A stretch of DNA of 64,000 bases from Anaerolineae bacterium (lineage in GTDB: Bacteria > Chloroflexota > Anaerolineae > Aggregatilineales > J027). Positions 1-64,000 of this stretch are shown here, one piece after another. The translations under genes were made by a program, and so were the position numbers. Numbering within the stretch: the stretch's first letter is position 1; each line of letters begins with the position of its first letter. The notes under the pieces are model-generated. The model was not told the origin of the DNA. It made no database searches and was given only the letters and a program-made list of their open reading frames with translations. Location: assembly GCA_021463865.1 (NCBI GenBank), contig JAJTXY010000008.1, forward strand, positions 62,001 to 126,000. Reading direction: 5' to 3'.

Positions 1-855
1 CGCTTCTTCTGGTTGGGATGCCACTGGTTTGGCTGTGGATGGCGTCGGTTCTTCTTTTAGCACGGCCTCCAGCGCATCCGCCATTTCTTTGGCGGTGGCA
101 AACCGAGCCGCAGGTTTCTTTTCCAAAGCCCGCAAAATGGCATTTTCCAATGTCACCGGAATCCCCGGCATAATTTGACTGGGCGGGGTAGCAGCTTTCT
201 TGACCTGTTGCAGCAAGATACTGCCAATATCATCCGCATCAAAGGGCAGTATCCCTGTAACCATCTCATACAAGACAATCCCGGTGGAATAGAGGTCGGT
301 GCGACGATCCAACGGATGCCCCTGTGCCTGTTCGGGCGACAGATAGGCTGGTGTTCCAATGACTGTGCCAGCGGCGGTTAGGCGTTTAAATTCTCCGTCA
401 CTGGGAATCGCCAAGCCAAAATCCATGATCTTGACTTGACCATTGGGCAGAATGTAGATATTGGCGGGTTTGATGTCGCGGTGAATAAAACCCGTGTTAT
501 GGGCGTAATCCAGCGCCAAACAAATCTGCTTGCCAATTTCAGCCACCTGACGGGGATCGGCAGGGATTAGATTGTGCAGCGGTTGCCCATTGATGTACTC
601 GACCACCAGATAATGGTATTCGCGGTCTTTATCTACATCATAGATCGCCATAATGCCCGGATGATTCAGTTGGGCTGCCGAGAGGGCCTCACGTTCAAAC
701 CGTTTACGTGTGGTCTCATTAACATGCGGCATCAACACTTTGATGGCTACAGTACGCTGCAACCGCAGATCTTTGGCGCGATAAACAATGGCGGTTGCGC
801 CTTCCCCCAATAATTCTTCAACCTGATAACGTTCGCCTAATATTCGACCAATCAT
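1..855 (-). CDS. Serine/threonine protein kinase, 3' end beyond window
   Basis: Hanks-type Ser/Thr kinase that would phosphorylate protein Ser/Thr residues in the cytoplasm. The 285 visible residues hold the whole kinase domain: glycine loop LGEGATAIVYRA (about residue 14), VAIKVL lysine, HRDIKPAN catalytic loop (about 126), DFG (about 143) and a GTPAYLSPEQ activation segment. A Pro/Thr/Glu-rich juxtamembrane stretch begins near residue 265 and runs off the window, so a membrane segment and a sensor domain are probably missing from view. The ATG at 855 reads MIGRILGERYQVEELLGEGA, the usual kinase start. It lies 77 nt downstream of the GAF gene and is probably the last visible member of the operon starting at 3140. 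The kinase call is firm; the substrate is unknown. Confidence 0.93.
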   Translation of the reverse strand, partial: MIGRILGERYQVEELLGEGATAIVYRAKDLRLQRTVAIKVLMPHVNETTRKRFEREALSAAQLNHPGIMAIYDVDKDREYHYLVVEYINGQPLHNLIPADPRQVAEIGKQICLALDYAHNTGFIHRDIKPANIYILPNGQVKIMDFGLAIPSDGEFKRLTAAGTVIGTPAYLSPEQAQGHPLDRRTDLYSTGIVLYEMVTGILPFDADDIGSILLQQVKKAATPPSQIMPGIPVTLENAILRALEKKPAARFATAKEMADALEAVLKEEPTPSTAKPVASQPEEA

Positions 856-932
856 AGAATTCCTCGGCGGCACAACCCATAAATAACTTTTCAAAAGTGT
901 ACTGAGTATAAGGTCGCTACGCAAGCGATTGA

Positions 933-1529
933 TTAGGTATGGGTCTCAAATTTCTTGGCGTTATGCAGTGCCAATGCGGATTGGTCGGCAAGACTGGACA
1001 CCACATTTAAATGTGCCCGTGAATAGCGCCCGATGGCTCGTTTACCATCTACATATAACAACCCAATCACTTCACCCCGAACCAGCAACGGGGAACACAT
1101 GACCGTGCGTAATTGCAATTGTTGAACACTGATATTATTTTTCAGCGACTCATCAGTTTGGGCGTCCGGCACTACGACTGCTCCGCCTTTTTCAAGTGTC
1201 TTTTCAATCACACCGCTCGAGGGGGTAAAAAGCTCCGCCGGAATATATTGGTGATTGCTATCACGCCCCATCTTATAACGCATCGCCCCGTCATCATCCG
1301 TCATCATCAAAAAGGCCCGATCACCATCGGCAAACGCAACCATGCTGTCCAAGACAAATGTAATCAATTCGCGTGTATCCCGAATATTGTGAATCGTTTT
1401 GGTGACTTCCAAGAGCATTTGCAGCGCCAGCAACTCATTAATATCCCGGCGCTCTTCTGTCCACGTTATGGCTTGATGGACTTCTTCCAAAATACGATCT
1501 ACGTCTTTTAAGCGGTCATCATTTGACAT
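933..1529 (-). CDS. GAF-domain protein
   Basis: A 198-residue soluble protein. Residues about 35-190 have the GAF pattern: MLLEVTKTIHNIRDTRELI, then FVLDSMVAFADGDRAFLM, a variable ligand pocket and LLVRGEVIGLLYVDG. GAF domains bind small ligands or act as dimerising sensor modules. No output domain (kinase, GGDEF, HTH) is attached, so it probably works in trans, perhaps with the kinase encoded next. The ATG at 1529 has a strong GGAGG about 9 nt upstream. It lies 4 nt after the methyltransferase gene. The ligand cannot be told from sequence. Confidence 0.85.
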   Translation of the reverse strand: MSNDDRLKDVDRILEEVHQAITWTEERRDINELLALQMLLEVTKTIHNIRDTRELITFVLDSMVAFADGDRAFLMMTDDDGAMRYKMGRDSNHQYIPAELFTPSSGVIEKTLEKGGAVVVPDAQTDESLKNNISVQQLQLRTVMCSPLLVRGEVIGLLYVDGKRAIGRYSRAHLNVVSSLADQSALALHNAKKFETHT

Positions 1530-1533
1530 GACA

Positions 1534-2163
1534 TTATCCTCCGCGTTTTATCCCTCTGGCATACAGGGCCAACCCTACCCCAACTCGTTCACGGGTTTCG
1601 GTTAGTTGCAGTCCCACTTTTTGGAATAGTTCCGCAATCTGTTTGGGCGACCAGCGTACTTTGGCCTCAGCGATCTCACCCCAATGAATAAAATTCTCGC
1701 GGGCAAATCCGGTTAATCCTCGCTCATCGGCCAATGCTGTCGCGCTGGCGATGGTCATTTGAGGAGACGGATTTAACATCACGAATGTTCCGCCCGTCCT
1801 CAGCATTCGAACCATTTCCCGTAGGGCGGGCAGCGCCTCATCCAATAAATATAGCACGTTGGTCGCGGTCACTACCTCGAATTGTTCGGTTTGGAACGGC
1901 AGTTGATAGACGCTGCCACAGACAAAAACTTCCCCAATAGCTTGATAGTCGAGCGCATGGGCCATCAATAAGGGGTCGGCATCTACACCAAACGCCTCGG
2001 CTTGATACTGCTCCCGAAACATTTTGACCAATGCCCCCGGCCCAGTCCCCACATCCAACACCCGTGATTTGGTTGGGGGCGCGACAAATCGGGCGAAACT
2101 TTCCAGAATCGTGGCCCACCCGGTTTGGGTCTGCATCGAAATGTAGTAATCACCCTGATCCAT
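1534..2163 (-). CDS. Class I SAM-dependent methyltransferase
   Basis: A 209-residue methyltransferase of the UbiE/Methyltransf_11 type. Motif I is VLDVGTGPGALV (about residue 37), followed by an acidic VDADP motif II, then FEVVTATNVLYLLDEA and a LRTGGTFVMLNPS motif, the classic Rossmann order. It would transfer a methyl group from S-adenosylmethionine to an unknown small molecule. The start is placed at ATG 2163 because it has GAGGAG about 5 nt upstream and shares one base with the preceding stop (TGATG), a sign of translational coupling. A TTG three bases earlier is possible but less likely. Confidence 0.85.
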   Translation of the reverse strand: MDQGDYYISMQTQTGWATILESFARFVAPPTKSRVLDVGTGPGALVKMFREQYQAEAFGVDADPLLMAHALDYQAIGEVFVCGSVYQLPFQTEQFEVVTATNVLYLLDEALPALREMVRMLRTGGTFVMLNPSPQMTIASATALADERGLTGFARENFIHWGEIAEAKVRWSPKQIAELFQKVGLQLTETRERVGVGLALYARGIKRGG

Positions 2164-3140
2164 CAATACTCCTCACGCGCCAACTGAGTGAAGGCCCGAA
2201 TCCCGATTAACACCGATACCACTGGCAACCAGACCGCTCCAAAAAATACTAAGAGGCCGAATAAAATCGTGGTCTGAATGGGGTTATCGCTTTCTTGTGG
2301 CAAATGATACCCTGCCCACCCCATCAACATAAATGCGATAAGCATGTATATCCAGCCATAGAGCAGTGGCTGTTGGGGGGGATTCAGCAACCGCAGCCAA
2401 TTTTCCTTATGGGTCTGCCGCGTAAACCATAAGATGAGGACAATCATGGTGATAATCATGGCTACCAATGCTGTCCCAACACCGGGGATGCTTCCATCCG
2501 CCAAACGCAGCACCAACGTAACCCCCAAGATGCCGCCTGCCGCTGCCCATTCATATGGTTCAAGCAGCCAATCTTGAAAGGACATTTTTTTGGGTGGGGG
2601 CACCACAAACAATACCAGAAGATTCCCCAACAAGGCGATCACCACCGCAGGCAGCGCTACATCTAAACTAGGTACAGCCTGTTGGACATGTTCAAGTTCA
2701 GGATACCCCCGTACCCAAATACCCCAACCAAGACCCACTAATGCCGCCAACCCCACCAGCCATGCCGAGGCAGGGCGGGCCGTGCTCAGATAGAGAAATG
2801 AGCCAAACGCCAATAAAAACATGACCGTCTCAAGCCCAGTGCCATAAAACACAAGGCTAATCGGCAGATTATCAAAGAGGCGGGCAGAAATGAGGGCACT
2901 TTCCGTTAAACCAAAAATCCCGGCGACCAGCAGCAGACCCAAGACATCTTGAATATGCCAGCGCACGATAAGGTCTAACAAAATCGCCGCCATTGCAAAA
3001 TAGAGACCGATAAGCGCTATCCAATCGAAAGCGTCGTATTGACTTGCGTGCTGCCATGCCACCAGTTCACCAAATACCAGCAGCAAGAGTCCAAAGCCCA
3101 CGCGGGGAATCCAAGTGAGTAGTCGTTGTCGGTTTAGCAT
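2163..3140 (-). CDS. Polytopic membrane protein of unknown function
   Basis: A 325-residue integral membrane protein with about ten hydrophobic helices spread over its full length. One cytoplasmic stretch sits near the middle (PPPKKMSFQDWLLEPYEW) and another near TRQTHKENWLRLLN. I recognise no catalytic or transporter motif. It is the first gene of the run ending in the kinase at 855 and overlaps the methyltransferase by one base. A good promoter lies so close to the ATG that its mRNA may have almost no leader. Unknown function. Confidence 0.8.
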   Translation of the reverse strand: MLNRQRLLTWIPRVGFGLLLLVFGELVAWQHASQYDAFDWIALIGLYFAMAAILLDLIVRWHIQDVLGLLLVAGIFGLTESALISARLFDNLPISLVFYGTGLETVMFLLAFGSFLYLSTARPASAWLVGLAALVGLGWGIWVRGYPELEHVQQAVPSLDVALPAVVIALLGNLLVLFVVPPPKKMSFQDWLLEPYEWAAAGGILGVTLVLRLADGSIPGVGTALVAMIITMIVLILWFTRQTHKENWLRLLNPPQQPLLYGWIYMLIAFMLMGWAGYHLPQESDNPIQTTILFGLLVFFGAVWLPVVSVLIGIRAFTQLAREEY

Positions 3141-3147
3141 GGCAGAG

Positions 3148-3177
3148 ATTATAAAGTGCTTTCTTATAGACTGCGAA
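3148..3177 (-). promoter_or_regulatory. Sigma-70-type promoter for the 3140-to-1 operon, possibly leaderless
   Basis: On the minus strand there is TTCGCA, an 18-nt spacer and a perfect TATAAT (plus positions 3153-3148). Transcription would start about 7 nt beyond the -10, at or next to the ATG at 3140, leaving no room for a ribosome binding site. Confidence 0.55.
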
Positions 3178-3204
3178 AAGAAAAGTACAGAAAAAGAACA
3201 TGCG

Positions 3205-3233
3205 TTGATGTTGCCCTAGACTACGAGTATACT
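3205..3233 (+). promoter_or_regulatory. Sigma-70-type promoter for the J-domain gene
   Basis: TTGATG (3205-3210), a 17-nt spacer and TATACT (3228-3233). The predicted start near 3240 lies downstream of the TTG at 3235, which rules out that upstream start and supports translation from the ATG at 3277. It diverges from the minus-strand promoter at 3148-3177. Confidence 0.6.
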
Positions 3234-3276
3234 TTTGAGATACACGACGGGCAAAATACGCAAGCGAGTTTGGCAT

Positions 3277-4218
3277 ATGAAGTATATGGACTATTATAAA
3301 ATCCTTGGGGTGGCACGCGAGGCGGATGAAAAAGAAATCAAAAAAGCCTATCGCCAACTCGCCCGCCAATATCACCCAGATATGAATCCCAACAACGAAC
3401 AAGCCGCCGAACGTTTTAAGGAAATTAACGAAGCCTATCAGGTTCTGAGCGACCCCGAAAAACGCGCCCGTTATGACCAGCTTGGCCCCAATTTCCATCT
3501 GCGTACAACGGGTACGGCAGCGGGTTTTGATTGGGGGCGATGGGCCAGAAGCACAAGTCCAAGCTCTACTCCACAGCAGAAACGCCGAACGACCCGCATT
3601 GAATATGATAACAGCGGTGCGAGTGGGGGTCTTTTTTCCGATTTTTTCAATGCCATTTTTGGCGAAGGCACCCGCCCCAACGAAACCACCAATAAGCAAC
3701 CCATTCGTGGCAAAGATATTGAAGTCACCGTCGCCGTCAGTCTTGAAGAAGCCTATCACGGCACCAAGCGGCAGGTGAATCAGGGCAATCGCCAATTTAC
3801 CGCCCATATCCCACGTGGCGCACGCACGGGCACAAAAGTGCGTTTTGCTGGGCAGGGCGAACGGGGTTATGCCGGGGGAGAGGCAGGTGACCTCTATATC
3901 GTCGTCGCGGTTGATCCTCATCCTACCTTTGACCGGGATGGGGATGATCTTTCGATTGATCTCAAAGTGCCGCTGTATACCGCCATTTTTGGGGGAGATG
4001 TCCGCGTCACCACCATGAATGGGGATGTCAAATTGCGGATTCCCCCCGGAGCACAATCCGGACAGCGGATTCGGCTGCAAGGCAAGGGAATGCCAACCCT
4101 ACGTGATAAAGACCAGTTTGGTGACTTTTATGTAAGGGTGATGGTGCAGATACCGACCAATCTAAGTAACGAAGAATTGGAGTTATTTGAACAACTCCGC
4201 GAATTGCGACCAGAATAG
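3277..4218 (+). CDS. DnaJ-type co-chaperone, class B (CbpA-like)
   Basis: A 313-residue J-domain protein that would stimulate DnaK ATPase and deliver clients. The J domain (residues about 4-70) reads [20 protein letters not shown] and carries the essential HPD in YHPDMNPN. A Gly/Phe-poor linker follows, then the two C-terminal beta domains ([40 protein letters not shown]). The four CxxCxGxG zinc repeats of class A DnaJ are absent, hence class B. The ATG at 3277 is chosen because the promoter at 3205-3233 starts transcription near 3240. The HtrA-like protease follows 16 nt downstream, so the two form a protein quality-control pair. Confidence 0.93.
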
Positions 4219-4234
4219 TTTGGGAGATAACCCC

Positions 4235-5488
4235 TTGCGAAAATATGTACTCGGCCTGACCCTGCTCCTGCTGATTTCAAGCCTCGCTGCTTGCAACCTT
4301 AAAGACGAATCGGATTCATCCGACGACTCGGATGCCGAGCGTATCAACCCAAATACACAGGGCACGGATGTTTTGACGAATAATCGCCAGATCACGCCGC
4401 TGATTGCGCTACCCCAACAAGCCGCAACCCCTACACTGGTTCCCGTTTCGGTCATTGAAGAAGCCCGCGCCGACGACCTCGTTTTCATCAATATCTACCA
4501 GCGCGTCAATCCGGCAGTGGTCAATATTGAAGTCAGCGGGCCGTTTTCCTCCGATGGGGCATTGGACGCCAGTGGGTCGGGTTTTGTCATTGACGTAGAA
4601 GGACACATTGTCACCAACGCGCATGTGGTCGAGGAGGCCAACGAAATCTTGGTGACGTTTTCGGATGGCTTTGTTACAACAGCCCAGTTGATCGGCATTG
4701 ATAATTACAGTGACATCGCCGTCATCAAGGTGGAGGTGGAAGCCTCACGGCTGCTGCCAGTTGAATTTGGCGACAGTAACCAATTACTGGTTGGGGAACG
4801 GGTCGTCGCTATCGGCAATCCCTTTGGCCTTGAAAGCAGCATGACCGTCGGTATCATCAGTGCGCTGGGTCGTGCCCTGCCTTCCGAGCGCCTGATTACA
4901 GGTAATTTAAGCACCCCCGGTGTCTACAATAACCCTTCCATTATCCAAGTGGATGCCACCGTCAATCCGGGTAATTCCGGCGGGCCAATTCTTGACATGG
5001 AAGGCCGTGTGATCGGCGTCGCTACTGCTATCCGTACTGACACAGGCGTTTTTCAAGGGGTGGCGTTTGCCGTTCCGATCAATACCGTACAGCGTGTGGT
5101 ACCCCAACTGATTGAATCCGGCAGCGTAGCCTATCCGTGGCTAGGTGTCCGCACCGATCCCGATTTTACGGTTGGGCAGTTGGCTGAACCGCTGGGTTTG
5201 CCCGTTCAAGCCGGGATTCTCATCCGCGATACCTTGCCGGATTCGCCCGCCGACCAAGCGGGGCTGCGTGGGGGCACAGAAGATGTGCTGTATCGCGGTG
5301 CAAATGTGCGCGTCGGTGGGGACATCATCGTGGCAATCAATGGCGTTTTTGTCAACGACCTTGATGAACTGCTGGCCTATCTGGTAGAAAATACCAAACC
5401 CGGTGATGAAATTACCCTGACAGTGGTGCGGGGCGGACAGACCCTTGAGGTTGAGGTCACACTTGGCACACGCGACGGCGGCGATTAA
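4235..5488 (+). CDS. HtrA/DegP-family serine protease, lipoprotein
   Basis: A 417-residue trypsin-like protease with one PDZ domain, expected to degrade misfolded proteins outside the cytoplasmic membrane. The start is taken as TTG 4235, because GGGAG lies 8 nt upstream and the product then begins with a clean lipoprotein signal, RKYVLGLTLLLLISSLAAC, with the lipobox cysteine near residue 20. The catalytic triad is visible: His in TNAHVVEE (about 129), Asp in YSDIAVIKV (about 160) and Ser in NPGNSGGPIL (about 247). The PDZ spans about 305-410. An in-frame ATG at 4187 would overlap dnaJ and bury the signal peptide, so I reject it. Confidence 0.93.
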   Translation: MRKYVLGLTLLLLISSLAACNLKDESDSSDDSDAERINPNTQGTDVLTNNRQITPLIALPQQAATPTLVPVSVIEEARADDLVFINIYQRVNPAVVNIEVSGPFSSDGALDASGSGFVIDVEGHIVTNAHVVEEANEILVTFSDGFVTTAQLIGIDNYSDIAVIKVEVEASRLLPVEFGDSNQLLVGERVVAIGNPFGLESSMTVGIISALGRALPSERLITGNLSTPGVYNNPSIIQVDATVNPGNSGGPILDMEGRVIGVATAIRTDTGVFQGVAFAVPINTVQRVVPQLIESGSVAYPWLGVRTDPDFTVGQLAEPLGLPVQAGILIRDTLPDSPADQAGLRGGTEDVLYRGANVRVGGDIIVAINGVFVNDLDELLAYLVENTKPGDEITLTVVRGGQTLEVEVTLGTRDGGD

Positions 5489-5569
5489 CGATTAACGGAA
5501 ATAGATCGAGAATGACACGGGGCTAAAGCCACCGTGCTGAATCTAGCTAAAAAAACAGGTCAATCAAAG

Positions 5570-6427
5570 ATGGAATTTGCTACAAGCAACCGGCCAACCC
5601 ATATCCTCCCCCGCCTCAAAATCAACACGGATTTGGCGCGTAGAATTTTGGTCGGCTTTATCCGCGACGAAATTCATAAAAATGGCTTTAAGCGGGCGGT
5701 GATTGCCCTGAGTGGGGGGATTGATTCGGCGTTGAGTGCTTTTTTGTCAGTAGAAGCATTGGGGGCAGAAAACGTCCTAGCGGTGCGGATGCCCTATCGC
5801 ACCTCATCCCCCGGTAGCTTGAGTGATGCCGAGGCCGTGATTGAGCAGTTAAATATTCCGTACCTGACCATTGAAATTACCCCGATGGTCGAGCCATTGT
5901 TTGACAATTTCCCCGATATGTCCCCGCTGCGGAAGGGCAATATCATGGCCCGCCAGCGCATGATTGTGCTGTATGACCAGTCAGCGGCATTTGGCGGCTT
6001 GGCGATGGGGACAAGCAATAAAACCGAATTTTTGCTCGGCTATTCGACCATTTATGGCGACAGTGGAGTAGCGATTCAACCGATTGCCGATCTCTACAAA
6101 AATCAAGTGCGTCAGTTGGCCGCCGCGCTCGATGTGCCCCGTTCGGTGATTGAAAAACCCCCATCCGCCGATTTGTGGGAGGGCCAAACCGATGAGGGTG
6201 AGCTTGGCTTCACGTATGACATGGTTGATCAATTATTATATTTATTGGTAGATGAACGTTACAGTGTAGAAGAATGCGCCGCTGAAGGATTTGATTTGGA
6301 TTTTGCCGAGAAGGTGTGGCGGCAGGTTAAACGCAACCATTACAAACGCACGATGCCCAACGTTGCCAAACTTAGTCGGCGTTCCATCGGGCATGACTTT
6401 TTATATCTACGTGATTGGACGGGCTAA
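5570..6427 (+). CDS. nadE: NAD(+) synthase, ammonia-type
   Basis: Catalyses the last step of NAD synthesis, adenylation and amidation of nicotinate adenine dinucleotide. The 285 residues contain the ATP-pyrophosphatase P-loop ALSGGIDSALSAF (about residue 45), the MGTSNKTEFLLGYSTIYGD segment and QPIADLYKNQVRQLA. The N-terminal nitrilase/glutaminase domain of the large form is missing, so ammonia is the likely nitrogen donor. The start could instead be GTG 5534 (12 residues longer); neither has a strong Shine-Dalgarno. Its TAA overlaps the stop of the convergent Tat-like gene by four bases. Confidence 0.93.
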   Translation: MEFATSNRPTHILPRLKINTDLARRILVGFIRDEIHKNGFKRAVIALSGGIDSALSAFLSVEALGAENVLAVRMPYRTSSPGSLSDAEAVIEQLNIPYLTIEITPMVEPLFDNFPDMSPLRKGNIMARQRMIVLYDQSAAFGGLAMGTSNKTEFLLGYSTIYGDSGVAIQPIADLYKNQVRQLAAALDVPRSVIEKPPSADLWEGQTDEGELGFTYDMVDQLLYLLVDERYSVEECAAEGFDLDFAEKVWRQVKRNHYKRTMPNVAKLSRRSIGHDFLYLRDWTG

Positions 6428-6852
6428 TTGGGATCATCCCCCGCAGGTTTCCATGCTGTATAACGGTCTTCAGAAGGTGGATTTTCGGGAGTCGTTGGCT
6501 CCGTGCCATTGGTTTTCTCAATTTCTTTTTTGGCCTTTGCTGCCAATTTCGCTGGGTCTAAGATGATGTCGCTTGTGCCGATGCTCTGGCGCACCAGATT
6601 GGTCGGGGATGAGACGCGCTGAATATCAGCCGTTGTTTTGCGAATCTCTTGGGCAACCTTTACCAATTCTTCGCCCTCCGGCCCAATGTCAGCTTTGACG
6701 TCGTTCCACATTTTCTGCCATGCCAGTTGAAATTGCCGCAAATATTTACCTGCTTCCCGTGCCCATGCTGCACTGCGGCGCGGCCCTGCCACGATCATAA
6801 TGACCACCGCAATGACAATCATCTCCCCTGCGCCAATACCCAAAATATCCAT
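6424..6852 (-). CDS. TatA/TatB-family twin-arginine translocase subunit
   Basis: A 142-residue protein with the Tat A/B/E plan: a short N-terminus, one membrane helix (EMIVIAVVIMIVAGPRRSAA), a hinge at GP and an amphipathic helix AAWAREAGKYLRQFQLAWQK, followed by a charged tail. The long tail favours TatB-like over TatA, but I cannot settle this. It would take part in exporting folded proteins bearing RR signal peptides. No tatC is in the window. It lies 18 nt downstream of cdsA on the same strand. Confidence 0.8.
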   Translation of the reverse strand: MDILGIGAGEMIVIAVVIMIVAGPRRSAAWAREAGKYLRQFQLAWQKMWNDVKADIGPEGEELVKVAQEIRKTTADIQRVSSPTNLVRQSIGTSDIILDPAKLAAKAKKEIEKTNGTEPTTPENPPSEDRYTAWKPAGDDPN

Positions 6853-6870
6853 AGCTGCCGCTCACTTACC

Positions 6871-7542
6871 CTATCTGAACAATAGCACCACCAGCGCCGT
6901 CACCAACAAGGTGGCGATCACGCTGTCAATTCGGTCAAGTATCCCGCCATGTCCGGGAAAAAGGGTGCCAGAATCCTTCACATTAAATCGTCGTTTGAGT
7001 TTCGACTCTAGTAAATCACCCAACACGGCTGCAATCGGGAGCAGCACCGCCAGCAGAATCATCGCGCCATCAATCGCAAGCTCAAACACCAGCGCTAGTA
7101 TCAACACCAAGATAGAACCACTGATACATCCCCCAACAGCACCTTCCCACGTTTTTTTGGGGGAAATCTGGGGGGCCATTTTGTGTTTGCCAATGGCCTT
7201 GCCAACAAACAGGGCCATTGAATCGGTGACCCATGTGGTCAGCAGTACCAATATAAACCACTTAAGGCCGTCCGGTTGACCGCGCAGCCACAGCGCCATA
7301 ATCAGCGGCACACCCAAATAGGCAATTCCAAACAGCGCGTTGTTCAGCATCGAACTGGGTTCATGCTGCACCAACCGGACATATTCATAGGTCGCCCCGG
7401 CCAAAAGGACAAGAATCAACAGGGCAGTGGTGGCCCAACTTAGGATAATTAGGCCAAGCGCAATGGGTATCGCCACGACTGCGGTCAAAATTCGCAGTTG
7501 CATGTTTTGGTCAAGAAAAGAATGGGATGTTGTTGAACTCAT
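6871..7542 (-). CDS. cdsA: Phosphatidate cytidylyltransferase
   Basis: Makes CDP-diacylglycerol from phosphatidate and CTP, feeding all phospholipid synthesis. A 223-residue membrane protein with about seven helices and the family signature near the C-terminus: KMAPQISPKKTWEGAVGG, then GDLLESKLKRRFNVKDSG and FPGHGGILDRIDS. I start it at ATG 7542 because a promoter at 7592-7620 places the transcript start near 7585, ruling out the GTG at 7587. ATG 7503 is also possible. None of the starts has a clear Shine-Dalgarno. Confidence 0.93.
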   Translation of the reverse strand: MSSTTSHSFLDQNMQLRILTAVVAIPIALGLIILSWATTALLILVLLAGATYEYVRLVQHEPSSMLNNALFGIAYLGVPLIMALWLRGQPDGLKWFILVLLTTWVTDSMALFVGKAIGKHKMAPQISPKKTWEGAVGGCISGSILVLILALVFELAIDGAMILLAVLLPIAAVLGDLLESKLKRRFNVKDSGTLFPGHGGILDRIDSVIATLLVTALVVLLFR

Positions 7543-7591
7543 GATTTGCCAAACACGATTCAATATTTTTAGTGTGCCGAAATTCACTTCA

Positions 7592-7620
7592 AGTGTAACG
7601 GTTCAAAAACGGCTTGTAAA
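7592..7620 (-). promoter_or_regulatory. Sigma-70-type promoter upstream of cdsA
   Basis: On the minus strand there is TTTACA (7620-7615), a 17-nt spacer and TACACT (7597-7592). It lies between the end of the Thr/Pro-rich gene and cdsA and would give cdsA its own transcript. Confidence 0.45.
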
Positions 7621-7635
7621 CATCCCAAAATTTGC

Positions 7636-8754
7636 CTAAAACTCGTCGGGGGCATCCTCAAAATATTCCGGCGATTGCGTTGCATCCTGTGGGGCAAGTT
7701 CAACCAATTGTTCTTCATGCAGCAGGCGATTATTTAAAGATGCATACATTTCAGGACTCACGGTTCGGTCAACCGCATAACGCCAGCGATGTTTACCGAC
7801 CTCCCGCAGCACGGAACGGCAGTTATCACAGCGCACGGTGCGCCGGATTCGCAAAATGCCCAAGACCCGATTCGAGCGCTCCTCCATGTACAGCCGCCCT
7901 TCATAACACACCGGGCAATATTGAATGACAAACCCGCCAGCATAACGTTCGGCGGCGGCCTGACTGGTTGCAAACATCACAATATACCCGCCGATCAACC
8001 CGGTCAACACAATCCCAGCTAAGAAAATGAGTGGGGAAGTTCCCCCATTATCATCGGTACTGTCGTCAGCGGGTCGGCTGCTTTCAACCACTGCCGGAAC
8101 ACGGGTAGTGGTATGGGTCGCAGTTGGAGTCGGGGTTGCCGTGAGGGTTACTGTGGGAGTCGAAGTTGGCGTTTCGGTCACTGTCATGCTCGCTGTAATG
8201 GTGGGAGTAGGCGTGTGGGTCAAAGTCTCGGTAGGGCTGACCGTCACAGTAGGGGTATAGGTCGTTGTATCCGTTGGGCTGGGGGTAGAGGTAAGTGTAC
8301 TCATGCTCGATGGCACAATCACCTGCGTGACAATGGCGGTGTTGGTACTCGTCGCCGCAAGGGTCGCAGCGAAAAGGGTATTTGTTGGGAAAGGAGTAAA
8401 GGTGTCGCTGGCCCGTTGGGTGGCTGTAAAGCTGGAAGTTGGACTGGCGGTTTGAGTGCGCGTGCGGGTTGGTGTACTGGTACGAGTCATCGTTGCCGAA
8501 GGAGTACGAGTCGAAGTCGGCATACGGGTGCGCGTGCGGGTCGGCCCTCCAATCGTCGGCAGCCCTGTTGAAACCACTGTTGGCCGAATCAAGGTCGGCA
8601 CGATGGTTGGGGTGGGTGTCGGGGTAGCATCGCCCTGTGCTAAACTGTTGGGTGGGGCGATGAGTACCACACCAACAAAACCAATAACAAGACCGATGAT
8701 GAGTATCACCCATCGGATAGGGGTTGAAAGAATGTGATTCACGCTAGGCATCAT
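7636..8754 (-). CDS. Membrane-anchored Thr/Pro-rich protein
   Basis: A 372-residue protein with an N-terminal membrane segment (about 12-35, WVILIIGLVIGFVGVVLIA), then about 190 residues of Thr/Pro/Ser repeats (TPTPTPT and variants), a second membrane helix near residue 240 (SPLIFLAGIVLTGLIGGYIV) and a C-terminal domain. That domain holds CPVCYEGRLY and CDNCRS, probably a zinc-ribbon. The Thr/Pro region probably forms an extended surface stalk, possibly glycosylated. Its start lies 3 nt beyond the stop of the kinase-FGE gene, so the two are co-transcribed and may be partners. The function is not recognised. Confidence 0.75.
   Translation of the reverse strand: MMPSVNHILSTPIRWVILIIGLVIGFVGVVLIAPPNSLAQGDATPTPTPTIVPTLIRPTVVSTGLPTIGGPTRTRTRMPTSTRTPSATMTRTSTPTRTRTQTASPTSSFTATQRASDTFTPFPTNTLFAATLAATSTNTAIVTQVIVPSSMSTLTSTPSPTDTTTYTPTVTVSPTETLTHTPTPTITASMTVTETPTSTPTVTLTATPTPTATHTTTRVPAVVESSRPADDSTDDNGGTSPLIFLAGIVLTGLIGGYIVMFATSQAAAERYAGGFVIQYCPVCYEGRLYMEERSNRVLGILRIRRTVRCDNCRSVLREVGKHRWRYAVDRTVSPEMYASLNNRLLHEEQLVELAPQDATQSPEYFEDAPDEF
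8090..8610. repeat. Low-complexity coding repeat (Thr/Pro stalk)
   Basis: Irregular short repeats built on GT-rich units (plus-strand reading such as GTGGGAGTCG and GTTGGGGTGG) encode the TPTPT-like stalk of the gene at 7636-8754. The bias leaves several long open frames on both strands here. They are artefacts of composition, not genes. Confidence 0.7.
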
Positions 8755-8757
8755 CCG

Positions 8758-11262
8758 TTATGATGGCGCTATAGTATCAGCAGCACAGCGAAAACCATAG
8801 GTTTCCCCAGCCACAAATGGGCTGTCGGAAGCACGGGCCGTCGTGCGAAAATCAGCAACGGTGGTAATCCCATCCGCCGATGGCCCTCCACCACGCAGTA
8901 CCCGCATATCACCCCGTCGTGGGCCAGTGGGGTTTTCTTCAGTGCTTTCTGAATAGTAGGTCTCACTATACCAATCCTGTACCCACTCACGGGCATTACC
9001 AGCCATGTCCAATAACCCAAAGGGGCTGACTCCGTTGGGATATGTCCCTACAGCGACCATACTGCCCGCATTAATATCGTTCACATTGGCCGGAGTCGTT
9101 CCCTCGACCACTAACTCATTGCCCCAAGGATATTGGCGACCATCCGTCCCACGCGCCGCAAATTCCCACTCGGCTTCGGTTGGCAGGCGTTTTCCGGCCC
9201 ATTCACAATAGGCCACTGCGCCTTCCCATGTCACACCCGTCACGGGGAATTGCTCCTCACCTTCGGCAAAACGAGCCAATTCCGAGGCGGGGCGTTGGAT
9301 AATGGTCACATCATCAGAATATAAATTGAGCCATGCAGGGGGTACTTCCGGTGCGACTTCGCCGGGGTTACTGTTCGGGCGACCATCATAGCCGCTGCCT
9401 GAGCCTTGAAAGAGCAAAATCATAATTTCATAGCCATCAGGGTCAACATAACCGTCGGCGGGGTTTGCCAAAGAGTAGCAGCATGTCCCATCGGCTTTTA
9501 AGATGCGGCCTTCAGCATCCCGCACCCGATGTGTCACCATGACATGCGCCCCAATATCGAAATAGAGCTGCTCGTCGCCGACGTACACATCAGCCGACCC
9601 CCATGTTGAAACGGGTGAGACAATCAGCGGCAAAAAGCTGCCTTCCTGTCCACTATCCCCGTGCATGAGTACATGGTCGCCAACCCCCCCCTCTTGAAAG
9701 GACGAGGTTTCAAAAAAGACACGCTGCTCGATCCGAATATCCCCTTCAACCTCAAGGCCACTTTCGGGGGTAATTTTGCCCGTAAACTCAGCAATGACCT
9801 CGCCCTCATTAGTGTCGGCGTCCAAGTTAATGGTGATCTTGCCATCCTCATAGGGGGTAATTTCTGCCCCATCATAGGATTGGCGGTTATCCACATTGCC
9901 GACTACATAGATATTGTTGCCTTTAACTTCCCACACTGAGGGTTCGGCGCGTACCCATGTCGAGGGTTCGGGGGAGCCGGTTTCGACCACAAACCCCATA
10001 TATTGTTCGTTGGTGACTTCGGTTAAGTCCATAAAATAGGGCGATAGGGAAACACGGTGCGAAGGGCTTTCTGCTTCCTCGCCACTACTGGATCCCATGT
10101 TAAATGTCCCACCGGGGATATAGGCCATACCAGCCGGAGCAGACGGGTTCGGCTCTTCTTTGTCGGCCTTGTCTTGATTATCGTCTCCCCCCAAAAGCAC
10201 CCACAGGAGTGCCAATACCACGATCAAAACCACTGCCGCCGACACCCCCCCCAACAAAAATATATTACGCTGTTGGGGCTTGGTGATAATATTCGGGACA
10301 GAGGGACGAGACCCTTCTGGAATCACGATGGTGCTATGGGTCATATCTATTTGGGCAGTGGCGCGTGGCATAGCCGATTGGGTGATCTCTTCGGTGCTGA
10401 CAAAAATGGTCTTGTCCGACAATTCACCCGAATTGGCATCTAGTTCTTTAATCATTTCCTCAACGGTGGCGTAACGCTGTTCGGGGTCTTTGGCAAGTGC
10501 CCGCAAAATGACCGCCTCGGTGCGAAAATCCAACGATTCGACGGTTTTGCTGGGGCGGGGGGGCTGGGCTTGGATATGCTGAATGAGTACATTGGCAAAT
10601 GAATCACCTTTAAAGGGCACGTCGCCCGTCACCATCTCATAGAGCACAATGCCCAGCGAATAAATATCGGTGCGCGGTGTGATTTCCTGTCCGGAGGCTT
10701 GTTCAGGGGCCATGTAAGCAGGTGTACCGGAGCTTGTGCCTGTTGCCGTTAGTCGCACATGTCCGGCCAGTTTTGCCAAACCAAAATCGGTGAGGACAGC
10801 CCGATCGCCCACCAGCACAATATTGGCGGGCTTGATGTCGCGGTGAATCACCCCATTTTTATGGGCATAGTCCACGGCCATGCCGATTTGTCGAAAAATA
10901 CTCATGGCACGCGCGACAGGCATTCCGTTAGGGTGGTCGGAAATTAAATCCCGCAAGGTGCTCCCTTCCAAGATTTCCATCACCATATAGTAAATGTTGC
11001 CCTGCACCTCAAAATCATAGACCCGCACGATGTTGGGATGAGATAAACGCCCGGCGGCTTGGGCTTCCTGTCGAAATCGTACTGACCCATCTTTGCTATC
11101 CACAATCGCGGGGTGCAGCACCTTGATGGCGACATCTTGGCCTATGTCGGGATTATGCGCCCGGTAGACTTCCGCCATGCCGCCGCGCCCTAATAGCCCT
11201 TTAATCTCATATTTGCCCAGTTTAAAGCCGGGTTTTAAATAGCTTAGTGGCGCTTCAGTCAT
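8758..11262 (-). CDS. Ser/Thr protein kinase fused to a formylglycine-enzyme-like domain
   Basis: An 834-residue receptor-like kinase. Residues about 13-275 are a complete Hanks kinase ([38 protein letters not shown]). One membrane helix follows at about 333-358 ([20 protein letters not shown]). The external part starts like an FGE-sulfatase domain ([23 protein letters not shown]), is broken by about 220 residues of different sequence, then resumes ([48 protein letters not shown]). The two active-site cysteines of true FGE appear to be replaced (VADFRTTAR in that region), so sulfatase activation is unlikely and a ligand-sensing role is more plausible. It is probably co-transcribed with 7636-8754. 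Confidence 0.92.
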
Positions 11263-11485
11263 CTCACTCTATATCCCATCACTTGATCAGCAGTTGTAAG
11301 TAACCACTCCCTGCTGAACCTCCTCAACTATATAGCGAATTAGCCCTACGATGCAAAGGACATTGTGGACAAATCAGTTTGGCGTTATGCTTAGGTTATA
11401 AGCCGTGCAGGAAACGTCAAGTATCGCCGCACCATGTATGGCTATGATAGATCATGTTTATTATCTTTTTATTTCGAGACCCGTC

Positions 11486-12715
11486 ATGTACCCCACCTCC
11501 AAAACTCAGATGGGCATTCAGTTGGCGCAACAGGGACGCCGCCAAGAGGCTTTAGCTTACCTCCGTCAGGCCGTCCAAAGTGAGCCACCGAATGCTGAAG
11601 TGTGGCTTTGGTTGGCGCATGTCTCGCCCGACATTAACGAATATCGCAACTGTGTCTATCAAGCCCTGCTATTAGACGCCAATCACCCTGTTGCCCGGCA
11701 GATGCAAACGGCGCTCAATCAACCAAGTGGGCAACCTAACCCAGCCTATTCCGGCTATTCAGCTTATCCTACCTATCCAGCTTCCCAACCTGCTGCTACG
11801 TCCGTCGCGCAGCCTGCCTATGGGACATATTCGCTTGGGTCATCGCAGCCCTTCTATACGGATAATGCCCTCATCAATAATTTGGAACGCAAGCGCAATC
11901 GGGGACGACGAGTGCGACGTTGGATAGCGCTTCTCTTCTTTTTTGGCATGTTAATTGCCTGTGGGGTCGGCCTGCGATTTTTGTTTCTCTCGGATGCTTT
12001 TGAAGACTGGTTTTACAACCTTAGCTGGTTTGATAACAGCCGAGCTGTCCATTTCACCGTCAATGCCGCCGATAATGTTACCCAATGGGAAATCGAAGTG
12101 GATGTGCCGGAGACATGGCTGCTGGCCGATGAGCGGGTTGAAAGCTGGCGCAGCACCCGTGACCGCCTCAAAACCGATTATTCTTTGGCTGATGGCTCCC
12201 CAACCATTTGGGAAAGCGTGGAAGCCGATATATCACAAATTGTGGTTGACCCTACCAATGGGGTGGTGCAGCCGCCTGTGACCCTAATCGAAACCGATGG
12301 GGATGCCATTGACCGTGATGGACAAAATATCGCCCGCCTGCAATTGACGCAGATCAAAACCTATCCTCCCGGCATACAAGGGGATGACTGCCAAAAGATG
12401 AATGCCATGACGCAGGTTGACCAAGCCACCTTGCAGCCTCAAGCAGACAGTCAGGTGAGTTATAAAGTCCAAAATCAGGCAAATGGGCGCTGTATCTACG
12501 TCTTATACTATCGCAACGAAAATGGGCCTTCCCAGTTGGCCGAAACCGTCTATGTTTTGAAAGTGCCAGTGGATGATCTCACCTATGCGGAATGGCAGTT
12601 GAGCGTCCTTGAGCAAAGCCGTGCCGATTATGAAAGTGCCATTAATAAAATCATTGATACCCTCCAAGTAAGGGCTTCCGTCAATCCAATGCCTACACCC
12701 GAAATCGTCAATTAA
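11486..12715 (+). CDS. TPR-like, single-span membrane protein
   Basis: A 409-residue protein. Residues about 1-75 look like tetratricopeptide-type helices (GIQLAQQGRRQEALAYLRQA, PPNAEVWLWLAHV). A Tyr/Pro/Ala-rich linker (YPTYPASQPA) leads to a basic patch, KRNRGRRVRRW, and one membrane helix near residue 150 (IALLFFFGMLIACGVGLRF). The rest (about 225 residues) should be outside the membrane and matches no domain I know. ATG 11486 is preferred over GTG 11405 because the TPR starts right there, although no strong Shine-Dalgarno is visible. It is divergent from the kinase-FGE gene. The role is unknown; protein interaction is likely. Confidence 0.7.
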   Translation: MYPTSKTQMGIQLAQQGRRQEALAYLRQAVQSEPPNAEVWLWLAHVSPDINEYRNCVYQALLLDANHPVARQMQTALNQPSGQPNPAYSGYSAYPTYPASQPAATSVAQPAYGTYSLGSSQPFYTDNALINNLERKRNRGRRVRRWIALLFFFGMLIACGVGLRFLFLSDAFEDWFYNLSWFDNSRAVHFTVNAADNVTQWEIEVDVPETWLLADERVESWRSTRDRLKTDYSLADGSPTIWESVEADISQIVVDPTNGVVQPPVTLIETDGDAIDRDGQNIARLQLTQIKTYPPGIQGDDCQKMNAMTQVDQATLQPQADSQVSYKVQNQANGRCIYVLYYRNENGPSQLAETVYVLKVPVDDLTYAEWQLSVLEQSRADYESAINKIIDTLQVRASVNPMPTPEIVN

Positions 12716-12794
12716 TAACTCTAACCATTTCCCTATCAAACCATAACGGTTTACCCTCTCGGTTTAATCCAACTAAGCGACGTATAATCTGTTT

Positions 12795-12939
12795 AAAGAG
12801 CCTAAATTCTGAGGTTTGCTCTGTTCAAATATATTTATAACCATATTCAGTACCCCAGTAGTGTACGCCGTTCGGCCTAGAACCCGTATGCTGAGGGCAA
12901 GGTTTGAAACATACCCCGCAAGAGGCAATTATTTTTTTT
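12795..12939 (+). ncRNA. Possible structured leader or small RNA
   Basis: In the 248-bp gap before the gene at 12964, a perfect TATAAT (12783-12788, without a good -35) is followed by about 145 nt ending in eight T residues (12932-12939). Within it, TTTGC (12815-12819) can pair with GCAAG (12918-12922), and TTCAAA (12824-12829) with TTTGAA (12903-12908). This forms a closing stem around an internal hairpin (GCCGTTCGGC). I do not recognise an RNA family. It could equally be the 5' leader of the next gene. Confidence 0.25.
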
Positions 12940-12963
12940 GAAGCACCAGAGGGATGTTAGGTT

Positions 12964-13323
12964 ATGTATACTGCAAATGAACTAATGTTTCCACGACAGG
13001 CAATCCCAGAATTAAGGGCGATGCGCGGCCCGGAATGGCGCGGTTTGGTAGATCGGATTTCGGCACTGCCCGAAACGCATGAAGAAACCCTTGCGTTTAT
13101 GTTGATGATGATTCGTTTGAATGGTTGCCTTGAATGTGAAACGGATAGTTACCGGGCAATGAAGGGATGTGATGCCTGTGCGATTCAAACCCTACGCCGC
13201 TATAAGGGGCCAGATAGTGATCTCATGAAACTTTTCCAACAAGCTCTTGCAGAAATACGTGACCATATTGATGTAATGCCGCCTGTGCGAATACCAACCG
13301 CTAATTTAGTAGCTGTTTTTTGA
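12964..13323 (+). CDS. Small Cys-containing protein of unknown function
   Basis: A 119-residue protein with four cysteines in a compact central stretch: NGCLECETDSYRAMKGCDAC, i.e. C-x2-C-x10-C-x2-C, a spacing that suits a zinc or Fe-S site. The C-terminal half is helical (IQTLRRYKGPDSDLMKLFQQ). No signal peptide or membrane segment is seen. ATG 12964 lies behind an AGAGGGA stretch about 12 nt upstream. A long leader precedes it and a perfect hairpin separates it from the histidine-kinase-like genes. I do not recognise the family. Confidence 0.7.
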   Translation: MYTANELMFPRQAIPELRAMRGPEWRGLVDRISALPETHEETLAFMLMMIRLNGCLECETDSYRAMKGCDACAIQTLRRYKGPDSDLMKLFQQALAEIRDHIDVMPPVRIPTANLVAVF

Positions 13324-13366
13324 GGGTAATCGAAACAAAATCTGCTTTCTCGTTTGGGATATTTTT

Positions 13367-13400
13367 CAGATGCAAGTTTCTTATAGGGGACTTGCATCTG
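13367..13400 (+). other. Perfect 11-bp hairpin in intergenic region
   Basis: CAGATGCAAGT (13367-13377) and its exact reverse complement ACTTGCATCTG (13390-13400) flank a 12-nt loop. No T-run follows on either strand, so it is not a standard terminator. It may be an mRNA-stability element, a regulator site, or part of the leader of the gene at 13479. Confidence 0.5.
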
Positions 13401-13478
13401 TGCTTTATAGGCTAGGGATAAACCCAAACTAGACGATGGTCTAACCAGATTCAATCGCACCAAAAAGGACAAGCATCG

Positions 13479-14780
13479 TTGTATCGTGAACCAGATTGGG
13501 AAGCCTTAAATGACCTAAACTTCCTGCTGCACAATCGGCTGGTGAGTCCCTTGAATGGCGCATTGTCGGCAATTGAAAAAGCCGCCCCTGCAACCGAGGC
13601 GGATTGGTGGCGCAACCGTGCTACCAGTCAGGTCTCCAACGCCATTAATTTGGTGACTGCTTGGTCGTGGCTTATCCAATACAAAGCGCAGGGGCAAGTC
13701 CCCGAACGCAGCATCCAATCATTCCCCATCCAAAATTTGGCGGATTGGTTGACGATGCAGCTTCAACTCGTTCCGCCGCTGCTTATCGCTAAAAATTTTC
13801 TTATCCGAGCCAATCAACCCGCCCTTCAAGAAGCCCTGTATCTGTTGTACGATGTCGCCGCCAGTCAGGGCACGACTACCAAATTGATCTTGGATACGGG
13901 GTCGAATGGCGTACTGTTCCGCATCCGTTTTACTCGTCTGCGTGAAGCTAAACCATTTACTTCATTAGAGGAAATGGAGACCTCACTGGGTCAACATTGG
14001 CGGGGCAAGATTATCACCTTTGAACTGCGCATGGCCCGCGACTTCTTACGGATGAACGCCAGCGAACTGCAACTACGGGATAATGGCTCCAAGGTCGAAT
14101 TTGTCTTTGTCATCCACCGCAAATCCAAAGCCGAAAATGGGGAGACCGAGAGCGGTTTGCTGCTTCCATCGCATGACAGCCAAGCTGTCATCAATATCGC
14201 TGAAGCCACTTTGCCGATGCCCCATACCTTAGAACAAGGACCCATTACTAGCGAATCCACCACTGCTCATCTTAAAGGCATTTCTACCCCAGAAGAAACA
14301 TGGGTCTTAAAACCAACCACCATCCGGGCCTCTGCCGAAATCCCGACAGCCGCCTCATCCATACGGGCAATGGTTCCCGATACCCCCTTCCGCCCCGGTG
14401 GTTGGTATCGTCCCAAACGTGCCTCAACACCGCCTGTATTACCCTCGGCCACTCCCACGCCAGAGGCAGTCTCGGTCATTGTTAAAGTCGAATTACCGCC
14501 ACCCGCCGAACCGGGAGATTTTAAGGTGAAATCGCGCCGCCTAGCCTCCAAAACTACCAGCCAATCCCTGCCTCAAGTGACGATTACGACGGAAGCACCC
14601 TCGGTTTCGGCCACTGGGCCGCAAGAAATTTTAGCCGAAGCCCCTTCGGAAAATAAAGATTCACCTGCACCAACCCAAACGCAGGAAGCCGAACCACCTG
14701 TTGATACCCGATTGCAAGCCAGCAGCCCCGATTCTAGCGGGCAAGAAAGCTTAGAGAGGAATTATGCCAATGGATTATAA
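13479..14780 (+). CDS. Degenerate histidine-kinase-like protein (first of a pair)
   Basis: A 433-residue protein. Residues about 1-50 resemble a DHp helix (LNDLNFLLHNRLVSPLNGAL, compare SHELRTPLN). About 110-215 has the outline of a HATPase fold: ALQEALYLLYDVAASQG in the N-box position, then FELRMARDFLRMNASELQLR and KVEFVFVIHR near its end. The usual N-box Asn and glycine-rich G boxes are missing, so ATP binding is doubtful. The C-terminal half is Pro/Ala/Thr-rich and looks disordered. It starts at TTG 13479 with AAAGGA about 9 nt upstream. It overlaps the next, similar gene by 17 nt. This reading rests on pattern recognition only. Confidence 0.65.
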   Translation: MYREPDWEALNDLNFLLHNRLVSPLNGALSAIEKAAPATEADWWRNRATSQVSNAINLVTAWSWLIQYKAQGQVPERSIQSFPIQNLADWLTMQLQLVPPLLIAKNFLIRANQPALQEALYLLYDVAASQGTTTKLILDTGSNGVLFRIRFTRLREAKPFTSLEEMETSLGQHWRGKIITFELRMARDFLRMNASELQLRDNGSKVEFVFVIHRKSKAENGETESGLLLPSHDSQAVINIAEATLPMPHTLEQGPITSESTTAHLKGISTPEETWVLKPTTIRASAEIPTAASSIRAMVPDTPFRPGGWYRPKRASTPPVLPSATPTPEAVSVIVKVELPPPAEPGDFKVKSRRLASKTTSQSLPQVTITTEAPSVSATGPQEILAEAPSENKDSPAPTQTQEAEPPVDTRLQASSPDSSGQESLERNYANGL

Positions 14781-16086
14781 GAGTCTACACTGGGAATCAA
14801 TTGCTTTCTTGCAAGAGCATCTCTACCAGCGGCTCACTGATCCGTTATACAAGGCCATCAGTTTCTTAGAATTAGCAGGGGACAAGGAATTTACACTGAG
14901 CAGTCCCAAATTCATCGGGGACGCAAGCCGCAATCTTGAAATCCTAATGATGCTGGTCAAAAGCTGGGCCATCCTGACGGAGTGGAAATTTAAGGGCAGT
15001 GTGGCCGAATCTGAATTTCAGCCATTGGCCCAAGAGAAATTTCCGGAATGGCTGCTCAACGAAATTGGTGAACAGGCCGTTCTGCGCTTGGAACATACCC
15101 GTACTCTAAAAGTTCAGCGCGACACCTTTTTTGAGGGACTTATTTTGCTGGTCAGCATTGCCAAGTCCGTTGGTGAAATCAGCCATGTCATGTCGAATGA
15201 TGCCGAGGAACCTCACACTGGCGTATGGCTGCGGGTTGTATTTAAGCCCCCCAAAGCCGAAGGGTTTCAAAGTCGTGCAGCCGTCTTGGAATACTTGAGC
15301 ACCACAGATTCCTCCACAGAGACCGTTATCCAATATGCGGTTGCGGATGATATGTTTGCCATCAATAACGCACGCTTCAGCCTCCAAAAAAACACGCGCA
15401 CAGGGCATCAAGCCTTTGCCATGCTGCTGCCCGTTGTAGGTCGGCCTGCGTCTAGCCCGCCCAAATTAGCGGATATAACCCCCATGCTGACCCTATCACA
15501 AACGGGGACGCTGGTGATACCCTCTTATCCTCCCGAAACCCCTGCGTCGGCTGTATCCACTGCCGAGGTGGTTGAAACACCGCCTGTTGTATCCACACCT
15601 GAGCCAGAAGCGCCCCTTGTGCCTGCGATTGAACCATTGGCGACGACCATCACACTCGAACCCCCAGCGGTTTTGATCCCAGTCACCGAGGACGATGTTA
15701 TGGCGACCCCGCCTGCCAAGCGACTAACCCTGTTGGAAATTGTTAAACGCACCGAAACCAGCGAGGGGATGGAGGGCGATAAGTCTGAAACCCTGATTAT
15801 CAACCCATTTAAAACAACAGGCATCAATATGACCCCACCCGAACCGCTGACGCTGCCGCCCCAAAGTGAAAATATTCCGGCGGAAAGTGTGCCGCTCAAC
15901 CTGCCCAATGCCGCTGGTATGGGGGCGTTGTCAAAGGCTCTGCTGCAAATGCACGCCGAAGCCAAACTTTCGACTAGCGACCAGACCGAATCGCCTTCTG
16001 AAAGCCGCGATGATGCCACCAATGATTCTTTATCCGGTGGCGAACAACCCAACGACACCAATTCAGGTTCATCCGCCTCCGCTTAA
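14764..16086 (+). CDS. Degenerate histidine-kinase-like protein (second of a pair)
   Basis: A 440-residue paralogue of the preceding protein with the same plan: an N-terminal helix pair (LQEHLYQRLTDPLYKAISFL; LMMLVKSWAILTEWKFKGS), a central region ending in VIQYAVADDMFAINNARFSL and HQAFAMLLPVV (like the last part of a HATPase domain) and a long Pro/Glu/Ser-rich tail. Catalytic ATP-binding motifs are not visible. The ATG at 14764 has AGAGAGGA directly upstream and overlaps the previous gene by 17 nt, so translation is coupled. A strong terminator follows. The pair may form a heterodimer, which is an inference from tandem duplication. Confidence 0.65.
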   Translation: MPMDYKSLHWESIAFLQEHLYQRLTDPLYKAISFLELAGDKEFTLSSPKFIGDASRNLEILMMLVKSWAILTEWKFKGSVAESEFQPLAQEKFPEWLLNEIGEQAVLRLEHTRTLKVQRDTFFEGLILLVSIAKSVGEISHVMSNDAEEPHTGVWLRVVFKPPKAEGFQSRAAVLEYLSTTDSSTETVIQYAVADDMFAINNARFSLQKNTRTGHQAFAMLLPVVGRPASSPPKLADITPMLTLSQTGTLVIPSYPPETPASAVSTAEVVETPPVVSTPEPEAPLVPAIEPLATTITLEPPAVLIPVTEDDVMATPPAKRLTLLEIVKRTETSEGMEGDKSETLIINPFKTTGINMTPPEPLTLPPQSENIPAESVPLNLPNAAGMGALSKALLQMHAEAKLSTSDQTESPSESRDDATNDSLSGGEQPNDTNSGSSASA

Positions 16087-16117
16087 TTCCGGCCTACACG
16101 CTTAAAGAAGCCTATCT

Positions 16118-16152
16118 ATTCCGAGAGATACACCACCTCTCGGAATTTTTTT
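16118..16152 (+). terminator. Rho-independent terminator
   Basis: ATTCCGAGAG and CTCTCGGAAT form a stem of about 10 bp with a loop of about 9 nt, followed by TTTTTTTT. It closes the transcript of the histidine-kinase-like pair. Confidence 0.9.
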
Positions 16153-16156
16153 CTGC

Positions 16157-16201
16157 TTGACAAAAAAGTTAACTCATGTCACAATAATTTACAGTGTACA
16201 C
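16157..16201 (+). promoter_or_regulatory. Promoter and possible operator of the TetR gene
   Basis: A perfect -35 TTGACA (16157-16162), a 17-nt spacer and a weak -10 CACAAT (16180-16185). The 8-bp palindrome GTGTACAC (16194-16201) sits at the expected transcription start, where a TetR-type repressor could block its own gene. The operator role is inferred from position only. Confidence 0.5.
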
Positions 16202-16254
16202 AAAAATATATGCTGTATTTTTTAGGTTGCGGCGCAATCGAAAGGAATTTCAAC

Positions 16255-16956
16255 ATGACCCTCTCTCGACGTGAACGGCTGCGCGAAAACACCCGCGAAG
16301 AAATCAAAACCATCGCCCGCAAACATATGCAGGAGCAGGGCACAGCGGCAATTTCGCTCCGTGCCATTGCCCGTGACATGGGTCTGACCGTGACCGCGCT
16401 CTATCGTTACTATCCCAGTCACGACGAGCTGGTAACGGCGCTGATTGTCGATGCGTTTAATGCCCTAGCCGACACAATGGAGCAGGCTGATAGCAGTCAG
16501 CCACGCGAAAGTTATGGCAATCGGTTGATGGCGGTCATGTTGGCCTATCGGGAATGGGCCATGCAAAATCCCGCCGATTTTCAACTGATTTATGGCAATC
16601 CCATCCCCGGCTATCATGCCCCGCGTGAAATCACCGTACCCGCCGTCATTCGAGGTTTTCGGGTCGTGGTGGGCATACTCGCCGAGGCGATGGCAAACGG
16701 CGAATTAAAACCGAGTGCCGACTATCAACACTTGCCGCCACACGTTTCGGCCCACATGATCGAAATAATTAAGCACTATGGTTATAACATCTCGCTTGAG
16801 CCGATGTATCTGGGGGTATCGGGTTGGGTCAAGATGCACGGCATGATTATGTTAGAACTCTTTCACCACACCCCGGCTGTGGTTGGCGACCCCGAAGAAT
16901 TTTACCGCTTTGAAATCACCAACATCGTGAAAACCGCAGGTTTAACGCTTAAATAA
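16255..16956 (+). CDS. TetR-family transcriptional regulator
   Basis: A 233-residue repressor-type regulator. Residues about 10-60 are the TetR helix-turn-helix (ISLRAIARDMGLTVTALYRY), and the C-terminal ligand domain is of the WHG type (AMQNPADFQLIYGNPIPGY). ATG 16255 is chosen because AAAGGA lies 8 nt upstream; the longer frame from 16210 lacks one. It lies 11 nt upstream of an SDR enzyme on the same transcript, which it probably controls along with itself. Confidence 0.93.
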   Translation: MTLSRRERLRENTREEIKTIARKHMQEQGTAAISLRAIARDMGLTVTALYRYYPSHDELVTALIVDAFNALADTMEQADSSQPRESYGNRLMAVMLAYREWAMQNPADFQLIYGNPIPGYHAPREITVPAVIRGFRVVVGILAEAMANGELKPSADYQHLPPHVSAHMIEIIKHYGYNISLEPMYLGVSGWVKMHGMIMLELFHHTPAVVGDPEEFYRFEITNIVKTAGLTLK

Positions 16957-16967
16957 GGAATTGAACC

Positions 16968-17906
16968 ATGTCCAACAATCAAACCACCAACGACCTGAAT
17001 GTTGTTTTTGGCACTGGCCCAATAGGTCGCGCCGTCACCCAAGAACTGGTCAAACGTGGCAAAGCCGATATACCTGCCGGCGTCGAAATTATGCAGGGGG
17101 ATGTCACCGACTATGCCTTTACGCAGGAAGCCTCTAAAGGAGCCAGTGTCGTCTATCAATGCACCAATCCCCCCTACACTCAGTGGGCCGAGTTATTCCC
17201 GGCGCTGCAATCTGGTGTGTTGGAAGGAGCGGCTTCGGCGGGGGCAAAATTGATTGTGATGGACAACCTGTATATGTATGGCCCGACGGGTGGCAAACTC
17301 CTCACCGAAGACTTGCCGGATAAAGCCACCAGTCGCAAAGGGATGACCCGCGCTAAGATGGCCCAAGAGGTAATGGCGGCGCATCGCAGTGGCAGAGTGC
17401 GGGCGGCAATTGGTCGGGCCTCCGATTATTTTGGGCCGGGGGCAATGGATTCGGCGGCGGGAGATCGTCTATTTTTGGCGGCACTGGCAGGCAAAGCGGC
17501 GGGTGTCATTGGTAATCCTGATTTGCCGCATACCTACAGCTATGTCCCCGACATCGGCAAGGCATTGACGACGTTGGGTGAGCACGAGGAGGCACTAGGC
17601 CAAATCTGGCATCTCCCCGCGCCAGAAACCGTGACCACACGCGAATTTGTGAATAGGGTCTTTAAGGAAACGGGTCATGCCCCACGCCTGCAAGTTGCCA
17701 ATAAGCTGATGGTGCGTGCGATGGGCTTGTTTGTGCCGATTATGCGTGAATTTGTCGAGATGTACTATGAATACAACGAGCCATTCATCATGAGCCACGA
17801 CAAATTTGCCAAAGCCTTTGGTGCAGATGTCACCCCACTGCAAGAAGCCATCCGCACCACCGTCGCATGGTTCCGTGACCATACCCAACATACCAAAGCG
17901 GGCTAA
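16968..17906 (+). CDS. NAD(P)-dependent epimerase/dehydratase-like SDR protein
   Basis: A 312-residue extended short-chain dehydrogenase. The nucleotide-binding glycine motif is VVFGTGPIGRAV (about residue 12). YMYGP (about 103) is in the place of the catalytic Tyr, but the usual YxxxK is not clear. HTYSYVPDIGKAL and LPAPETVTTREFVN match NAD-dependent epimerase/NmrA-like proteins. It may act on a sugar nucleotide or a small ketone; the substrate is unknown. ATG 16968 has AAGGAA 8 nt upstream. It is paired with the TetR regulator, a layout common for inducible detoxification genes. Confidence 0.85.
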   Translation: MSNNQTTNDLNVVFGTGPIGRAVTQELVKRGKADIPAGVEIMQGDVTDYAFTQEASKGASVVYQCTNPPYTQWAELFPALQSGVLEGAASAGAKLIVMDNLYMYGPTGGKLLTEDLPDKATSRKGMTRAKMAQEVMAAHRSGRVRAAIGRASDYFGPGAMDSAAGDRLFLAALAGKAAGVIGNPDLPHTYSYVPDIGKALTTLGEHEEALGQIWHLPAPETVTTREFVNRVFKETGHAPRLQVANKLMVRAMGLFVPIMREFVEMYYEYNEPFIMSHDKFAKAFGADVTPLQEAIRTTVAWFRDHTQHTKAG

Positions 17907-17929
17907 TATCAACCCATTCCACTTGTTGT

Positions 17930-17959
17930 CCCTCCCAAGATTTTGAGGAGGGATTTTTT
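17930..17959 (+). terminator. Rho-independent terminator
   Basis: CCCTCC (17930-17935) pairs with GGAGGG (17947-17952), followed by ATTTTTT. It ends the TetR-SDR transcript. Confidence 0.85.
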
Positions 17960-18050
17960 GTCAATATTCCCCCACGATTCGGCATATTTCGGCATTTTGG
18001 ACTACACTCATGGATAAATTTCTGATTATCCATTTTGTAGGCAAAAAAGA

Positions 18051-19628
18051 ATGCGCCGCGATTTCGTGTGGATGTTTGGGTTGGCTGTGCTAGTCGGCTG
18101 TGTATTGATTGTCCTCTTGGATGAACCCGGCTACACCGACGCCTATTATTATTTCAATGCGGGTCAACGCTTGGCCCAAGGCGACGGCCTAACTGACCCC
18201 TATGTGTGGGTTTATCTCAACCCACCTGACCAAATTCCTGCCCCCAGTCACACCTATTGGATGCCATTGGCCTCGATTCTCAGCGCAGGCAGCATGGCGA
18301 TTTTTGGGGCGAATTTTAACGCTGCCCAAATCCCATCGGTTTTAGCATTGGCAGGGTTGGTCGTGTTGGGTGGTTGGCTCGGCTATACACTAGGCGGTAC
18401 ACGTCGCTATGGCTGGATGACGGCCTTAATCGTCCTCTTTGGCGGATTTTTCTTCCCCTTTTGGGTTAACACCGATACGTTTGCGCTCTATGGTTTGGTC
18501 GGGGCCGGGGCGCTGATCGCAATGGGGCTTGGCTATCAAAAACACGATTGGCGTTGGTTTGCGCTGAGTGGGGCACTCAGCGGCCTTGCTCATCTCACCC
18601 GCGCCGATGGCCTATTGCTATTATTGGTCGCCCTCTTATTGACCCTATGGCCTCGACCCAATTGGAAAGCCGCCGCCACCACCCTTGTCGCCTATTTAAT
18701 AGTCATGCTGGCGTGGTTTATCCGCAATCTCGATGTTATCAACTCGCCCATTCCGAGCGGCGGGATCAAGACAGCCTTCCTGCGGAGCTACAACGAATTG
18801 TTCGCCTATCCGGTGGATTGGTCATTCTCGAATTTTCTAGATTGGGGCATGGCAAATATTCTGGAATCGCGCTGGAATGCCCTGCTGAATAATTTTGGGA
18901 CGTGGCTGGCGGTTGAAACATGGATTCTCATTGGCCCATTTGCACTGGCGGCCCTGTGGAAACGCCGCAAAAATCCACTGCTGACCGGATTCTGGATTTA
19001 TGCGTTGAGCCTGCATCTCGCCATGACCTTTGTCTTTGCTTTCCCCGGCTATCGCGGTGGATTGTTCCATTCCTCATCGGCCCTTGTACCGTTCTGGGCC
19101 ATCTTGGGGATCATCGGTCTGGACGATGCGATTAACTGGGCGGCCCAACGGCGCAAATGGAAACCCGCCGAAGCACGCATGGTCTTTGGTACATCGGCCT
19201 TAGTCTTGGTGATCCTACTCAGTGGCTTTGCATGGTTGGCCCAAGCCCGCAATCGTGGATTAGCCCCGGACTATGATGAAATCAACACCTATTTGCCGTC
19301 TGATGCCGTTATGATGGCGAATGACCCGCCCGCATGGTATTTTCATACTGGGTTGATGAGCGTCAATTTGCCCGACGCGCCGCTTGACCGCCTGCCAGAA
19401 ATCGCCAGCCGTTATTGTGTCACCCATCTGGTGATTGACAAAAATGTCACCGATGCGTTTGTCCCGCTCATTGATAAAGGCGCACCTCCCCCGCCATTTT
19501 TAGAGCCAATTGCCCATTTAGATAACAATACAGAAGGAACCGGAGACGATGTCCGTATCTATCGCTTCATTGAAGAAGCCATTCCCTATGCCAGCCGCTG
19601 CCACTCGAATGGGAATCCGCCCAATTGA
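18051..19628 (+). CDS. GT-C-fold membrane glycosyltransferase-like protein
   Basis: A 525-residue protein with about 11 membrane helices and the plan of the PMT/ArnT (GT39-like) family, which transfers sugars from lipid-linked donors outside the membrane. After the first helix comes an acidic YTDAYYYFNAGQRLAQGDGL, comparable to the catalytic loop of the family, then HLTRADGLLLLL in a typical internal loop. The soluble C-terminal part (about 400-525) includes YLPSDAVMMANDPPAWYF. It overlaps the next gene by 80 nt if that starts at 19549. The substrate is unknown. Confidence 0.8.
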   Translation: MRRDFVWMFGLAVLVGCVLIVLLDEPGYTDAYYYFNAGQRLAQGDGLTDPYVWVYLNPPDQIPAPSHTYWMPLASILSAGSMAIFGANFNAAQIPSVLALAGLVVLGGWLGYTLGGTRRYGWMTALIVLFGGFFFPFWVNTDTFALYGLVGAGALIAMGLGYQKHDWRWFALSGALSGLAHLTRADGLLLLLVALLLTLWPRPNWKAAATTLVAYLIVMLAWFIRNLDVINSPIPSGGIKTAFLRSYNELFAYPVDWSFSNFLDWGMANILESRWNALLNNFGTWLAVETWILIGPFALAALWKRRKNPLLTGFWIYALSLHLAMTFVFAFPGYRGGLFHSSSALVPFWAILGIIGLDDAINWAAQRRKWKPAEARMVFGTSALVLVILLSGFAWLAQARNRGLAPDYDEINTYLPSDAVMMANDPPAWYFHTGLMSVNLPDAPLDRLPEIASRYCVTHLVIDKNVTDAFVPLIDKGAPPPPFLEPIAHLDNNTEGTGDDVRIYRFIEEAIPYASRCHSNGNPPN

Positions 19629-21147
19629 CCTTTTGCTGCTGCTGGTCTCGGCCCTCAGCGTTATCGGCTATACCATTTTTGCGGCGGTCTATGATCGGGC
19701 AGGATTTCCACTGGACGATTCTTGGATTCATCAGGTCTATGCCCGCAACCTAGCACGACATGGCGAATGGGCCTATATCCCCGGTCAACCTTCGGCAGCT
19801 TCGAGTGGGCCACTGTACACTGCCGCGCTTGCCATTGGGCAGTTGTTGGGTCTCTCGCCTGTGTTGTGGGCACATCTATTAGGGATAATCGCGCTGGCAG
19901 TAGCGGGGTCGGTCAGTATGCGTCTGGCCGAACAACTCTTTCCGAATCTTAAATGGGTTGGGTCGGGCACAGGATTGTTGATTATTCTATCGTGGCATTT
20001 GATTTGGGCGGCTGCGTCGGGCATGGAGACCATGTGGTTTATCACCTTCAGCCTCATTTTAATCTGGCGCTTTTGGCAAGAACCCAGTCTGCCCAAAACC
20101 ACCCGTCAAGAGGTGTTAAAAAATGGCATGGTGGTCGGATTTATCAGCGGTCTCTGTTATCTCAATCGGCCTGAAGGATTGTTATTATTAGGTCTCGGGG
20201 GGCTAATTGTTTGGGCCTGCCGTATCTACCCCGATTTCAAAACGTTTGTGACATGGGGTGTCGGCGTAGCAATCGGGGCGGCGATTCTCATGATTCCCTA
20301 TATCGCCATCAACCTATCCCTGATTGGCGAACCCCTTCCTTCGACTGTTCGCGCCAAAATTGCTTATAACGCAGGCTTCCGCGAGGAATTTATTGGCACG
20401 CGCATTTGGAAGATGGGCATTACGATGTTAGCCGGAGCGCAGTTGATGTGGGTACCCGCTGTCATTGTAGGAGTAGCCGCCACCGCCCGTCAAAAAATCG
20501 CTTTAAAATGGTTGTATCTTCTGCCCATTCTGTGGGGTCTGGCTCATTTCACCGTCTATCTGATTGTCATGCCCGTTTATTTTCATCATGGGCGTTATGT
20601 CATGCCTGTTTTGCCGACCCTACTGCTCTATGGCATGGGGGGCACATGGATCATTGTGGAATGGGGCAAAAATACCGCTCCCAAGCGTGTTCTGACGCGC
20701 ACCCTTGCTCTAAGTGCGATTCTGGCTGTCCCCGGTTTTTGGTGGATTGGTGGCAAGGTCTATGGTGAAGATGTCAAACTTATCAACACCGAGATGGTCA
20801 AGGCATCTAAATGGGTCGAGCTTCATGTCAACAAAGAGGATGTTTTTGCGGTGCATGACATTGGGGCATTGGGCTATTTTGCGCCACGTGAGCATGTGTT
20901 CGATATTGCAGGTCTGGTGAGTCCAGAGGTCGTGCCAATCATCACTGACCGCGAAAAAACGATGGAATTGATGTGTAAGAAGGGGGCGAAGTGGATGATG
21001 GTTTTGACGACCCAAAATCCGGCGGATGACGACGACCCCAGAGCCGAATTGGTCTACATTACCAACTCACCCTATCTCAAAGAAATAGCAGGCGACAACA
21101 TGAAAGTCTATCGCCTGCATTTTGAAAATGGCTGTGGGGAGGATTAA
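19549..21147 (+). CDS. GT-C-fold membrane glycosyltransferase-like protein
   Basis: A 532-residue multi-helix protein related to the one before it. The first external loop carries FPLDDSWIHQVYARNLARHG, a clear GT39/ArnT-type acidic motif, and CYLNRPEGLLLLGLGG matches the internal loop seen in its neighbour. The C-terminus (about 410-532) is soluble (VHDIGALGYFAPREHVFDIA). ATG 19549 has GGAG 4-5 nt upstream but means an 80-nt overlap; ATG 19588 or 19609 are alternatives. Its TAA shares bases with the stop of the convergent lipoprotein gene. Confidence 0.82.
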   Translation: MSVSIASLKKPFPMPAAATRMGIRPIDLLLLLVSALSVIGYTIFAAVYDRAGFPLDDSWIHQVYARNLARHGEWAYIPGQPSAASSGPLYTAALAIGQLLGLSPVLWAHLLGIIALAVAGSVSMRLAEQLFPNLKWVGSGTGLLIILSWHLIWAAASGMETMWFITFSLILIWRFWQEPSLPKTTRQEVLKNGMVVGFISGLCYLNRPEGLLLLGLGGLIVWACRIYPDFKTFVTWGVGVAIGAAILMIPYIAINLSLIGEPLPSTVRAKIAYNAGFREEFIGTRIWKMGITMLAGAQLMWVPAVIVGVAATARQKIALKWLYLLPILWGLAHFTVYLIVMPVYFHHGRYVMPVLPTLLLYGMGGTWIIVEWGKNTAPKRVLTRTLALSAILAVPGFWWIGGKVYGEDVKLINTEMVKASKWVELHVNKEDVFAVHDIGALGYFAPREHVFDIAGLVSPEVVPIITDREKTMELMCKKGAKWMMVLTTQNPADDDDPRAELVYITNSPYLKEIAGDNMKVYRLHFENGCGED

Positions 21148-21968
21148 CCCTCACTTGGCGCGGGTGGGGCATCACGGGAAATGCCGGGGACTTGCAAACT
21201 CACCAAATACGATTTGCTGCCCTCACGCACCTGCACTATCCCCAGTTCGCGGGTGATATTTGTCCAGACAAATTCGGCCCAAGGGCTTTCGATCCAGCGC
21301 GGTGTGCCACTGCTGGCAAGTTCCTCTAGGGAAAAGGGGGCTGTGCGGGGCCATGGAATAATTTTGGCACTGGAGTCTGCTTCAACCTCATAGGCCTTCA
21401 TCCACCCCCCGGTAGGGATGACCAGTGCACGGGATTCGGCCAAATCGGCACAGGTCTGACGCAGGGTCGCAAATCCATTGGCGGGCCATGGCGAATAACG
21501 TTCGACAGTGCGGTTAGAATCATATAGATTGAGGGTCAGGCTTTCCAATACAGGGCTATCGGTGCTTGGTGGCACAATATCATTTTGCCAATCGTAGAAG
21601 CCTGTACGAATAATCGTCTCAATCAAACTACGGATTTGGTCATCGGTGAGGCGGGCCTCTAAAATTTCATTCCGCCCGGACAGTATATTGACCCACACCA
21701 GCCGTCCATCGCCCCATAAGGTGCATAAAGGAACATCGTTATCAAAATAGGCTTGGGGTTCATAATTCGCCTGATCGTCCATCCGCAAAATGATTGTCTC
21801 TGGCGAACGATCCCATTCAAACAATCCTAAATTATCTGTATTAGACGAATTTCCATCATTTTTATTCCCATTGTCATCCCCGTTACAGGCTACCAGCAAT
21901 AACAGGCAAATGAACAATAAACTGACAAAACGCCGATTCATTGGGTTAGGGAGTAAACCCTTTAACAT
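21144..21968 (-). CDS. Putative lipoprotein of unknown function
   Basis: A 274-residue protein with a lipoprotein signal, RRFVSLLFICLLLLVAC, followed by a Gly/Asp/Asn-rich linker. The start is ATG 21968 because AAGGAG lies exactly 8 nt upstream; the next in-frame ATG (21941) has none. The mature part has MDDQANYEPQAYFDNDVPLC, DDQIRSLIETIIRTGFYDW and NLYDSNRTVERY, and matches no family I can name. It is convergent with the second glycosyltransferase, sharing a 4-base TTAA at the stops. Confidence 0.75.
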   Translation of the reverse strand: MLKGLLPNPMNRRFVSLLFICLLLLVACNGDDNGNKNDGNSSNTDNLGLFEWDRSPETIILRMDDQANYEPQAYFDNDVPLCTLWGDGRLVWVNILSGRNEILEARLTDDQIRSLIETIIRTGFYDWQNDIVPPSTDSPVLESLTLNLYDSNRTVERYSPWPANGFATLRQTCADLAESRALVIPTGGWMKAYEVEADSSAKIIPWPRTAPFSLEELASSGTPRWIESPWAEFVWTNITRELGIVQVREGSKSYLVSLQVPGISRDAPPAPSEG

Positions 21969-22112
21969 GCGCTGCGCTCCTTGAACTACCGCGTACAAGC
22001 TAGTACGTACAGAGCATTGTAGCGCCGCCGCCGTTACATGCCAAATGCAAACGGGCAGCAGAGTATCCTTCCGCCGCCCGTCCGGTGTACAAAATTTGTC
22101 AGAATCTAGTGA

Positions 22113-24320
22113 CTATTCTGGCACAATCTCATAGGCTTGGTCGTCCAGAACGAAGATGATATGGTCGCCAACCGCATAAAACTCGGCCACTCGTTCATCG
22201 GCATCGAGTAGTTCAAAGTAGGCATCGCTTAGGAACACAATCTGTTCCGGTTCCATCGTGTCAGCATCATAAGTGGTATCAATCCACACCCCATCGCGCC
22301 AGACAAAGGTGCGGTCTCCCACAATTTGGATCGGCTGTTGCGGCGCATAGTAGCCTTCAGTCTGTCCAACTTCGCCGCCACCGAAATCTCCCGGTGTTCC
22401 AGCAGCAGTCATAGTGGGTAAGGGCATTGCAGCAGGCGCATTCGCCATTTCATTGGCATCATCCGCCGCTTGGACCCCCGTTGAACCAGTAAATGTCCCC
22501 GCAGACTGACCCGCTTGCGATTGAGCCTCGCGCAGTACATCGTCGCGCCCTGTCTGGGTGAAAATGTCGTCCTCGGTGATTAGGAAGGAGGTGTAGGGCG
22601 TGATAATCCCATAACGGATACTGAGGCGTACAATGCTGTCTACCAATTCAGAATTTTCACCATTGAGCCGAATTTGATTGAGTAAATCCCCAATCCGGCG
22701 GGTCGCCCACAAGCGCGGAATCAATTCCTCGCCGCCTGCATTGGCCCGGAAGTCAAGTTCGCCATAGGTAAAGGTCTGGGTCTCATTTTCGACCTTGCCA
22801 CTTAACTTCAAACTGGCATTATCGGCGTCGCCACGATAGCGTCCGGCGATAATCAACTGCGACCCCACAAACAAATCCGGCAGGTTATTGATGGCGGGAT
22901 ACACGTCATAGACATTCACCCCCTCAATTTCCAACACCAAATCGGTCAGCACGGGTGAGTTGATCTTGTTATACAGATTGCTGACTTCTTCATCTACCCG
23001 TTCTGTTGGGCGCACATAGGCCGACGTCCCGCCATAGTTCTGGCTGAGTTGGTCGAGCAGCACGGTGTCCACATCATCACCTACACCAAAGGTGAAGAAA
23101 CGCACATTTTCGGGGGCATTGGCTTTCACATTCGCCAAAATATTTGCCCCAACCGTCTCGCCTTCAGTGGGTAGACCATCGGTCAAAAATAGGATGACGG
23201 TCTGGCGTTCGCGTCCATTCATATCCAATGCCGCCTTCAAAGCGCCATCAATATTCGTGCCGCCAATCGCCTCTAGGCCACTGATCCAATCTTTGGCATC
23301 CTCCACCGCGTCTAGGCCTTGCATATCGTTGGCATAAACATTAACCCCGGTACTAAACACCACCAGATTAAAGCGGTCTTCGCTGTTGAGGTTATCCAAC
23401 ACATATTTGGTCGCGGCACGGGCCTGATCCCATTTTTCGCCAAACATGGAACCGGATTGATCTAGCACAACAATCACATCTTTGGGGATAACACGGCTCT
23501 CATCCACTTCGACGGGTGGCGAGACCAGCACGACAAAAAAGCCATCTTCACCCGCGCTTTCCCGATAGGTCAGTAGATTGAGGTTGATGTCCTCGCTCGA
23601 TACCCCATAGTACAAACTAAAATCGGTGGGTTCCTGTGTATTGGTCGTCTCAAAACCCGCCACAAATGAGGTATCACTCTTGCGGTCAATTGCAATGGGG
23701 TGAGTTGGCGAATAGACATTGCTGATGGGGTCGTTCGATTCCACGCTTACCCGAATGCTCAACTCACCGACTGGCAGGGGTGAGACATGACGGGTACGAA
23801 GCGGGTAAACATAGTGGACAAGGCCGCTTTCAACGGGCAGCAGTTGGGTATATTCGATTTGCAATGTACGCTGACCACCTGCTGGAATGGGGAACACATT
23901 CGCTTGGATGGCATCTGTTCCAACATACTCTAACAATGCGGGATCACGCATTTGGCGTACAATCTGGTCATAAATGGCGCGGGCCTCATCTTTTTCCAAA
24001 ATTTGGGCTTGGATGGGCACGCCATCAATAATCATCTTCAGGTCGGAAATGGTGACGCCGCGTGGCAGGGGGAAAACGTAAGTACCTTCGGCCTGCACCG
24101 TGCCTTCGTTGACAAAAACTTGATCAATGGTCGTGCGGGCGATTTGATCGGTAATTTCAACCGAAACCCGGTGCGATTTAATGAATACGGGGGAGGTAGA
24201 TTGTTGAGCAGTTCCAGTGGTGGGTGTGGTGTCTTGTTGGGCCATCACCGGAAGTACACTCGCAATTACCATGACCAGCCCCAAAGTCAGGGCTATAATC
24301 AGGGATGCTTTGGCTCTCAT
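22113..24320 (-). CDS. Secreted VIT and von Willebrand factor A domain protein
   Basis: A 735-residue exported protein of the inter-alpha-trypsin-inhibitor heavy-chain/MSCRAMM-like type. A signal peptide ends near VMAQ. The VIT domain spans about 40-170 (TIDQVFVNEGTVQAEGTYVF, PLPRGVTISDLKM). The vWA domain begins about 280 with an intact metal site (DVIVVLDQSGSMFGEKW, GGTNIDGAL, LTDGLPTEGE). A Gly/Ala/Pro-rich linker and a C-terminal module (FVWRDGVWIDTTYD) follow. It is probably a surface adhesion or scaffold protein. ATG 24320 has AAGGAG 13 nt upstream, somewhat far; TTG 24329 is an alternative. Confidence 0.9.
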   Translation of the reverse strand: MRAKASLIIALTLGLVMVIASVLPVMAQQDTTPTTGTAQQSTSPVFIKSHRVSVEITDQIARTTIDQVFVNEGTVQAEGTYVFPLPRGVTISDLKMIIDGVPIQAQILEKDEARAIYDQIVRQMRDPALLEYVGTDAIQANVFPIPAGGQRTLQIEYTQLLPVESGLVHYVYPLRTRHVSPLPVGELSIRVSVESNDPISNVYSPTHPIAIDRKSDTSFVAGFETTNTQEPTDFSLYYGVSSEDINLNLLTYRESAGEDGFFVVLVSPPVEVDESRVIPKDVIVVLDQSGSMFGEKWDQARAATKYVLDNLNSEDRFNLVVFSTGVNVYANDMQGLDAVEDAKDWISGLEAIGGTNIDGALKAALDMNGRERQTVILFLTDGLPTEGETVGANILANVKANAPENVRFFTFGVGDDVDTVLLDQLSQNYGGTSAYVRPTERVDEEVSNLYNKINSPVLTDLVLEIEGVNVYDVYPAINNLPDLFVGSQLIIAGRYRGDADNASLKLSGKVENETQTFTYGELDFRANAGGEELIPRLWATRRIGDLLNQIRLNGENSELVDSIVRLSIRYGIITPYTSFLITEDDIFTQTGRDDVLREAQSQAGQSAGTFTGSTGVQAADDANEMANAPAAMPLPTMTAAGTPGDFGGGEVGQTEGYYAPQQPIQIVGDRTFVWRDGVWIDTTYDADTMEPEQIVFLSDAYFELLDADERVAEFYAVGDHIIFVLDDQAYEIVPE

Positions 24321-24420
24321 GGGTGGCAATATTCTCCTTAAAAGACTAATGGTCTTTTGTGGGCAGGACGTTAACCAGAGCAAAAAAGTTCCCATTTATC
24401 TTTGAAACGAGTTATTTCGT

Positions 24421-25599
24421 ATGGAAAAAGTACGAACTGATATTCAGTATTTGGCAGAGACCATCGGCGTCCGTCCACCCCTGTCCCAAGAGGAATATGA
24501 GGCAGGGCAGTATGTCCTCTCCCGTTTGCGCGAAATCGGCCTGACCGACCTGCAAGAACAGCCTTTCTACAGCATTCGGCGCGTGGGGGAACGGCTTGGT
24601 TTTATCACCCTTGTTGCCAACTTCGGGGTGTTGATTGGCACATTGGGCAGCGGCAAATCACGTCTCCTACGGTTATTGGGCGTGACGCTGACATTGTTAG
24701 CTCATCACAATTTCCGCCGCGCCTTGACGGGGCGTGCAGCGCTTGGGGAGTGGTTTTGGCCGCAGCGTCGTTCCCAAAACATCATCGCCCGTCTACCTGC
24801 CCAATCCAGTGAACCCAAAGCACGGGTGGTGCTGCTGGCTCATCTGGATACCGACGTCGCTCGTTATTCGGCCCAACCCCAAATGCGTCCCTACAGCCCC
24901 TATCTATTCAGCAGTTTGCCCGTGTTGGCGTTTGCGGGGGCATTATTCACCGCGCTAAATGCCCCGGTCTGGATGCGACGTTTGATCGGGGCGTTGATGA
25001 TCGGGCAGGCGGGGTTGGTCATCACAGATGAAATTGGCCCCAACAGCCCCGGCGCAAATGATAATGCTTCGGGAGTTGCTTTGTTGTTGACCCTTGCCGA
25101 AGCATTGGCTCGTCACCCCCTAAAAAATACCGAAGTGGTCTTGGCTTTTACGGGCTGCGAAACGGCTGGCTGTAGTGGGGCGGCTGAATTGGCTGCCAAA
25201 TATGGTAAAGAATGGCAGTCAGCGTGGTGGTTGGCAATTGACAGCATTGGCGCGGGCGAATTGTGTTGGGTAACGGAACACGGCTGGGGGGCAGATTTTG
25301 GCTCACGCTATCATTCCAATCCCGACTTGATGTGCATTTTACAGCGGGTTGCTGCTGCTAATCCGGCCCTCGGCATTATGGGTCGCCCATTGATGACCGT
25401 CAATGCAGTGGGGCCACTGGTTGGTGCTGGTTGCAAGGCCGCCGCAATTATGGGGTATGAACGTGCTGGAAATACCCCAGTCGAATGGCGACAAGCCGAG
25501 GATACCGCCGATATTTTGAATACGGATACTCAACAACGAGCCTATGATTTTATACAGGCTGTCTTATGCAAAATAGATGAGGACACACCTAAAAAATGA
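24421..25599 (+). CDS. M28-family-like membrane peptidase, active site altered
   Basis: A 392-residue protein. The Zn-peptidase M28 fold is recognisable: LLAHLDTDV (H and D, about 141-143), GANDNASGVA (bridging D, about 213) and FTGCETAGCSGA (about 243). Two hydrophobic segments are inserted, at about 58-95 and 163-198; the second lies between the first and second metal-ligand motifs. The usual EE pair reads ET, and the final HxxxDT motif reads WRQAEDTAD with no His, so activity is doubtful. No Shine-Dalgarno precedes ATG 24421. Its TGA overlaps the ATG of the ABC ATPase by four bases, implying a joint function with the exporter. Confidence 0.8.
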   Translation: MEKVRTDIQYLAETIGVRPPLSQEEYEAGQYVLSRLREIGLTDLQEQPFYSIRRVGERLGFITLVANFGVLIGTLGSGKSRLLRLLGVTLTLLAHHNFRRALTGRAALGEWFWPQRRSQNIIARLPAQSSEPKARVVLLAHLDTDVARYSAQPQMRPYSPYLFSSLPVLAFAGALFTALNAPVWMRRLIGALMIGQAGLVITDEIGPNSPGANDNASGVALLLTLAEALARHPLKNTEVVLAFTGCETAGCSGAAELAAKYGKEWQSAWWLAIDSIGAGELCWVTEHGWGADFGSRYHSNPDLMCILQRVAAANPALGIMGRPLMTVNAVGPLVGAGCKAAAIMGYERAGNTPVEWRQAEDTADILNTDTQQRAYDFIQAVLCKIDEDTPKK

Positions 25600-26531
25600 T
25601 TGAAGTCCAAAATCTGGTAAAAAAATATGGGGAGTTTACTGCCCTGCATGGCATCTCCTTTAAAGCCAAAGAAGGCGAAATTCTCGGCTTTTTGGGGCCA
25701 AATGGCGCGGGCAAAACCACTACCATGCGGATTTTAACGGGGTTCATGCCGCCAACCTCCGGGGTTGCCAAAGTCGCGGGCCACGATATTTTTGACGAAT
25801 CGCTGGCGGCCCGTGAAAAAATCGGCTACTTGCCGGAAACCGTGCCGCTGTATCCCGACATGACGGTGCAGGGCTATCTGGAATTTATGGCGGAATTGCG
25901 CCATGTACCAGAGCGCAAAAAACGCACCCAAGAAGTGCTGCAACTGGTTGGCATGGAACACCGCGCCAAAAGTCTGATTCGCAGCATTTCTAAAGGGATG
26001 CGCCAGCGGGTTGGCCTAGCCCAATCGCTGATTCACAATCCCCCTGTATTGATTTTGGACGAACCGACCATCGGCCTCGACCCAGCCCAAGTTGCCGATT
26101 TACGGGGTTTTATCCGCGACCTCCGCACCCAGCATACTGTCATGTTCAGCACCCATATCCTGTCGGAAGCCGAGCAGATTTGTGATCGGGTGGTCATTAT
26201 CAATCGCGGCCAAATTGTGGCTCAGGGAGCGCCGCGTGAACTCCGCTCCAAATTGAATCTAGGCAGTCGGATTTATGTCGAAGCACGCGGACGAGCCGAC
26301 CAAAAATCCCTCGCCAACACCTTATCTAAGATACAGGGCGTCAAATTTGCCGAACCCTATCAAAACGGCGTAGTGGTCAACGTTAAAGATAACAAGGATG
26401 TCCGTCCGGCATTGGCGGCGGCGGTCTTGGAAAACGGCCTTGAACTGCTGGAACTGCGCCCCGTCGCCATTACCCTAGAAGAAATTTTCCTCGAAGTCAC
26501 AACCGCGCTAGGAGCAGAGGAAGATGCGTAA
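25596..26531 (+). CDS. ABC transporter ATP-binding protein (GldA-like)
   Basis: A 311-residue ABC-2-type ATPase. Walker A is GPNGAGKTTT (about 34), the signature is SKGMRQRVGLAQ (about 130), Walker B is VLILDEPTIGLDP, with the switch His in FSTHILSEAEQ. A C-terminal regulatory extension of about 90 residues follows. It matches the ATPases paired with GldF/GldG-type auxiliary proteins. It starts in ATGA overlap with the M28-like gene and overlaps the permease by 8 nt. The cargo is not known. Confidence 0.93.
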   Translation: MIEVQNLVKKYGEFTALHGISFKAKEGEILGFLGPNGAGKTTTMRILTGFMPPTSGVAKVAGHDIFDESLAAREKIGYLPETVPLYPDMTVQGYLEFMAELRHVPERKKRTQEVLQLVGMEHRAKSLIRSISKGMRQRVGLAQSLIHNPPVLILDEPTIGLDPAQVADLRGFIRDLRTQHTVMFSTHILSEAEQICDRVVIINRGQIVAQGAPRELRSKLNLGSRIYVEARGRADQKSLANTLSKIQGVKFAEPYQNGVVVNVKDNKDVRPALAAAVLENGLELLELRPVAITLEEIFLEVTTALGAEEDA

Positions 26532-27291
26532 TATTTGGACTGTTTTTAAGCGGGAACTCCGCCAATATTTTGTTTCACCCATCGCCTATCTGGTGATGTT
26601 TGCCGTGCTGATGCTGATTGGTCTCAATTTCAACACCGACCTGCAAGACCGTGCCAATTTTGAACCTGCTGACGGCACAGTCGTACTCAGTACCTTCGCC
26701 TTTTTGATGGTCTTCTTTGCGCCCCTGCTGACCATGCGCCTCTTTGCCGAAGAAACCCGCGAAGGCACGCTCGAATTGATGCTCACCATGCCCATCCGCG
26801 ATCACGAGTTGGTGATTGGTAAATTTTTGGGGGCGTGGGCTTTCTACAGTATCATGCTGGTGGTCACGTTGGTCTATCAGGGGATATTGCTATCCCTGAC
26901 CAATTTCGACCCCAGTCCCGCCCCGCTGCAATCCGAACTCGATCTTGGCCCAATCATCGGGGGCTATATTGGCATCTGGCTGTTCAGCGGCGCGACCATC
27001 GCCATCGGCATGTTTTTCTCGGCTATGACCGAAAATCAGATCATTGCCGGATTTCTGAGCATGGCGGTGCTATTTATTCTGTGGGTCGGAGATTTAGCCG
27101 GATTGCTGCCAGCCTCCATCGTCAGCACCCGCGTCGCTGAGGCCCTGCGTGTCATCAGCCTTCAATCGCACTATTCGACCTCGTTTCTGGAAGGGGTCAT
27201 CCGGCCTGAAGATGTCTATTTTTATGCAGGGGTGATGTTTATTATGCTGTTTGTGACCACCCGTCTGGTTGAATCGCGGAGGTGGCGGTAA
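26524..27291 (+). CDS. ABC-2-type permease (GldF-like)
   Basis: A 255-residue permease with six membrane helices. The N-terminus WTVFKRELRQYFVSPIAYLV and the motif RLFAEETREGTLELMLTMP are typical of ABC-2/GldF permeases. It pairs with the ATPase just upstream (8-nt overlap) and shares one base with the start of the GldG-like gene (TAATG). It forms the channel of the complex. Confidence 0.92.
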   Translation: MRNIWTVFKRELRQYFVSPIAYLVMFAVLMLIGLNFNTDLQDRANFEPADGTVVLSTFAFLMVFFAPLLTMRLFAEETREGTLELMLTMPIRDHELVIGKFLGAWAFYSIMLVVTLVYQGILLSLTNFDPSPAPLQSELDLGPIIGGYIGIWLFSGATIAIGMFFSAMTENQIIAGFLSMAVLFILWVGDLAGLLPASIVSTRVAEALRVISLQSHYSTSFLEGVIRPEDVYFYAGVMFIMLFVTTRLVESRRWR

Positions 27292-29072
27292 TGAATTTCC
27301 GACAAGTTATCCAATCTCTCGATTTACCAAAACTATCGCGCTGGGGGGCAATGATCGGGGCGATTTCGTTGCTGATTGCCCTTATCATCTTCCTTGTCGA
27401 AGAAAAACTGACCAATGAGGCGTTTGCCGCTTTGATTATCGGCGTGGTTGGCTTAGGGGCATGGTTCTTAATCGCTCCCGATGAACTGCGCGGCTGGTTG
27501 AGTGGCCGTCAGATTTATTATGGTACAGGCACAGTCGTCGTCACCGTTATTTTTGTCGGCCTTGTTTCATCCGGCTATGCGGTCATTCAGCGCCAGCAGA
27601 TTACGGGCGACTTGACCACTTACCAAAAATTTACACTGGATCAAGTCTCACTGGATGCCGTCAATCGTCTTACGGAGCGCATCAATCAAGCCGAACAAGC
27701 TGCTCTAGCCGCTGAAGGGCGCGATTTGGAAATCACGGCCAAGATTGTGGGGTTCTATCCCCGCGATCAACTCCGTGAGCGCGAGGCCGCCGACATCATC
27801 TTGCGCCAATTTGTCAATGAAGGTAAGGGCAATATTGAAGTTGAATATATTGACCCCGATGAAAATCCTCTTTTGGCAACCCGCTACGGCTATGGACTTT
27901 CCAGTTCGGATGGCTCGCTTATCGGGCCATTGTTCTTGGCAATCGTAGACCAAGACGACAATTTTTATGGCTTTCAACCGCAACCCATTGGTGAACCAAA
28001 TGAGCGCGATATTGCCACGACCATGCTGCAATTTTTGGTCGCTGACCAATTTACGATTTATTTCGTAACTGGGCATATTGAGAACCAAGTGACTTCCGAG
28101 GCCGGACTTGGACTGTCCTATGCTGGTAATGCCCTAAATGGACTTGGCATCTCTTTCCAAGAACTAGATTTGGCTCAAGTGGAAGCTATCCCCGACGATG
28201 CTAGTGCGATTGTGATTTCCAGTCCTCAGACGGACTATTCGGAAAGCGACATCGCCAAAATTGACGCCTATATTCAGCGCGGCGGGAGCATGTTAATTAC
28301 CGCCGACCCACCCTATGTGGATTCGACGCTGGCATCGGGTAATAACCTATCTTTTTTAAAGGATGGTTTGTTCAACCAATATCTATGGAATGAATTTGGG
28401 GTGCGTTTCCGCGAGGATTTGATTTCAGACACTTTTCAGTCGGCCACAGGTAGTGAATTTAACCTCCTGATACAGCTATTTAGTGGTCATGCCGCCGTCG
28501 CTAATTTCCCCAATACGTCGCCTGTTCTTAGCCTTGTTCGCTCCATCGAGACGCTAGAAGAAGTTACAGGGGGTGTACCGGAATCCGACACCAATCAGGC
28601 CAATTATGTTCGCAGCCCTTTGCTTTTTTCCAGCGATCAATCATTTGCTGAACAAGGTCTGCCAGATGCAGATGGTAATTACAGCCTATCCCGTCTGAAT
28701 TTGGATAATCCTGCGGACTACACCGATGGGGTAGATATTCGCGGTCCACTACCAGTCGCTATCGCCATCCAAGTGCCGCTCGAAGATCAAGCCGTCGTTA
28801 CGCCGCGCATCATTCTGGTAGGGGATTCCGATTGGATGACCAACACCCTCATTCCACAGGCTGCCAATAGTTATCTATGGCAGAGTTTCATTGATTGGCT
28901 GATTGGTTATGCCGAAGTCGCCGCGCCACCCGCCGCCACCCGGCCCGACCTGCTACCTGTTACCGTGAGTGACCAAGAGCGCAGCCGGATTCAACTGATT
29001 ACGCTCGTTTTGCTCCCCGGTCTTGTGCTTGCTGTCGGAGTGATGGTTTGGGGGACGCGCCGTCGGAATTAG
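27291..29072 (+). CDS. GldG-like ABC auxiliary protein
   Basis: A 593-residue protein of the ABC_transp_aux/GldG family. Helices lie near the N-terminus (MIGAISLLIALIIFLVEEKL and two more), then a large external domain with YIDPDENPLLATRYGYG and AYIQRGGSMLITADPPYVDS, and one helix at the C-terminus (LVLLPGLVLAVGVMVWG). The start is ATG 27291: GGAGG lies 8 nt upstream and the ATG overlaps the permease stop by one base, while GTG 27282 lacks support. It likely couples the exporter to an external structure. Confidence 0.9.
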   Translation: MNFRQVIQSLDLPKLSRWGAMIGAISLLIALIIFLVEEKLTNEAFAALIIGVVGLGAWFLIAPDELRGWLSGRQIYYGTGTVVVTVIFVGLVSSGYAVIQRQQITGDLTTYQKFTLDQVSLDAVNRLTERINQAEQAALAAEGRDLEITAKIVGFYPRDQLREREAADIILRQFVNEGKGNIEVEYIDPDENPLLATRYGYGLSSSDGSLIGPLFLAIVDQDDNFYGFQPQPIGEPNERDIATTMLQFLVADQFTIYFVTGHIENQVTSEAGLGLSYAGNALNGLGISFQELDLAQVEAIPDDASAIVISSPQTDYSESDIAKIDAYIQRGGSMLITADPPYVDSTLASGNNLSFLKDGLFNQYLWNEFGVRFREDLISDTFQSATGSEFNLLIQLFSGHAAVANFPNTSPVLSLVRSIETLEEVTGGVPESDTNQANYVRSPLLFSSDQSFAEQGLPDADGNYSLSRLNLDNPADYTDGVDIRGPLPVAIAIQVPLEDQAVVTPRIILVGDSDWMTNTLIPQAANSYLWQSFIDWLIGYAEVAAPPAATRPDLLPVTVSDQERSRIQLITLVLLPGLVLAVGVMVWGTRRRN

Positions 29073-29191
29073 CCGCAACTGATGATTGTCCCTAAAATTT
29101 AGGCAAAAATTTATACGCCGATCCAATAGTTAAGGTGTAGTATATTATAGACGGCACGCGCTACACCTTTTGGTTTTTAAAGGCCGTACTA

Positions 29192-29896
29192 GTGGACATT
29201 GAATTTTTCAATGTTTTTGTACATATGAACCAAAAACGTGTAAGAAAATCAAATTTGCCGTATACTGTGATGTTGCTACTGTTTGCGGGTGTCATGGTTG
29301 GTCTGTTAATCGCTAACGGCCCACCCTTTCAACCCAGCACTGACAGGGCAACCCCAGCCGCGAGTATCAGACCCATTTTTGGCGCAGAGGAATCCCTCGA
29401 CGATATTATCGGAATTCGTCTCGTTAATCGCCTGTCAGATGAGTCTATTCTGTTGGTACGTAGTCCAGATAACTCGTGGGTACGCGGAGATGTGGCAAAC
29501 ACCGCTCCCGACCCTACGGCGGCTGAATTGGCGACTGAGGTAATTTACAACCTGTGGCTGACTGAACTCGTAAAGTTTGATGAGACCACTGACTTCAGCC
29601 AGTATGGTCTCGATCCGCAGCCCCAATTTGTGGTAAGTTTTGGGGTGATTGCGTACAATCAAAGTAACGGTAATGAGGTAAAGGATACCACCTTGCAAAT
29701 TGGCTCACTGAATCCCACACAAACCGCCTATTACGCGGTTTTTGCTGACGGCATCACCAATGATCGTCTTGGGGAATGGGTCTATCTGATTGACACAGGC
29801 AGTATCAACACCCTCATGTATTTGTTGGCGACAGATTTTGCGCCATTAGACGCCACACCACCGGCGGATGAAAGTCAGATGCCGCCGACATCGTAG
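29192..29896 (+). CDS. DUF4340-like membrane-anchored protein
   Basis: A 234-residue protein with one N-terminal helix (YTVMLLLFAGVMVGLLIANG) and an external domain built of repeat-like units (DDIIGIRLVNRLSDESILLV, SWVRGD; FSQYGLDPQPQFVVSFGV) like DUF4340, which usually follows GldG. The start is uncertain: GTG 29192 or ATG 29225, neither with a good Shine-Dalgarno. It is separated from gldG by 119 nt with an AT-rich region (TATTAT at 29143-29148), so it may have its own promoter. Confidence 0.75.
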   Translation: MDIEFFNVFVHMNQKRVRKSNLPYTVMLLLFAGVMVGLLIANGPPFQPSTDRATPAASIRPIFGAEESLDDIIGIRLVNRLSDESILLVRSPDNSWVRGDVANTAPDPTAAELATEVIYNLWLTELVKFDETTDFSQYGLDPQPQFVVSFGVIAYNQSNGNEVKDTTLQIGSLNPTQTAYYAVFADGITNDRLGEWVYLIDTGSINTLMYLLATDFAPLDATPPADESQMPPTS

Positions 29897-29930
29897 CACC
29901 GATCTGGGGACAGCCAGTTAGCAGAACATG

Positions 29931-29957
29931 GCCCTACCCTGTGCGGTAGGGCTTTCT
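29931..29957 (+). terminator. Probable Rho-independent terminator
   Basis: GCCCTACC (29931-29938) and GGTAGGGC (29945-29952) form a perfect 8-bp stem, followed by a weak T stretch (TTTCTT). It separates the Gld/DUF4340 genes from the sigma factor gene. Confidence 0.7.
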
Positions 29958-30014
29958 TGTCGTAGGGACTTGCATAAACAAACGTAAAGCGGGAAACTTT
30001 GAAGGTAATAACGC

Positions 30015-31268
30015 ATGACGATGACACTGACCATGCCCACCACAATTGAGGTAAACAAACAGTTGACCATGCAGGAGCAACTGACCATTTTAGCCCAGAA
30101 AAAAGGCTACATCACCTATGATGATATGCTCAGAACCCTGCCGCCTGAAGATAAAGAGAATGTGCCGCTGATCGAAAAGCTCTTCGACGAGCTAACTGAA
30201 GCGGGCATTGCCGTCTTGGAAGCACCGCCGGAAGAAGACGAAGAACCCGATCTGGATTCGCTAGAAGAATTTGTCCTCGATGAAGAAGATGCTCTCAGCG
30301 AGATCGAACTGCTGACACCTGATCTGTCGAAGGATGCGGGTTATCAACAGGCCATCGAAACCGATGATGTCGTAGGGCTATATCTCAAGGAAGCTGGTCA
30401 TATTCCGCTGCTCACGGCGGAAGAAGAAGTTTCGCTTGCCAAACGTATGGAGGCGGCTGAGTTTGCCCAAGCCCAAATGGACGAACTGGGCGATATGATG
30501 GATTACGACATGCGTGAACGTCTGCAAGCCATTATTGAAGATGGCGGTTTGGCGCGTGAACATCTCATCCGGGCCAATTCGCGTTTGGTCATCAGCGTCG
30601 CCAAAAAGTTTGTCGGGCGGGGTGTTCCCTTCCTTGATCTGATTCAAGAGGGCAACATCGGCTTGATTCGTGCCGTGCGTAAATTTGAATATCAGCGTAA
30701 GCACAAATTCAGCACTTATGCGACATGGTGGATTCGCCAAGCCGTCAGCCGTGCGGTTGCCGATCAAGGCCGTACCATTCGTGTCCCAGTGCATATGGGT
30801 GACCAACTGAACAAGATGCGCCGCACCAGTCTGGAACTACAGCAGTCGTTGGGCCGTGACCCCAATCCGGACGAAATTGCTGACCGGATGGAAACGACCT
30901 CCGACAAAATCCATACCCTGATGGAGATTTCGCGCCGTCCGATGAGCCTTGACACGCCGATTGATGACGAGGGCGACACTAATCTGGGTGATTTTATCGA
31001 GGACACCAGTAGCCCAGCCCCCGACGAACTGACCATGCAGAACTTGCTGCGTGAACAGTTGGAATTGGTGTTGGCGCGTCTGCCAGAACGGGAGGCCCAC
31101 ATTCTACGCCTGCGTTATGGCTTGCTGGATGGCGAAACTCACACGCTCGAAGAAGTGGGGCGGCAAATCGGCGTTACCCGTGAGCGCGTGCGTCAATTGG
31201 AGGCCCAAGCCCTGAATCGTCTGCGTCGTTCATCGGCTCACACCCTCTTGGTAGATTATTTGCGCTAA
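30015..31268 (+). CDS. rpoD: RNA polymerase main sigma factor (sigma-70 group 1)
   Basis: A 417-residue sigma factor. An acidic N-terminal part with region 1.1 features (YITYDDMLRTLPPEDKENVP) leads to region 1.2 (DVVGLYLKEAGHIPLLTAEE), region 2 (about 200-245; DLIQEGNIGLIRAVRKFEY, FSTYATWWIRQAVSRA), region 3 and region 4 (about 355-415; LRLRYGLLDGETHTLEEVGR, TRERVRQLEAQALNRLR). It directs RNA polymerase to housekeeping promoters. ATG 30015 has AAGGT about 9 nt upstream. The next gene starts 13 nt downstream. An alternative housekeeping-like sigma cannot be excluded if the genome has more than one. Confidence 0.93.
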   Translation: MTMTLTMPTTIEVNKQLTMQEQLTILAQKKGYITYDDMLRTLPPEDKENVPLIEKLFDELTEAGIAVLEAPPEEDEEPDLDSLEEFVLDEEDALSEIELLTPDLSKDAGYQQAIETDDVVGLYLKEAGHIPLLTAEEEVSLAKRMEAAEFAQAQMDELGDMMDYDMRERLQAIIEDGGLAREHLIRANSRLVISVAKKFVGRGVPFLDLIQEGNIGLIRAVRKFEYQRKHKFSTYATWWIRQAVSRAVADQGRTIRVPVHMGDQLNKMRRTSLELQQSLGRDPNPDEIADRMETTSDKIHTLMEISRRPMSLDTPIDDEGDTNLGDFIEDTSSPAPDELTMQNLLREQLELVLARLPEREAHILRLRYGLLDGETHTLEEVGRQIGVTRERVRQLEAQALNRLRRSSAHTLLVDYLR

Positions 31269-31281
31269 TAGGGGATAGACG

Positions 31282-32136
31282 ATGGGCCAACGCTCTCAAC
31301 TCCGCCAAACACCCTTTCTCTGGCCCGTCCTCATTGTGGTGATTGGCGTACTGCTGCTGCTCGATAACTATTTACTGCTGTCGCTGGATGTGCTGAATTT
31401 TTGGCCCGTCCTGCTGATTTTTCTGGGTCTACAACTGCTGTGGCGCGGCGATTTTGCGCTCAGTTGGCAGGCCCAGACCTTTGGTATCACACGCGGCAGT
31501 GTGCAAAGCGGCCTGATCGAAATCAGCAGTGGTGAGATAGATGTTAAGCTCAAAGCCCTGACCAGACCGGGCCGTTTAGCTGCCGGACAATATACTGCCC
31601 GTTCTCGCCCCAACTTAAATGTGCGGAATAATCGGGCCTCACTCACCTTGCGGCGTGGCAATACATGGCTGTTTTCACTAGCGGATTGGGATGTCAATCT
31701 TGCCCCCGACCTGCCTTGGGCATTGTTAGCCAGTTCCCACCTCGGTCAATTGGAGATGGATTTGCGCGGTCTTGATCTCAGCCGGGTGTATATGGCTTCT
31801 GGTTTTGGCGATTTACGCATCGTCGCACCGGATCGTCCATCTGGCCCCATTTTGGCGCGTTCGACCTTTGGCGATGTGCGCCTTGCGGTCCCGGAGCATG
31901 TACCCGCCATTATCCATATACAAAGTGGGCCATTTTGCCGCATCATCCGCCATTCCCGCCAATTTCGCCAGCGTGCTGACCAGACGATTGTCACCGCTGC
32001 CTATGAGCCAGACCATCCCGCCATTGAAATTACCCTAACCAGTACCTTTGGCAATATCCACCTCATGAGCACCCCGGCCCGCATGTTGGGACAGGCTGAG
32101 GAAGAAGCCTCAGTCCTCGATTCTGACGACCAATAA
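31282..32136 (+). CDS. LiaF-like membrane protein
   Basis: A 284-residue protein. Two adjacent membrane helices at residues about 13-55 (LWPVLIVVIGVLLLLDNYLL; NFWPVLLIFLGLQLLW) match the LiaI/LiaF (DUF5668) membrane module. The rest is a beta-rich external or cytoplasmic domain of repeated glycine turns (ASGFGDLRIVAP, RSTFGDVRLAVP, TSTFGNIHLM), like the polyhedral beta fold of LiaF C-termini. It lies 13 nt after the sigma factor gene. LiaF proteins regulate envelope-stress kinases, but no LiaS is adjacent. Confidence 0.78.
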   Translation: MGQRSQLRQTPFLWPVLIVVIGVLLLLDNYLLLSLDVLNFWPVLLIFLGLQLLWRGDFALSWQAQTFGITRGSVQSGLIEISSGEIDVKLKALTRPGRLAAGQYTARSRPNLNVRNNRASLTLRRGNTWLFSLADWDVNLAPDLPWALLASSHLGQLEMDLRGLDLSRVYMASGFGDLRIVAPDRPSGPILARSTFGDVRLAVPEHVPAIIHIQSGPFCRIIRHSRQFRQRADQTIVTAAYEPDHPAIEITLTSTFGNIHLMSTPARMLGQAEEEASVLDSDDQ

Positions 32137-32262
32137 GCTCTTTGCAGCTTTAAGGGCTGTCAAAATTCCCCCACTAATGCTCAACGGTTCAATCTCACCA
32201 ATCGTTGAAAGCCAATTCTGCGCTACAATACGGCGCACATAGGACAAAACGCTTATAAAATC

Positions 32263-33564
32263 ATGACCACTCCCGAACAATCAACCACCAGCAATGGGCA
32301 GACCCTAGCGACGAGTATCAATCCCGAAACCTTGAAGGCCATCGGGCGAAATCGTTCGTTTCTGGCCCTGTTGATTGGGCAATGGGCCTCCTTTTTTGGC
32401 GACCAATTTACCATCATTGCAGCCCTACCGGTGATTCATCACCTCAGCGGGGGTAATGCGCTGGCGACTGCCGCGATGCCAATTTGCTTGGCCCTGCCGC
32501 GCATCTTTTTTGGTCTGGTCGGGGGTGTTCTGGTAGATCGTTTTGACCGCAAAACGCTGATGTTAACCAGTGAGGCCATTCGCGGCTCTTTAATGATGAT
32601 GCTCGTATTTGCCAGCCGCGATGCTGCCTATCTGTGGATGTTTTATTTCGTGGCACTGGGGCAGGGGACAGTTGCCACGCTTTTTTACCCGGCCCGCTCT
32701 GCCATATTGCCCATTATTCTCACTCGGCAAGAACTTGCCATTGCCAACGCCCTCCTCAATATGGGGGTGGTGATGGCGCTGTTATTTGGCAGTCTGATGG
32801 CGGGGGTTACAGTCGAACTCATTGGCCCCCAGTGGGCTTTTGCGATTGATGCCAGCAGCTATTATATTTCTGGCCTCACCATTTTGTTGATAACCCTCCC
32901 CAAGCGCACTATCGCACCTAGTGCATCTGCCCAACAGGTCTGGCATGAACTCAAAGAAGGCCTCATCTATGTGTGGCAGACCCGTTCCGTGCGGTATATT
33001 ATGGCGCTGTCTGTGGCAGTTGCATTGGGATTGGGCGGTACGCTCATTCTGACCCTCGACTATCTGCAAAATGAACTCGAAGTCGGGACTAGTCAATTTG
33101 GCCTAGTGATTGCGGTACTAGGAATTGGCATTATATTAGGAGGAGCAATCCTAAAAAAACTGTCCGGGGCATTGCCGACCAATCGCCTTGTCACACTGGC
33201 GATCACCGTCAATGGGTTGGCCCTCACCTTTTTTGTGATTCAACCGCCGCTGGGTATTGTTTTGGGATTGGCTGCCATCATTGGGTTTAGTTTTGTGGTC
33301 TCGCGGGCCGTTTTGGGCACCTTAACACAGGCCATCCCGCCGGATTCTTTGCAGGGACGGGTACAAGGCGCATTTGACCTTGTATTCCAAGCGCCATTTG
33401 TACTTTCGATTGGGCTTGCAGGGGCGATGCTGGGTGTCCTCCCTGTACAAACCGTATTTTTTTGTTATGGTATGATGTTGATATTCACCGCCTATCTTGC
33501 ACTCCGCTTGTTGCAAGGCATTGATGAAGTAGTCTATGCAGATCGCACGACGGTTGAACTTTGA
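32263..33564 (+). CDS. MFS transporter
   Basis: A 433-residue major-facilitator protein with 12 predicted helices. The early motif GQWASFFGDQFTIIAALPVI and the loop FFGLVGGVLVDRFDRKTLML match the MFS_3/NreB-like drug or metabolite exporters. Helices 7-12 include LGGTLILTLDYLQNEL and GIGIILGGAILKKLSG. It probably exports a small molecule by proton antiport. ATG 32263 has no clear Shine-Dalgarno. A response regulator gene follows 42 nt downstream. Confidence 0.9.
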   Translation: MTTPEQSTTSNGQTLATSINPETLKAIGRNRSFLALLIGQWASFFGDQFTIIAALPVIHHLSGGNALATAAMPICLALPRIFFGLVGGVLVDRFDRKTLMLTSEAIRGSLMMMLVFASRDAAYLWMFYFVALGQGTVATLFYPARSAILPIILTRQELAIANALLNMGVVMALLFGSLMAGVTVELIGPQWAFAIDASSYYISGLTILLITLPKRTIAPSASAQQVWHELKEGLIYVWQTRSVRYIMALSVAVALGLGGTLILTLDYLQNELEVGTSQFGLVIAVLGIGIILGGAILKKLSGALPTNRLVTLAITVNGLALTFFVIQPPLGIVLGLAAIIGFSFVVSRAVLGTLTQAIPPDSLQGRVQGAFDLVFQAPFVLSIGLAGAMLGVLPVQTVFFCYGMMLIFTAYLALRLLQGIDEVVYADRTTVEL

Positions 33565-33606
33565 TCTGCGGAAAAGATTGAGACGATGAGGAAGGCAGAA
33601 AACCCT

Positions 33607-33993
33607 ATGCCCAGATTATTGATTGTGGATGACGAGGTCGCCACTGTAGACATGCTCTCCACCTATCTCAAATTGCTCGGTCACGAACCGCTTGGGGCGT
33701 ACAACGGCACTGATGGCTTAGTCTTGGTCGAAGTCGAAAAACCCGATCTGCTGATCCTTGACCTCATGATGCCCGATATTGACGGTTTTGAAGTTTGCAA
33801 ACGAGTCCGCGCACATGCCGAATTTGCCAAATTGCCTGTTGTGATAATCTCCGCCCGCACCGACAAGGACGCCATCGAGAAGGCTTTAGGACTTGGAGCC
33901 AATGCCTACCTAACCAAGCCAATCGAACTGGGTAAACTGTCACGCGAGATTAAACAACTGCTGCAAAAGAAAACCGATGAGCCGATGGTTTGA
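33607..33993 (+). CDS. Single-domain response regulator (CheY-like)
   Basis: A 128-residue receiver domain: LLIVDDEVATVDM with the acidic pair, the phosphoacceptor Asp in PDLLILDLMMPDIDGFEV, VVIISARTDKDAIEKAL and the conserved Lys in NAYLTKPIELGKLS. No DNA-binding or enzymatic output domain, so it would act by protein contact. It starts at ATG 33607 (AGGAAGG about 11 nt upstream); ATG 33586 is the alternative. No partner kinase is adjacent. Confidence 0.92.
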   Translation: MPRLLIVDDEVATVDMLSTYLKLLGHEPLGAYNGTDGLVLVEVEKPDLLILDLMMPDIDGFEVCKRVRAHAEFAKLPVVIISARTDKDAIEKALGLGANAYLTKPIELGKLSREIKQLLQKKTDEPMV

Positions 33994-34058
33994 TAAATTT
34001 CGTTTCCTTGAATTTTTCATTAAATTGAATACGAAGTATTCCTAAGATTACGGCACCC

Positions 34059-34077
34059 CATGTTATAATAAAACATG
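34059..34077 (+). promoter_or_regulatory. TATAAT box inside a dyad repeat
   Basis: TATAAT at 34064-34069 is flanked by CATGTT (34059-34064) and AACATG (34072-34077), an exact hyphenated inverted repeat. This is the likely promoter of the response regulator at 34156. The dyad could be an operator. No good -35 is visible, which would fit activator dependence. Confidence 0.4.
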
Positions 34078-34155
34078 CATTGTAGGGATATACTGCCAAT
34101 TTATGGGATTTATTTATTTGCTGTCGCTTGGCAGAACTCTTAAAGGGGTGATTTT

Positions 34156-34539
34156 ATGGCAGTAACAATTCTTATTGTAGATGATTTGTCGGACATGCGG
34201 ACACTGATGAGTTTGACTCTCAAGCGCAGCGGATGGAATATTTTAGAAGCGCGGGATGGACAAGAAGCCGTTGATATTGCCCGACAACACCAACCAGCCT
34301 TAGTGGTCATGGATTATGATATGCCCACCAAGAATGGAGCAGAAGCCTGTCGAGAAATTACCACTGACCCTACCACCTCTCATATCCCCGTGATTGTCTA
34401 TACCGGGCACGCCTCGATCCATATCAAAGAGGAATCCTATAAGGCGGGTGCGAAGCAGTTTTTGGTCAAACCGATCACACCCACCCAACTGCGCCAAGAA
34501 ATCCAAAATCTGTTGACTGTCTCCAATTTAGATCATTAA
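34156..34539 (+). CDS. Single-domain response regulator (CheY-like)
   Basis: A 127-residue receiver: ILIVDDLSDMRTLMSLTLKR, the phosphoacceptor Asp in PALVVMDYDMPTKNGAEA, PVIVYTGHASIHIKE and Lys in KQFLVKPITPTQ. It has no output domain. ATG 34156 has AAAGGGGT 8 nt upstream. It is a second orphan receiver 160 nt after the first, but with its own promoter. Its stop overlaps that of PBP1A by four bases. Confidence 0.92.
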   Translation: MAVTILIVDDLSDMRTLMSLTLKRSGWNILEARDGQEAVDIARQHQPALVVMDYDMPTKNGAEACREITTDPTTSHIPVIVYTGHASIHIKEESYKAGAKQFLVKPITPTQLRQEIQNLLTVSNLDH

Positions 34540-37500
34540 GGCACCAGCCGCACCGTAAGGCGCTCACTTTCTGCCTGATTGCCTGCCGCGTCCTTCGCCA
34601 CTACCCAAAACGTCGCTTCGCCTGTTGTGGTGATTTCCCAGCGATAGAGATAGGGAGCATCGGTGATGGTAGTAATCAATTCTCCATCTACATAAAATTC
34701 CACCGTCTCCACCTGATTCGCGTCAGACGGTTCGGCTTGCAACTCCACAAAAACATCGCGTTGAGCGCTATATTCCTTACCCGCCTCCAACGACACCAAC
34801 CGGGCAACTGGCAGCGTGTTATCTACAATCACTTCGCGGTTTGCCACTTCAATGCTGGTGTCCTTGCGAACAAGTGTCAGGCGCAACGTATATAAGCCAT
34901 CCGGTACACTGCGGGAATCCCATGTGCCCAGTACAATACCCGTCCCGCCCTCGGTTTGGCTGTCCCCAATTTGCTGCCATGACTGCGGCGGTGACCCGCT
35001 ACCAAAATCCAATTGGAAATAGGTCATGGCTTGGTCGCTTGTCTCCCGTTGGGTAGGCAATAGACCATCGTCCGCATTCCCGCGCACTTCGACTGTACCG
35101 CTGACGTAATCAAATTGGGCAGGTTCGGTAATCACCACTGGCCCGATAACCACTGAAGTCGAAGTGTCATAAACAGTAGGGGGCAGTTCAATATTGGGAT
35201 TGCTTTCTGCCCATGCCTTGAGTTCACGCGGGAAATTAAAATAGACTTTTTCCGCTACACATTCCTGCGGGGAATAAACGGTGGCAAGTGTATTGTTACA
35301 GAAATTGACTTCGACAGTGGTGTAGTAGGTATCCACTTGATAGGGGCTATAATCAATCCCTGATGCCGGATTAGAATAGAAAATCTCGCTGTAGGCCGGA
35401 CAATTTTGATTCGGCAGCATCCCCGACCAGCGACACACCATCTTTTCAATCACTGTCTCTGGCTTGATCCATATTTCGGTAGGTAACTGTTCGCCACGCG
35501 CATGGACATACTCCATAATGGCGTGCCAAATGGGAGCGGCCCCTAGATGCCCGGTCACATCGCCCATGCTGCCATTATCGTTATTCCCGACCCAAATTCC
35601 GGTGGTATATTGCGGCGTATAACCAATCGTCCAGCTATCCCGGAAGTTGTCGCTTGTGCCTGTTTTAACAGCGGCAGGGCGGCTGAGTTCCATTGCGTTG
35701 CCGCGACCAAACGCAGGCCAACGGGCCTCATTATCCGCTAAAATATCCGTCATCATATAGGCCATGCCCGGTTCCAAGATGGCCCGCCGATCAAAAGTAC
35801 CCTCTTCCTCGCTGTACTGCCACAAAATGTTGCCGTCGCGGTCTTCAATCCGCAAAATCGAAACGGGATTCAATTGCCGATACCCAATGCGGGCATCTTC
35901 GGGTGGCACCGGCGATCCCACCATCGTGCCCAAATTATCGAGGACACTATAGGCATAGGTCATATCCAACAGGCTCGCTTCGGCGGTTCCCAATGCTAGG
36001 GAGAGGCCGTAACTGCTTAACCCATCCGTCATCGAATTGATGCCCATGCTGTGGGCAGTGGTCAATACGCGGCTCATGCCCACCCAATTCATAATTTCCA
36101 CTGCCGGGATGTTATACGAATTGGCGAGTGCCTCCCGCACACTGACTGGCCCATGATATTGCAGGTCAATATTTTCCGGGATATAGGGGTCTAATCCACC
36201 TGAATCAAACTCGGTGCGAACATCATAGAGCATAGTGGCGGGGGTCACGACGGTATTGTTATCAATCGGGTTAAAAAACGCTGTCAAATAGACAAAGGGT
36301 TTAAAGGTTGAGGCAGGTTGACGCTGGGCGAGGGTCGCATTGTAATTCCCGTCAATGCCCTCATTCCAATAATCCAAGCTGCCCAACATCGCCACAATTT
36401 CGCCCGTCTTGGCGTTGAGAATCACGCCCGCCGCGTTGGTCACGGTACGGGGTTTTAAGGCATCTTCTGGTGATAACGGCGGCAGATATTGGGCGCTGAT
36501 ACACTCGCCACCCACATTCGTGTTATGCACAAAATTGGGATCACCCCCTGCCAGCCGACTGACATGGGTACGGGCCGCGCATTCCAACTGGCGCTGCAAA
36601 TCTAAATCCAACGTGGTATAGATACGCAGGCCATCGCGGGAGACCATGCGTGAGCCATCCAAACCCATATTATTCAAGATAGATTCGGCTTCACGGCGGG
36701 CGTATAGGGCAAAATGCGGCGCGGCGACATTAAAACGTTGGGCAAATGATTTGATGACGACAGGTTGGGCCAGTGCTTCATCCGCTTGGGGACGGGTGAT
36801 ATATCCCTCAAAAACCATCGTATCCAATACGACCTTTTGGCGTTCGCGGGCGGCTTCGGGGCTGTCAATTGGATTCAGTAGCGGGAATTGGGGAATCGCC
36901 GCCAACAGCGCCGCCTCTGCCAGTGTAAGGTTACGGGCAGTTTTATCAAAATAGACCCGTGACGCCGCCTCCACCCCGTAGGCCAAATTGCCATAAAAGT
37001 TGGTGTTGATATACCACTCTAAGATTTGATCTTTGCTGTACAGGCGCGAAATTTCCGACGCCAGAATTATTTCTTTAAGTTTGCGGTCAAACGAGACATC
37101 ATCGCGTTCATCTGGCGGAATCAATACATTTTTGACCAACTGCTGCGTGATAGTGCTGCCGCCTTGCAATTGGTCGCTGGTCGCATTGGCCCATACGGCC
37201 CGCAACATCCCCTGTAAATCGAAGCCGGGGTTTTCATAAAAACTGGCATCTTCAATGGCGACTGTCGCCTGCAAAAAATAATCTGGAACCTCATCAATCG
37301 TGATGTACTGGCGATCTCCACCCAGCGGGTCAATCACTTCATAAATCGAAAAGTTACCGGTGCGATCATACAAAATCGTGGTGTGAAAAGTATCGGCTTG
37401 AGCATCCACAATCGAATCGGCGGGGGGTAGTTGTCGCGCATACACCGCATAGACCCCAACTCCTGTGCCAGCCGTGCCAACCGCCAAAACAATGACCAAA

Positions 37501-37616
37501 ATCAATAGGACAATACTGGTCAACCCAATATAGCGGCCTAGTTTAGCAGCGCTTCCTGACCGCTGTTGGCGACGTTTGCGGCGTTGACGAATAATCTGGG
37601 CAGTTCGACGACTCAT
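34536..37616 (-). CDS. Class A penicillin-binding protein with C-terminal Ig-like domain
   Basis: A 1026-residue bifunctional peptidoglycan synthase. One N-terminal helix (about 28-55) precedes the GT51 glycosyltransferase with its catalytic Glu (AIEDASFYENPGFDLQGM, about 118; GGSTITQQLVKN). The transpeptidase has the SxxK Ser in PASTFKPFVYL (about 430), SYN (about 500) and KTGTS (about 652). The last 190 residues hold an Ig-like module (VETVEFYVDGELITTI) not usual in PBP1A. ATG 37616 has AGGGA 10 nt upstream. Confidence 0.95.
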   Translation of the reverse strand: MSRRTAQIIRQRRKRRQQRSGSAAKLGRYIGLTSIVLLILVIVLAVGTAGTGVGVYAVYARQLPPADSIVDAQADTFHTTILYDRTGNFSIYEVIDPLGGDRQYITIDEVPDYFLQATVAIEDASFYENPGFDLQGMLRAVWANATSDQLQGGSTITQQLVKNVLIPPDERDDVSFDRKLKEIILASEISRLYSKDQILEWYINTNFYGNLAYGVEAASRVYFDKTARNLTLAEAALLAAIPQFPLLNPIDSPEAARERQKVVLDTMVFEGYITRPQADEALAQPVVIKSFAQRFNVAAPHFALYARREAESILNNMGLDGSRMVSRDGLRIYTTLDLDLQRQLECAARTHVSRLAGGDPNFVHNTNVGGECISAQYLPPLSPEDALKPRTVTNAAGVILNAKTGEIVAMLGSLDYWNEGIDGNYNATLAQRQPASTFKPFVYLTAFFNPIDNNTVVTPATMLYDVRTEFDSGGLDPYIPENIDLQYHGPVSVREALANSYNIPAVEIMNWVGMSRVLTTAHSMGINSMTDGLSSYGLSLALGTAEASLLDMTYAYSVLDNLGTMVGSPVPPEDARIGYRQLNPVSILRIEDRDGNILWQYSEEEGTFDRRAILEPGMAYMMTDILADNEARWPAFGRGNAMELSRPAAVKTGTSDNFRDSWTIGYTPQYTTGIWVGNNDNGSMGDVTGHLGAAPIWHAIMEYVHARGEQLPTEIWIKPETVIEKMVCRWSGMLPNQNCPAYSEIFYSNPASGIDYSPYQVDTYYTTVEVNFCNNTLATVYSPQECVAEKVYFNFPRELKAWAESNPNIELPPTVYDTSTSVVIGPVVITEPAQFDYVSGTVEVRGNADDGLLPTQRETSDQAMTYFQLDFGSGSPPQSWQQIGDSQTEGGTGIVLGTWDSRSVPDGLYTLRLTLVRKDTSIEVANREVIVDNTLPVARLVSLEAGKEYSAQRDVFVELQAEPSDANQVETVEFYVDGELITTITDAPYLYRWEITTTGEATFWVVAKDAAGNQAESERLTVRLVP

Positions 37617-37659
37617 CGCAAAATTTCCCTGCTATCCCAATACTTGATTGCACATGGCG

Positions 37660-37688
37660 ATGATACACGGGCCAGCGTCCATTCGCAA
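37660..37688 (-). promoter_or_regulatory. Promoter of the PBP1A gene
   Basis: On the minus strand there is TTGCGA (37688-37683), a 17-nt spacer and TATCAT (37665-37660), 43 nt before the ATG at 37616. It is divergent from the SPFH promoter. Confidence 0.5.
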
Positions 37689-37744
37689 ACCACCTCACAT
37701 TTTGGGCAAGCTCATTCATGCTAAACCCCCCAATTTGAGGGCGG

Positions 37745-37772
37745 TTGGCGTGTATGTAAATAGGGGTATACT
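37745..37772 (+). promoter_or_regulatory. Promoter of the SPFH gene
   Basis: TTGGCG (37745-37750), a 16-nt spacer and TATACT (37767-37772), about 45 nt before the ATG at 37817. Confidence 0.5.
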
Positions 37773-37816
37773 CATAAATGAACTAAAAATTAACCTCCAA
37801 ACAGGGAGAGAAATTT

Positions 37817-38605
37817 ATGGAAATTTTGGCGGTCTGTTGCGGGTCAGCCCTCGTCGCGGGCCTGCTGTATCTCATTTCAGGTTTTCGCATCGTCAACGAA
37901 TATGAGCGTGGGGTGGTGTTTCGTCTGGGTCGCGTGACCAAAGGCGCACGTGGCCCGGGTTGGTTTTTCATACTACCCGGCTTGGAACGCATGTTAGTGG
38001 TAGATTTGCGTGTGATTACCCTCGACGTGCCTGCTCAGGAATGTATCAGCCGTGACAATGTAACTATTCGGGTCAATGCGGTGGTGTACTATCGGGTGCT
38101 TGACCCCATCAAAGCCGTTGTGACCATTAAAAACTTCAATGTCGCCACGCTGCAAATCGCGCAAACTACGCTGCGCAGCATTATTGGTCAACATGAACTA
38201 GACCAACTGCTCTCCCAGCGGGAAAGAATCAATGAAGAATTACAGAAGGTCATTGATGAACAAACTGAACCATGGGGGATTAAGGTCAGTGTGGTGGAAA
38301 TTAAGGACGTGGAACTGCCACAATCTATGCAGCGTGTGATGGCCCGCCAAGCTGAAGCTGACCGTGAACGCCGCGCCAAGATTATCCATGCCGAAGGGGA
38401 GTTGCAAGCCGCAATTCAACTCCGACAGGCCGCCGAACAGATGGCAAACGAACCCATCGCCCTGCAACTGCGTTATTTGCAAACCCTAACTGAAATCGCG
38501 GTTGAAAAGAACTCAACGATTCTTTTCCCCATCCCGATTGATATTCTAGAAGCCTTTATGGAGCGGGGGGGCAGCAAAGGTCGCACGACCCCACCGCCCG
38601 ATTAG
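37817..38605 (+). CDS. SPFH/Band 7 (stomatin-like) membrane protein
   Basis: A 262-residue stomatin/prohibitin-type protein. An N-terminal membrane hairpin (SALVAGLLYLISGFRIVNEY) leads to the Band-7 domain (YERGVVFRLGRVTKGARGPG, RDNVTIRVNAVVYYRVLDP) and a coiled-coil region (ADRERRAKIIHAEGELQAAI). It probably scaffolds membrane microdomains and protects membrane proteases. No NfeD partner is adjacent. ATG 37817 has GGGAGAG about 7 nt upstream. It abuts the convergent HEAT-repeat gene with no spacer. Confidence 0.95.
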   Translation: MEILAVCCGSALVAGLLYLISGFRIVNEYERGVVFRLGRVTKGARGPGWFFILPGLERMLVVDLRVITLDVPAQECISRDNVTIRVNAVVYYRVLDPIKAVVTIKNFNVATLQIAQTTLRSIIGQHELDQLLSQRERINEELQKVIDEQTEPWGIKVSVVEIKDVELPQSMQRVMARQAEADRERRAKIIHAEGELQAAIQLRQAAEQMANEPIALQLRYLQTLTEIAVEKNSTILFPIPIDILEAFMERGGSKGRTTPPPD

Positions 38606-39688
38606 TTACTCCAACGGAATTTCATCGTCCAAATCTTCTGAGGGGATGGAGTCTTCAAGCTGTTCATCTATCCCTTCAGTATCTTCATCAAATAACGAGC
38701 CACTCCCCGGTGCGGTGTCCAAAGATAATTGATTGAGGGCGGCTTCAGCAGCAGCTAGGGCAGGCGAGAAATCTTCCTCATCTCTATCCGCTTTGTCGCC
38801 AATATTGCTTTGCAGGCTCTCTAGTTTGATGGCTGGCATTCTGACAACCGTATCGTCTTTTTCGCTGGCGCTCCCCACCATAGATGATTTTGCCAACAGG
38901 CTCGACGGGGATTCTGTTGCATCCAAAACCGCTTCGACAGTAGACATGGCTGGGACGGTTTCTTCCACACCCTCTTCTACTTGGCCTTCGGGCAGTGGGG
39001 TGGTTTTGCCTTGCTCTTGTTTGATGCGATACTCCGTGACCGCTTTTAGGGCACGCGGGTTATTAAAACGACCCAGTGAATCCGCCGCCGTACTTCGCAC
39101 CCACGCATGTTCATCTTCCAAACATTTAATCAAGGGCCCGGTAGCCCATGTCGCGTTTAGCTGTCCCAATACCGCCGCCGCATTATGCCGTACCCGCCAA
39201 TTGTTCTTTCTCAGAGCCGCCAAAAGGGTCACCACAGCGGGAGCACTTTTGAGTTCCAACAGCGCTTCGGCTGCGGCAAGGCGCACCTCATCGGCCACAA
39301 CGGGGTTACGAAATAGTGTAACCAATGGTTCGGTTGCACGCTGGTCATTGATTTGCCCCAACGCACGTGCTGCACGGATGACATCTTCAATGCGGGGACT
39401 TGCCAGCATTTCGATCAGGCCGGGTACGTTTTGATTTTCGATCAGGCTTTCGACGAGGGTATCTTGATCCAAATATTCAATGGCTGCCGCCAAATGATCC
39501 CGCACATCGGAATTACGTTCGCGTTCCAGTGCCCGCGCCAGCGCAAACACCGCTTCAGGATTACCCAAAACGCGCAGGGCCGCCGCCGAACGCTTACGAA
39601 TGTCCGGGTCAAGATGCTGCAATGCTGCAATAAGACCTTTGATGTCTTTTTCCGCTTGGAGTTTCCAAATATTGGGACGCCGATTCAC
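38606..39688 (-). CDS. HEAT-repeat protein
   Basis: A 360-residue protein. Residues about 10-225 are HEAT/PBS-lyase-type repeats, each about 31 residues long with helices such as IKGLIAALQHLDPDIRKRSA, VLGNPEAVFALARALERE and AWVRSTAADSLGRFNNPRA. The C-terminal third is acidic and probably disordered. It likely serves as a protein-binding scaffold. The start is GTG 39688, which has AAGGCGG about 6 nt upstream. It abuts the SPFH stop directly, with no terminator between. Confidence 0.88.
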   Translation of the reverse strand: MNRRPNIWKLQAEKDIKGLIAALQHLDPDIRKRSAAALRVLGNPEAVFALARALERERNSDVRDHLAAAIEYLDQDTLVESLIENQNVPGLIEMLASPRIEDVIRAARALGQINDQRATEPLVTLFRNPVVADEVRLAAAEALLELKSAPAVVTLLAALRKNNWRVRHNAAAVLGQLNATWATGPLIKCLEDEHAWVRSTAADSLGRFNNPRALKAVTEYRIKQEQGKTTPLPEGQVEEGVEETVPAMSTVEAVLDATESPSSLLAKSSMVGSASEKDDTVVRMPAIKLESLQSNIGDKADRDEEDFSPALAAAEAALNQLSLDTAPGSGSLFDEDTEGIDEQLEDSIPSEDLDDEIPLE

Positions 39689-39851
39689 GGATGCCGCCTT
39701 TTATAGTGGGCCACCTAGAGGCTTTGTTTTTGGCGATTATACACAGATGGCAGGGTTGTTGTCTAGCAACCCGCCCCTCGAATGTGTTATCCTGTATGTT
39801 GCCAGCCCACTTCCAGTAAAATTAGCCAAGGGTAAGTCAGGGAGAGGGACG

Positions 39852-40349
39852 ATGATGATTCATAGTGGAACAAGCTTAATAGCGATTTTTAAATCACGCC
39901 AAGACGTGATGCACGCGGTTGATCAACTCACCGAAACCGACTTGGTAGCCATCAGCCGTACCGCAGTCGTGGCCCGTGACAAAAATGGTTCAACCATTGT
40001 CGTTGGCAGTCATCTCACCCCCGAAGAAGCTGGTTTGATCGGGGGTATCGCTGGGGCACTCATTTTGGCCTTTTGGACCAACCAAGTGGGTTTTTTTGAT
40101 TCCGCCCATCTTTTCACGTTTGTCATTTTATTGGCAACGACAATTTTGGGGGCGTTGTTGGGTCGGCTAATTGCCCGCTCCATCGCCAGCGCCATGACCT
40201 TTGGCTCGCGTCACCCCGAAGTCGAAACCGCCGCCGAGCATCTTAAACTAGGTGAGGTCGCCTTGATTGTGGAGGTCGAATCGCCCGAAGCCCTTTCACA
40301 ACTCCGCCGCGAACTCGAACATTTTGATGCCGAGGTCTTGGAACATTAG
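39852..40349 (+). CDS. Small DUF1269-like membrane protein
   Basis: A 165-residue protein. The N-terminal part (LIAIFKSRQDVMHAVDQLTE) and a Gly-rich membrane segment (EEAGLIGGIAGALILAFW), then a second helix (FVILLATTILGALLGRLIAR) and a soluble end (VALIVEVESPEALSQLRREL), resemble DUF1269 general-stress-type proteins. The start is ATG 39852 behind GGAGAGGG; a longer frame running back to 39600 crosses the divergent HEAT gene and is rejected. Function unknown. Confidence 0.75.
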   Translation: MMIHSGTSLIAIFKSRQDVMHAVDQLTETDLVAISRTAVVARDKNGSTIVVGSHLTPEEAGLIGGIAGALILAFWTNQVGFFDSAHLFTFVILLATTILGALLGRLIARSIASAMTFGSRHPEVETAAEHLKLGEVALIVEVESPEALSQLRRELEHFDAEVLEH

Positions 40350-40383
40350 TCCTTATATAAGCAAAATTTGAATAATACGGATT

Positions 40384-40409
40384 GGCCCGTTAATGGTTGT
40401 TAGCGGGCC
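40384..40409 (+). terminator. Hairpin, weak terminator
   Basis: GGCCCG (40384-40389) pairs with CGGGCC (40404-40409) after a 14-nt loop. The following TATTTGCTT is only moderately T-rich. Confidence 0.5.
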
Positions 40410-40496
40410 TATTTGCTTCTAAGTTCATTTCCCTGTAAAACAATACGCAGCGGTGGGGAAAACATCTTTTTTCATGTTTCAAGGAGATTTTCATTC

Positions 40497-41216
40497 ATGC
40501 CCAAATTATCGAAACCCATACAGGGTCTCATTGTGCTGGTACTAGCTTGTTTGGTCGGCGCGGTTGTATTTACAATGGTACGCAACAACGAGGACGAGGG
40601 CTTTCTTGGCCTAGTCGAACTCGAAACGACAGATGGAGCCTTACTTGCCCCAACTGAAGAACCCGTCGAGGCTACTCAAGATCCGGCTCCCATCGCCACT
40701 GAGGAACCGCTTGCCACTGCCGAACCTTCCGACGGAACAAGCGGGGAACCGACAACGGAGGGCAGTCCAGCAGGAGGTACGACCCAAACGGTTAGCCATC
40801 CCACCCCCTTTGGCGCGGATTTTAATATCGTCTTTCAGTGGATTATGGTATTGGCCCTGCTGTTTGGTGCATCCTTCGCTGTCCGCAAAGATTTCACCAC
40901 CCACCGCAACATTATGACCTTTTTGGTGCTGGTCAATCTGTTTTCCATTTTAGGTCGTATGTCTCCCAATGTAGATGGCTATCTGGATACCCCCGACCCG
41001 GCGGGCTTTGAAAAAATTGCCATCTGGATTCATGCCATCGGCGGCGGCATCATCGCTATTTCCGGCCTCTATCTACTGATTCGCATGTGGTTTGAGAAAA
41101 AATTACCCGCGTGGTTTCTGGTCAAAAATTTCAAGTTGCAGATGCGGGCGACGCTGTTGTTGTGGCTCATCCTCATCGCACTCGGCACGTTTATGTATTT
41201 TGACATCTACGGCTGA
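40497..41216 (+). CDS. Membrane protein with Pro/Thr/Glu linker
   Basis: A 239-residue protein. One N-terminal helix (IQGLIVLVLACLVGAVVFTM), an acidic Pro/Thr/Glu/Ala-rich external stretch (about 40-100; EPVEATQDPAPIATEEP), then four further helices (FNIVFQWIMVLALLFGASFA; NIMTFLVLVNLFSILG; IWIHAIGGGIIAISGLYLLI; LLLWLILIALGTFMYF). ATG 40497 has AAGGAG about 10 nt upstream; earlier in-frame starts lack it. I do not recognise the family. Confidence 0.75.
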   Translation: MPKLSKPIQGLIVLVLACLVGAVVFTMVRNNEDEGFLGLVELETTDGALLAPTEEPVEATQDPAPIATEEPLATAEPSDGTSGEPTTEGSPAGGTTQTVSHPTPFGADFNIVFQWIMVLALLFGASFAVRKDFTTHRNIMTFLVLVNLFSILGRMSPNVDGYLDTPDPAGFEKIAIWIHAIGGGIIAISGLYLLIRMWFEKKLPAWFLVKNFKLQMRATLLLWLILIALGTFMYFDIYG

Positions 41217-41235
41217 CCTGTCCATCAAACAAAAC

Positions 41236-41276
41236 CCCCTCCTCAATAGATTTCGTGGGGAGGGGATGTATTTTTT
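41236..41276 (+). terminator. Terminator between convergent genes
   Basis: CCCCTCC (41236-41242) pairs with GGAGGGG (41259-41265), followed by ATGTATTTTTT. It ends the transcript of the gene at 40497 and overlaps the mfd stop. Confidence 0.6.
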
Positions 41277-44200
41277 AGTCGCCCTCAATCGCAAACACCT
41301 CTTGGACTTGTTCTCGATTCAAGCGCCGCAGGATGTCCACCAACAAAGGTCGCCATTCCTGTTCTGGCATATTCTGGGGAAACCAAATCGCTGTCCGGCT
41401 GACCCGCACCACTTCCCCTACATAACTTTGCAGTGCCACCCGGTCAATACTTCCCAGATAGGGTAGCTTGATATGCAACCGACCATTTTCCGTCGCTACT
41501 GCGGTTGCCCCGGCCTGCTGCGCCAGCAACTTGATGCGAAGTTGGGTCAACAACCCCTCAGCGGGCTTGGGCATCACGCCAAAACGATCTTGCAATTCAG
41601 CTTGCATCGCATCGAGTTCTGTTTCATTTTCAATATTCGCCAACCGCCGATAGAGTTGAATCCGTAACTGCATATCGGGCACATAATCCATTGGCAAAAA
41701 ACCCGGCAAGGCTAAATCAATCGTCACCATTGAACGCGCTTGCAGCAATTGAGTTGCCTGATCTGCCGCTTGGTCAGCGATTTCCTCTGCCATCAATGTC
41801 GAAGCACTGTTATCCTGCCGAACACGTTGCACCGCATCGGACAGCATTTGGGTGTACAGATGAAAACCCACCGCATCAATATGACCACTTTGCCGTGTCC
41901 CCAACAAATCGCCAATGCCGCGAATTTCGAGGTCACGAATCGCAATCGAAAGCCCAGCGCCGAGATCAGTATATTCTCCTATTGTTTCCAGTCGTTCGCG
42001 TGCTTCGGGGGTCATGCGATGGTCGCGGTCATGGAAGAAATAGACAAATGCTTGATTGGCACTGCGTCCCACCCGTCCGCGTAGTTGATACAACTGAGCC
42101 AAACCGAAACGATCCGCCCGATCAATAATAATCGTGTTGGCGTTGGGGATGTCCAAACCGCTTTCGATAATGGTGGTCGAAACCAATACATCATATTCAC
42201 CAGCCGCAAAATCCCCCATAATCGCCTCAAGTTCGCGCTCCTCCATCTGCCCATGCCCCACCACAAAACTGGCTTCGGGCACAAGGCGGCGCAGACGATC
42301 TGCCATCATATCAATGGACTGCACCCGGTTATGCACAAAAAACACCTGACCGCCCCGGTCAAGCTCACGCAAAATGGATTGGCGCACCAACTTATCGTCA
42401 TAAATCCCGACATGCGTGACGACGGGCAGGCGTTCTTCCGGCGGTGTTTGAATCACACTGATGTCGCGCACCCCGGTCAGGCCCATGTACAATGTGCGGG
42501 GGATGGGGGTGGCGGTCATTGTCAAGACATCTACTTCCGTGCGCATCCGTTTGAGCAGTTCTTTGTGTGTCACCCCGAAGCGTTGTTCTTCGTCAATAAT
42601 CAGCAGGCCGAGGTCTTTAAAACCGACATCCTCTTGCAGCAGGCGGTGTGTGCCGATGATGATGTCAATTTTGCCGTCTTTCAAATCCTGCAAAATAGAT
42701 TCTTGCTGCGGACGGGTGCGGAAACGCGACAGCATCTCCACACGCATCGGGAACGAAATCACCCTATTACTAAAGGTGGCGTAATGCTGTTGAGCGAGGA
42801 CGGTGGTTGGCACTAGCAGTGCTACCTGTTTGCCATCCATCACCGCTTTAAACGCTGCCCGCAGTGCCACCTCGGTTTTGCCATAGCCGACATCACCGCA
42901 TAGCAACCTGTCCATTGGGCGATTGCGTTCCATATCGGCCTTGACTTCGCCAATTGCCCGCAGTTGGTCTTCCGTTTCTACATACGGGAACGAGGCTTCT
43001 ACTTCATGCTGCCAAGGAGTGTCGGGGCTAAAGGCGTGCCCACGCACCACGCTGCGGGCCGCATAGAGTTGCAGCAAATCCTCAGCAACTTCTTCCACCG
43101 CTTTCTGGGTACGTTCTTTCGTGCGTGCCCATTCGGGTGTCCCCAGTCGATTAATGGTGGGTGCGCCGCCATCACTGCCGACATATTTGGACAAGCGATC
43201 CGCTTGGTGAATGGGAACATACAGCATATCCCCACCCGCGTATTCAACCAGCAGATATTCGCGCTCGCTACCGTCCAATTTGCGCTTGTGAATGCCCTTA
43301 AATTTCCCGACGCCATAATCCACATGCACCACATAATCGCCTTCGACCATATCGGCAAAATAGGCTTCGGGTGTCATGGGGCGGGACTGAATACGGCGGC
43401 GGGGTTCGGGCCGATTCCACCCAAAAATTTCGGCGTCGGTCAGCAGATACAGACTGGCAGTATCGTCATAATGCAGCGTCCACCCTTCCGCCAGCGCCCC
43501 CTCTACAAACGTAATCGGTCGCAGGTCTGCTGCGGATTCAATCTGCGTCACCGGGGTCAAATGGTCGGTGCGTTCCCCCCATAGTTCCGCCACCCGCTGG
43601 GCCTGTCGGGTCACAATCACCGAAAGTGTGTCGGGGCGTTCGCTTTCCTGCAATTCATCCAAAAACAGGCGCAGTTGACCCGCATAACGTGGGCCGGGGG
43701 AAAATAATTCGCCCAGAATCGGCCCCTTGACATGTTCCACCTCGTCGGGTTGCCCCAGATGCAAAACTGGAAGCGAGGAAAGCTCGTCAAAAATTTCATC
43801 CCACGTGTGATAGGGTCGCGGCGCATTCGGCGGGAGGGCGTTCATGCCTTCTTTTTCATCCCGCAGCCCCAATGCTTGATCTTCCAACTCGCCAATCGTG
43901 TCGCGCAGACCTGCCCAATCCTCAACCATAATCAAGGTATGGTCGGGTAGATAATCGAGGAGGCTCGCTGGGGTATCATACAAATAGGGCAGATAGCTTT
44001 CGGCCAGCGGGAAGGCCGTGCCGTTTTCCAAATGACGCCAATCCGGGGCTGGCGACGCCAAATCTTCATCTTGGTCGGGTAGCCCCTCAAACCACTGCGC
44101 CAGACGTGCCGCCGCGACTGGCAGTTGACCGGGCAGGGCTTCGCGGGCCGGGGTGGTCACAAAACTTTTTAGCGTTTCGATGGAGCGCTGACTCGCTGGA

Positions 44201-44859
44201 TCAAATGTCCGCAGGCTGTCAATTTCATCGCCGAAAAACTCAACGCGCACTGGAAAATCCATCGCAGGAGGAAAGACATCTACAATCCCACCTCGTCGGC
44301 TGAATGTCCCCGGTTGAATCACCACTGTCACAGGTTGATAACCAACCCCGACCCACTGTTTAATCAGTTGGTCAATATCAATGCGCTGCCCCACGCGAAA
44401 TTGGCGCGATCCGGCCCGAAAATCCCGCACTGGAAGCGTCACTTGCATCAAGGCATAGGCGGATGTCACCAAAATCGGCGGCGTAATGGGTTCAGTGGTA
44501 GCTTGATTCCCCGGCACAATTGGCGGGGCAAGCGCGGCGAGGGTTTGCAGTCGGGCGCGTGTCACCACCTCTGTCCAAGGCGCACGTTCATAAAACATCG
44601 CGGTAGGTTCTTGGAAGCGTAAAATGGGCGTGTTGGGCAGCCACGCCGGAAGCTGTTCGGCAATATCATAAGCACGTTCCACCCGTGCCGTCACCACCAG
44701 CACAGGCCGAGCCAATTCACGGGCCAACGCCGCCACCACATAGGGCCGCGCTGCCCGCACCACCATCTGATCAGGATACGACTGCGTATTCAGCGTCTTG
44801 ACCAGCGACTGAAACGCCTCGGTTCCTGCCAGTACATCAAGCAAGCCGTTCAACTGCAT
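41275..44859 (-). CDS. mfd: Transcription-repair coupling factor Mfd
   Basis: Removes stalled RNA polymerase at DNA lesions and recruits UvrA. The 1194 residues show the UvrB-homology N-terminal part (SRRGGIVDVFPPAMDFPVRV), the RNA-polymerase-binding domain (DYVVHVDYGVGKFKGIHKR, DMLYVPIHQADRLSKYVG), the helicase with Walker A LLCGDVGYGKTEVALRAAFK (about 650) and DEEQ (LLIIDEEQRFGV, about 755), and the C-terminal TRCF domain (DYVPDMQLRIQLYRRLAN). It starts at ATG 44859 or possibly TTG 44880. It lies downstream of pth and is probably co-transcribed. Confidence 0.97.
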   Translation of the reverse strand: MQLNGLLDVLAGTEAFQSLVKTLNTQSYPDQMVVRAARPYVVAALARELARPVLVVTARVERAYDIAEQLPAWLPNTPILRFQEPTAMFYERAPWTEVVTRARLQTLAALAPPIVPGNQATTEPITPPILVTSAYALMQVTLPVRDFRAGSRQFRVGQRIDIDQLIKQWVGVGYQPVTVVIQPGTFSRRGGIVDVFPPAMDFPVRVEFFGDEIDSLRTFDPASQRSIETLKSFVTTPAREALPGQLPVAAARLAQWFEGLPDQDEDLASPAPDWRHLENGTAFPLAESYLPYLYDTPASLLDYLPDHTLIMVEDWAGLRDTIGELEDQALGLRDEKEGMNALPPNAPRPYHTWDEIFDELSSLPVLHLGQPDEVEHVKGPILGELFSPGPRYAGQLRLFLDELQESERPDTLSVIVTRQAQRVAELWGERTDHLTPVTQIESAADLRPITFVEGALAEGWTLHYDDTASLYLLTDAEIFGWNRPEPRRRIQSRPMTPEAYFADMVEGDYVVHVDYGVGKFKGIHKRKLDGSEREYLLVEYAGGDMLYVPIHQADRLSKYVGSDGGAPTINRLGTPEWARTKERTQKAVEEVAEDLLQLYAARSVVRGHAFSPDTPWQHEVEASFPYVETEDQLRAIGEVKADMERNRPMDRLLCGDVGYGKTEVALRAAFKAVMDGKQVALLVPTTVLAQQHYATFSNRVISFPMRVEMLSRFRTRPQQESILQDLKDGKIDIIIGTHRLLQEDVGFKDLGLLIIDEEQRFGVTHKELLKRMRTEVDVLTMTATPIPRTLYMGLTGVRDISVIQTPPEERLPVVTHVGIYDDKLVRQSILRELDRGGQVFFVHNRVQSIDMMADRLRRLVPEASFVVGHGQMEERELEAIMGDFAAGEYDVLVSTTIIESGLDIPNANTIIIDRADRFGLAQLYQLRGRVGRSANQAFVYFFHDRDHRMTPEARERLETIGEYTDLGAGLSIAIRDLEIRGIGDLLGTRQSGHIDAVGFHLYTQMLSDAVQRVRQDNSASTLMAEEIADQAADQATQLLQARSMVTIDLALPGFLPMDYVPDMQLRIQLYRRLANIENETELDAMQAELQDRFGVMPKPAEGLLTQLRIKLLAQQAGATAVATENGRLHIKLPYLGSIDRVALQSYVGEVVRVSRTAIWFPQNMPEQEWRPLLVDILRRLNREQVQEVFAIEGD

Positions 44860-44883
44860 ATTGGGTTCTTTTGCCACCAAGTG

Positions 44884-45588
44884 TTATGAATTGGGTTGGT
44901 CAGGAGAAGGAACAGCGTCGCGTTTTACAAAACGGGCGGCGGCTTCCTCGGCGGTTCCATTTTGGCGATTCATCGCCGTATCAATTCCATCCGCAAGCCA
45001 TAGCTCAATCGCCTTAATCGCACGACTGAGTGTTTCTTGCAGCAGCACCTCATCTTGTTTCAAAAATGGCTGCAACACATACGCAGCGGGGTCCATTCTC
45101 CCCGGTGGCCGACCAATGCCGACCCGCATCCGGGCAAAATCTTCACTCCCCGTCTGGGCAATGATATTCCGCAGGCCCTTTTGTCCACCTGCGCCACCTT
45201 TGGGACGAATCCGCAGCGTTCCCAGCGGAATATCTAAATCATCGGACACGACCATGAGATGCGTCAAAGGAATTTTGTAGAAATCCATTAGACCACGCAC
45301 TGCAAAACCGCTCTCGTTCATATAGGTTTGTGGCTTGGCAATAATGACCCGCTTATTGGCAACCGTCCCCTCCGCAAAATAGGCTTTGGATTTGTTGCCA
45401 TCAAATTTCAGGTCATAGGCTTTGGCGAGAGCATCAATCACCATAAAGCCAATATTGTGCCGCGTGTCCACATATTGTCGGCCCGGATTGCCTAATCCAA
45501 CGATCAGGTAACGCTCGATACTCACGTCTGGGGTGTCCTCGTCCTCTGTTCTAACGTTACGCCTGAAAAATCCTGCCATCCACTGCAT
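44884..45588 (-). CDS. pth: Peptidyl-tRNA hydrolase
   Basis: Releases peptides from tRNA after abortive translation. The family signature YLIVGLGNPGRQYVDTRHNI includes the catalytic His and the peptide-binding Asn. KPQTYMNESGFAV and VSDDLDIPLGTLRIRPKGG complete it. The 234 residues include an N-terminal extension of about 25 residues compared with typical Pth; it has no signal character. ATG 45588 has AGGA only 2 nt upstream; ATG 45579 has better spacing. The gene is followed by mfd after 3-24 nt. Confidence 0.95.
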   Translation of the reverse strand: MQWMAGFFRRNVRTEDEDTPDVSIERYLIVGLGNPGRQYVDTRHNIGFMVIDALAKAYDLKFDGNKSKAYFAEGTVANKRVIIAKPQTYMNESGFAVRGLMDFYKIPLTHLMVVSDDLDIPLGTLRIRPKGGAGGQKGLRNIIAQTGSEDFARMRVGIGRPPGRMDPAAYVLQPFLKQDEVLLQETLSRAIKAIELWLADGIDTAMNRQNGTAEEAAARFVKRDAVPSPDQPNS

Positions 45589-45606
45589 ATCCTAACAAGC
45601 ATTTCT

Positions 45607-45631
45607 CCCCTCTCCACTCAGTGGGGAGGGG
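45607..45631. repeat. GC-rich palindromic intergenic hairpin
   Basis: CCCCTCTCCAC and GTGGGGAGGGG form an 11-bp stem (one G.U) with a TCA loop, followed by TCGGGGGTGGGG. No T-run on either strand. It resembles the hairpin at 41236-41265 and may belong to a dispersed repeat family; that is an inference. Confidence 0.45.
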
Positions 45632-45652
45632 TCGGGGGTGGGGATTCATTCA

Positions 45653-46393
45653 CTATCCCCGCCGATCATCGTCCATTTCACTGCGAATTTGCCACATAAT
45701 TTGACGCGCCATCGGACGTAATCTTGCCCTTAAGGCCAAATACCCAGCGAAAAATGCAAAAAACACCCCAGCGATGATCGCCCCGTTACAAAACGCCCCT
45801 TGCAGCCGATCAAAATTTAGCGACGACTCCCCGCCAGATGAACTGCTCTGATTACTGGTATCAATCAAGGTTTCAACCGTCGGGCGCGGTGTATTAGTCG
45901 GCGGTTGTTGAATTGGGGCGGTTGGCGCAGGTGGCCCCGCAGTAGAGGTCGCAGGTGGTGGTAGGGGTGTTGGTAGGGGTGTTGGTACGGAATTTAAAAC
46001 TGTGACATTCCGTACCACAAATTCGACAGGTGGTTCATCCGGTAAATTCAAAAATACACGGAGGCGGATTTGATAGATCCCATCCGCCACGTTATTGGCA
46101 ACGGTATCCCAAATTTGCAACGTGCTTTCTGTAATCGGCTGCGAGACCCGTGTCCCAATTGGTAGCCAAATCTCGTTGGCGTCGGCCATATTGTCAAATT
46201 CGACTTCGTAGCCCACAAAGACACTTGGATGGCTGGCACTACCTGTAATCACTACCTGCCCGGAGACCGTCGCTCCTTCGGCGGGAGAAGTGATAATCGC
46301 AATCGCTGCTTCGCGCCCTTGTGCCAATGCTGACGCGGGTACAATGCTCATGATTATTAAGAGCAGAATTAATGCCGTCGCCGTTTTTGCCAT
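45653..46393 (-). CDS. Secreted Ig-like protein with C-terminal anchor
   Basis: A 246-residue protein. A signal peptide (ATALILLLIIMSIVPASALA) is followed by one Ig/Big-like domain (IAIITSPAEGATVSGQVVIT, GIYQIRLRVFLN), a Pro/Thr stalk (TPLPTPLPPPATSTAG) encoded by a 12-bp tandem repeat near 45960-45990, and a C-terminal membrane helix (NGAIIAGVFFAFFAGYLALR) with a basic tail. ATG 46393 is chosen for GGAG 9 nt upstream. It follows the sugar-ABC permease by 69 nt and may be co-expressed. Confidence 0.75.
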   Translation of the reverse strand: MAKTATALILLLIIMSIVPASALAQGREAAIAIITSPAEGATVSGQVVITGSASHPSVFVGYEVEFDNMADANEIWLPIGTRVSQPITESTLQIWDTVANNVADGIYQIRLRVFLNLPDEPPVEFVVRNVTVLNSVPTPLPTPLPPPATSTAGPPAPTAPIQQPPTNTPRPTVETLIDTSNQSSSSGGESSLNFDRLQGAFCNGAIIAGVFFAFFAGYLALRARLRPMARQIMWQIRSEMDDDRRG

Positions 46394-46462
46394 TTGCACA
46401 AGCTCCATAAAACAATGCAAGCGTTTTAGTTTACAGATTTTTGGGAGCAGATGCAAGGCCAC

Positions 46463-47311
46463 CTAACCTTTGATTGATCCTGCCAGCAAGCCACGAATGA
46501 ACCAGCGCCCCATAATGATGTAAACCAGTAAGGTCGGCAGAGCAGCCAAAATCGCCCCTGCCATTGGCTGATTCCAGTCTACCGAAATACCGCCTGCGGT
46601 CTCGGCCAGTGGCACAGTAATCGGCTGCCAGCGATCTTTGACCAGTGTTACCGCGAATAAAAATTCATTCCAGATTTGCGTAAACTGCCAGATCACCACC
46701 ACCACAAACCCCGGCAGCGAAAGTGGAAACACGAGTTTGGTGTAGATACCAAAAAAGCCTGCGCCATCAATCGCCCCAGCCTCTAATAGCTCATTCGGAA
46801 TGTCTACATAAAAGTTGCGGAAAATCAGGGTGGTGATCGGAATCCCATAGACCACATGCACTAACACCAACCCCGACAGGCCGCCATACAAATTGACATT
46901 ATCCATGAATTTGAACAACGGAATCAAAATGGCCTGATACGGGATAAACATGCCAAACAACATCAGTGGAAAAAAGACCGAGGCCCCCGGCACACGCCAT
47001 TTTGCCAACACATAGCCGTTCATCGAACCGACCAATGCTGAAAGCACGGTGGCCGCCGTCACCAGCAAAAAGCTATTCCGCAAATTGGGCGATAGGTCAT
47101 TCCAGACCGCCTCAAAACTCTCAAAATTCAACTTAGAGGGCAAATCCCACGCGGTTGCTTCTCGTCCGGCCTCAGCCGCCTCTTTTAATGAGGTGACAAC
47201 CACCATGTAGACGGGAATCAAGAAAATTAAGGCCATCAAGATTAACAGGCCATAAACGGCTACACGCCAGAGGTTGCGTGTTAATGTACGAGCATCTCTT
47301 TGGGCATTCAT
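46463..47311 (-). CDS. Carbohydrate ABC transporter permease (MalG-like)
   Basis: A 282-residue inner-membrane permease with six helices and the EAA loop ([20 protein letters not shown], about 185), typical of MalG-type CUT1 importers. The C-terminus [13 protein letters not shown] matches the family. ATG 47311 has GGAG 8 nt upstream and overlaps the MalF-like stop by four bases (ATGA), so the two are translated together. Substrate: a sugar or sugar oligomer. Confidence 0.93.
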
Positions 47312-48450
47312 GATTGTTTCTCCGTCCGCAAATTCGTCCAAAGATAAGGAATAATCACCAACGAAATGGCGAACAGCATCACCATTGCCACCGCACTACT
47401 ACGCGCCCATTCATTGCTGCGAAAACCCTTAATCATCAAAATCCCCGGTACTTTGACGTATTTGTTGTCAATACCTGTCATGGCATAAACAAGGTCAAAA
47501 ATCTTCAAAGAGATATGCCCTAAAATAATGATAGCGCTAAGGGCAATAGGCCGTAATTGCGGCAAAATAATGTGTGTATACACCTGCCATTCGGCGCATC
47601 CATCTACGCGAGCGGCTTCACGCAACTCTTCCGAAATCCCTCGAATCCCTGCTAGGAACAGTGCCATTACATATCCGGCCATTTGCCATGTAGCAGCAAT
47701 CACAATTCCGGTGAGCGCAGCGCTATAGCCATAGCCTTGATAGGTGCCAATGTCACGAACAGGATCATCAATGGGCAGCCAAATTTTGCTCCAGAAGCCT
47801 GCGGCGGAAATCAGCCACAGCACCAAGCCTGCCACGACCACCCAGAACCAACTGAGACTGCGTTTTTGGGCGACATAGGTAAACAGCGCAAAGGCAAAAA
47901 GAGCGATACCCAAATAGAAAAGATTACCGCCTTGCAGCCATTCAAACTTGAACAGCGTCGTATCACTATTCAGCCATTTATACTCCAATGGGTCTGATCC
48001 AAACAGCTTATTAGGTAGGATATTCAACCCACCGTTGGGTTTGAGTAGCCAATTCCAAATCGTGCCCGTCACAACAAATGAAAGCGACATCGGGAACAAA
48101 AAAATCGTCCTAAATATACCTTCGCCTTTGATCCGCTGATCGAGTAAAAACGCAAGGAAAAACCCCAAAATCAAACACGAACCGAGGAAAAAGATGGTGA
48201 AGTAAAAGGTACTGATAAAAGCCAGTCGGAATTCATAGTCGCTGGCGCTCGAAATGAGGGTGTGATAATTATCGAGACCAACATAATTCTTTTCGACGCC
48301 TTTTTTCAGTGCGGTTGCGGGATCAATCCCCCAGTCTGAAACGGAGTACCATGCGGTTTGCCCGATGAAGAAATAGACAAAGATCGCTAACAAGATAAGC
48401 GAGGGCGATATCATCAAAAAGGCAATCGCCTTATCTTTTCGGTTATACAT
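47308..48450 (-). CDS. Carbohydrate ABC transporter permease (MalF-like)
   Basis: A 380-residue permease with about eight helices. The EAA loop reads [20 protein letters not shown]. An unusual extra stretch of hydrophobic sequence near residues 150-200 ([20 protein letters not shown]) adds two helices compared with short MalF-like proteins. ATG 48450 has GAGAGGTGG about 7 nt upstream. It lies downstream of the binding-protein gene, separated by a terminator. Confidence 0.92.
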
Positions 48451-48471
48451 CAAACCACCTCTCAAAAAATT

Positions 48472-48500
48472 AAAAGAAAACCCTGCTTTTGGGCAGGGCT
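48472..48500 (-). terminator. Intra-operon terminator after the binding-protein gene
   Basis: On the minus strand GCCCTGCCC and GCAGGGTTTTC form a stem of at least 6 bp followed by TTTTCTTTT. It lies between the binding protein and permease genes, which would keep binding protein mRNA in excess over permease mRNA. Confidence 0.75.
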
Positions 48501-48527
48501 TTCTCAATTAACTAAGTCCTATTTCGA

Positions 48528-49817
48528 TCAGCCACCGCACGCACCGGAGGATTCGCACAGTGCAATGAACTCAGCGGCTGCCGCCTCAGGCGCACCACTG
48601 GTGGTGAACAGGTCTACCACGCTACTAAAGTTACCAGCGAAGTTTTCATTCGCAGCGGCACCGTGTACCAAACTACCAACAATCGTATCCACTGCCCAGT
48701 CAGCAGCAGCTGATTGCAGATAGGTGTTGTATAGTTCAGGATTGGTGACATCACCGTCGGTACGGGCAGGAATGGAACCCTTGAGAGGATTGAAGGCATC
48801 TTGACCTTCTTTGGAGCCGAGCAGGGTCAACCAAGCAATCGCAGCATCACGATTGGGAGCGTCCACTGGTAGACCAAAGCTGTCGGACAGCATCATGAAA
48901 ACACCGTCGGTGCCGGGGGCGGGGGCATAACCAAAGCCTTCACCGGGGACGAGTTTGAGGGTGGTGGTCATGTAACCAGCGGCCCAGTCGCCCATCACGT
49001 TGAATGCAGCGGTTCCGTCGGCAATACGGTCAGTTGCCTTGTCCCACGGCAGACCTTCATTGTCTTCGCCAAAGTTGGAGCATTCCAGAACCTTGCCGAA
49101 GGTGTCCCATACGGCGAGGAATTCTTCGCCTTCAAGATCGGTCTCGCCTGTCCAAATGCCGTTCCAGCCTTCTGCACCGAGCACACCGAGGGCAACACTT
49201 TCCCACAGGTGATTGACAGTCCATGCTTCACCAACGACCAATGGGGTTACGCCAGCGTCTTGGAGGGTTGGGCAAACCGCAAGGAAGTCATCCCACGTCG
49301 CAGGCACTTCCACGCCCCACTCTTCCAACTTGGCGGGGTTATACCACAGCACGTTGGAACGATGAATGTTAACCGGAACGCTCCAAATGCCTTCATCGGT
49401 GGAGAGCAGGTCAATCAAGCCTTCGGGGAAGACCTCGAACCAGCCTTGTTCTTCAAACAGGAAGGTCAAATCTTCCATGCGATCGGCAGCAACCCATGTC
49501 CCAATCAGTTCCTGACCAGCGTGAACTTGGAACGAATCTGGTGGCTCGCCACCTTCCATACGGGTCTTCAGCACGGCGCGGGCGTTCACACCAGAACCAC
49601 CAGCGACGGTCGCGTTAATAACTTCTACACCGGGGTGTTGTTCATTATAGAGGGCAATCAAGGCTTCCAGTGCGGGGCCTTCACTGCCTGCCCACCACGA
49701 AAAAATTTCAAGGCTACCGGATAGGTCGTCTTGAGCGCGGGCGGTAGGGGCAAACGATCCTACAACAACCGCAAAAACGATGACTAAACTGCATAAACTC
49801 AGCAACCGCTTAGACAT
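48528..49817 (-). CDS. Extracellular sugar-binding protein of an ABC importer
   Basis: A 429-residue binding protein of the SBP_bac_1 type. A signal peptide ends near TARAQD. The mature part has GSLEIFSWWAGSEGPALEAL, IHRSNVLWYNPAKLEEWGVE and GYAPAPGTDGVFMMLSDSFG, with many aromatic residues for sugar stacking. No lipobox Cys, so it is probably free or non-lipid-anchored. ATG 49817 has AAAGGAG 10 nt upstream. It works with the two permeases downstream; an ATPase is not encoded here. Confidence 0.93.
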   Translation of the reverse strand: MSKRLLSLCSLVIVFAVVVGSFAPTARAQDDLSGSLEIFSWWAGSEGPALEALIALYNEQHPGVEVINATVAGGSGVNARAVLKTRMEGGEPPDSFQVHAGQELIGTWVAADRMEDLTFLFEEQGWFEVFPEGLIDLLSTDEGIWSVPVNIHRSNVLWYNPAKLEEWGVEVPATWDDFLAVCPTLQDAGVTPLVVGEAWTVNHLWESVALGVLGAEGWNGIWTGETDLEGEEFLAVWDTFGKVLECSNFGEDNEGLPWDKATDRIADGTAAFNVMGDWAAGYMTTTLKLVPGEGFGYAPAPGTDGVFMMLSDSFGLPVDAPNRDAAIAWLTLLGSKEGQDAFNPLKGSIPARTDGDVTNPELYNTYLQSAAADWAVDTIVGSLVHGAAANENFAGNFSSVVDLFTTSGAPEAAAAEFIALCESSGACGG

Positions 49818-49953
49818 ACGAAAAAACTCCTTTAAGTAGAATCCATGTCGAATTCAAGCGAGTGTAGATTTTATCCAATCTAGGCCATCTCAGCAAACTC
49901 TCGTGTCATGCGATTTAACTGACATTTGTCGTCATTTCTTACATCAAGCACGA

Positions 49954-49959
49954 TATAAT
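49954..49959 (+). promoter_or_regulatory. -10 box upstream of the SWIM gene
   Basis: TATAAT at 49954-49959, 28 nt before the ATG at 49988. No convincing -35 at 17 +/- 1 nt. Confidence 0.35.
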
Positions 49960-49987
49960 TCACCTTCAAAAAAGCCGAGTATTGAAC

Positions 49988-51766
49988 ATGCCTACTGAAT
50001 CTGAAATCACCCTTGCCCAAATTCGTGCCCGTGCCAATAGCCAAAGTTTCACTCGTGGTGAGCAGTATTTTCGCCAAAATGCCATCTCGAATACGATCAA
50101 ACGCGGGAACACCATTGAAGCGGATTGTACAGGATCAAGATCGCGGCCCTATCACGTCAAAGCGACTATAGATGAAACTGGCATTTTAAGTACCTCCTGC
50201 ACATGCCAGTATAGTTATGAGGGAGATTGTAAACACATCGTCGCACTCCTCCTCAGCTATCTAAAACGTCCCAACGAACGGTCATCCATTGAAAATGCCT
50301 TGCAAAAACGCACCAAAGAGGAGTTGATTAAATTAATCCAGACGATGGTGCGGCACTATCCCGACCTCCAAACCCTTGTGGATCGTCCTGTCCCCGGCCC
50401 GGATACCCACCTTACCCCCGTGAACACGACTCAGTTTCGCAAAGAACTGCGCCACGCTTTTGAAAATCTCAACAATTACGATTATTATGACAGCGATGTG
50501 ACCCCTACCAGTGCAGTCTTTTCCGTCATCCAATCTGCCGAAGATTTTATAGATTTCGCCGATTGGCGCAGCGCTAGTGCCATCTATCAAGCCATCTTTG
50601 AGGAATTTTTGGATGGAGACTATGAATATTTGTTGGATGATGAGGGCGAATTCATCGAGGCTTTAAATGTCGTCGTGGAAAAACTGGCAGCGTGTCTAGA
50701 ACAAGCCGAAATTCTAGATTCTGATACCGAGCGTCGGGCTATCTTCATCATGCTCATGCGGGTTTTCATATGGGATACGGATTTTGGCGGGGTTGGCTTG
50801 GCGGATGATGCCCCAGATATTGTTTTTAAATATGCCAAATCAGCGGACATACCAATCATTCGTGACCAACTGCTTGCTGCCCAAGCCAATCATGCCAAGC
50901 GCCCCTACTATAGTAAATGGGGGCAAGAGGTCTATGACCATGTGTTGATGGAACTTGACACGCTTGACCATGTTGATCCCGAAGTCATTTTGGAACGCCT
51001 CCGTGAAAATGGGCAATATTATCTACTGGTGACAAAACTCCTTGATCTAAAGCGTTTAGATGAGGCCGTTGAGATTATTAAATCGCACATCTCAAGCAGG
51101 ACAGATCAACCTAGAGTGTTGAGCGATTTACAGCAAAGGGGTTATACGGATATTGCCATTCAACAAGCTGAAACATGGCTCAATGCCAACTATGATGACT
51201 TTATCATCGGTTGGTTGTTAGAACATTTGAAAGCCACTCAAGACCACGAGCGCAGTTTTAAATGGCAGTGGGTTCGCATCAACAATACACCGGACATCCG
51301 CTTTTATCCTGAAATAAAAGCAACATCTCAAACGTTCGGCAATTGGGAAATTGTGCGACCTGATCTGCTAAAAAAACTTGAGCAGACTGGACGCTATGAT
51401 ATATTGACCCGTATTTACTTGGATGACCAAGATTGGGATAAAGCATGGGATACGCTCTCAAAAATGCAATCCAAATCATCTATTCATAGCTATATGGGAG
51501 TATCACTTGATCTTGAGGTTGCTAACCAGTCGCGCCTTGCCCGACCCGAAAAAGCCCTGCCCGTCTATCAAAAATACGTTCGCATCCGTATCGGTGAAGG
51601 CAATAGACAAAGCTATGCCGAAGCCGCCGAATTATTAAAAACTGTGCGAGAGTTATTCAACCTACTCGATAATGTGGCGGAATGGCAGCAGTATATCAAT
51701 GATCTTCGCAATGAGTTTAAAAAACGGCCTGCCTTCCAAGACGAGCTTAATAAAGCCAAACTTTGA
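49988..51766 (+). CDS. SWIM zinc-finger protein
   Basis: A 592-residue protein. Residues about 15-85 are a SWIM module: FTRGEQYFRQNAIS, then the CxCx(n)CxH pattern in STSCTCQYSYEGDCKHIVAL. The rest is helical and repeat-like (EVILERLRENGQYYLLVTKL, YTDIAIQQAETWLNANYDDF), TPR/HAT-like. SWIM proteins in bacteria often accompany SNF2 helicases, but none is present here. ATG 49988 is preferred over the TTG at 49982; only GAG lies upstream. A bidirectional terminator follows. Confidence 0.88.
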   Translation: MPTESEITLAQIRARANSQSFTRGEQYFRQNAISNTIKRGNTIEADCTGSRSRPYHVKATIDETGILSTSCTCQYSYEGDCKHIVALLLSYLKRPNERSSIENALQKRTKEELIKLIQTMVRHYPDLQTLVDRPVPGPDTHLTPVNTTQFRKELRHAFENLNNYDYYDSDVTPTSAVFSVIQSAEDFIDFADWRSASAIYQAIFEEFLDGDYEYLLDDEGEFIEALNVVVEKLAACLEQAEILDSDTERRAIFIMLMRVFIWDTDFGGVGLADDAPDIVFKYAKSADIPIIRDQLLAAQANHAKRPYYSKWGQEVYDHVLMELDTLDHVDPEVILERLRENGQYYLLVTKLLDLKRLDEAVEIIKSHISSRTDQPRVLSDLQQRGYTDIAIQQAETWLNANYDDFIIGWLLEHLKATQDHERSFKWQWVRINNTPDIRFYPEIKATSQTFGNWEIVRPDLLKKLEQTGRYDILTRIYLDDQDWDKAWDTLSKMQSKSSIHSYMGVSLDLEVANQSRLARPEKALPVYQKYVRIRIGEGNRQSYAEAAELLKTVRELFNLLDNVAEWQQYINDLRNEFKKRPAFQDELNKAKL

Positions 51767-51773
51767 CCCAAAC

Positions 51774-51802
51774 AAAAAACCAGCCACTTGGACTGGTTTC
51801 TT
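51774..51802. terminator. Bidirectional terminator
   Basis: AAACCAG (51777-51783) and CTGGTTT (51793-51799) form a perfect 7-bp stem. T-tracts occur on both strands (TTTTTTG on minus, TTTCTTGTTT on plus). It would end both the SWIM gene and the tRNA operon. Confidence 0.8.
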
Positions 51803-51812
51803 GTTTATTTGG

Positions 51813-51903
51813 CGGGGAGAACAGGATTCGAACCTGCGATGCAGCTTTTCAACCGCATAACCGCTTAGCAGGCGGCCCCAATCGACCACTCTGGCATCTC
51901 CCC
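51813..51903 (-). tRNA. tRNA-Ser (anticodon GCU)
   Basis: On the minus strand, acceptor GGGGAGA pairs with TCTCCCC, T-loop GGTTCGAATCC is present, the anticodon loop is CTGCTAA (GCU, decoding AGC/AGU) and there is a long variable arm. 91 nt with the discriminator G; CCA is not fully encoded. Confidence 0.95.
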
Positions 51904-51919
51904 GATTGGGATGTATCTG

Positions 51920-52007
51920 CGGAAGGAGAGGGATTCGAACCCCCGGTGACGTATAACGCCACAACGGTTTTCAAGACCGCCGCTTTAAACCGCTCAGCCA
52001 TCCTTCC
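51920..52007 (-). tRNA. tRNA-Ser (anticodon UGA)
   Basis: On the minus strand, acceptor GGAAGGA pairs with TCCTTCC, T-loop GGTTCGAATCC, anticodon loop CTTGAAA (UGA, decoding UCN codons) and a long variable arm. Transcribed first, 16 nt ahead of the GCU gene. Confidence 0.95.
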
Positions 52008-52021
52008 TAAGACGTTTTGTC

Positions 52022-52050
52022 AGTATAGCAGGGCTAGAGGGGCATGTCAA
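52022..52050 (-). promoter_or_regulatory. Promoter of the tRNA-Ser operon
   Basis: On the minus strand a perfect TTGACA (52050-52045), a 17-nt spacer and TATACT (52027-52022). It is the strongest promoter in the window, as expected for tRNA genes. Confidence 0.85.
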
Positions 52051-52082
52051 CGCCCATTCCCCCGCCTTCTGCCGTTATAAAT

Positions 52083-53573
52083 TTACGCCCATCCGCGTGA
52101 TTTTTCGACTGCTTTTCGCCACCCCGCCAGCATCGCCTGTCGCTGATCATCGCCAATGGTCGGTTCAAATGTGTGGTCAATCTTCCATTGCTGTGATAGT
52201 TCATCGGTAGATTTCCAGACCCCCACCGCCAAGCCTGCCAGATATGCCGCGCCGAGTGCTGTGGTTTCTGTCACCGCTGGACGCTCCACCGCCGCCCCCA
52301 AAATATCGGCCTGAATTTGCAGCAGCAGATCATTTTTCGTCGCGCCCCCATCTACCCGCAATGTATCAATCGTTAATTGGGAATCCTGAAGCATGGCAGT
52401 AATCACATCAAGGCTCTGAAACGCAATCGCCTCCAGTGTCGCCCGTGCGATGTGGCATTTATTGGCCCCGCGTGTTAATCCAACTATCGTGCCGCGTGCC
52501 GATGAATCCCAATAGGGCGCACCCAAGCCAACAAACGCCGGAACAATATAGACGCCATTGGAATCTTTGACCGTCGCTGCCAGCGTTTCAATTTCCCCTG
52601 CCGATGAAATCATGCCCAATTCATCACGCAGCCATTGCACCGCCGCCCCTGCGATAAATACACTACCTTCCAGCACATAGATCATCGGTTGGTTTTTGCC
52701 CAATTGCCATGCCACCGTTGTCAATAATCCCGCATTCGACGGCACTGGTTTTTCGCCCGTGTTCATGAGCAAAAAACAGCCCGTTCCATAGGTATTTTTG
52801 GCGAGGCCGGGTTGATAACATACCTGCCCAAACGTCGCTGCTTGTTGATCGCCAGCGTCTCCGGCTAATGGAATCGGCTTGGCACCAAACAGCACTGATT
52901 CACCATACACCTCACTCGATGACCGCACCTCTGGCAGCAGACTATGTGGGATACGGAGTTTCGCCAAAATTTCATCGTCCCAATCACCCGTATGGATATT
53001 AAAAATCAATGTCCGCGCTGCATTGCTGACATCGGTGATATGCAGCGACCCGCCCGACAAATTCCACAACAGCCATGTATCCACCGTGCCGAATGCCAAT
53101 TCACCCGCTTCGGCTTTGGCCCGCGCACCCGGCACATTTTCCAACAGCCACGCGATTTTTGTTCCCGAAAAATAAGCATCGGTGACAAGGCCAGTCTTTT
53201 CACGGATGATCGTATCAAACCCCTCGGCTTTCAACTGCTCACACATCGGCGCGGTACGCCGACACTGCCACACAATCGCGTTATAAATCGGTTCACCCGT
53301 TTTTCTGTCCCAGATAATGGTGGTTTCGCGTTGATTGGTCACGCCAATCGCGGCAATACTTTCGGAGTGCAGCTTGGCATTATTCATGACCTCTGCCGCC
53401 ACCTCAAACTGCGTTTCCCAAATATCAGCGGGGTTATGCTCGACCCAACCCGGCTTCGGATAATATTGGGGGAATTCGCGTTGGGCTGTTCCTAAAATTC
53501 GCCCTCCCGCATCAAACAAAATTGCGCGTGAACTAGTCGTCCCTTGATCCAATGCCAAAATAATTTCAGCCAT
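52083..53573 (-). CDS. glpK: Glycerol kinase
   Basis: Phosphorylates glycerol to glycerol 3-phosphate with ATP. 496 residues, the usual length, with the FGGY family start [49 protein letters not shown] and [23 protein letters not shown] 53573 has GAGAGGA 6 nt upstream. A terminator precedes it, so it has its own promoter. No glpF or glpD is adjacent. Confidence 0.97.
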
Positions 53574-53603
53574 TATGATCCTCTCACCAAGCTCTAGTTA
53601 AAC

Positions 53604-53632
53604 AACAAAAAAGGCGGTTCATCATTTCCGCC
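53604..53632 (-). terminator. Rho-independent terminator downstream of cca
   Basis: On the minus strand GGCGG and CCGCC form a 5-bp stem with a 10-nt loop, followed by TTTTTTGTTG. Confidence 0.7.
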
Positions 53633-53667
53633 CCTCAAGATTACCACTTTTCTGCCGACTCAAAATA

Positions 53668-55173
53668 TCAATTCTGGTGAGCCGCCAGCCAATTTTCAAC
53701 CCATTGCAGCGCCTCGTCTTGAGTCTGCACTTCTTGAACAGCCTGTGCCTCGCGGAGGCCATCCAAAATTTCCCCGATGATTGGTCCCGGCTTTAGGTCA
53801 AAATGTTTCATAATCTTCCACCCGTCCAATAACATCGGAAAACTGACCAACTCTTCACGCTGCCGATAGTACCCCTCTAGCAGCATCCGAATATTCTGCA
53901 CGAACCGCAGCCACTCGTCTTGATTAAGCGTCGTGCCATAGGTCGCCAAATAATCGGCACAGCTTAGGAGGCATACATCCACCCCAGCCTCGCCCAAATC
54001 GCGCCAAAAACGATACATCGCCCGTCGTGTCAATGCGCCACTGTTATAAAGCATGAGGGGTCGCATATGATGATAGACCACCCGATACAGCCGTTCGATT
54101 TCATCATTGCTAAGACGCATCGCTGTTCCCCATTGTGCCACAATCTCGGCCCCTCGTTCGGGATGGCCGAAAAAGTGGGTACTGCCATCGGGGTCAACCG
54201 TGCGCGTCATTGGTTTGGCAATGTCATGGGCCAACGCCGCCAGCATCAACAGCCCGATATGCGAACGTTCGGCGGGCCACAGGTGTTGAACATGCGCCAC
54301 GATCTCACTCCGCAAATGAGCCAGACTAAACACCACCATCCCCAGCGCAAAATTCGCCGCCGTTTCATCAGTACGACGTGGGCTAAATGCCGTGAGCACG
54401 CCCTCCAAATTATCCATAACATTTAGGGTATGCCGCCAAACATCCAGTATATGGGGTGGACTCTGAGTGACGCCTTGCATCAGCCGCGCTTCTGGAAACA
54501 ACAACGGCAGCAAGTCGAGGCCATCCAACAGAGCCAATGCCGAGGAGGGCTTGGTGGTGCCTAATAATTTAAACACCTCATCGCGTACCCGTTCTGGCGA
54601 GACGTGGCTGAGTTGTGGCCCATCCTGCCGAATAGCGGCTTTGGTTTCGGGGGTCAGACGATATTTTAAGGTCAGGCTCATTCGAATAGCCCGCAGGGCC
54701 CGCACCGGGTCACGCTTGATAGCATCCTCGGCGCAAATCATCACCTGTTTGCTTTGCATCGCCCCGACCCCATCCGTCGGGTCAAGCAGATGGTCAAGAT
54801 CATGCAGGCTGACCGCGATGGCATTGATCGAAAAATCCCGATCTCGCAAATCCTGTTCAAGCGTCGGCCCACGCAGTTGGGCTACGTCAATGACCCATCC
54901 CTGCTCCTGATATTGAATGAGTGCCCGCCCCACCTTCCGTTCATCGTCCAGCGGATAATACGCGCCATCAAAGGCATTGGCGATCAGCCGTGCAATCGGG
55001 CGGCCATCTTCTGGTGTCACAAAATCCAGATCATGCACCGGACGGCGCAAATATACATCCCGCACTGTCCCCCCTACGATATAAATCTCACGATCTGAAA
55101 GGTGGGATTGCAGTTCATAAATCAATTCAGGCCAATAGAGAGGGCGATTTGAGGGAATCGGGGTAAGGGTCAT
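53668..55173 (-). CDS. CCA tRNA nucleotidyltransferase/poly(A) polymerase family protein
   Basis: A 501-residue class II nucleotidyltransferase that would add or repair CCA ends of tRNA. The head motif is YIVGGTVRDVYLRRPVHDLD, with template motifs FSINAIAVSL and KRDPVRALRAIRMS. A C-terminal HD domain is visible (LAALAHDIAKPMTRTVDPDG, FFGHPERGAEIV). The tRNAs in the window do not fully encode CCA, which fits a CCA-adding role. ATG 55173 has AGGAGGG 7 nt upstream. Confidence 0.9.
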   Translation of the reverse strand: MTLTPIPSNRPLYWPELIYELQSHLSDREIYIVGGTVRDVYLRRPVHDLDFVTPEDGRPIARLIANAFDGAYYPLDDERKVGRALIQYQEQGWVIDVAQLRGPTLEQDLRDRDFSINAIAVSLHDLDHLLDPTDGVGAMQSKQVMICAEDAIKRDPVRALRAIRMSLTLKYRLTPETKAAIRQDGPQLSHVSPERVRDEVFKLLGTTKPSSALALLDGLDLLPLLFPEARLMQGVTQSPPHILDVWRHTLNVMDNLEGVLTAFSPRRTDETAANFALGMVVFSLAHLRSEIVAHVQHLWPAERSHIGLLMLAALAHDIAKPMTRTVDPDGSTHFFGHPERGAEIVAQWGTAMRLSNDEIERLYRVVYHHMRPLMLYNSGALTRRAMYRFWRDLGEAGVDVCLLSCADYLATYGTTLNQDEWLRFVQNIRMLLEGYYRQREELVSFPMLLDGWKIMKHFDLKPGPIIGEILDGLREAQAVQEVQTQDEALQWVENWLAAHQN

Positions 55174-55230
55174 CAGTTTCCCTCCTGAATGTTGGGTGGC
55201 CTTGCCGCATTTAATGATTGGCCGAGAGCA

Positions 55231-55803
55231 CTATTCTTTGTCTTTCTTTTCCAATGCTGCCAAATCTACCACGCCGATAAATGGCAGATTGCGGAACTTC
55301 TCGTCGAGATCAAGGCCGTAGCCAAAAACGAATTTGTCCGGAATTTCGAATCCCAAGAAATCAATTTGAATATCCACTTCACGGCGCGATGGCTTACTCA
55401 ACAAACTACAAACCCGCAGGCTGCGTGGATGGCGAGCTTTTAATTGCCCCATGATATAATTCAAGGTATGTCCGCTGTCAATAATGTCTTCAACCAGCAG
55501 CACATCCATGCCAGAGATGTCGCGTTCCAAGTCCATGACAATCCGCACATATCCCGAACTGCGCCGTGCCCCTGCGCCATAACTGGATACTGCCATAAAA
55601 TCAATCGCGTGGGGAACATCCACATGCCGCATCAAATCGGTAAGAAACATGACCCCACCTTTGAGAACGCATACCAGCAGCAAATTGGGGGAATTGGCAT
55701 AAAACTGGGTGATTTTATCGCCTAACTCTTGGACACGGGCTTGAACCGTCTCGCTATCCAGCAAAATCTCGGCGAGATAGGGGCTATAGGGGTGCGTGGT
55801 CAT
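55231..55803 (-). CDS. hpt: Hypoxanthine phosphoribosyltransferase
   Basis: Salvages hypoxanthine/guanine to IMP/GMP using PRPP. The PRPP-binding motif is VLLVEDIIDSGHTLNYI (about 103). Other family features are LLVCVLKGGVMFLTDL and FEIPDKFVFGYGLDLDEKFR. 190 residues, normal length. ATG 55803 has AAAAGG 5 nt upstream. It sits between an unknown gene (18 nt upstream) and cca. Confidence 0.95.
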   Translation of the reverse strand: MTTHPYSPYLAEILLDSETVQARVQELGDKITQFYANSPNLLLVCVLKGGVMFLTDLMRHVDVPHAIDFMAVSSYGAGARRSSGYVRIVMDLERDISGMDVLLVEDIIDSGHTLNYIMGQLKARHPRSLRVCSLLSKPSRREVDIQIDFLGFEIPDKFVFGYGLDLDEKFRNLPFIGVVDLAALEKKDKE

Positions 55804-55821
55804 AAATCCTTTTCTACTGCC

Positions 55822-56403
55822 TTAGTGAATATGTTTGGGGTCTGATTTCACGGACCACTCAAAAATCTGCCAACCTGCGCGGGCAGAATTGACTGTCAGC
55901 GCGTAGATCCAATCCAAAATCATGTCGTGCAGTTTTTCGGTTAACAAAACGTCCTCGTACAAGCGGCCCGCCGTCTCACGCGATGCCCGCAGCACTTCCA
56001 ACAGAACCATCCGCTCGTCTTCTTCAATCGAGACCCCTTGTTCAATCACATACATCAACACACGCTCTGGATGAAGCAGGTGATAATCATCCAACCTGTC
56101 AGCAGGCATTAAATGGGTGACATCGAGGTGATACATTTCTTCAAACATCACCACAATCTTTTGTCGAATATCAAAATGGTAGGCTTTTAGAGTCAAGAGA
56201 CGCTGCTGCAAATCGTTGGCAATATCTGTCAGGAGTTGGATTTGTGGCGGATCATAGGCCAACTGCTGCTCGATAAATCGCTCCAACGGCAAAAGATTAC
56301 CCTCTGCCAAACAGCGGTCATAGAGGTTAATCGCCTCTAGTCGCAAATGATTGAGTTCGAGCATCGAGAGTAGATCGGTGTGAGTTGTGGTTGTTTCAAA
56401 CAT
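55822..56403 (-). CDS. Helical protein of unknown function
   Basis: A 193-residue soluble, mostly helical, acidic protein (MLELNHLRLEAINLYDRCLA; LTDIANDLQQRLLTLKAYHF; DERMVLLEVLRASRETAGRL). No signal, membrane segment, cysteine cluster or catalytic motif that I recognise. It is in a compact run: DUF971 gene, 18 nt, this gene, 18 nt, hpt. AGGT about 12 nt upstream is the only Shine-Dalgarno candidate. No function can be given. Confidence 0.7.
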   Translation of the reverse strand: MFETTTTHTDLLSMLELNHLRLEAINLYDRCLAEGNLLPLERFIEQQLAYDPPQIQLLTDIANDLQQRLLTLKAYHFDIRQKIVVMFEEMYHLDVTHLMPADRLDDYHLLHPERVLMYVIEQGVSIEEDERMVLLEVLRASRETAGRLYEDVLLTEKLHDMILDWIYALTVNSARAGWQIFEWSVKSDPKHIH

Positions 56404-56421
56404 AGTGTTCAGATACCTGTA

Positions 56422-56763
56422 TTATGAATTGTCAGTGGACGGGGCAGGGCAGAGATGGTAAAGGAGTTCCCATGTATAAATGCCAGTGTGATGACCATCA
56501 TCCCAAAAAAACTGTAAAGCATAGTTGCCCACTAATTCTAAACGCTCGGCTTTATACGAACGGGCAGGTGTCAGGCTCAAAATATCCTTGGGGGCATTTT
56601 GCATTCCCATATTATGATGTCCACCCCGACACTCAACACATGGACAGGCTTCGCGCAAATGGCTCAAGGGATACACACATGTCTGTCCGGTTGACCATTC
56701 AATCCTTAGGTGGCCCTGTGTACGGTCTAGGGTTATATTGGTGGGGCGCAAATCATCTGCCAC
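56422..56763 (-). CDS. DUF971-domain protein
   Basis: A 113-residue protein of the DUF971/GBBH-like N-terminal family. LRIEWSTGQTCVYPLSHLRE, ACPCVECRGG (Cys ligands) and ALQFFWDDGHHTGIYTWELL match. Members are linked to Fe-S cluster or metal handling, but no assignment is firm here. The start is GTG 56763 with AGGAG about 11 nt upstream. It is the first gene of the run that leads to hpt and cca. Confidence 0.88.
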   Translation of the reverse strand: MADDLRPTNITLDRTQGHLRIEWSTGQTCVYPLSHLREACPCVECRGGHHNMGMQNAPKDILSLTPARSYKAERLELVGNYALQFFWDDGHHTGIYTWELLYHLCPAPSTDNS

Positions 56764-56844
56764 TACTGCTTTATCTCCTAATGATTCAGATTATCTGTTG
56801 CTCACTTTGGACGACTATCGCGGCCTTATTGTTTCATCGCCGTT

Positions 56845-57279
56845 TCATTGCTTCATTTCTTTGGCGGCAGCAATCCATTCTTCAAGCTGTTCCATCGAGC
56901 CAATACCGGCAGATTTCTCTCTTAGCTCATTCGCATCAGCCGCCGCTAATCCATTAAAGGTCGTAATCCCAATTGCGGCCAGCGCTTCAGCTTTCTTCGG
57001 CCCAATTCCCTTGATCACCGTCAGGTCATCCGCAGTAGCTTTGGATTTGACCTTGATTTCCGGCCTCGGTTTAACTGCTGGTTCCGGCTCGGCAATCGCT
57101 TCAAAGGCTTCCGGGGGCAGGGTAATGACTGGTTCAATCGCGGGTTCGTTCGGGGTCAAATTCGGGGTGGGGAGACTTCTTTTAGAATGTCTTTCTTGCT
57201 GTGATAGCCACCACCCGACCACCAAACTGATACCTAATCCGGTAACGAATAATCCCAATCCTTTTAGTATTCGCATCAT
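56845..57279 (-). CDS. Membrane-anchored helix-hairpin-helix protein
   Basis: A 144-residue protein. One N-terminal membrane helix (LKGLGLFVTGLGISLVVGWW), a Pro/Glu/Ala linker and a C-terminal helix-hairpin-helix domain (DDLTVIKGIGPKKAEALAAI, FNGLAAADANELREKSAGIG) like that of DUF4332 or predicted nuclease proteins. It may bind DNA or RNA at the membrane. ATG 57279 has AGGGTAGG directly upstream. Confidence 0.78.
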   Translation of the reverse strand: MMRILKGLGLFVTGLGISLVVGWWLSQQERHSKRSLPTPNLTPNEPAIEPVITLPPEAFEAIAEPEPAVKPRPEIKVKSKATADDLTVIKGIGPKKAEALAAIGITTFNGLAAADANELREKSAGIGSMEQLEEWIAAAKEMKQ

Positions 57280-57503
57280 CCTACCCTCATGTTTTAGATT
57301 TTACACCAGAATGAAGAGAGTATTGATAGTCCTAAGGCGCTTAACTCAAAATTTCACAAAAGATTCAAAACTTGTATTGTATTCTCCGCAAAAGGGAATG
57401 TCAAAATACGCTTTTCAAAATGGTTCTGAAATATCCTAACTATGAAATTGTTGTCGAACAGTCTCGTTGGCAGTACGTTAGTAATCTTAAGAATACGCGA
57501 CTA

Positions 57504-57533
57504 TTGCTTTTTCTACCCTAAATGATTTATACT
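57504..57533 (+). promoter_or_regulatory. Candidate promoter of the BTAD regulator gene
   Basis: TTGCTT (57504-57509), an 18-nt spacer and TATACT (57528-57533). It implies a leader of about 110 nt before the ATG at 57649. The rest of the 57280-57503 gap shows no structure that I recognise. Confidence 0.4.
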
Positions 57534-57583
57534 ACATACTATGCCAGTGGGTCGTAAAATCCCCTGTCATGCCTGTTAATATT

Positions 57584-57625
57584 CTTAGCAAAAAGCTAGG
57601 TTTTTTGAGCCAAACAATCTAGCTT
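57584..57625 (+). promoter_or_regulatory. Terminator/antiterminator pair in the leader of the BTAD gene
   Basis: CTTAGC (57584-57589) can pair with GCTAGG (57595-57600), followed by TTTTTT, an intrinsic terminator. AAGCTAG (57593-57599) can instead pair with CTAGCTT (57619-57625), exactly complementary over 7 bp. Both use GCTAG, so the two hairpins exclude each other. The layout fits transcription attenuation; no ligand or peptide is recognised. Confidence 0.4.
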
Positions 57626-57648
57626 GTTATTGTGACCGGGAGGGAACA

Positions 57649-58926
57649 ATGGCATTACAAACGTTAGTTGCAGATACCTATGCAGCATTTCAGAAATATG
57701 CTGCGGAGGCCCAAATTATTCTTCTCCATCCGCAAAGCCGTCTACGTTCGATGCTGGTCGCACACCTCTTGAACGAAGCACCGCTACCGACCTTCTATTA
57801 TGCGATGGGTCCAGATGACATCAACCTAGATGCCTTTCTCGATGGCTTCTCCCACGACATGGCTGTACAACATCCTACTTTCGGGCGACATCTATACCAG
57901 CTATGGCAAAATTCGCGTGACAATACACAGGCACGCATCAACGCCTTTGTCAACGATCTTGCCGAACTTCATGAAGGGCCATTCATCCTCATCTTAGATG
58001 AATTTGATGCCAGCAATGAAGCCGATGACATTCAGGTTTTTTGGGAGCGCGTCGTTCACTACCTGCCCAATCACTGCCAACTGGTCATCAACAGCCGCAC
58101 GATTCCACGTATGCCTTGGATTTCCATGATTGCGCGTCGCCAAGCCGTGATTTTAAAGGATACCGAAATCATCGGGGAAAACTTCTATCGTATCCAAACC
58201 GACTCCCCGGTTGCCCAACTCGATGCGCTGGGGCTTGGGCCGGGTTTCGTCTATAAAGATGAAAACTCAATCGAAGAATGGGAAGGCCACCTACCGCGCC
58301 TATTGTTCTTCTTTGTGCTTGACCGTCCTATCGTCACCCGTTCCGAAATCTGTGGGACGTTTTGGCCGGATTTGGACAGTGACCAAGCGGTTAATGTGTT
58401 CCATGTCACCAAACGCCGTCTGCATAAGGCCCTCGGCTTCGACGTGCTGGTACACCAAGATGGTTACTATCAAATCAACCCCGAAGCACGGGTGGAATAT
58501 GATGTGGAGCGTTTTGTAACGGCGCTCGTCAAGGGCCGTCAATCCAGTTCTTATACTGAAGGCTTGCCCTATTGGCAGGAAGCCGCCGAGTTATATCGTG
58601 GGCCATTCCTACAGGGACACACCGAATCGTGGATTAAAGAACGCCGCGAGGATTTCCAAGCCGGGTATCTGGAAGCCATGACCAATATCGCCAAAGTACG
58701 GTTGGAAGAAGGCCGCGAAGAACAAGCCCTTGCCCTACTCCTGCGTGCCGCCAGCGAAAACGACACCTATGAACCCATCCATCGGGAAATCATGAAACTG
58801 TATGCCCGTTTGGGTCGCCGCAGCGAGGCCGCCGGACACTATCAACGCTTGATGGACACCCTGCGCAGCAATGGTCTCCAGCCTTCTGCCCAGACTCAAT
58901 CCGTCTATGCGGATATTATGTCCTAA
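57649..58926 (+). CDS. BTAD-type transcriptional regulator with degenerate ATPase domain
   Basis: A 425-residue regulator of the AfsR/MalT kind. Residues about 1-190 have STAND-ATPase character (FILILDEFDASN is a Walker-B-like motif), but the P-loop GxxGxGK[ST] is missing; the region reads IILLHPQSRLRSMLVAHLLN. About 215-285 is a winged helix (VTRSEICGTFWPDLDSDQAV), and about 285-425 is the BTAD of TPR-like helices (EALALLLRAASENDTYEPIH, LGRRSEAAGHYQRLMDTLR). ATG 57649 has GGGAGGG about 5 nt upstream. It probably activates unknown genes. Confidence 0.85.
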   Translation: MALQTLVADTYAAFQKYAAEAQIILLHPQSRLRSMLVAHLLNEAPLPTFYYAMGPDDINLDAFLDGFSHDMAVQHPTFGRHLYQLWQNSRDNTQARINAFVNDLAELHEGPFILILDEFDASNEADDIQVFWERVVHYLPNHCQLVINSRTIPRMPWISMIARRQAVILKDTEIIGENFYRIQTDSPVAQLDALGLGPGFVYKDENSIEEWEGHLPRLLFFFVLDRPIVTRSEICGTFWPDLDSDQAVNVFHVTKRRLHKALGFDVLVHQDGYYQINPEARVEYDVERFVTALVKGRQSSSYTEGLPYWQEAAELYRGPFLQGHTESWIKERREDFQAGYLEAMTNIAKVRLEEGREEQALALLLRAASENDTYEPIHREIMKLYARLGRRSEAAGHYQRLMDTLRSNGLQPSAQTQSVYADIMS

Positions 58927-58935
58927 AAATCAAAT

Positions 58936-58968
58936 GGGGCATGTCATCATAAGAGATGCCCCCCTTTT
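58936..58968 (+). terminator. Rho-independent terminator
   Basis: GGGGCAT (58936-58942) pairs with ATGCCCC (58956-58962), followed by CCTTTT. It ends the BTAD gene transcript. Confidence 0.75.
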
Positions 58969-59001
58969 CCATTTCTCAACACCTATCCCCTTCACCAACT
59001 G

Positions 59002-59114
59002 ATACCAGATTCGGGTAAAGGGTAGGTCTTAGCCCTACCCCTACGAAATGGGGTGGTAGGGGTCAGTCTGAGCCTGACCCTGTTTTTCATCCATCAATCA
59101 CCCGAATCTGGTAT
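59002..59114. repeat. MITE-like or REP-like inverted-repeat element, 113 bp
   Basis: A 15-bp perfect terminal inverted repeat, ATACCAGATTCGGGT (59002-59016) and ACCCGAATCTGGTAT (59100-59114), encloses two small hairpins. These are GGGTAGG...CCTACCC and GGGTCAG...CTGACCC with loops TCTTAGC and TCTGAGC. ACCCCTA (59037-59043) pairs with TAGGGGT (59057-59063). No coding capacity and no target-site duplication identified. Non-autonomous mobile element or structured repeat. Confidence 0.6.
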
Positions 59115-59187
59115 GACTTGCCGCAAATGGGGTTGTCTACTACACTCAACAGCACTTTTGATCTTCTAATGCAGACGGATATGGGTC

Positions 59188-59856
59188 ATGACTCTACCAT
59201 TTGAACTTACCACCATGCCAGAACAGGCGCTTGATATTCTACGCTACATGGGGCGTATCCAAATAGATAACATCCACGCTGACGCCCTCATGAATGGTCT
59301 AGGCATGTCCGAGCGGTCATTTAGCAAGGGCATCAAACGCCTTGTCACCAAAAGTTATATGGCAATGGATGAAGCCCGTTATTACCGCGTCACTCAAAAG
59401 GGCTATCAGGCTATTGAAGACATTAATGCCTATGATGCCACTGCCCCTGCAGATGCCGGCAAACATTACGCCGTCCTCGCTTATGATCTTTGTGCTGTCG
59501 TCCCGCTACCTAGAGCCATTAATCAATCCTCTCGTTGGCTACTCGGGCTAGAACCCGACCCGATGGAAACGGAAACCATCAGCGAACCGACACCGATTTT
59601 GCTGCGGGTGAGTGCCAATGGCGGTGAGGTCTCGCCCGCCGAATTGACCTTGACCCTTACACCAGAAACACCCTCGCAATTTGCGGAATTGAATCTAACG
59701 GCCTATCAAACGCCGATGCGATTGCGGGTTGAGGTTTTCCAATTGATGGAGATGAATGAACCTTACGTCTCAGGCGGGATGTATTTTGACGTGGAAGTGA
59801 GCACCTCGTCGCAGCAGCGTGCCCTGCATACCACGATTTCAGTGGCCCAAATTTAG
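59188..59856 (+). CDS. Possible winged-helix protein with beta-rich C-terminus
   Basis: A 222-residue protein. The first 90 residues (LDILRYMGRIQIDNIHADAL, RSFSKGIKRLVTKSYMAMDE, YYRVTQKGYQAIEDI) have the pattern of a winged-helix DNA-binding domain. The remainder is beta-rich (LLRVSANGGEVSPAELTLTL, GGMYFDVEVSTSSQQRALHT), an uncertain interaction domain. ATG 59188 has GGATATGGG upstream. Convergent with the anti-sigma gene with a 4-nt gap. Function uncertain. Confidence 0.65.
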   Translation: MTLPFELTTMPEQALDILRYMGRIQIDNIHADALMNGLGMSERSFSKGIKRLVTKSYMAMDEARYYRVTQKGYQAIEDINAYDATAPADAGKHYAVLAYDLCAVVPLPRAINQSSRWLLGLEPDPMETETISEPTPILLRVSANGGEVSPAELTLTLTPETPSQFAELNLTAYQTPMRLRVEVFQLMEMNEPYVSGGMYFDVEVSTSSQQRALHTTISVAQI

Positions 59857-59860
59857 CAGA

Positions 59861-60448
59861 CTAGGCTTGTTCGGATGATGCGCCAGCTTTGGCAAGGCCA
59901 TTGAAGAACCAGAATAAATACCCCGAAAGGGCTGTAAAGGGCAAAATCGCTATGACCATGAGCAAAGCAATCGGCAGGCTAATACTAGGATTTTGTACCC
60001 AGACAGCCACTGTCTCAATTGCACGACTGACCTCCCGAATCAGCGTGACCCGCAGGCTTTGATTCACAATCGCCTGTGTCGTCAAAAACAGGATCGTTCC
60101 CAAAATCGGAATCGTCACCAACGCAGCGGCGGTCAGTCCCAAAACGATGCCAGTACCCTCGGAATAGGTGGGGTACAGTTGGGCCTGTTTTTTTATCAAC
60201 GCCAGTACCCGATCCGCAAACCCACGCGGGGAAGCTACCACCGGGGCGGTCTTCAACAAATGATCCACCTGTTGAAATGCGGCATCCGAGGCCTGTTTAG
60301 TGTTATCTTGAATATTTTCCTGCGTGTTCTCGGCTGGTGCCGCCAAACGTTGGCCTGCTTGTAAGCGGGTCTCCTCTGGCTCATGCACCACCTCATCTTC
60401 AAGATGATCGAACTTCTTCCGCATTGGGTCTTGTTCTAAACGCGACAT
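59861..60448 (-). CDS. Putative anti-sigma factor, membrane protein
   Basis: A 195-residue protein. A charged soluble N-terminus with VASPRGFADRVLALIKKQA (a helix common ahead of anti-sigma membrane segments) is followed by membrane helices at about 105-130 (VLGLTAAALVTIPILGTILF) and about 160-185 (LPIALLMVIAILPFTALSGY). The zinc-binding HxxxCxxC of typical anti-sigma proteins is absent. The anti-sigma role rests mainly on its position 39 nt after the ECF sigma gene. Confidence 0.65.
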   Translation of the reverse strand: MSRLEQDPMRKKFDHLEDEVVHEPEETRLQAGQRLAAPAENTQENIQDNTKQASDAAFQQVDHLLKTAPVVASPRGFADRVLALIKKQAQLYPTYSEGTGIVLGLTAAALVTIPILGTILFLTTQAIVNQSLRVTLIREVSRAIETVAVWVQNPSISLPIALLMVIAILPFTALSGYLFWFFNGLAKAGASSEQA

Positions 60449-60487
60449 TGGGTGTAATCCTACTTTTCTCAGCTATTCCAACACGTC

Positions 60488-61090
60488 TCAACTTGCCAAC
60501 AGCGGCTGCAAAATCATCTGGGCTTCTGAATCTTCTAACAACTCGACCAGCGCTTGCCGGGCGCGAAACAGACGGCTTTTCACCGCACTCTCTGTGGTTT
60601 CCAACATCTCCGACATTTCTTGATACGATAGGTCATACCAATAGCGCAGCACCACCGCCACCCGATAATCGGGGGCGAGTTGATTAAGTAGTTTCTGTAT
60701 AAGGGCGCTGCGTTCTTCTTCTAACATTTGTTGTTCGGGGTCGGGCTGGTCACTGATAAGGGCGGGATGCGGTGGCAGCGGCTCATCAATAGATAACAAG
60801 GTCAGACGGCGTTTGCGCAACCGATCAATACAGTGGTTGGAAGCGATTGAAAACAACCATGTCTTAAAAGATCGCCCCCGGTCATAGGATGCCAAATTGC
60901 TGTAGGCGCGTATAAATGCTTCTTGGGCCGCATCTTCAGCCTCAGCCCCATCCCCCAACATACGATAGCATAAATTGAAGATAGGCCGTTCATACAGCCG
61001 AATCAGTTCACCAAACGCCTCAACATCGCCATGTAGGGTCTTTTCTAAAAGGACGTTTTCTTGTTCAACCAACATCTCGGGCAAAATCAT
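60488..61090 (-). CDS. ECF-type RNA polymerase sigma factor
   Basis: A 200-residue extracytoplasmic-function sigma factor. Region 2 (VEAFGELIRLYERPIFNLCY, AEDAAQEAFIRAYSNLASYD, FKTWLFSIASNHCIDRLRKR) and region 4 (LAPDYRVAVVLRYWYDLSYQ, EMLETTESAVKSRLFRARQA) are intact. It directs RNA polymerase to a small regulon after an envelope signal. The start is uncertain: ATG 61090 is used; ATG 61138 and 61075 are alternatives. Transcribed with the putative anti-sigma gene. Confidence 0.92.
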   Translation of the reverse strand: MILPEMLVEQENVLLEKTLHGDVEAFGELIRLYERPIFNLCYRMLGDGAEAEDAAQEAFIRAYSNLASYDRGRSFKTWLFSIASNHCIDRLRKRRLTLLSIDEPLPPHPALISDQPDPEQQMLEEERSALIQKLLNQLAPDYRVAVVLRYWYDLSYQEMSEMLETTESAVKSRLFRARQALVELLEDSEAQMILQPLLAS

Positions 61091-61221
61091 TGCATGGATT
61101 CCCGCCGTCAATTTCAAATTAGGGGGATGGCATCCCATCTATATTTTATACGGGATGTCAATTAAAAGGTTGCACCATTTTCATTGTCGGCAACCTTCCT
61201 GTGCAAAGTGTGAGGTTTGGC

Positions 61222-62643
61222 CTAAACAGCGGCTTGGTGGATGTGTTTTCGTAGGTCTTCGACTTCGCGGCGCATATCTGAATTGGTCTCGATTTCTTCG
61301 GCGACCTTCTTATAGCCGTGTACCATTGTGCTGTGGTTGCGTCCACCAAAGGCATCACCAATTTCCGGCCATGAGGCTTGAGTTTCCTCACGAGCCAGAT
61401 AAATCGCCAACTGTCGGATATAGCTGACATCTTTGGTGCGGCGTTTGCTCAGGATGTCATCTAGCGACAATTGATAGAAACGCGCCGTTGCCTGCAAAAC
61501 ATCGCTCAGGCTGATCTGACGCTTCACAGCAGATACATCGCGGCGGGGCAGCGCATTTGGCACAGGGATACTGCCTTGTTTTTCGGCCAATATCTGTTCC
61601 GCAACTTCAATGGTCAAATGGTTGCCCATCAGCGTCTTATAGGCCAACACTTGGGTAAGTGTGCCTTCGAGATCGCGGATGCTGGCATAGGTATAGCTGG
61701 CAATTAGATGGGCGATTTCATGGGGCAGGGGGTGGCCCTTCATCTCCGACTTGTCGTTCAATATCGCCAAACGGGTCTCATAGGAAGGGGTCAAAATTTC
61801 GACCTGCAATCCCCACTCAAAGCGTGAACGAAGCCGATCATCTAATCCTTTAATCGCCTGTGGCCGTCGGTCTGAGGCAATGACGACCTGTTTGCCTTGT
61901 TCGCGCAGGGCATTAAACGTATGGAAAAATTCTTCCTGTGTGCTGTCCTTGCCTGCCATAAACTGCACATCATCAATCAGCAGCACATCCACCCCGCGAT
62001 AATAGTCACGGAAATCTGAGGTGGTCTTGCCGCGTATCGCCTCTACCAAATTATTCATGAACTGCTCAGAGGTGGCATACAACACCCTGAGACCCCGCTG
62101 ACGACAGGCATTGCCAATCGCGTGCAGCAAATGGGTTTTCCCAAGCCCCGAATTTCCATATATATAGAGTGGGTTATAGACCTGCCCCGGATTGACCGAA
62201 ACGGCTTGGGCGCCAGCTTGGGCCATTTGATTGCTGGGGCCAACCACAAAATTCTCGAACGTATATGCCGAATTTAACTGGGGATTCCAGTCATCCGTCG
62301 GTAGCGCTTCCTCTACATAAATCGAGCTGTAGTGAGGTTCTGTCGAATATTCGGATCCGCTGGGCTGAGTATCATCATCATAGAACTCGTGGCGAGGGCG
62401 ATTCTGTACCACAAACTGAATCTCGACCTGCTCGTGAAACACCGAACATAAGGTGTGTTTAACAGCCCGATAGAGCTTTTGTTCCAGCCAGTCTTTGGCA
62501 TATCCATTGCGTACGCGAACCGTAAAAACCTTATCGTCATACGATAGGAATTTGGCATCGCGCAGCCATGTATCGTAAGTGCTGCGGTGGAGTTGTAGTT
62601 GGAGTTGGCCTAACGCTGCAAGCCAAGCATCTTCAGGTTTCAT
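61222..62643 (-). CDS. dnaA: Chromosomal replication initiator DnaA
   Basis: Opens the replication origin. 473 residues: domain I (DAWLAALGQLQLQLHRSTYD), AAA+ domain with Walker A GNSGLGKTHLLHAIG (about 160), Walker B VLLIDDVQFMAGK and arginine-finger region, and the DNA-binding helix-turn-helix signature GGRNHSTMVHGYKK near the C-terminus. ATG 62643 is used; upstream in-frame TTG/GTG starts lack support. Long non-coding region upstream probably contains the origin. Confidence 0.97.
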   Translation of the reverse strand: MKPEDAWLAALGQLQLQLHRSTYDTWLRDAKFLSYDDKVFTVRVRNGYAKDWLEQKLYRAVKHTLCSVFHEQVEIQFVVQNRPRHEFYDDDTQPSGSEYSTEPHYSSIYVEEALPTDDWNPQLNSAYTFENFVVGPSNQMAQAGAQAVSVNPGQVYNPLYIYGNSGLGKTHLLHAIGNACRQRGLRVLYATSEQFMNNLVEAIRGKTTSDFRDYYRGVDVLLIDDVQFMAGKDSTQEEFFHTFNALREQGKQVVIASDRRPQAIKGLDDRLRSRFEWGLQVEILTPSYETRLAILNDKSEMKGHPLPHEIAHLIASYTYASIRDLEGTLTQVLAYKTLMGNHLTIEVAEQILAEKQGSIPVPNALPRRDVSAVKRQISLSDVLQATARFYQLSLDDILSKRRTKDVSYIRQLAIYLAREETQASWPEIGDAFGGRNHSTMVHGYKKVAEEIETNSDMRREVEDLRKHIHQAAV

Positions 62644-63359
62644 CACACCGTACTCGATATTAGATAGCAAAAATACAAACAAGTCGTCTCAGCAGCAGGC
62701 AAATAGATAGACATCCACTCTTAATAAGGTGGTTAAGCGACTTATAGTTGGCGTTTGCCGAGTGCTTTTTTGACCGGATACAGGGAGTGAATGAGGCCAA
62801 TATGTGGAATCTAGGCTCAAGAAGATTGGGAAAGTTGAGCCTTGGGGTTGCCTCTCATCGGTTCACTCCGAAAAGTTTAAATGATTTTACCATTCACACT
62901 GAAAAGGGGCAACAGATTGGAGGGGCAGATTGCTATATTTTCGAATTTTTTAAGGTAACAGCACTAGTCATATGAAATGAATTCGTTCTTTTTTTACAAC
63001 AGACCAAATGTTCGCTATTCTAATACAATAGCACCCCCCATATATGGTGGTGGATGGTGAGTCAACACCCACCTGTGGGAGTTAGGTTAAGTAAAATTTA
63101 TATAACTCTCCACAACCTTAAATTTTTCGACTACCCCCAACTTCCCCCTTGACTAACATAGAAATGGTGTTCAAGCCCTTACCGCCTAGACCACGAATTT
63201 TGTCAAAATATCCATATCTATCTATGCTTTTAAGCATATTAAACAGATGACACACATCACTACTTAATTGCCCTCTATTGGTCGGGGCTTTAAGTCGTTA
63301 TATACTCACTTTGAACACTGTGTTAATCGTTGAATAAATAGAAGAAATCAGGCAAGCAC
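62644..63359. other. Long intergenic region next to dnaA, candidate replication origin
   Basis: 716 bp without a gene between dnaA and spoVS. It holds an AT-rich stretch (63090-63127), a small hairpin TATGCTT/AAGCATA (63223-63238), a palindrome CCATATATGG near 63039-63050 and near-matches to DnaA boxes (CTCTCCACA at 63106-63114; TGTGGGAGT at 63074-63082). I see no cluster of exact TTATNCACA boxes, so the origin call is tentative and rests mostly on position. Confidence 0.35.
63278..63306 (+). promoter_or_regulatory. Candidate promoter of spoVS
   Basis: TTGGTC (63278-63283), a 17-nt spacer and TATACT (63301-63306), giving a 5' leader of about 47 nt before the ATG at 63360. Confidence 0.45.
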
Positions 63360-63683
63360 ATGGACGCGCTACATTCAACCCACCCATTTGAAGAACATCT
63401 TACAGAAGACCTTGGTCAATCCGGCCTGATTAAAGTCTCTGCCCACTCCCGCTCGACGGCTGTGGCGGGTGCAATTGCAGGGGTAATCCGGGAACACCAT
63501 CGTGCCGAAATTCAAGCGATTGGTGCAGGGGCGGTCTATCAAACCGTCAAAGCCATCGCCATCGCCCGCAATTACCTTGCTGAAGAATATACCATTACTG
63601 GCATTCCGATCTTCACTGAGGTTATGATTAACGGTCAAGAGCGCACTGCTATCCGTTTTATCATGGAAGGTACAGCCTGTTAA
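63360..63683 (+). CDS. spoVS: SpoVS-family protein
   Basis: A 107-residue protein with the SpoVS/Alba-like fold pattern: LIKVSAHSRSTAVAGAIAGV, EIQAIGAGAVYQTVKAIAIA and INGQERTAIRFIMEG. It is related to the Bacillus stage V sporulation protein S, but many non-sporulating Chloroflexota and other bacteria also have it; it may bind nucleic acid or act in cell division. ATG 63360 has AGG about 6 nt upstream. It lies just beyond the long dnaA intergenic region. Confidence 0.9.
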   Translation: MDALHSTHPFEEHLTEDLGQSGLIKVSAHSRSTAVAGAIAGVIREHHRAEIQAIGAGAVYQTVKAIAIARNYLAEEYTITGIPIFTEVMINGQERTAIRFIMEGTAC

Positions 63684-63688
63684 ATACA

Positions 63689-64000
63689 GTGGATAAGACA
63701 ACGACATCGCAGCTACTCATTGACCTACATATGCACAGTACGGCCTCCGACGGGGTATTTTCGCCATCGGAGGTTGTTCATACCGCGATTACACGCGGCC
63801 TGCACGTCATCGCCCTAACCGACCACGACACCACCAACGGCGTGGTGGCAGCACAGACCGCCGCCAGCCAAACCTCACTCCAAGTCATCCCCGGCATTGA
63901 AATGGGTTGTGAGGATGCCCTCCGCACCATTGATATTTTGGGCTACTATATTGACACCGAAAATGAAGATTTTCAGAACCAATTGGTTGACATCCGCACC
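63689..64000 (+). CDS. PHP-domain protein, 3' end beyond window
   Basis: The first 104 residues of a polymerase-and-histidinol-phosphatase-domain metal-dependent phosphoesterase. The metal-binding motifs LLIDLHMHSTASDG and VIALTDHDTTNG are intact. In this standalone form it is often a nucleoside 3',5'-bisphosphate phosphatase or RNase-AM-like enzyme, but the window does not settle which. The start is GTG 63689, six bases after the spoVS stop, so it is an operon partner. Confidence 0.88.
   Translation, partial: MDKTTTSQLLIDLHMHSTASDGVFSPSEVVHTAITRGLHVIALTDHDTTNGVVAAQTAASQTSLQVIPGIEMGCEDALRTIDILGYYIDTENEDFQNQLVDIRT

Follow-up and report, generated by a model that had tools for sequence, protein, structure and literature searches.

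The window, a 64,000-nucleotide stretch of a contig from an Anaerolineae genome (Chloroflexota), carries two adjacent genes, here called A and B, whose products each have a folded N-terminal part of ~220 residues followed by a tail of ~215 residues rich in Pro, Thr, Ser and Glu (Table 1). Their reading frames overlap by 17 nt, the TTG start codon of A is preceded by AAAAAGGA, and the pair shares one intrinsic terminator, in which the hairpin proper spans 16118-16146; a search of Rfam returned no match. The proteins are paralogous by BLASTP (E = 2e-11) and by profile-profile comparison with hhalign (E = 2.5e-28 across 211 columns), and six invariant residues (W7, R20, L65, W90, E118 and G131) are common to A and B. 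The coordinates, paralogy, overlap and common terminator given for the pair in an earlier note on this DNA are thus confirmed.

Table 1. Features of the A/B locus; positions are those of the window.
Feature	Position	Strand	Remarks
Divergent Ser/Thr protein kinase fused to an FGE-sulfatase domain	8758-11262	-	
TPR membrane protein	11486-12715	+	TPR Pfam matches; lineage-specific neighbor, not a constant part
c1, upstream partner of A/B	12964-13323	+	119 aa; 155 nt 5' of A
Perfect 11-bp hairpin between c1 and A	13367-13400	+	conserved in the genus
A, pseudo-histidine kinase, first gene of the pair	13479-14780	+	433 aa, TTG start
A folded domain (DHp-like helix pair and degenerate, HATPase-like CA domain)	13488-14132	+	no catalytic residues
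A disordered tail	14133-14777	+	acidic-Thr-x-x-[ILV] motifs
B, pseudo-histidine kinase, second gene of the pair	14764-16086	+	440 aa
B folded domain, homologue of the A domain	14782-15441	+	hhalign of A vs. B, clade support
B disordered tail	15448-16083	+	contains SETLIINPF
Intrinsic terminator common to A and B	16118-16153	+	10-bp stem, then T7

Among 154 genomes of the order to which the window's genome belongs, 31 encode A and/or B, and these fall in four families (f1, f2, f4 and f5), across which both the intact frames and the synteny of the genes are kept. No relatives were found among 396 genomes sampled from the rest of the class and 400 from the phylum, nor did we find a description of the A/B family in the open-licence literature. 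B forms a single clade with support of 1.000, so that one duplication accounts for the pair and B is derived once from A. Some lineages have A alone and others B alone, and in one genome (G005) the two are fused in a single protein (L038 1015-2733). The earlier note had proposed to look for conservation of the genes together in other Chloroflexota, and within the order this is borne out. It had also listed a small C-x2-C-x10-C-x2-C protein ahead of A, which is c1, and had overlooked how nearly invariant this partner is: c1 lies directly upstream of A or B, within ~0.3 kb, in 30 of the 31 genomes, the sole exception being a contig of G465 that bears A with no c1 upstream.

Other neighbors vary with lineage. 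The TPR membrane protein, which the earlier note had placed in the possible assembly, adjoins A/B only in f1, the window's own family, and is therefore ruled out as a core partner. The kinase-FGE-sulfatase gene, which is divergent from the TPR gene and has SDKTIFV and STIVIP in its linker, neighbors A/B in the window's genus only. Neighborhood comparison revealed no response-regulator gene constantly linked to the pair, and an apparent protein cluster (c19) beside A in f4 and f5 proved to be an antisense reading of c1. In part of f1, a gene for a YkgJ-type CxxCxxCC zinc/iron protein stands directly 3' of the c1/A/B genes (L035 7185-7703, L048 10537-11052, L177 4110-4589), and in G006 it follows c1 alone. 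Farther downstream in the window (18051-21147), two long membrane-protein reading frames of 525 and 532 aa, glycosyltransferase-like at a glance, share 80 nt that are read in different frames.

The four cysteines of c1 (C55-x2-C58-x10-C69-x2-C72) are invariant in their spacing. The gene is present in 142 of the 154 genomes of the order, in most of which it stands without A/B, and hence c1 does not need the pair. Divergent A-like genes were absent 3' of c1 at the sampled loci of A-less genomes; the one match, in G498, belongs to a genome already counted as A-bearing. In the predicted model c1 is helical with its Cys loop at low confidence, and a fold search against solved structures gave no match of weight, which leaves a known fold possible. 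The same search lent no support to a kinship with CMD/AhpD proteins, which we had considered from a resemblance to their NGCxxC motif, and this candidate was dropped.

The c1 family is widespread in Anaerolineae and was named by none of the libraries used. Outside the order, it is flanked in several Anaerolineae genomes by nuoI on one side and mrp/apbC, a gene for an Fe-S carrier, on the other (names read from the sequences rather than from a profile search), and a second c1 copy in the window's genome also precedes mrp (contig C59:134490-134795, L092). A gene for a membrane Fe-S (CCG/Fer4) oxidoreductase adjoins A in f5 and c1 in G377 (L044 7258-9303, L043 7326-9407, L094 5967-7994). Together, these neighborhoods hint that c1 may handle metal or redox state, and a possible role for the family is Fe-S or metal handling. 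The spacer between c1 and A contains, besides the hairpin listed in Table 1, a TAGAC-N4-GTCTA inverted repeat at 13430-13443. Within the genus conservation of both elements is high, with a mean column identity of 92%. The hairpin is possibly an attenuator or the terminator of c1, and the inverted repeat may be an operator.

Searches of Pfam (including the HisKA and HATPase_c profiles, which match neither A nor B), PHROGs, PADLOC, PDB sequences and NCBIfam found no match better than chance to A or c1, and B, run against these apart from NCBIfam, likewise went unrecognized; among the PADLOC models, no known anti-phage defense protein was recognized. The AlphaFold2 model of A, built from 21 aligned sequences of the window and the loci, has a pLDDT of 87 and a pTM of 0.84. 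Its helices 7-35 and 38-71 form a DHp-like hairpin, and the elements that follow, among them an N-box helix (113-130) and a closing strand (205-214, the KVEFVFVIHR region), come in the order of a histidine-kinase CA domain. As modeled, the ~218 N-terminal residues of A thus show a histidine-kinase core, i.e., a two-helix DHp hairpin and then a Bergerat-type CA domain.

Foldseek returned 226 matches to the model at E <= 0.001. The best PDB matches listed are histidine kinases, with the WalK/YycG, HK853 and CpxA cores foremost, and proteins that share their core, including DivL chains, ChpT (4fmt) and NifL; with WalK (4u7o_B), VIA-align gave Z = 14.7 and an rmsd of 3.5 over 196 residues. The helix pair and CA outline previously read from the letters of A are therefore borne out, as is the proposed structural similarity to DHp/CA folds. 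Over its whole length, a profile of A also aligned with one built from true kinases of its own genome (hhalign P = 2.3e-6); the score was 46, whereas the highest among 100 column shuffles was 25.8. The profile of B had no match to these kinases by itself, and its assignment to the fold follows from homology with A. Both proteins begin at the DHp helix, and N-terminal PAS sensor domains are absent judging by the reading frames and Pfam.

Unlike WalK/YycG, HK853 and CpxA, A and B lack all catalytic motifs and match no HMM library. None of the aligned relatives has a His at the phosphoacceptor position, where N, S, R, Q, K or E stands instead; this loss was overlooked in the earlier note. The missing N-box Asn and G-box glycines that it did report hold in every aligned relative: the Asn position is taken by hydrophobic or small residues, and DTGxG (G1) and GLGL (G2) have no counterpart. 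These absences combined indicate a family of dead kinases that is not one of His-phosphotransferases either, and by known mechanisms neither an active kinase nor a phosphotransferase of the ChpT/Spo0B type would be expected from its sequences. The same note had called the proteins decayed. If this is taken to mean degenerating, it is contradicted by dN/dS in the genus, which is 0.03-0.10 for the folded domains and 0.06-0.17 for the tails, so that A and B are being preserved. They fit the pseudo-histidine kinases of the DivL type, in which the kinase-core fold is kept by selection after loss of the catalytic motifs, and we file them as a variant of that class; the variant itself is new.

The tails are disordered by composition, as had been suggested: 75-78% of their residues are disorder-promoting vs. 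61-63% in the domains, and 13-14% are Pro. They align poorly yet repeat short motifs, namely ETLI[IV]PPP (three variants of which occur in the B protein of G462), TLI[IV]PVKLPxPxPP, RETQ[ST]xRPV and TQP[ILV]. In most of them a Thr follows closely on an acidic residue, and the residue at +3 is aliphatic or a large hydrophobic one. These conserved, Thr-specific motifs had also escaped the earlier reading. We counted occurrences of an acidic residue within three positions before T, followed by x-x-[ILV], in 27 non-redundant tails and compared them with local shuffles. The motif occurs 51 times vs. 22.9 expected, with none of 1000 shuffles as high, a figure that overstates independence because the tails are related by descent and the motif was noticed before the test. 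With Ser in place of Thr there is no enrichment (17 vs. 18.8 expected), nor is there for Thr with an aliphatic residue at +2 or +4 (z = 1.7 and -1.5; 0.8 at +5). Enrichment is seen in the tails of both A (z = 5.3) and B (z = 3.4); among the families it peaks in f4 (z = 6.0), is marginal for f5 (2.1), and stays weak for f2 (0.8) and the window's own f1 (1.4). Candidate phosphothreonine (pThr) peptides in the tails include DKSETLIINPF, LTRETQTLRPV and SETLIIPPPDLKRRL.

Other proteins of the same loci have no such enrichment (ratio 1.06). Linkers of Ser/Thr kinases are a frequent site of ligands for FHA domains, and those of 21 such kinases from the window's genome were meant as a positive control; there the motif was found 8 times vs. 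10.0 expected, which makes the enrichment specific to the A/B tails but leaves it with no positive control.

The pattern itself resembles the FHA-ligand segments of bacterial Ser/Thr-kinase substrates, with an acidic residue, Thr and not Ser, and an aliphatic residue at +3. FHA ligands obey a pT+3 rule, pTxxD or pTxxI/V (PMC6468809); FHA domains are specific for pThr and not pSer (PMC3146460), and in mycobacteria most phosphosites are pThr flanked by acidic residues (PMC6554272). The window's genome yields 29 matches to FHA domains and 33 to protein kinases. From the Thr-only enrichment at +3, these ligand rules and the presence of both protein classes in the genome, we infer that the A/B tails are putative FHA docking sites, whose phosphorylation and FHA binding, unlike those of the known ligand segments, are predicted. 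A double-FHA gene lies directly 3' of A in G019 (L041 11275-11976), the only genome where the two are adjacent, and an FHA gene lies ~3 kb away in G044; with 16-32 FHA matches per genome, such adjacency alone is no proof of FHA use.

What the pair does can be read in several ways, two of which fail. That A and B are pseudogenes, or functionless decaying kinases, would agree with the loss of all catalytic residues, but the low dN/dS over domain and tail rules this out, and the intact frames and the synteny across four families also speak against it; we give the idea practically no weight. A histidine phosphotransferase of the ChpT/Spo0B kind would be an HK-like dimer passing phosphate via a DHp histidine. 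ChpT is of the same fold class and among the structural matches of A, and its CA-like domain binds no ATP (PMC3433190). ChpT and Spo0B, with their dimeric HK-like cores, nonetheless keep the phosphorylatable His that A and B never have, which rules out transfer of this kind and makes the reading highly improbable.

DivL of Caulobacter offers a closer parallel, since its phosphoacceptor His is replaced and it retains the DHp/CA fold without kinase activity while reading DivK~P (PMC4211667). By analogy, the dead core of A/B might bind a response regulator, perhaps phosphorylated, and relay its state, the tails being mere linkers. The DivL chains among the matches of A favor such a sensor. However, DivL has PAS sensor domains, which A and B lack, and no response-regulator gene is constantly linked to the pair; nor does DivL share the complete absence of N- and G-boxes, the long disordered tails, the tandem paralogues or the place beside c1. 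A DivL-like sensor also leaves the tail motifs unexplained, and we consider it unlikely. Somewhat less unlikely, if still doubtful, is a scaffold whose tail motifs bind a partner other than an FHA domain, for example as unphosphorylated motifs that bind c1 or another protein, with Thr conserved for other reasons. The recurrence of several motif types and the negative kinase linkers agree with that, but the contrast between Thr and Ser and the exact +3 spacing fit pThr readers best.

We therefore favor, at a probability of about 0.5, an A:B pseudokinase scaffold partnered with c1 whose tails are phosphorylated on Thr by Ser/Thr kinases and recruit FHA proteins. That A and B act as a scaffold, as the earlier note proposed, is plausible and indeed likely. 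In the favored scheme they would be soluble, sensorless and catalytically dead histidine-kinase cores forming a dimeric scaffold. Their DHp hairpins would pair into an A:A dimer in genomes that have only A and, where B is also present, preferentially into A:B, as the overlapping genes and the one natural A-B fusion suggest. The complex would bind c1, whose four cysteines likely hold a metal or react. The cell's Ser/Thr kinases would phosphorylate the tails on the Thr of acidic-T-x-x-[ILV] motifs and so create docking sites for FHA-domain proteins. The pair would thereby link a Cys4 sensor to phosphothreonine signaling via a re-purposed two-component fold. The widest form of the proposal, an adaptor joining two worlds of protein phosphorylation, with a dead HK-core heterodimer, a Cys4 redox or metal protein and pThr tail platforms for FHA domains all in place, we advance only tentatively, as a possibility with the odds against it.

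Few pseudo-histidine kinases are known, DivL being one of them. The A/B family, found in 31 genomes within a single Chloroflexota order, adds a case with no sensor, phosphoacceptor or nucleotide-site motifs, which stands beside a conserved small Cys4 protein and whose tails bear Thr-specific, docking-like motifs. If these tails bind FHA proteins, a two-component fold would have been converted to an adaptor for Ser/Thr-kinase signaling.
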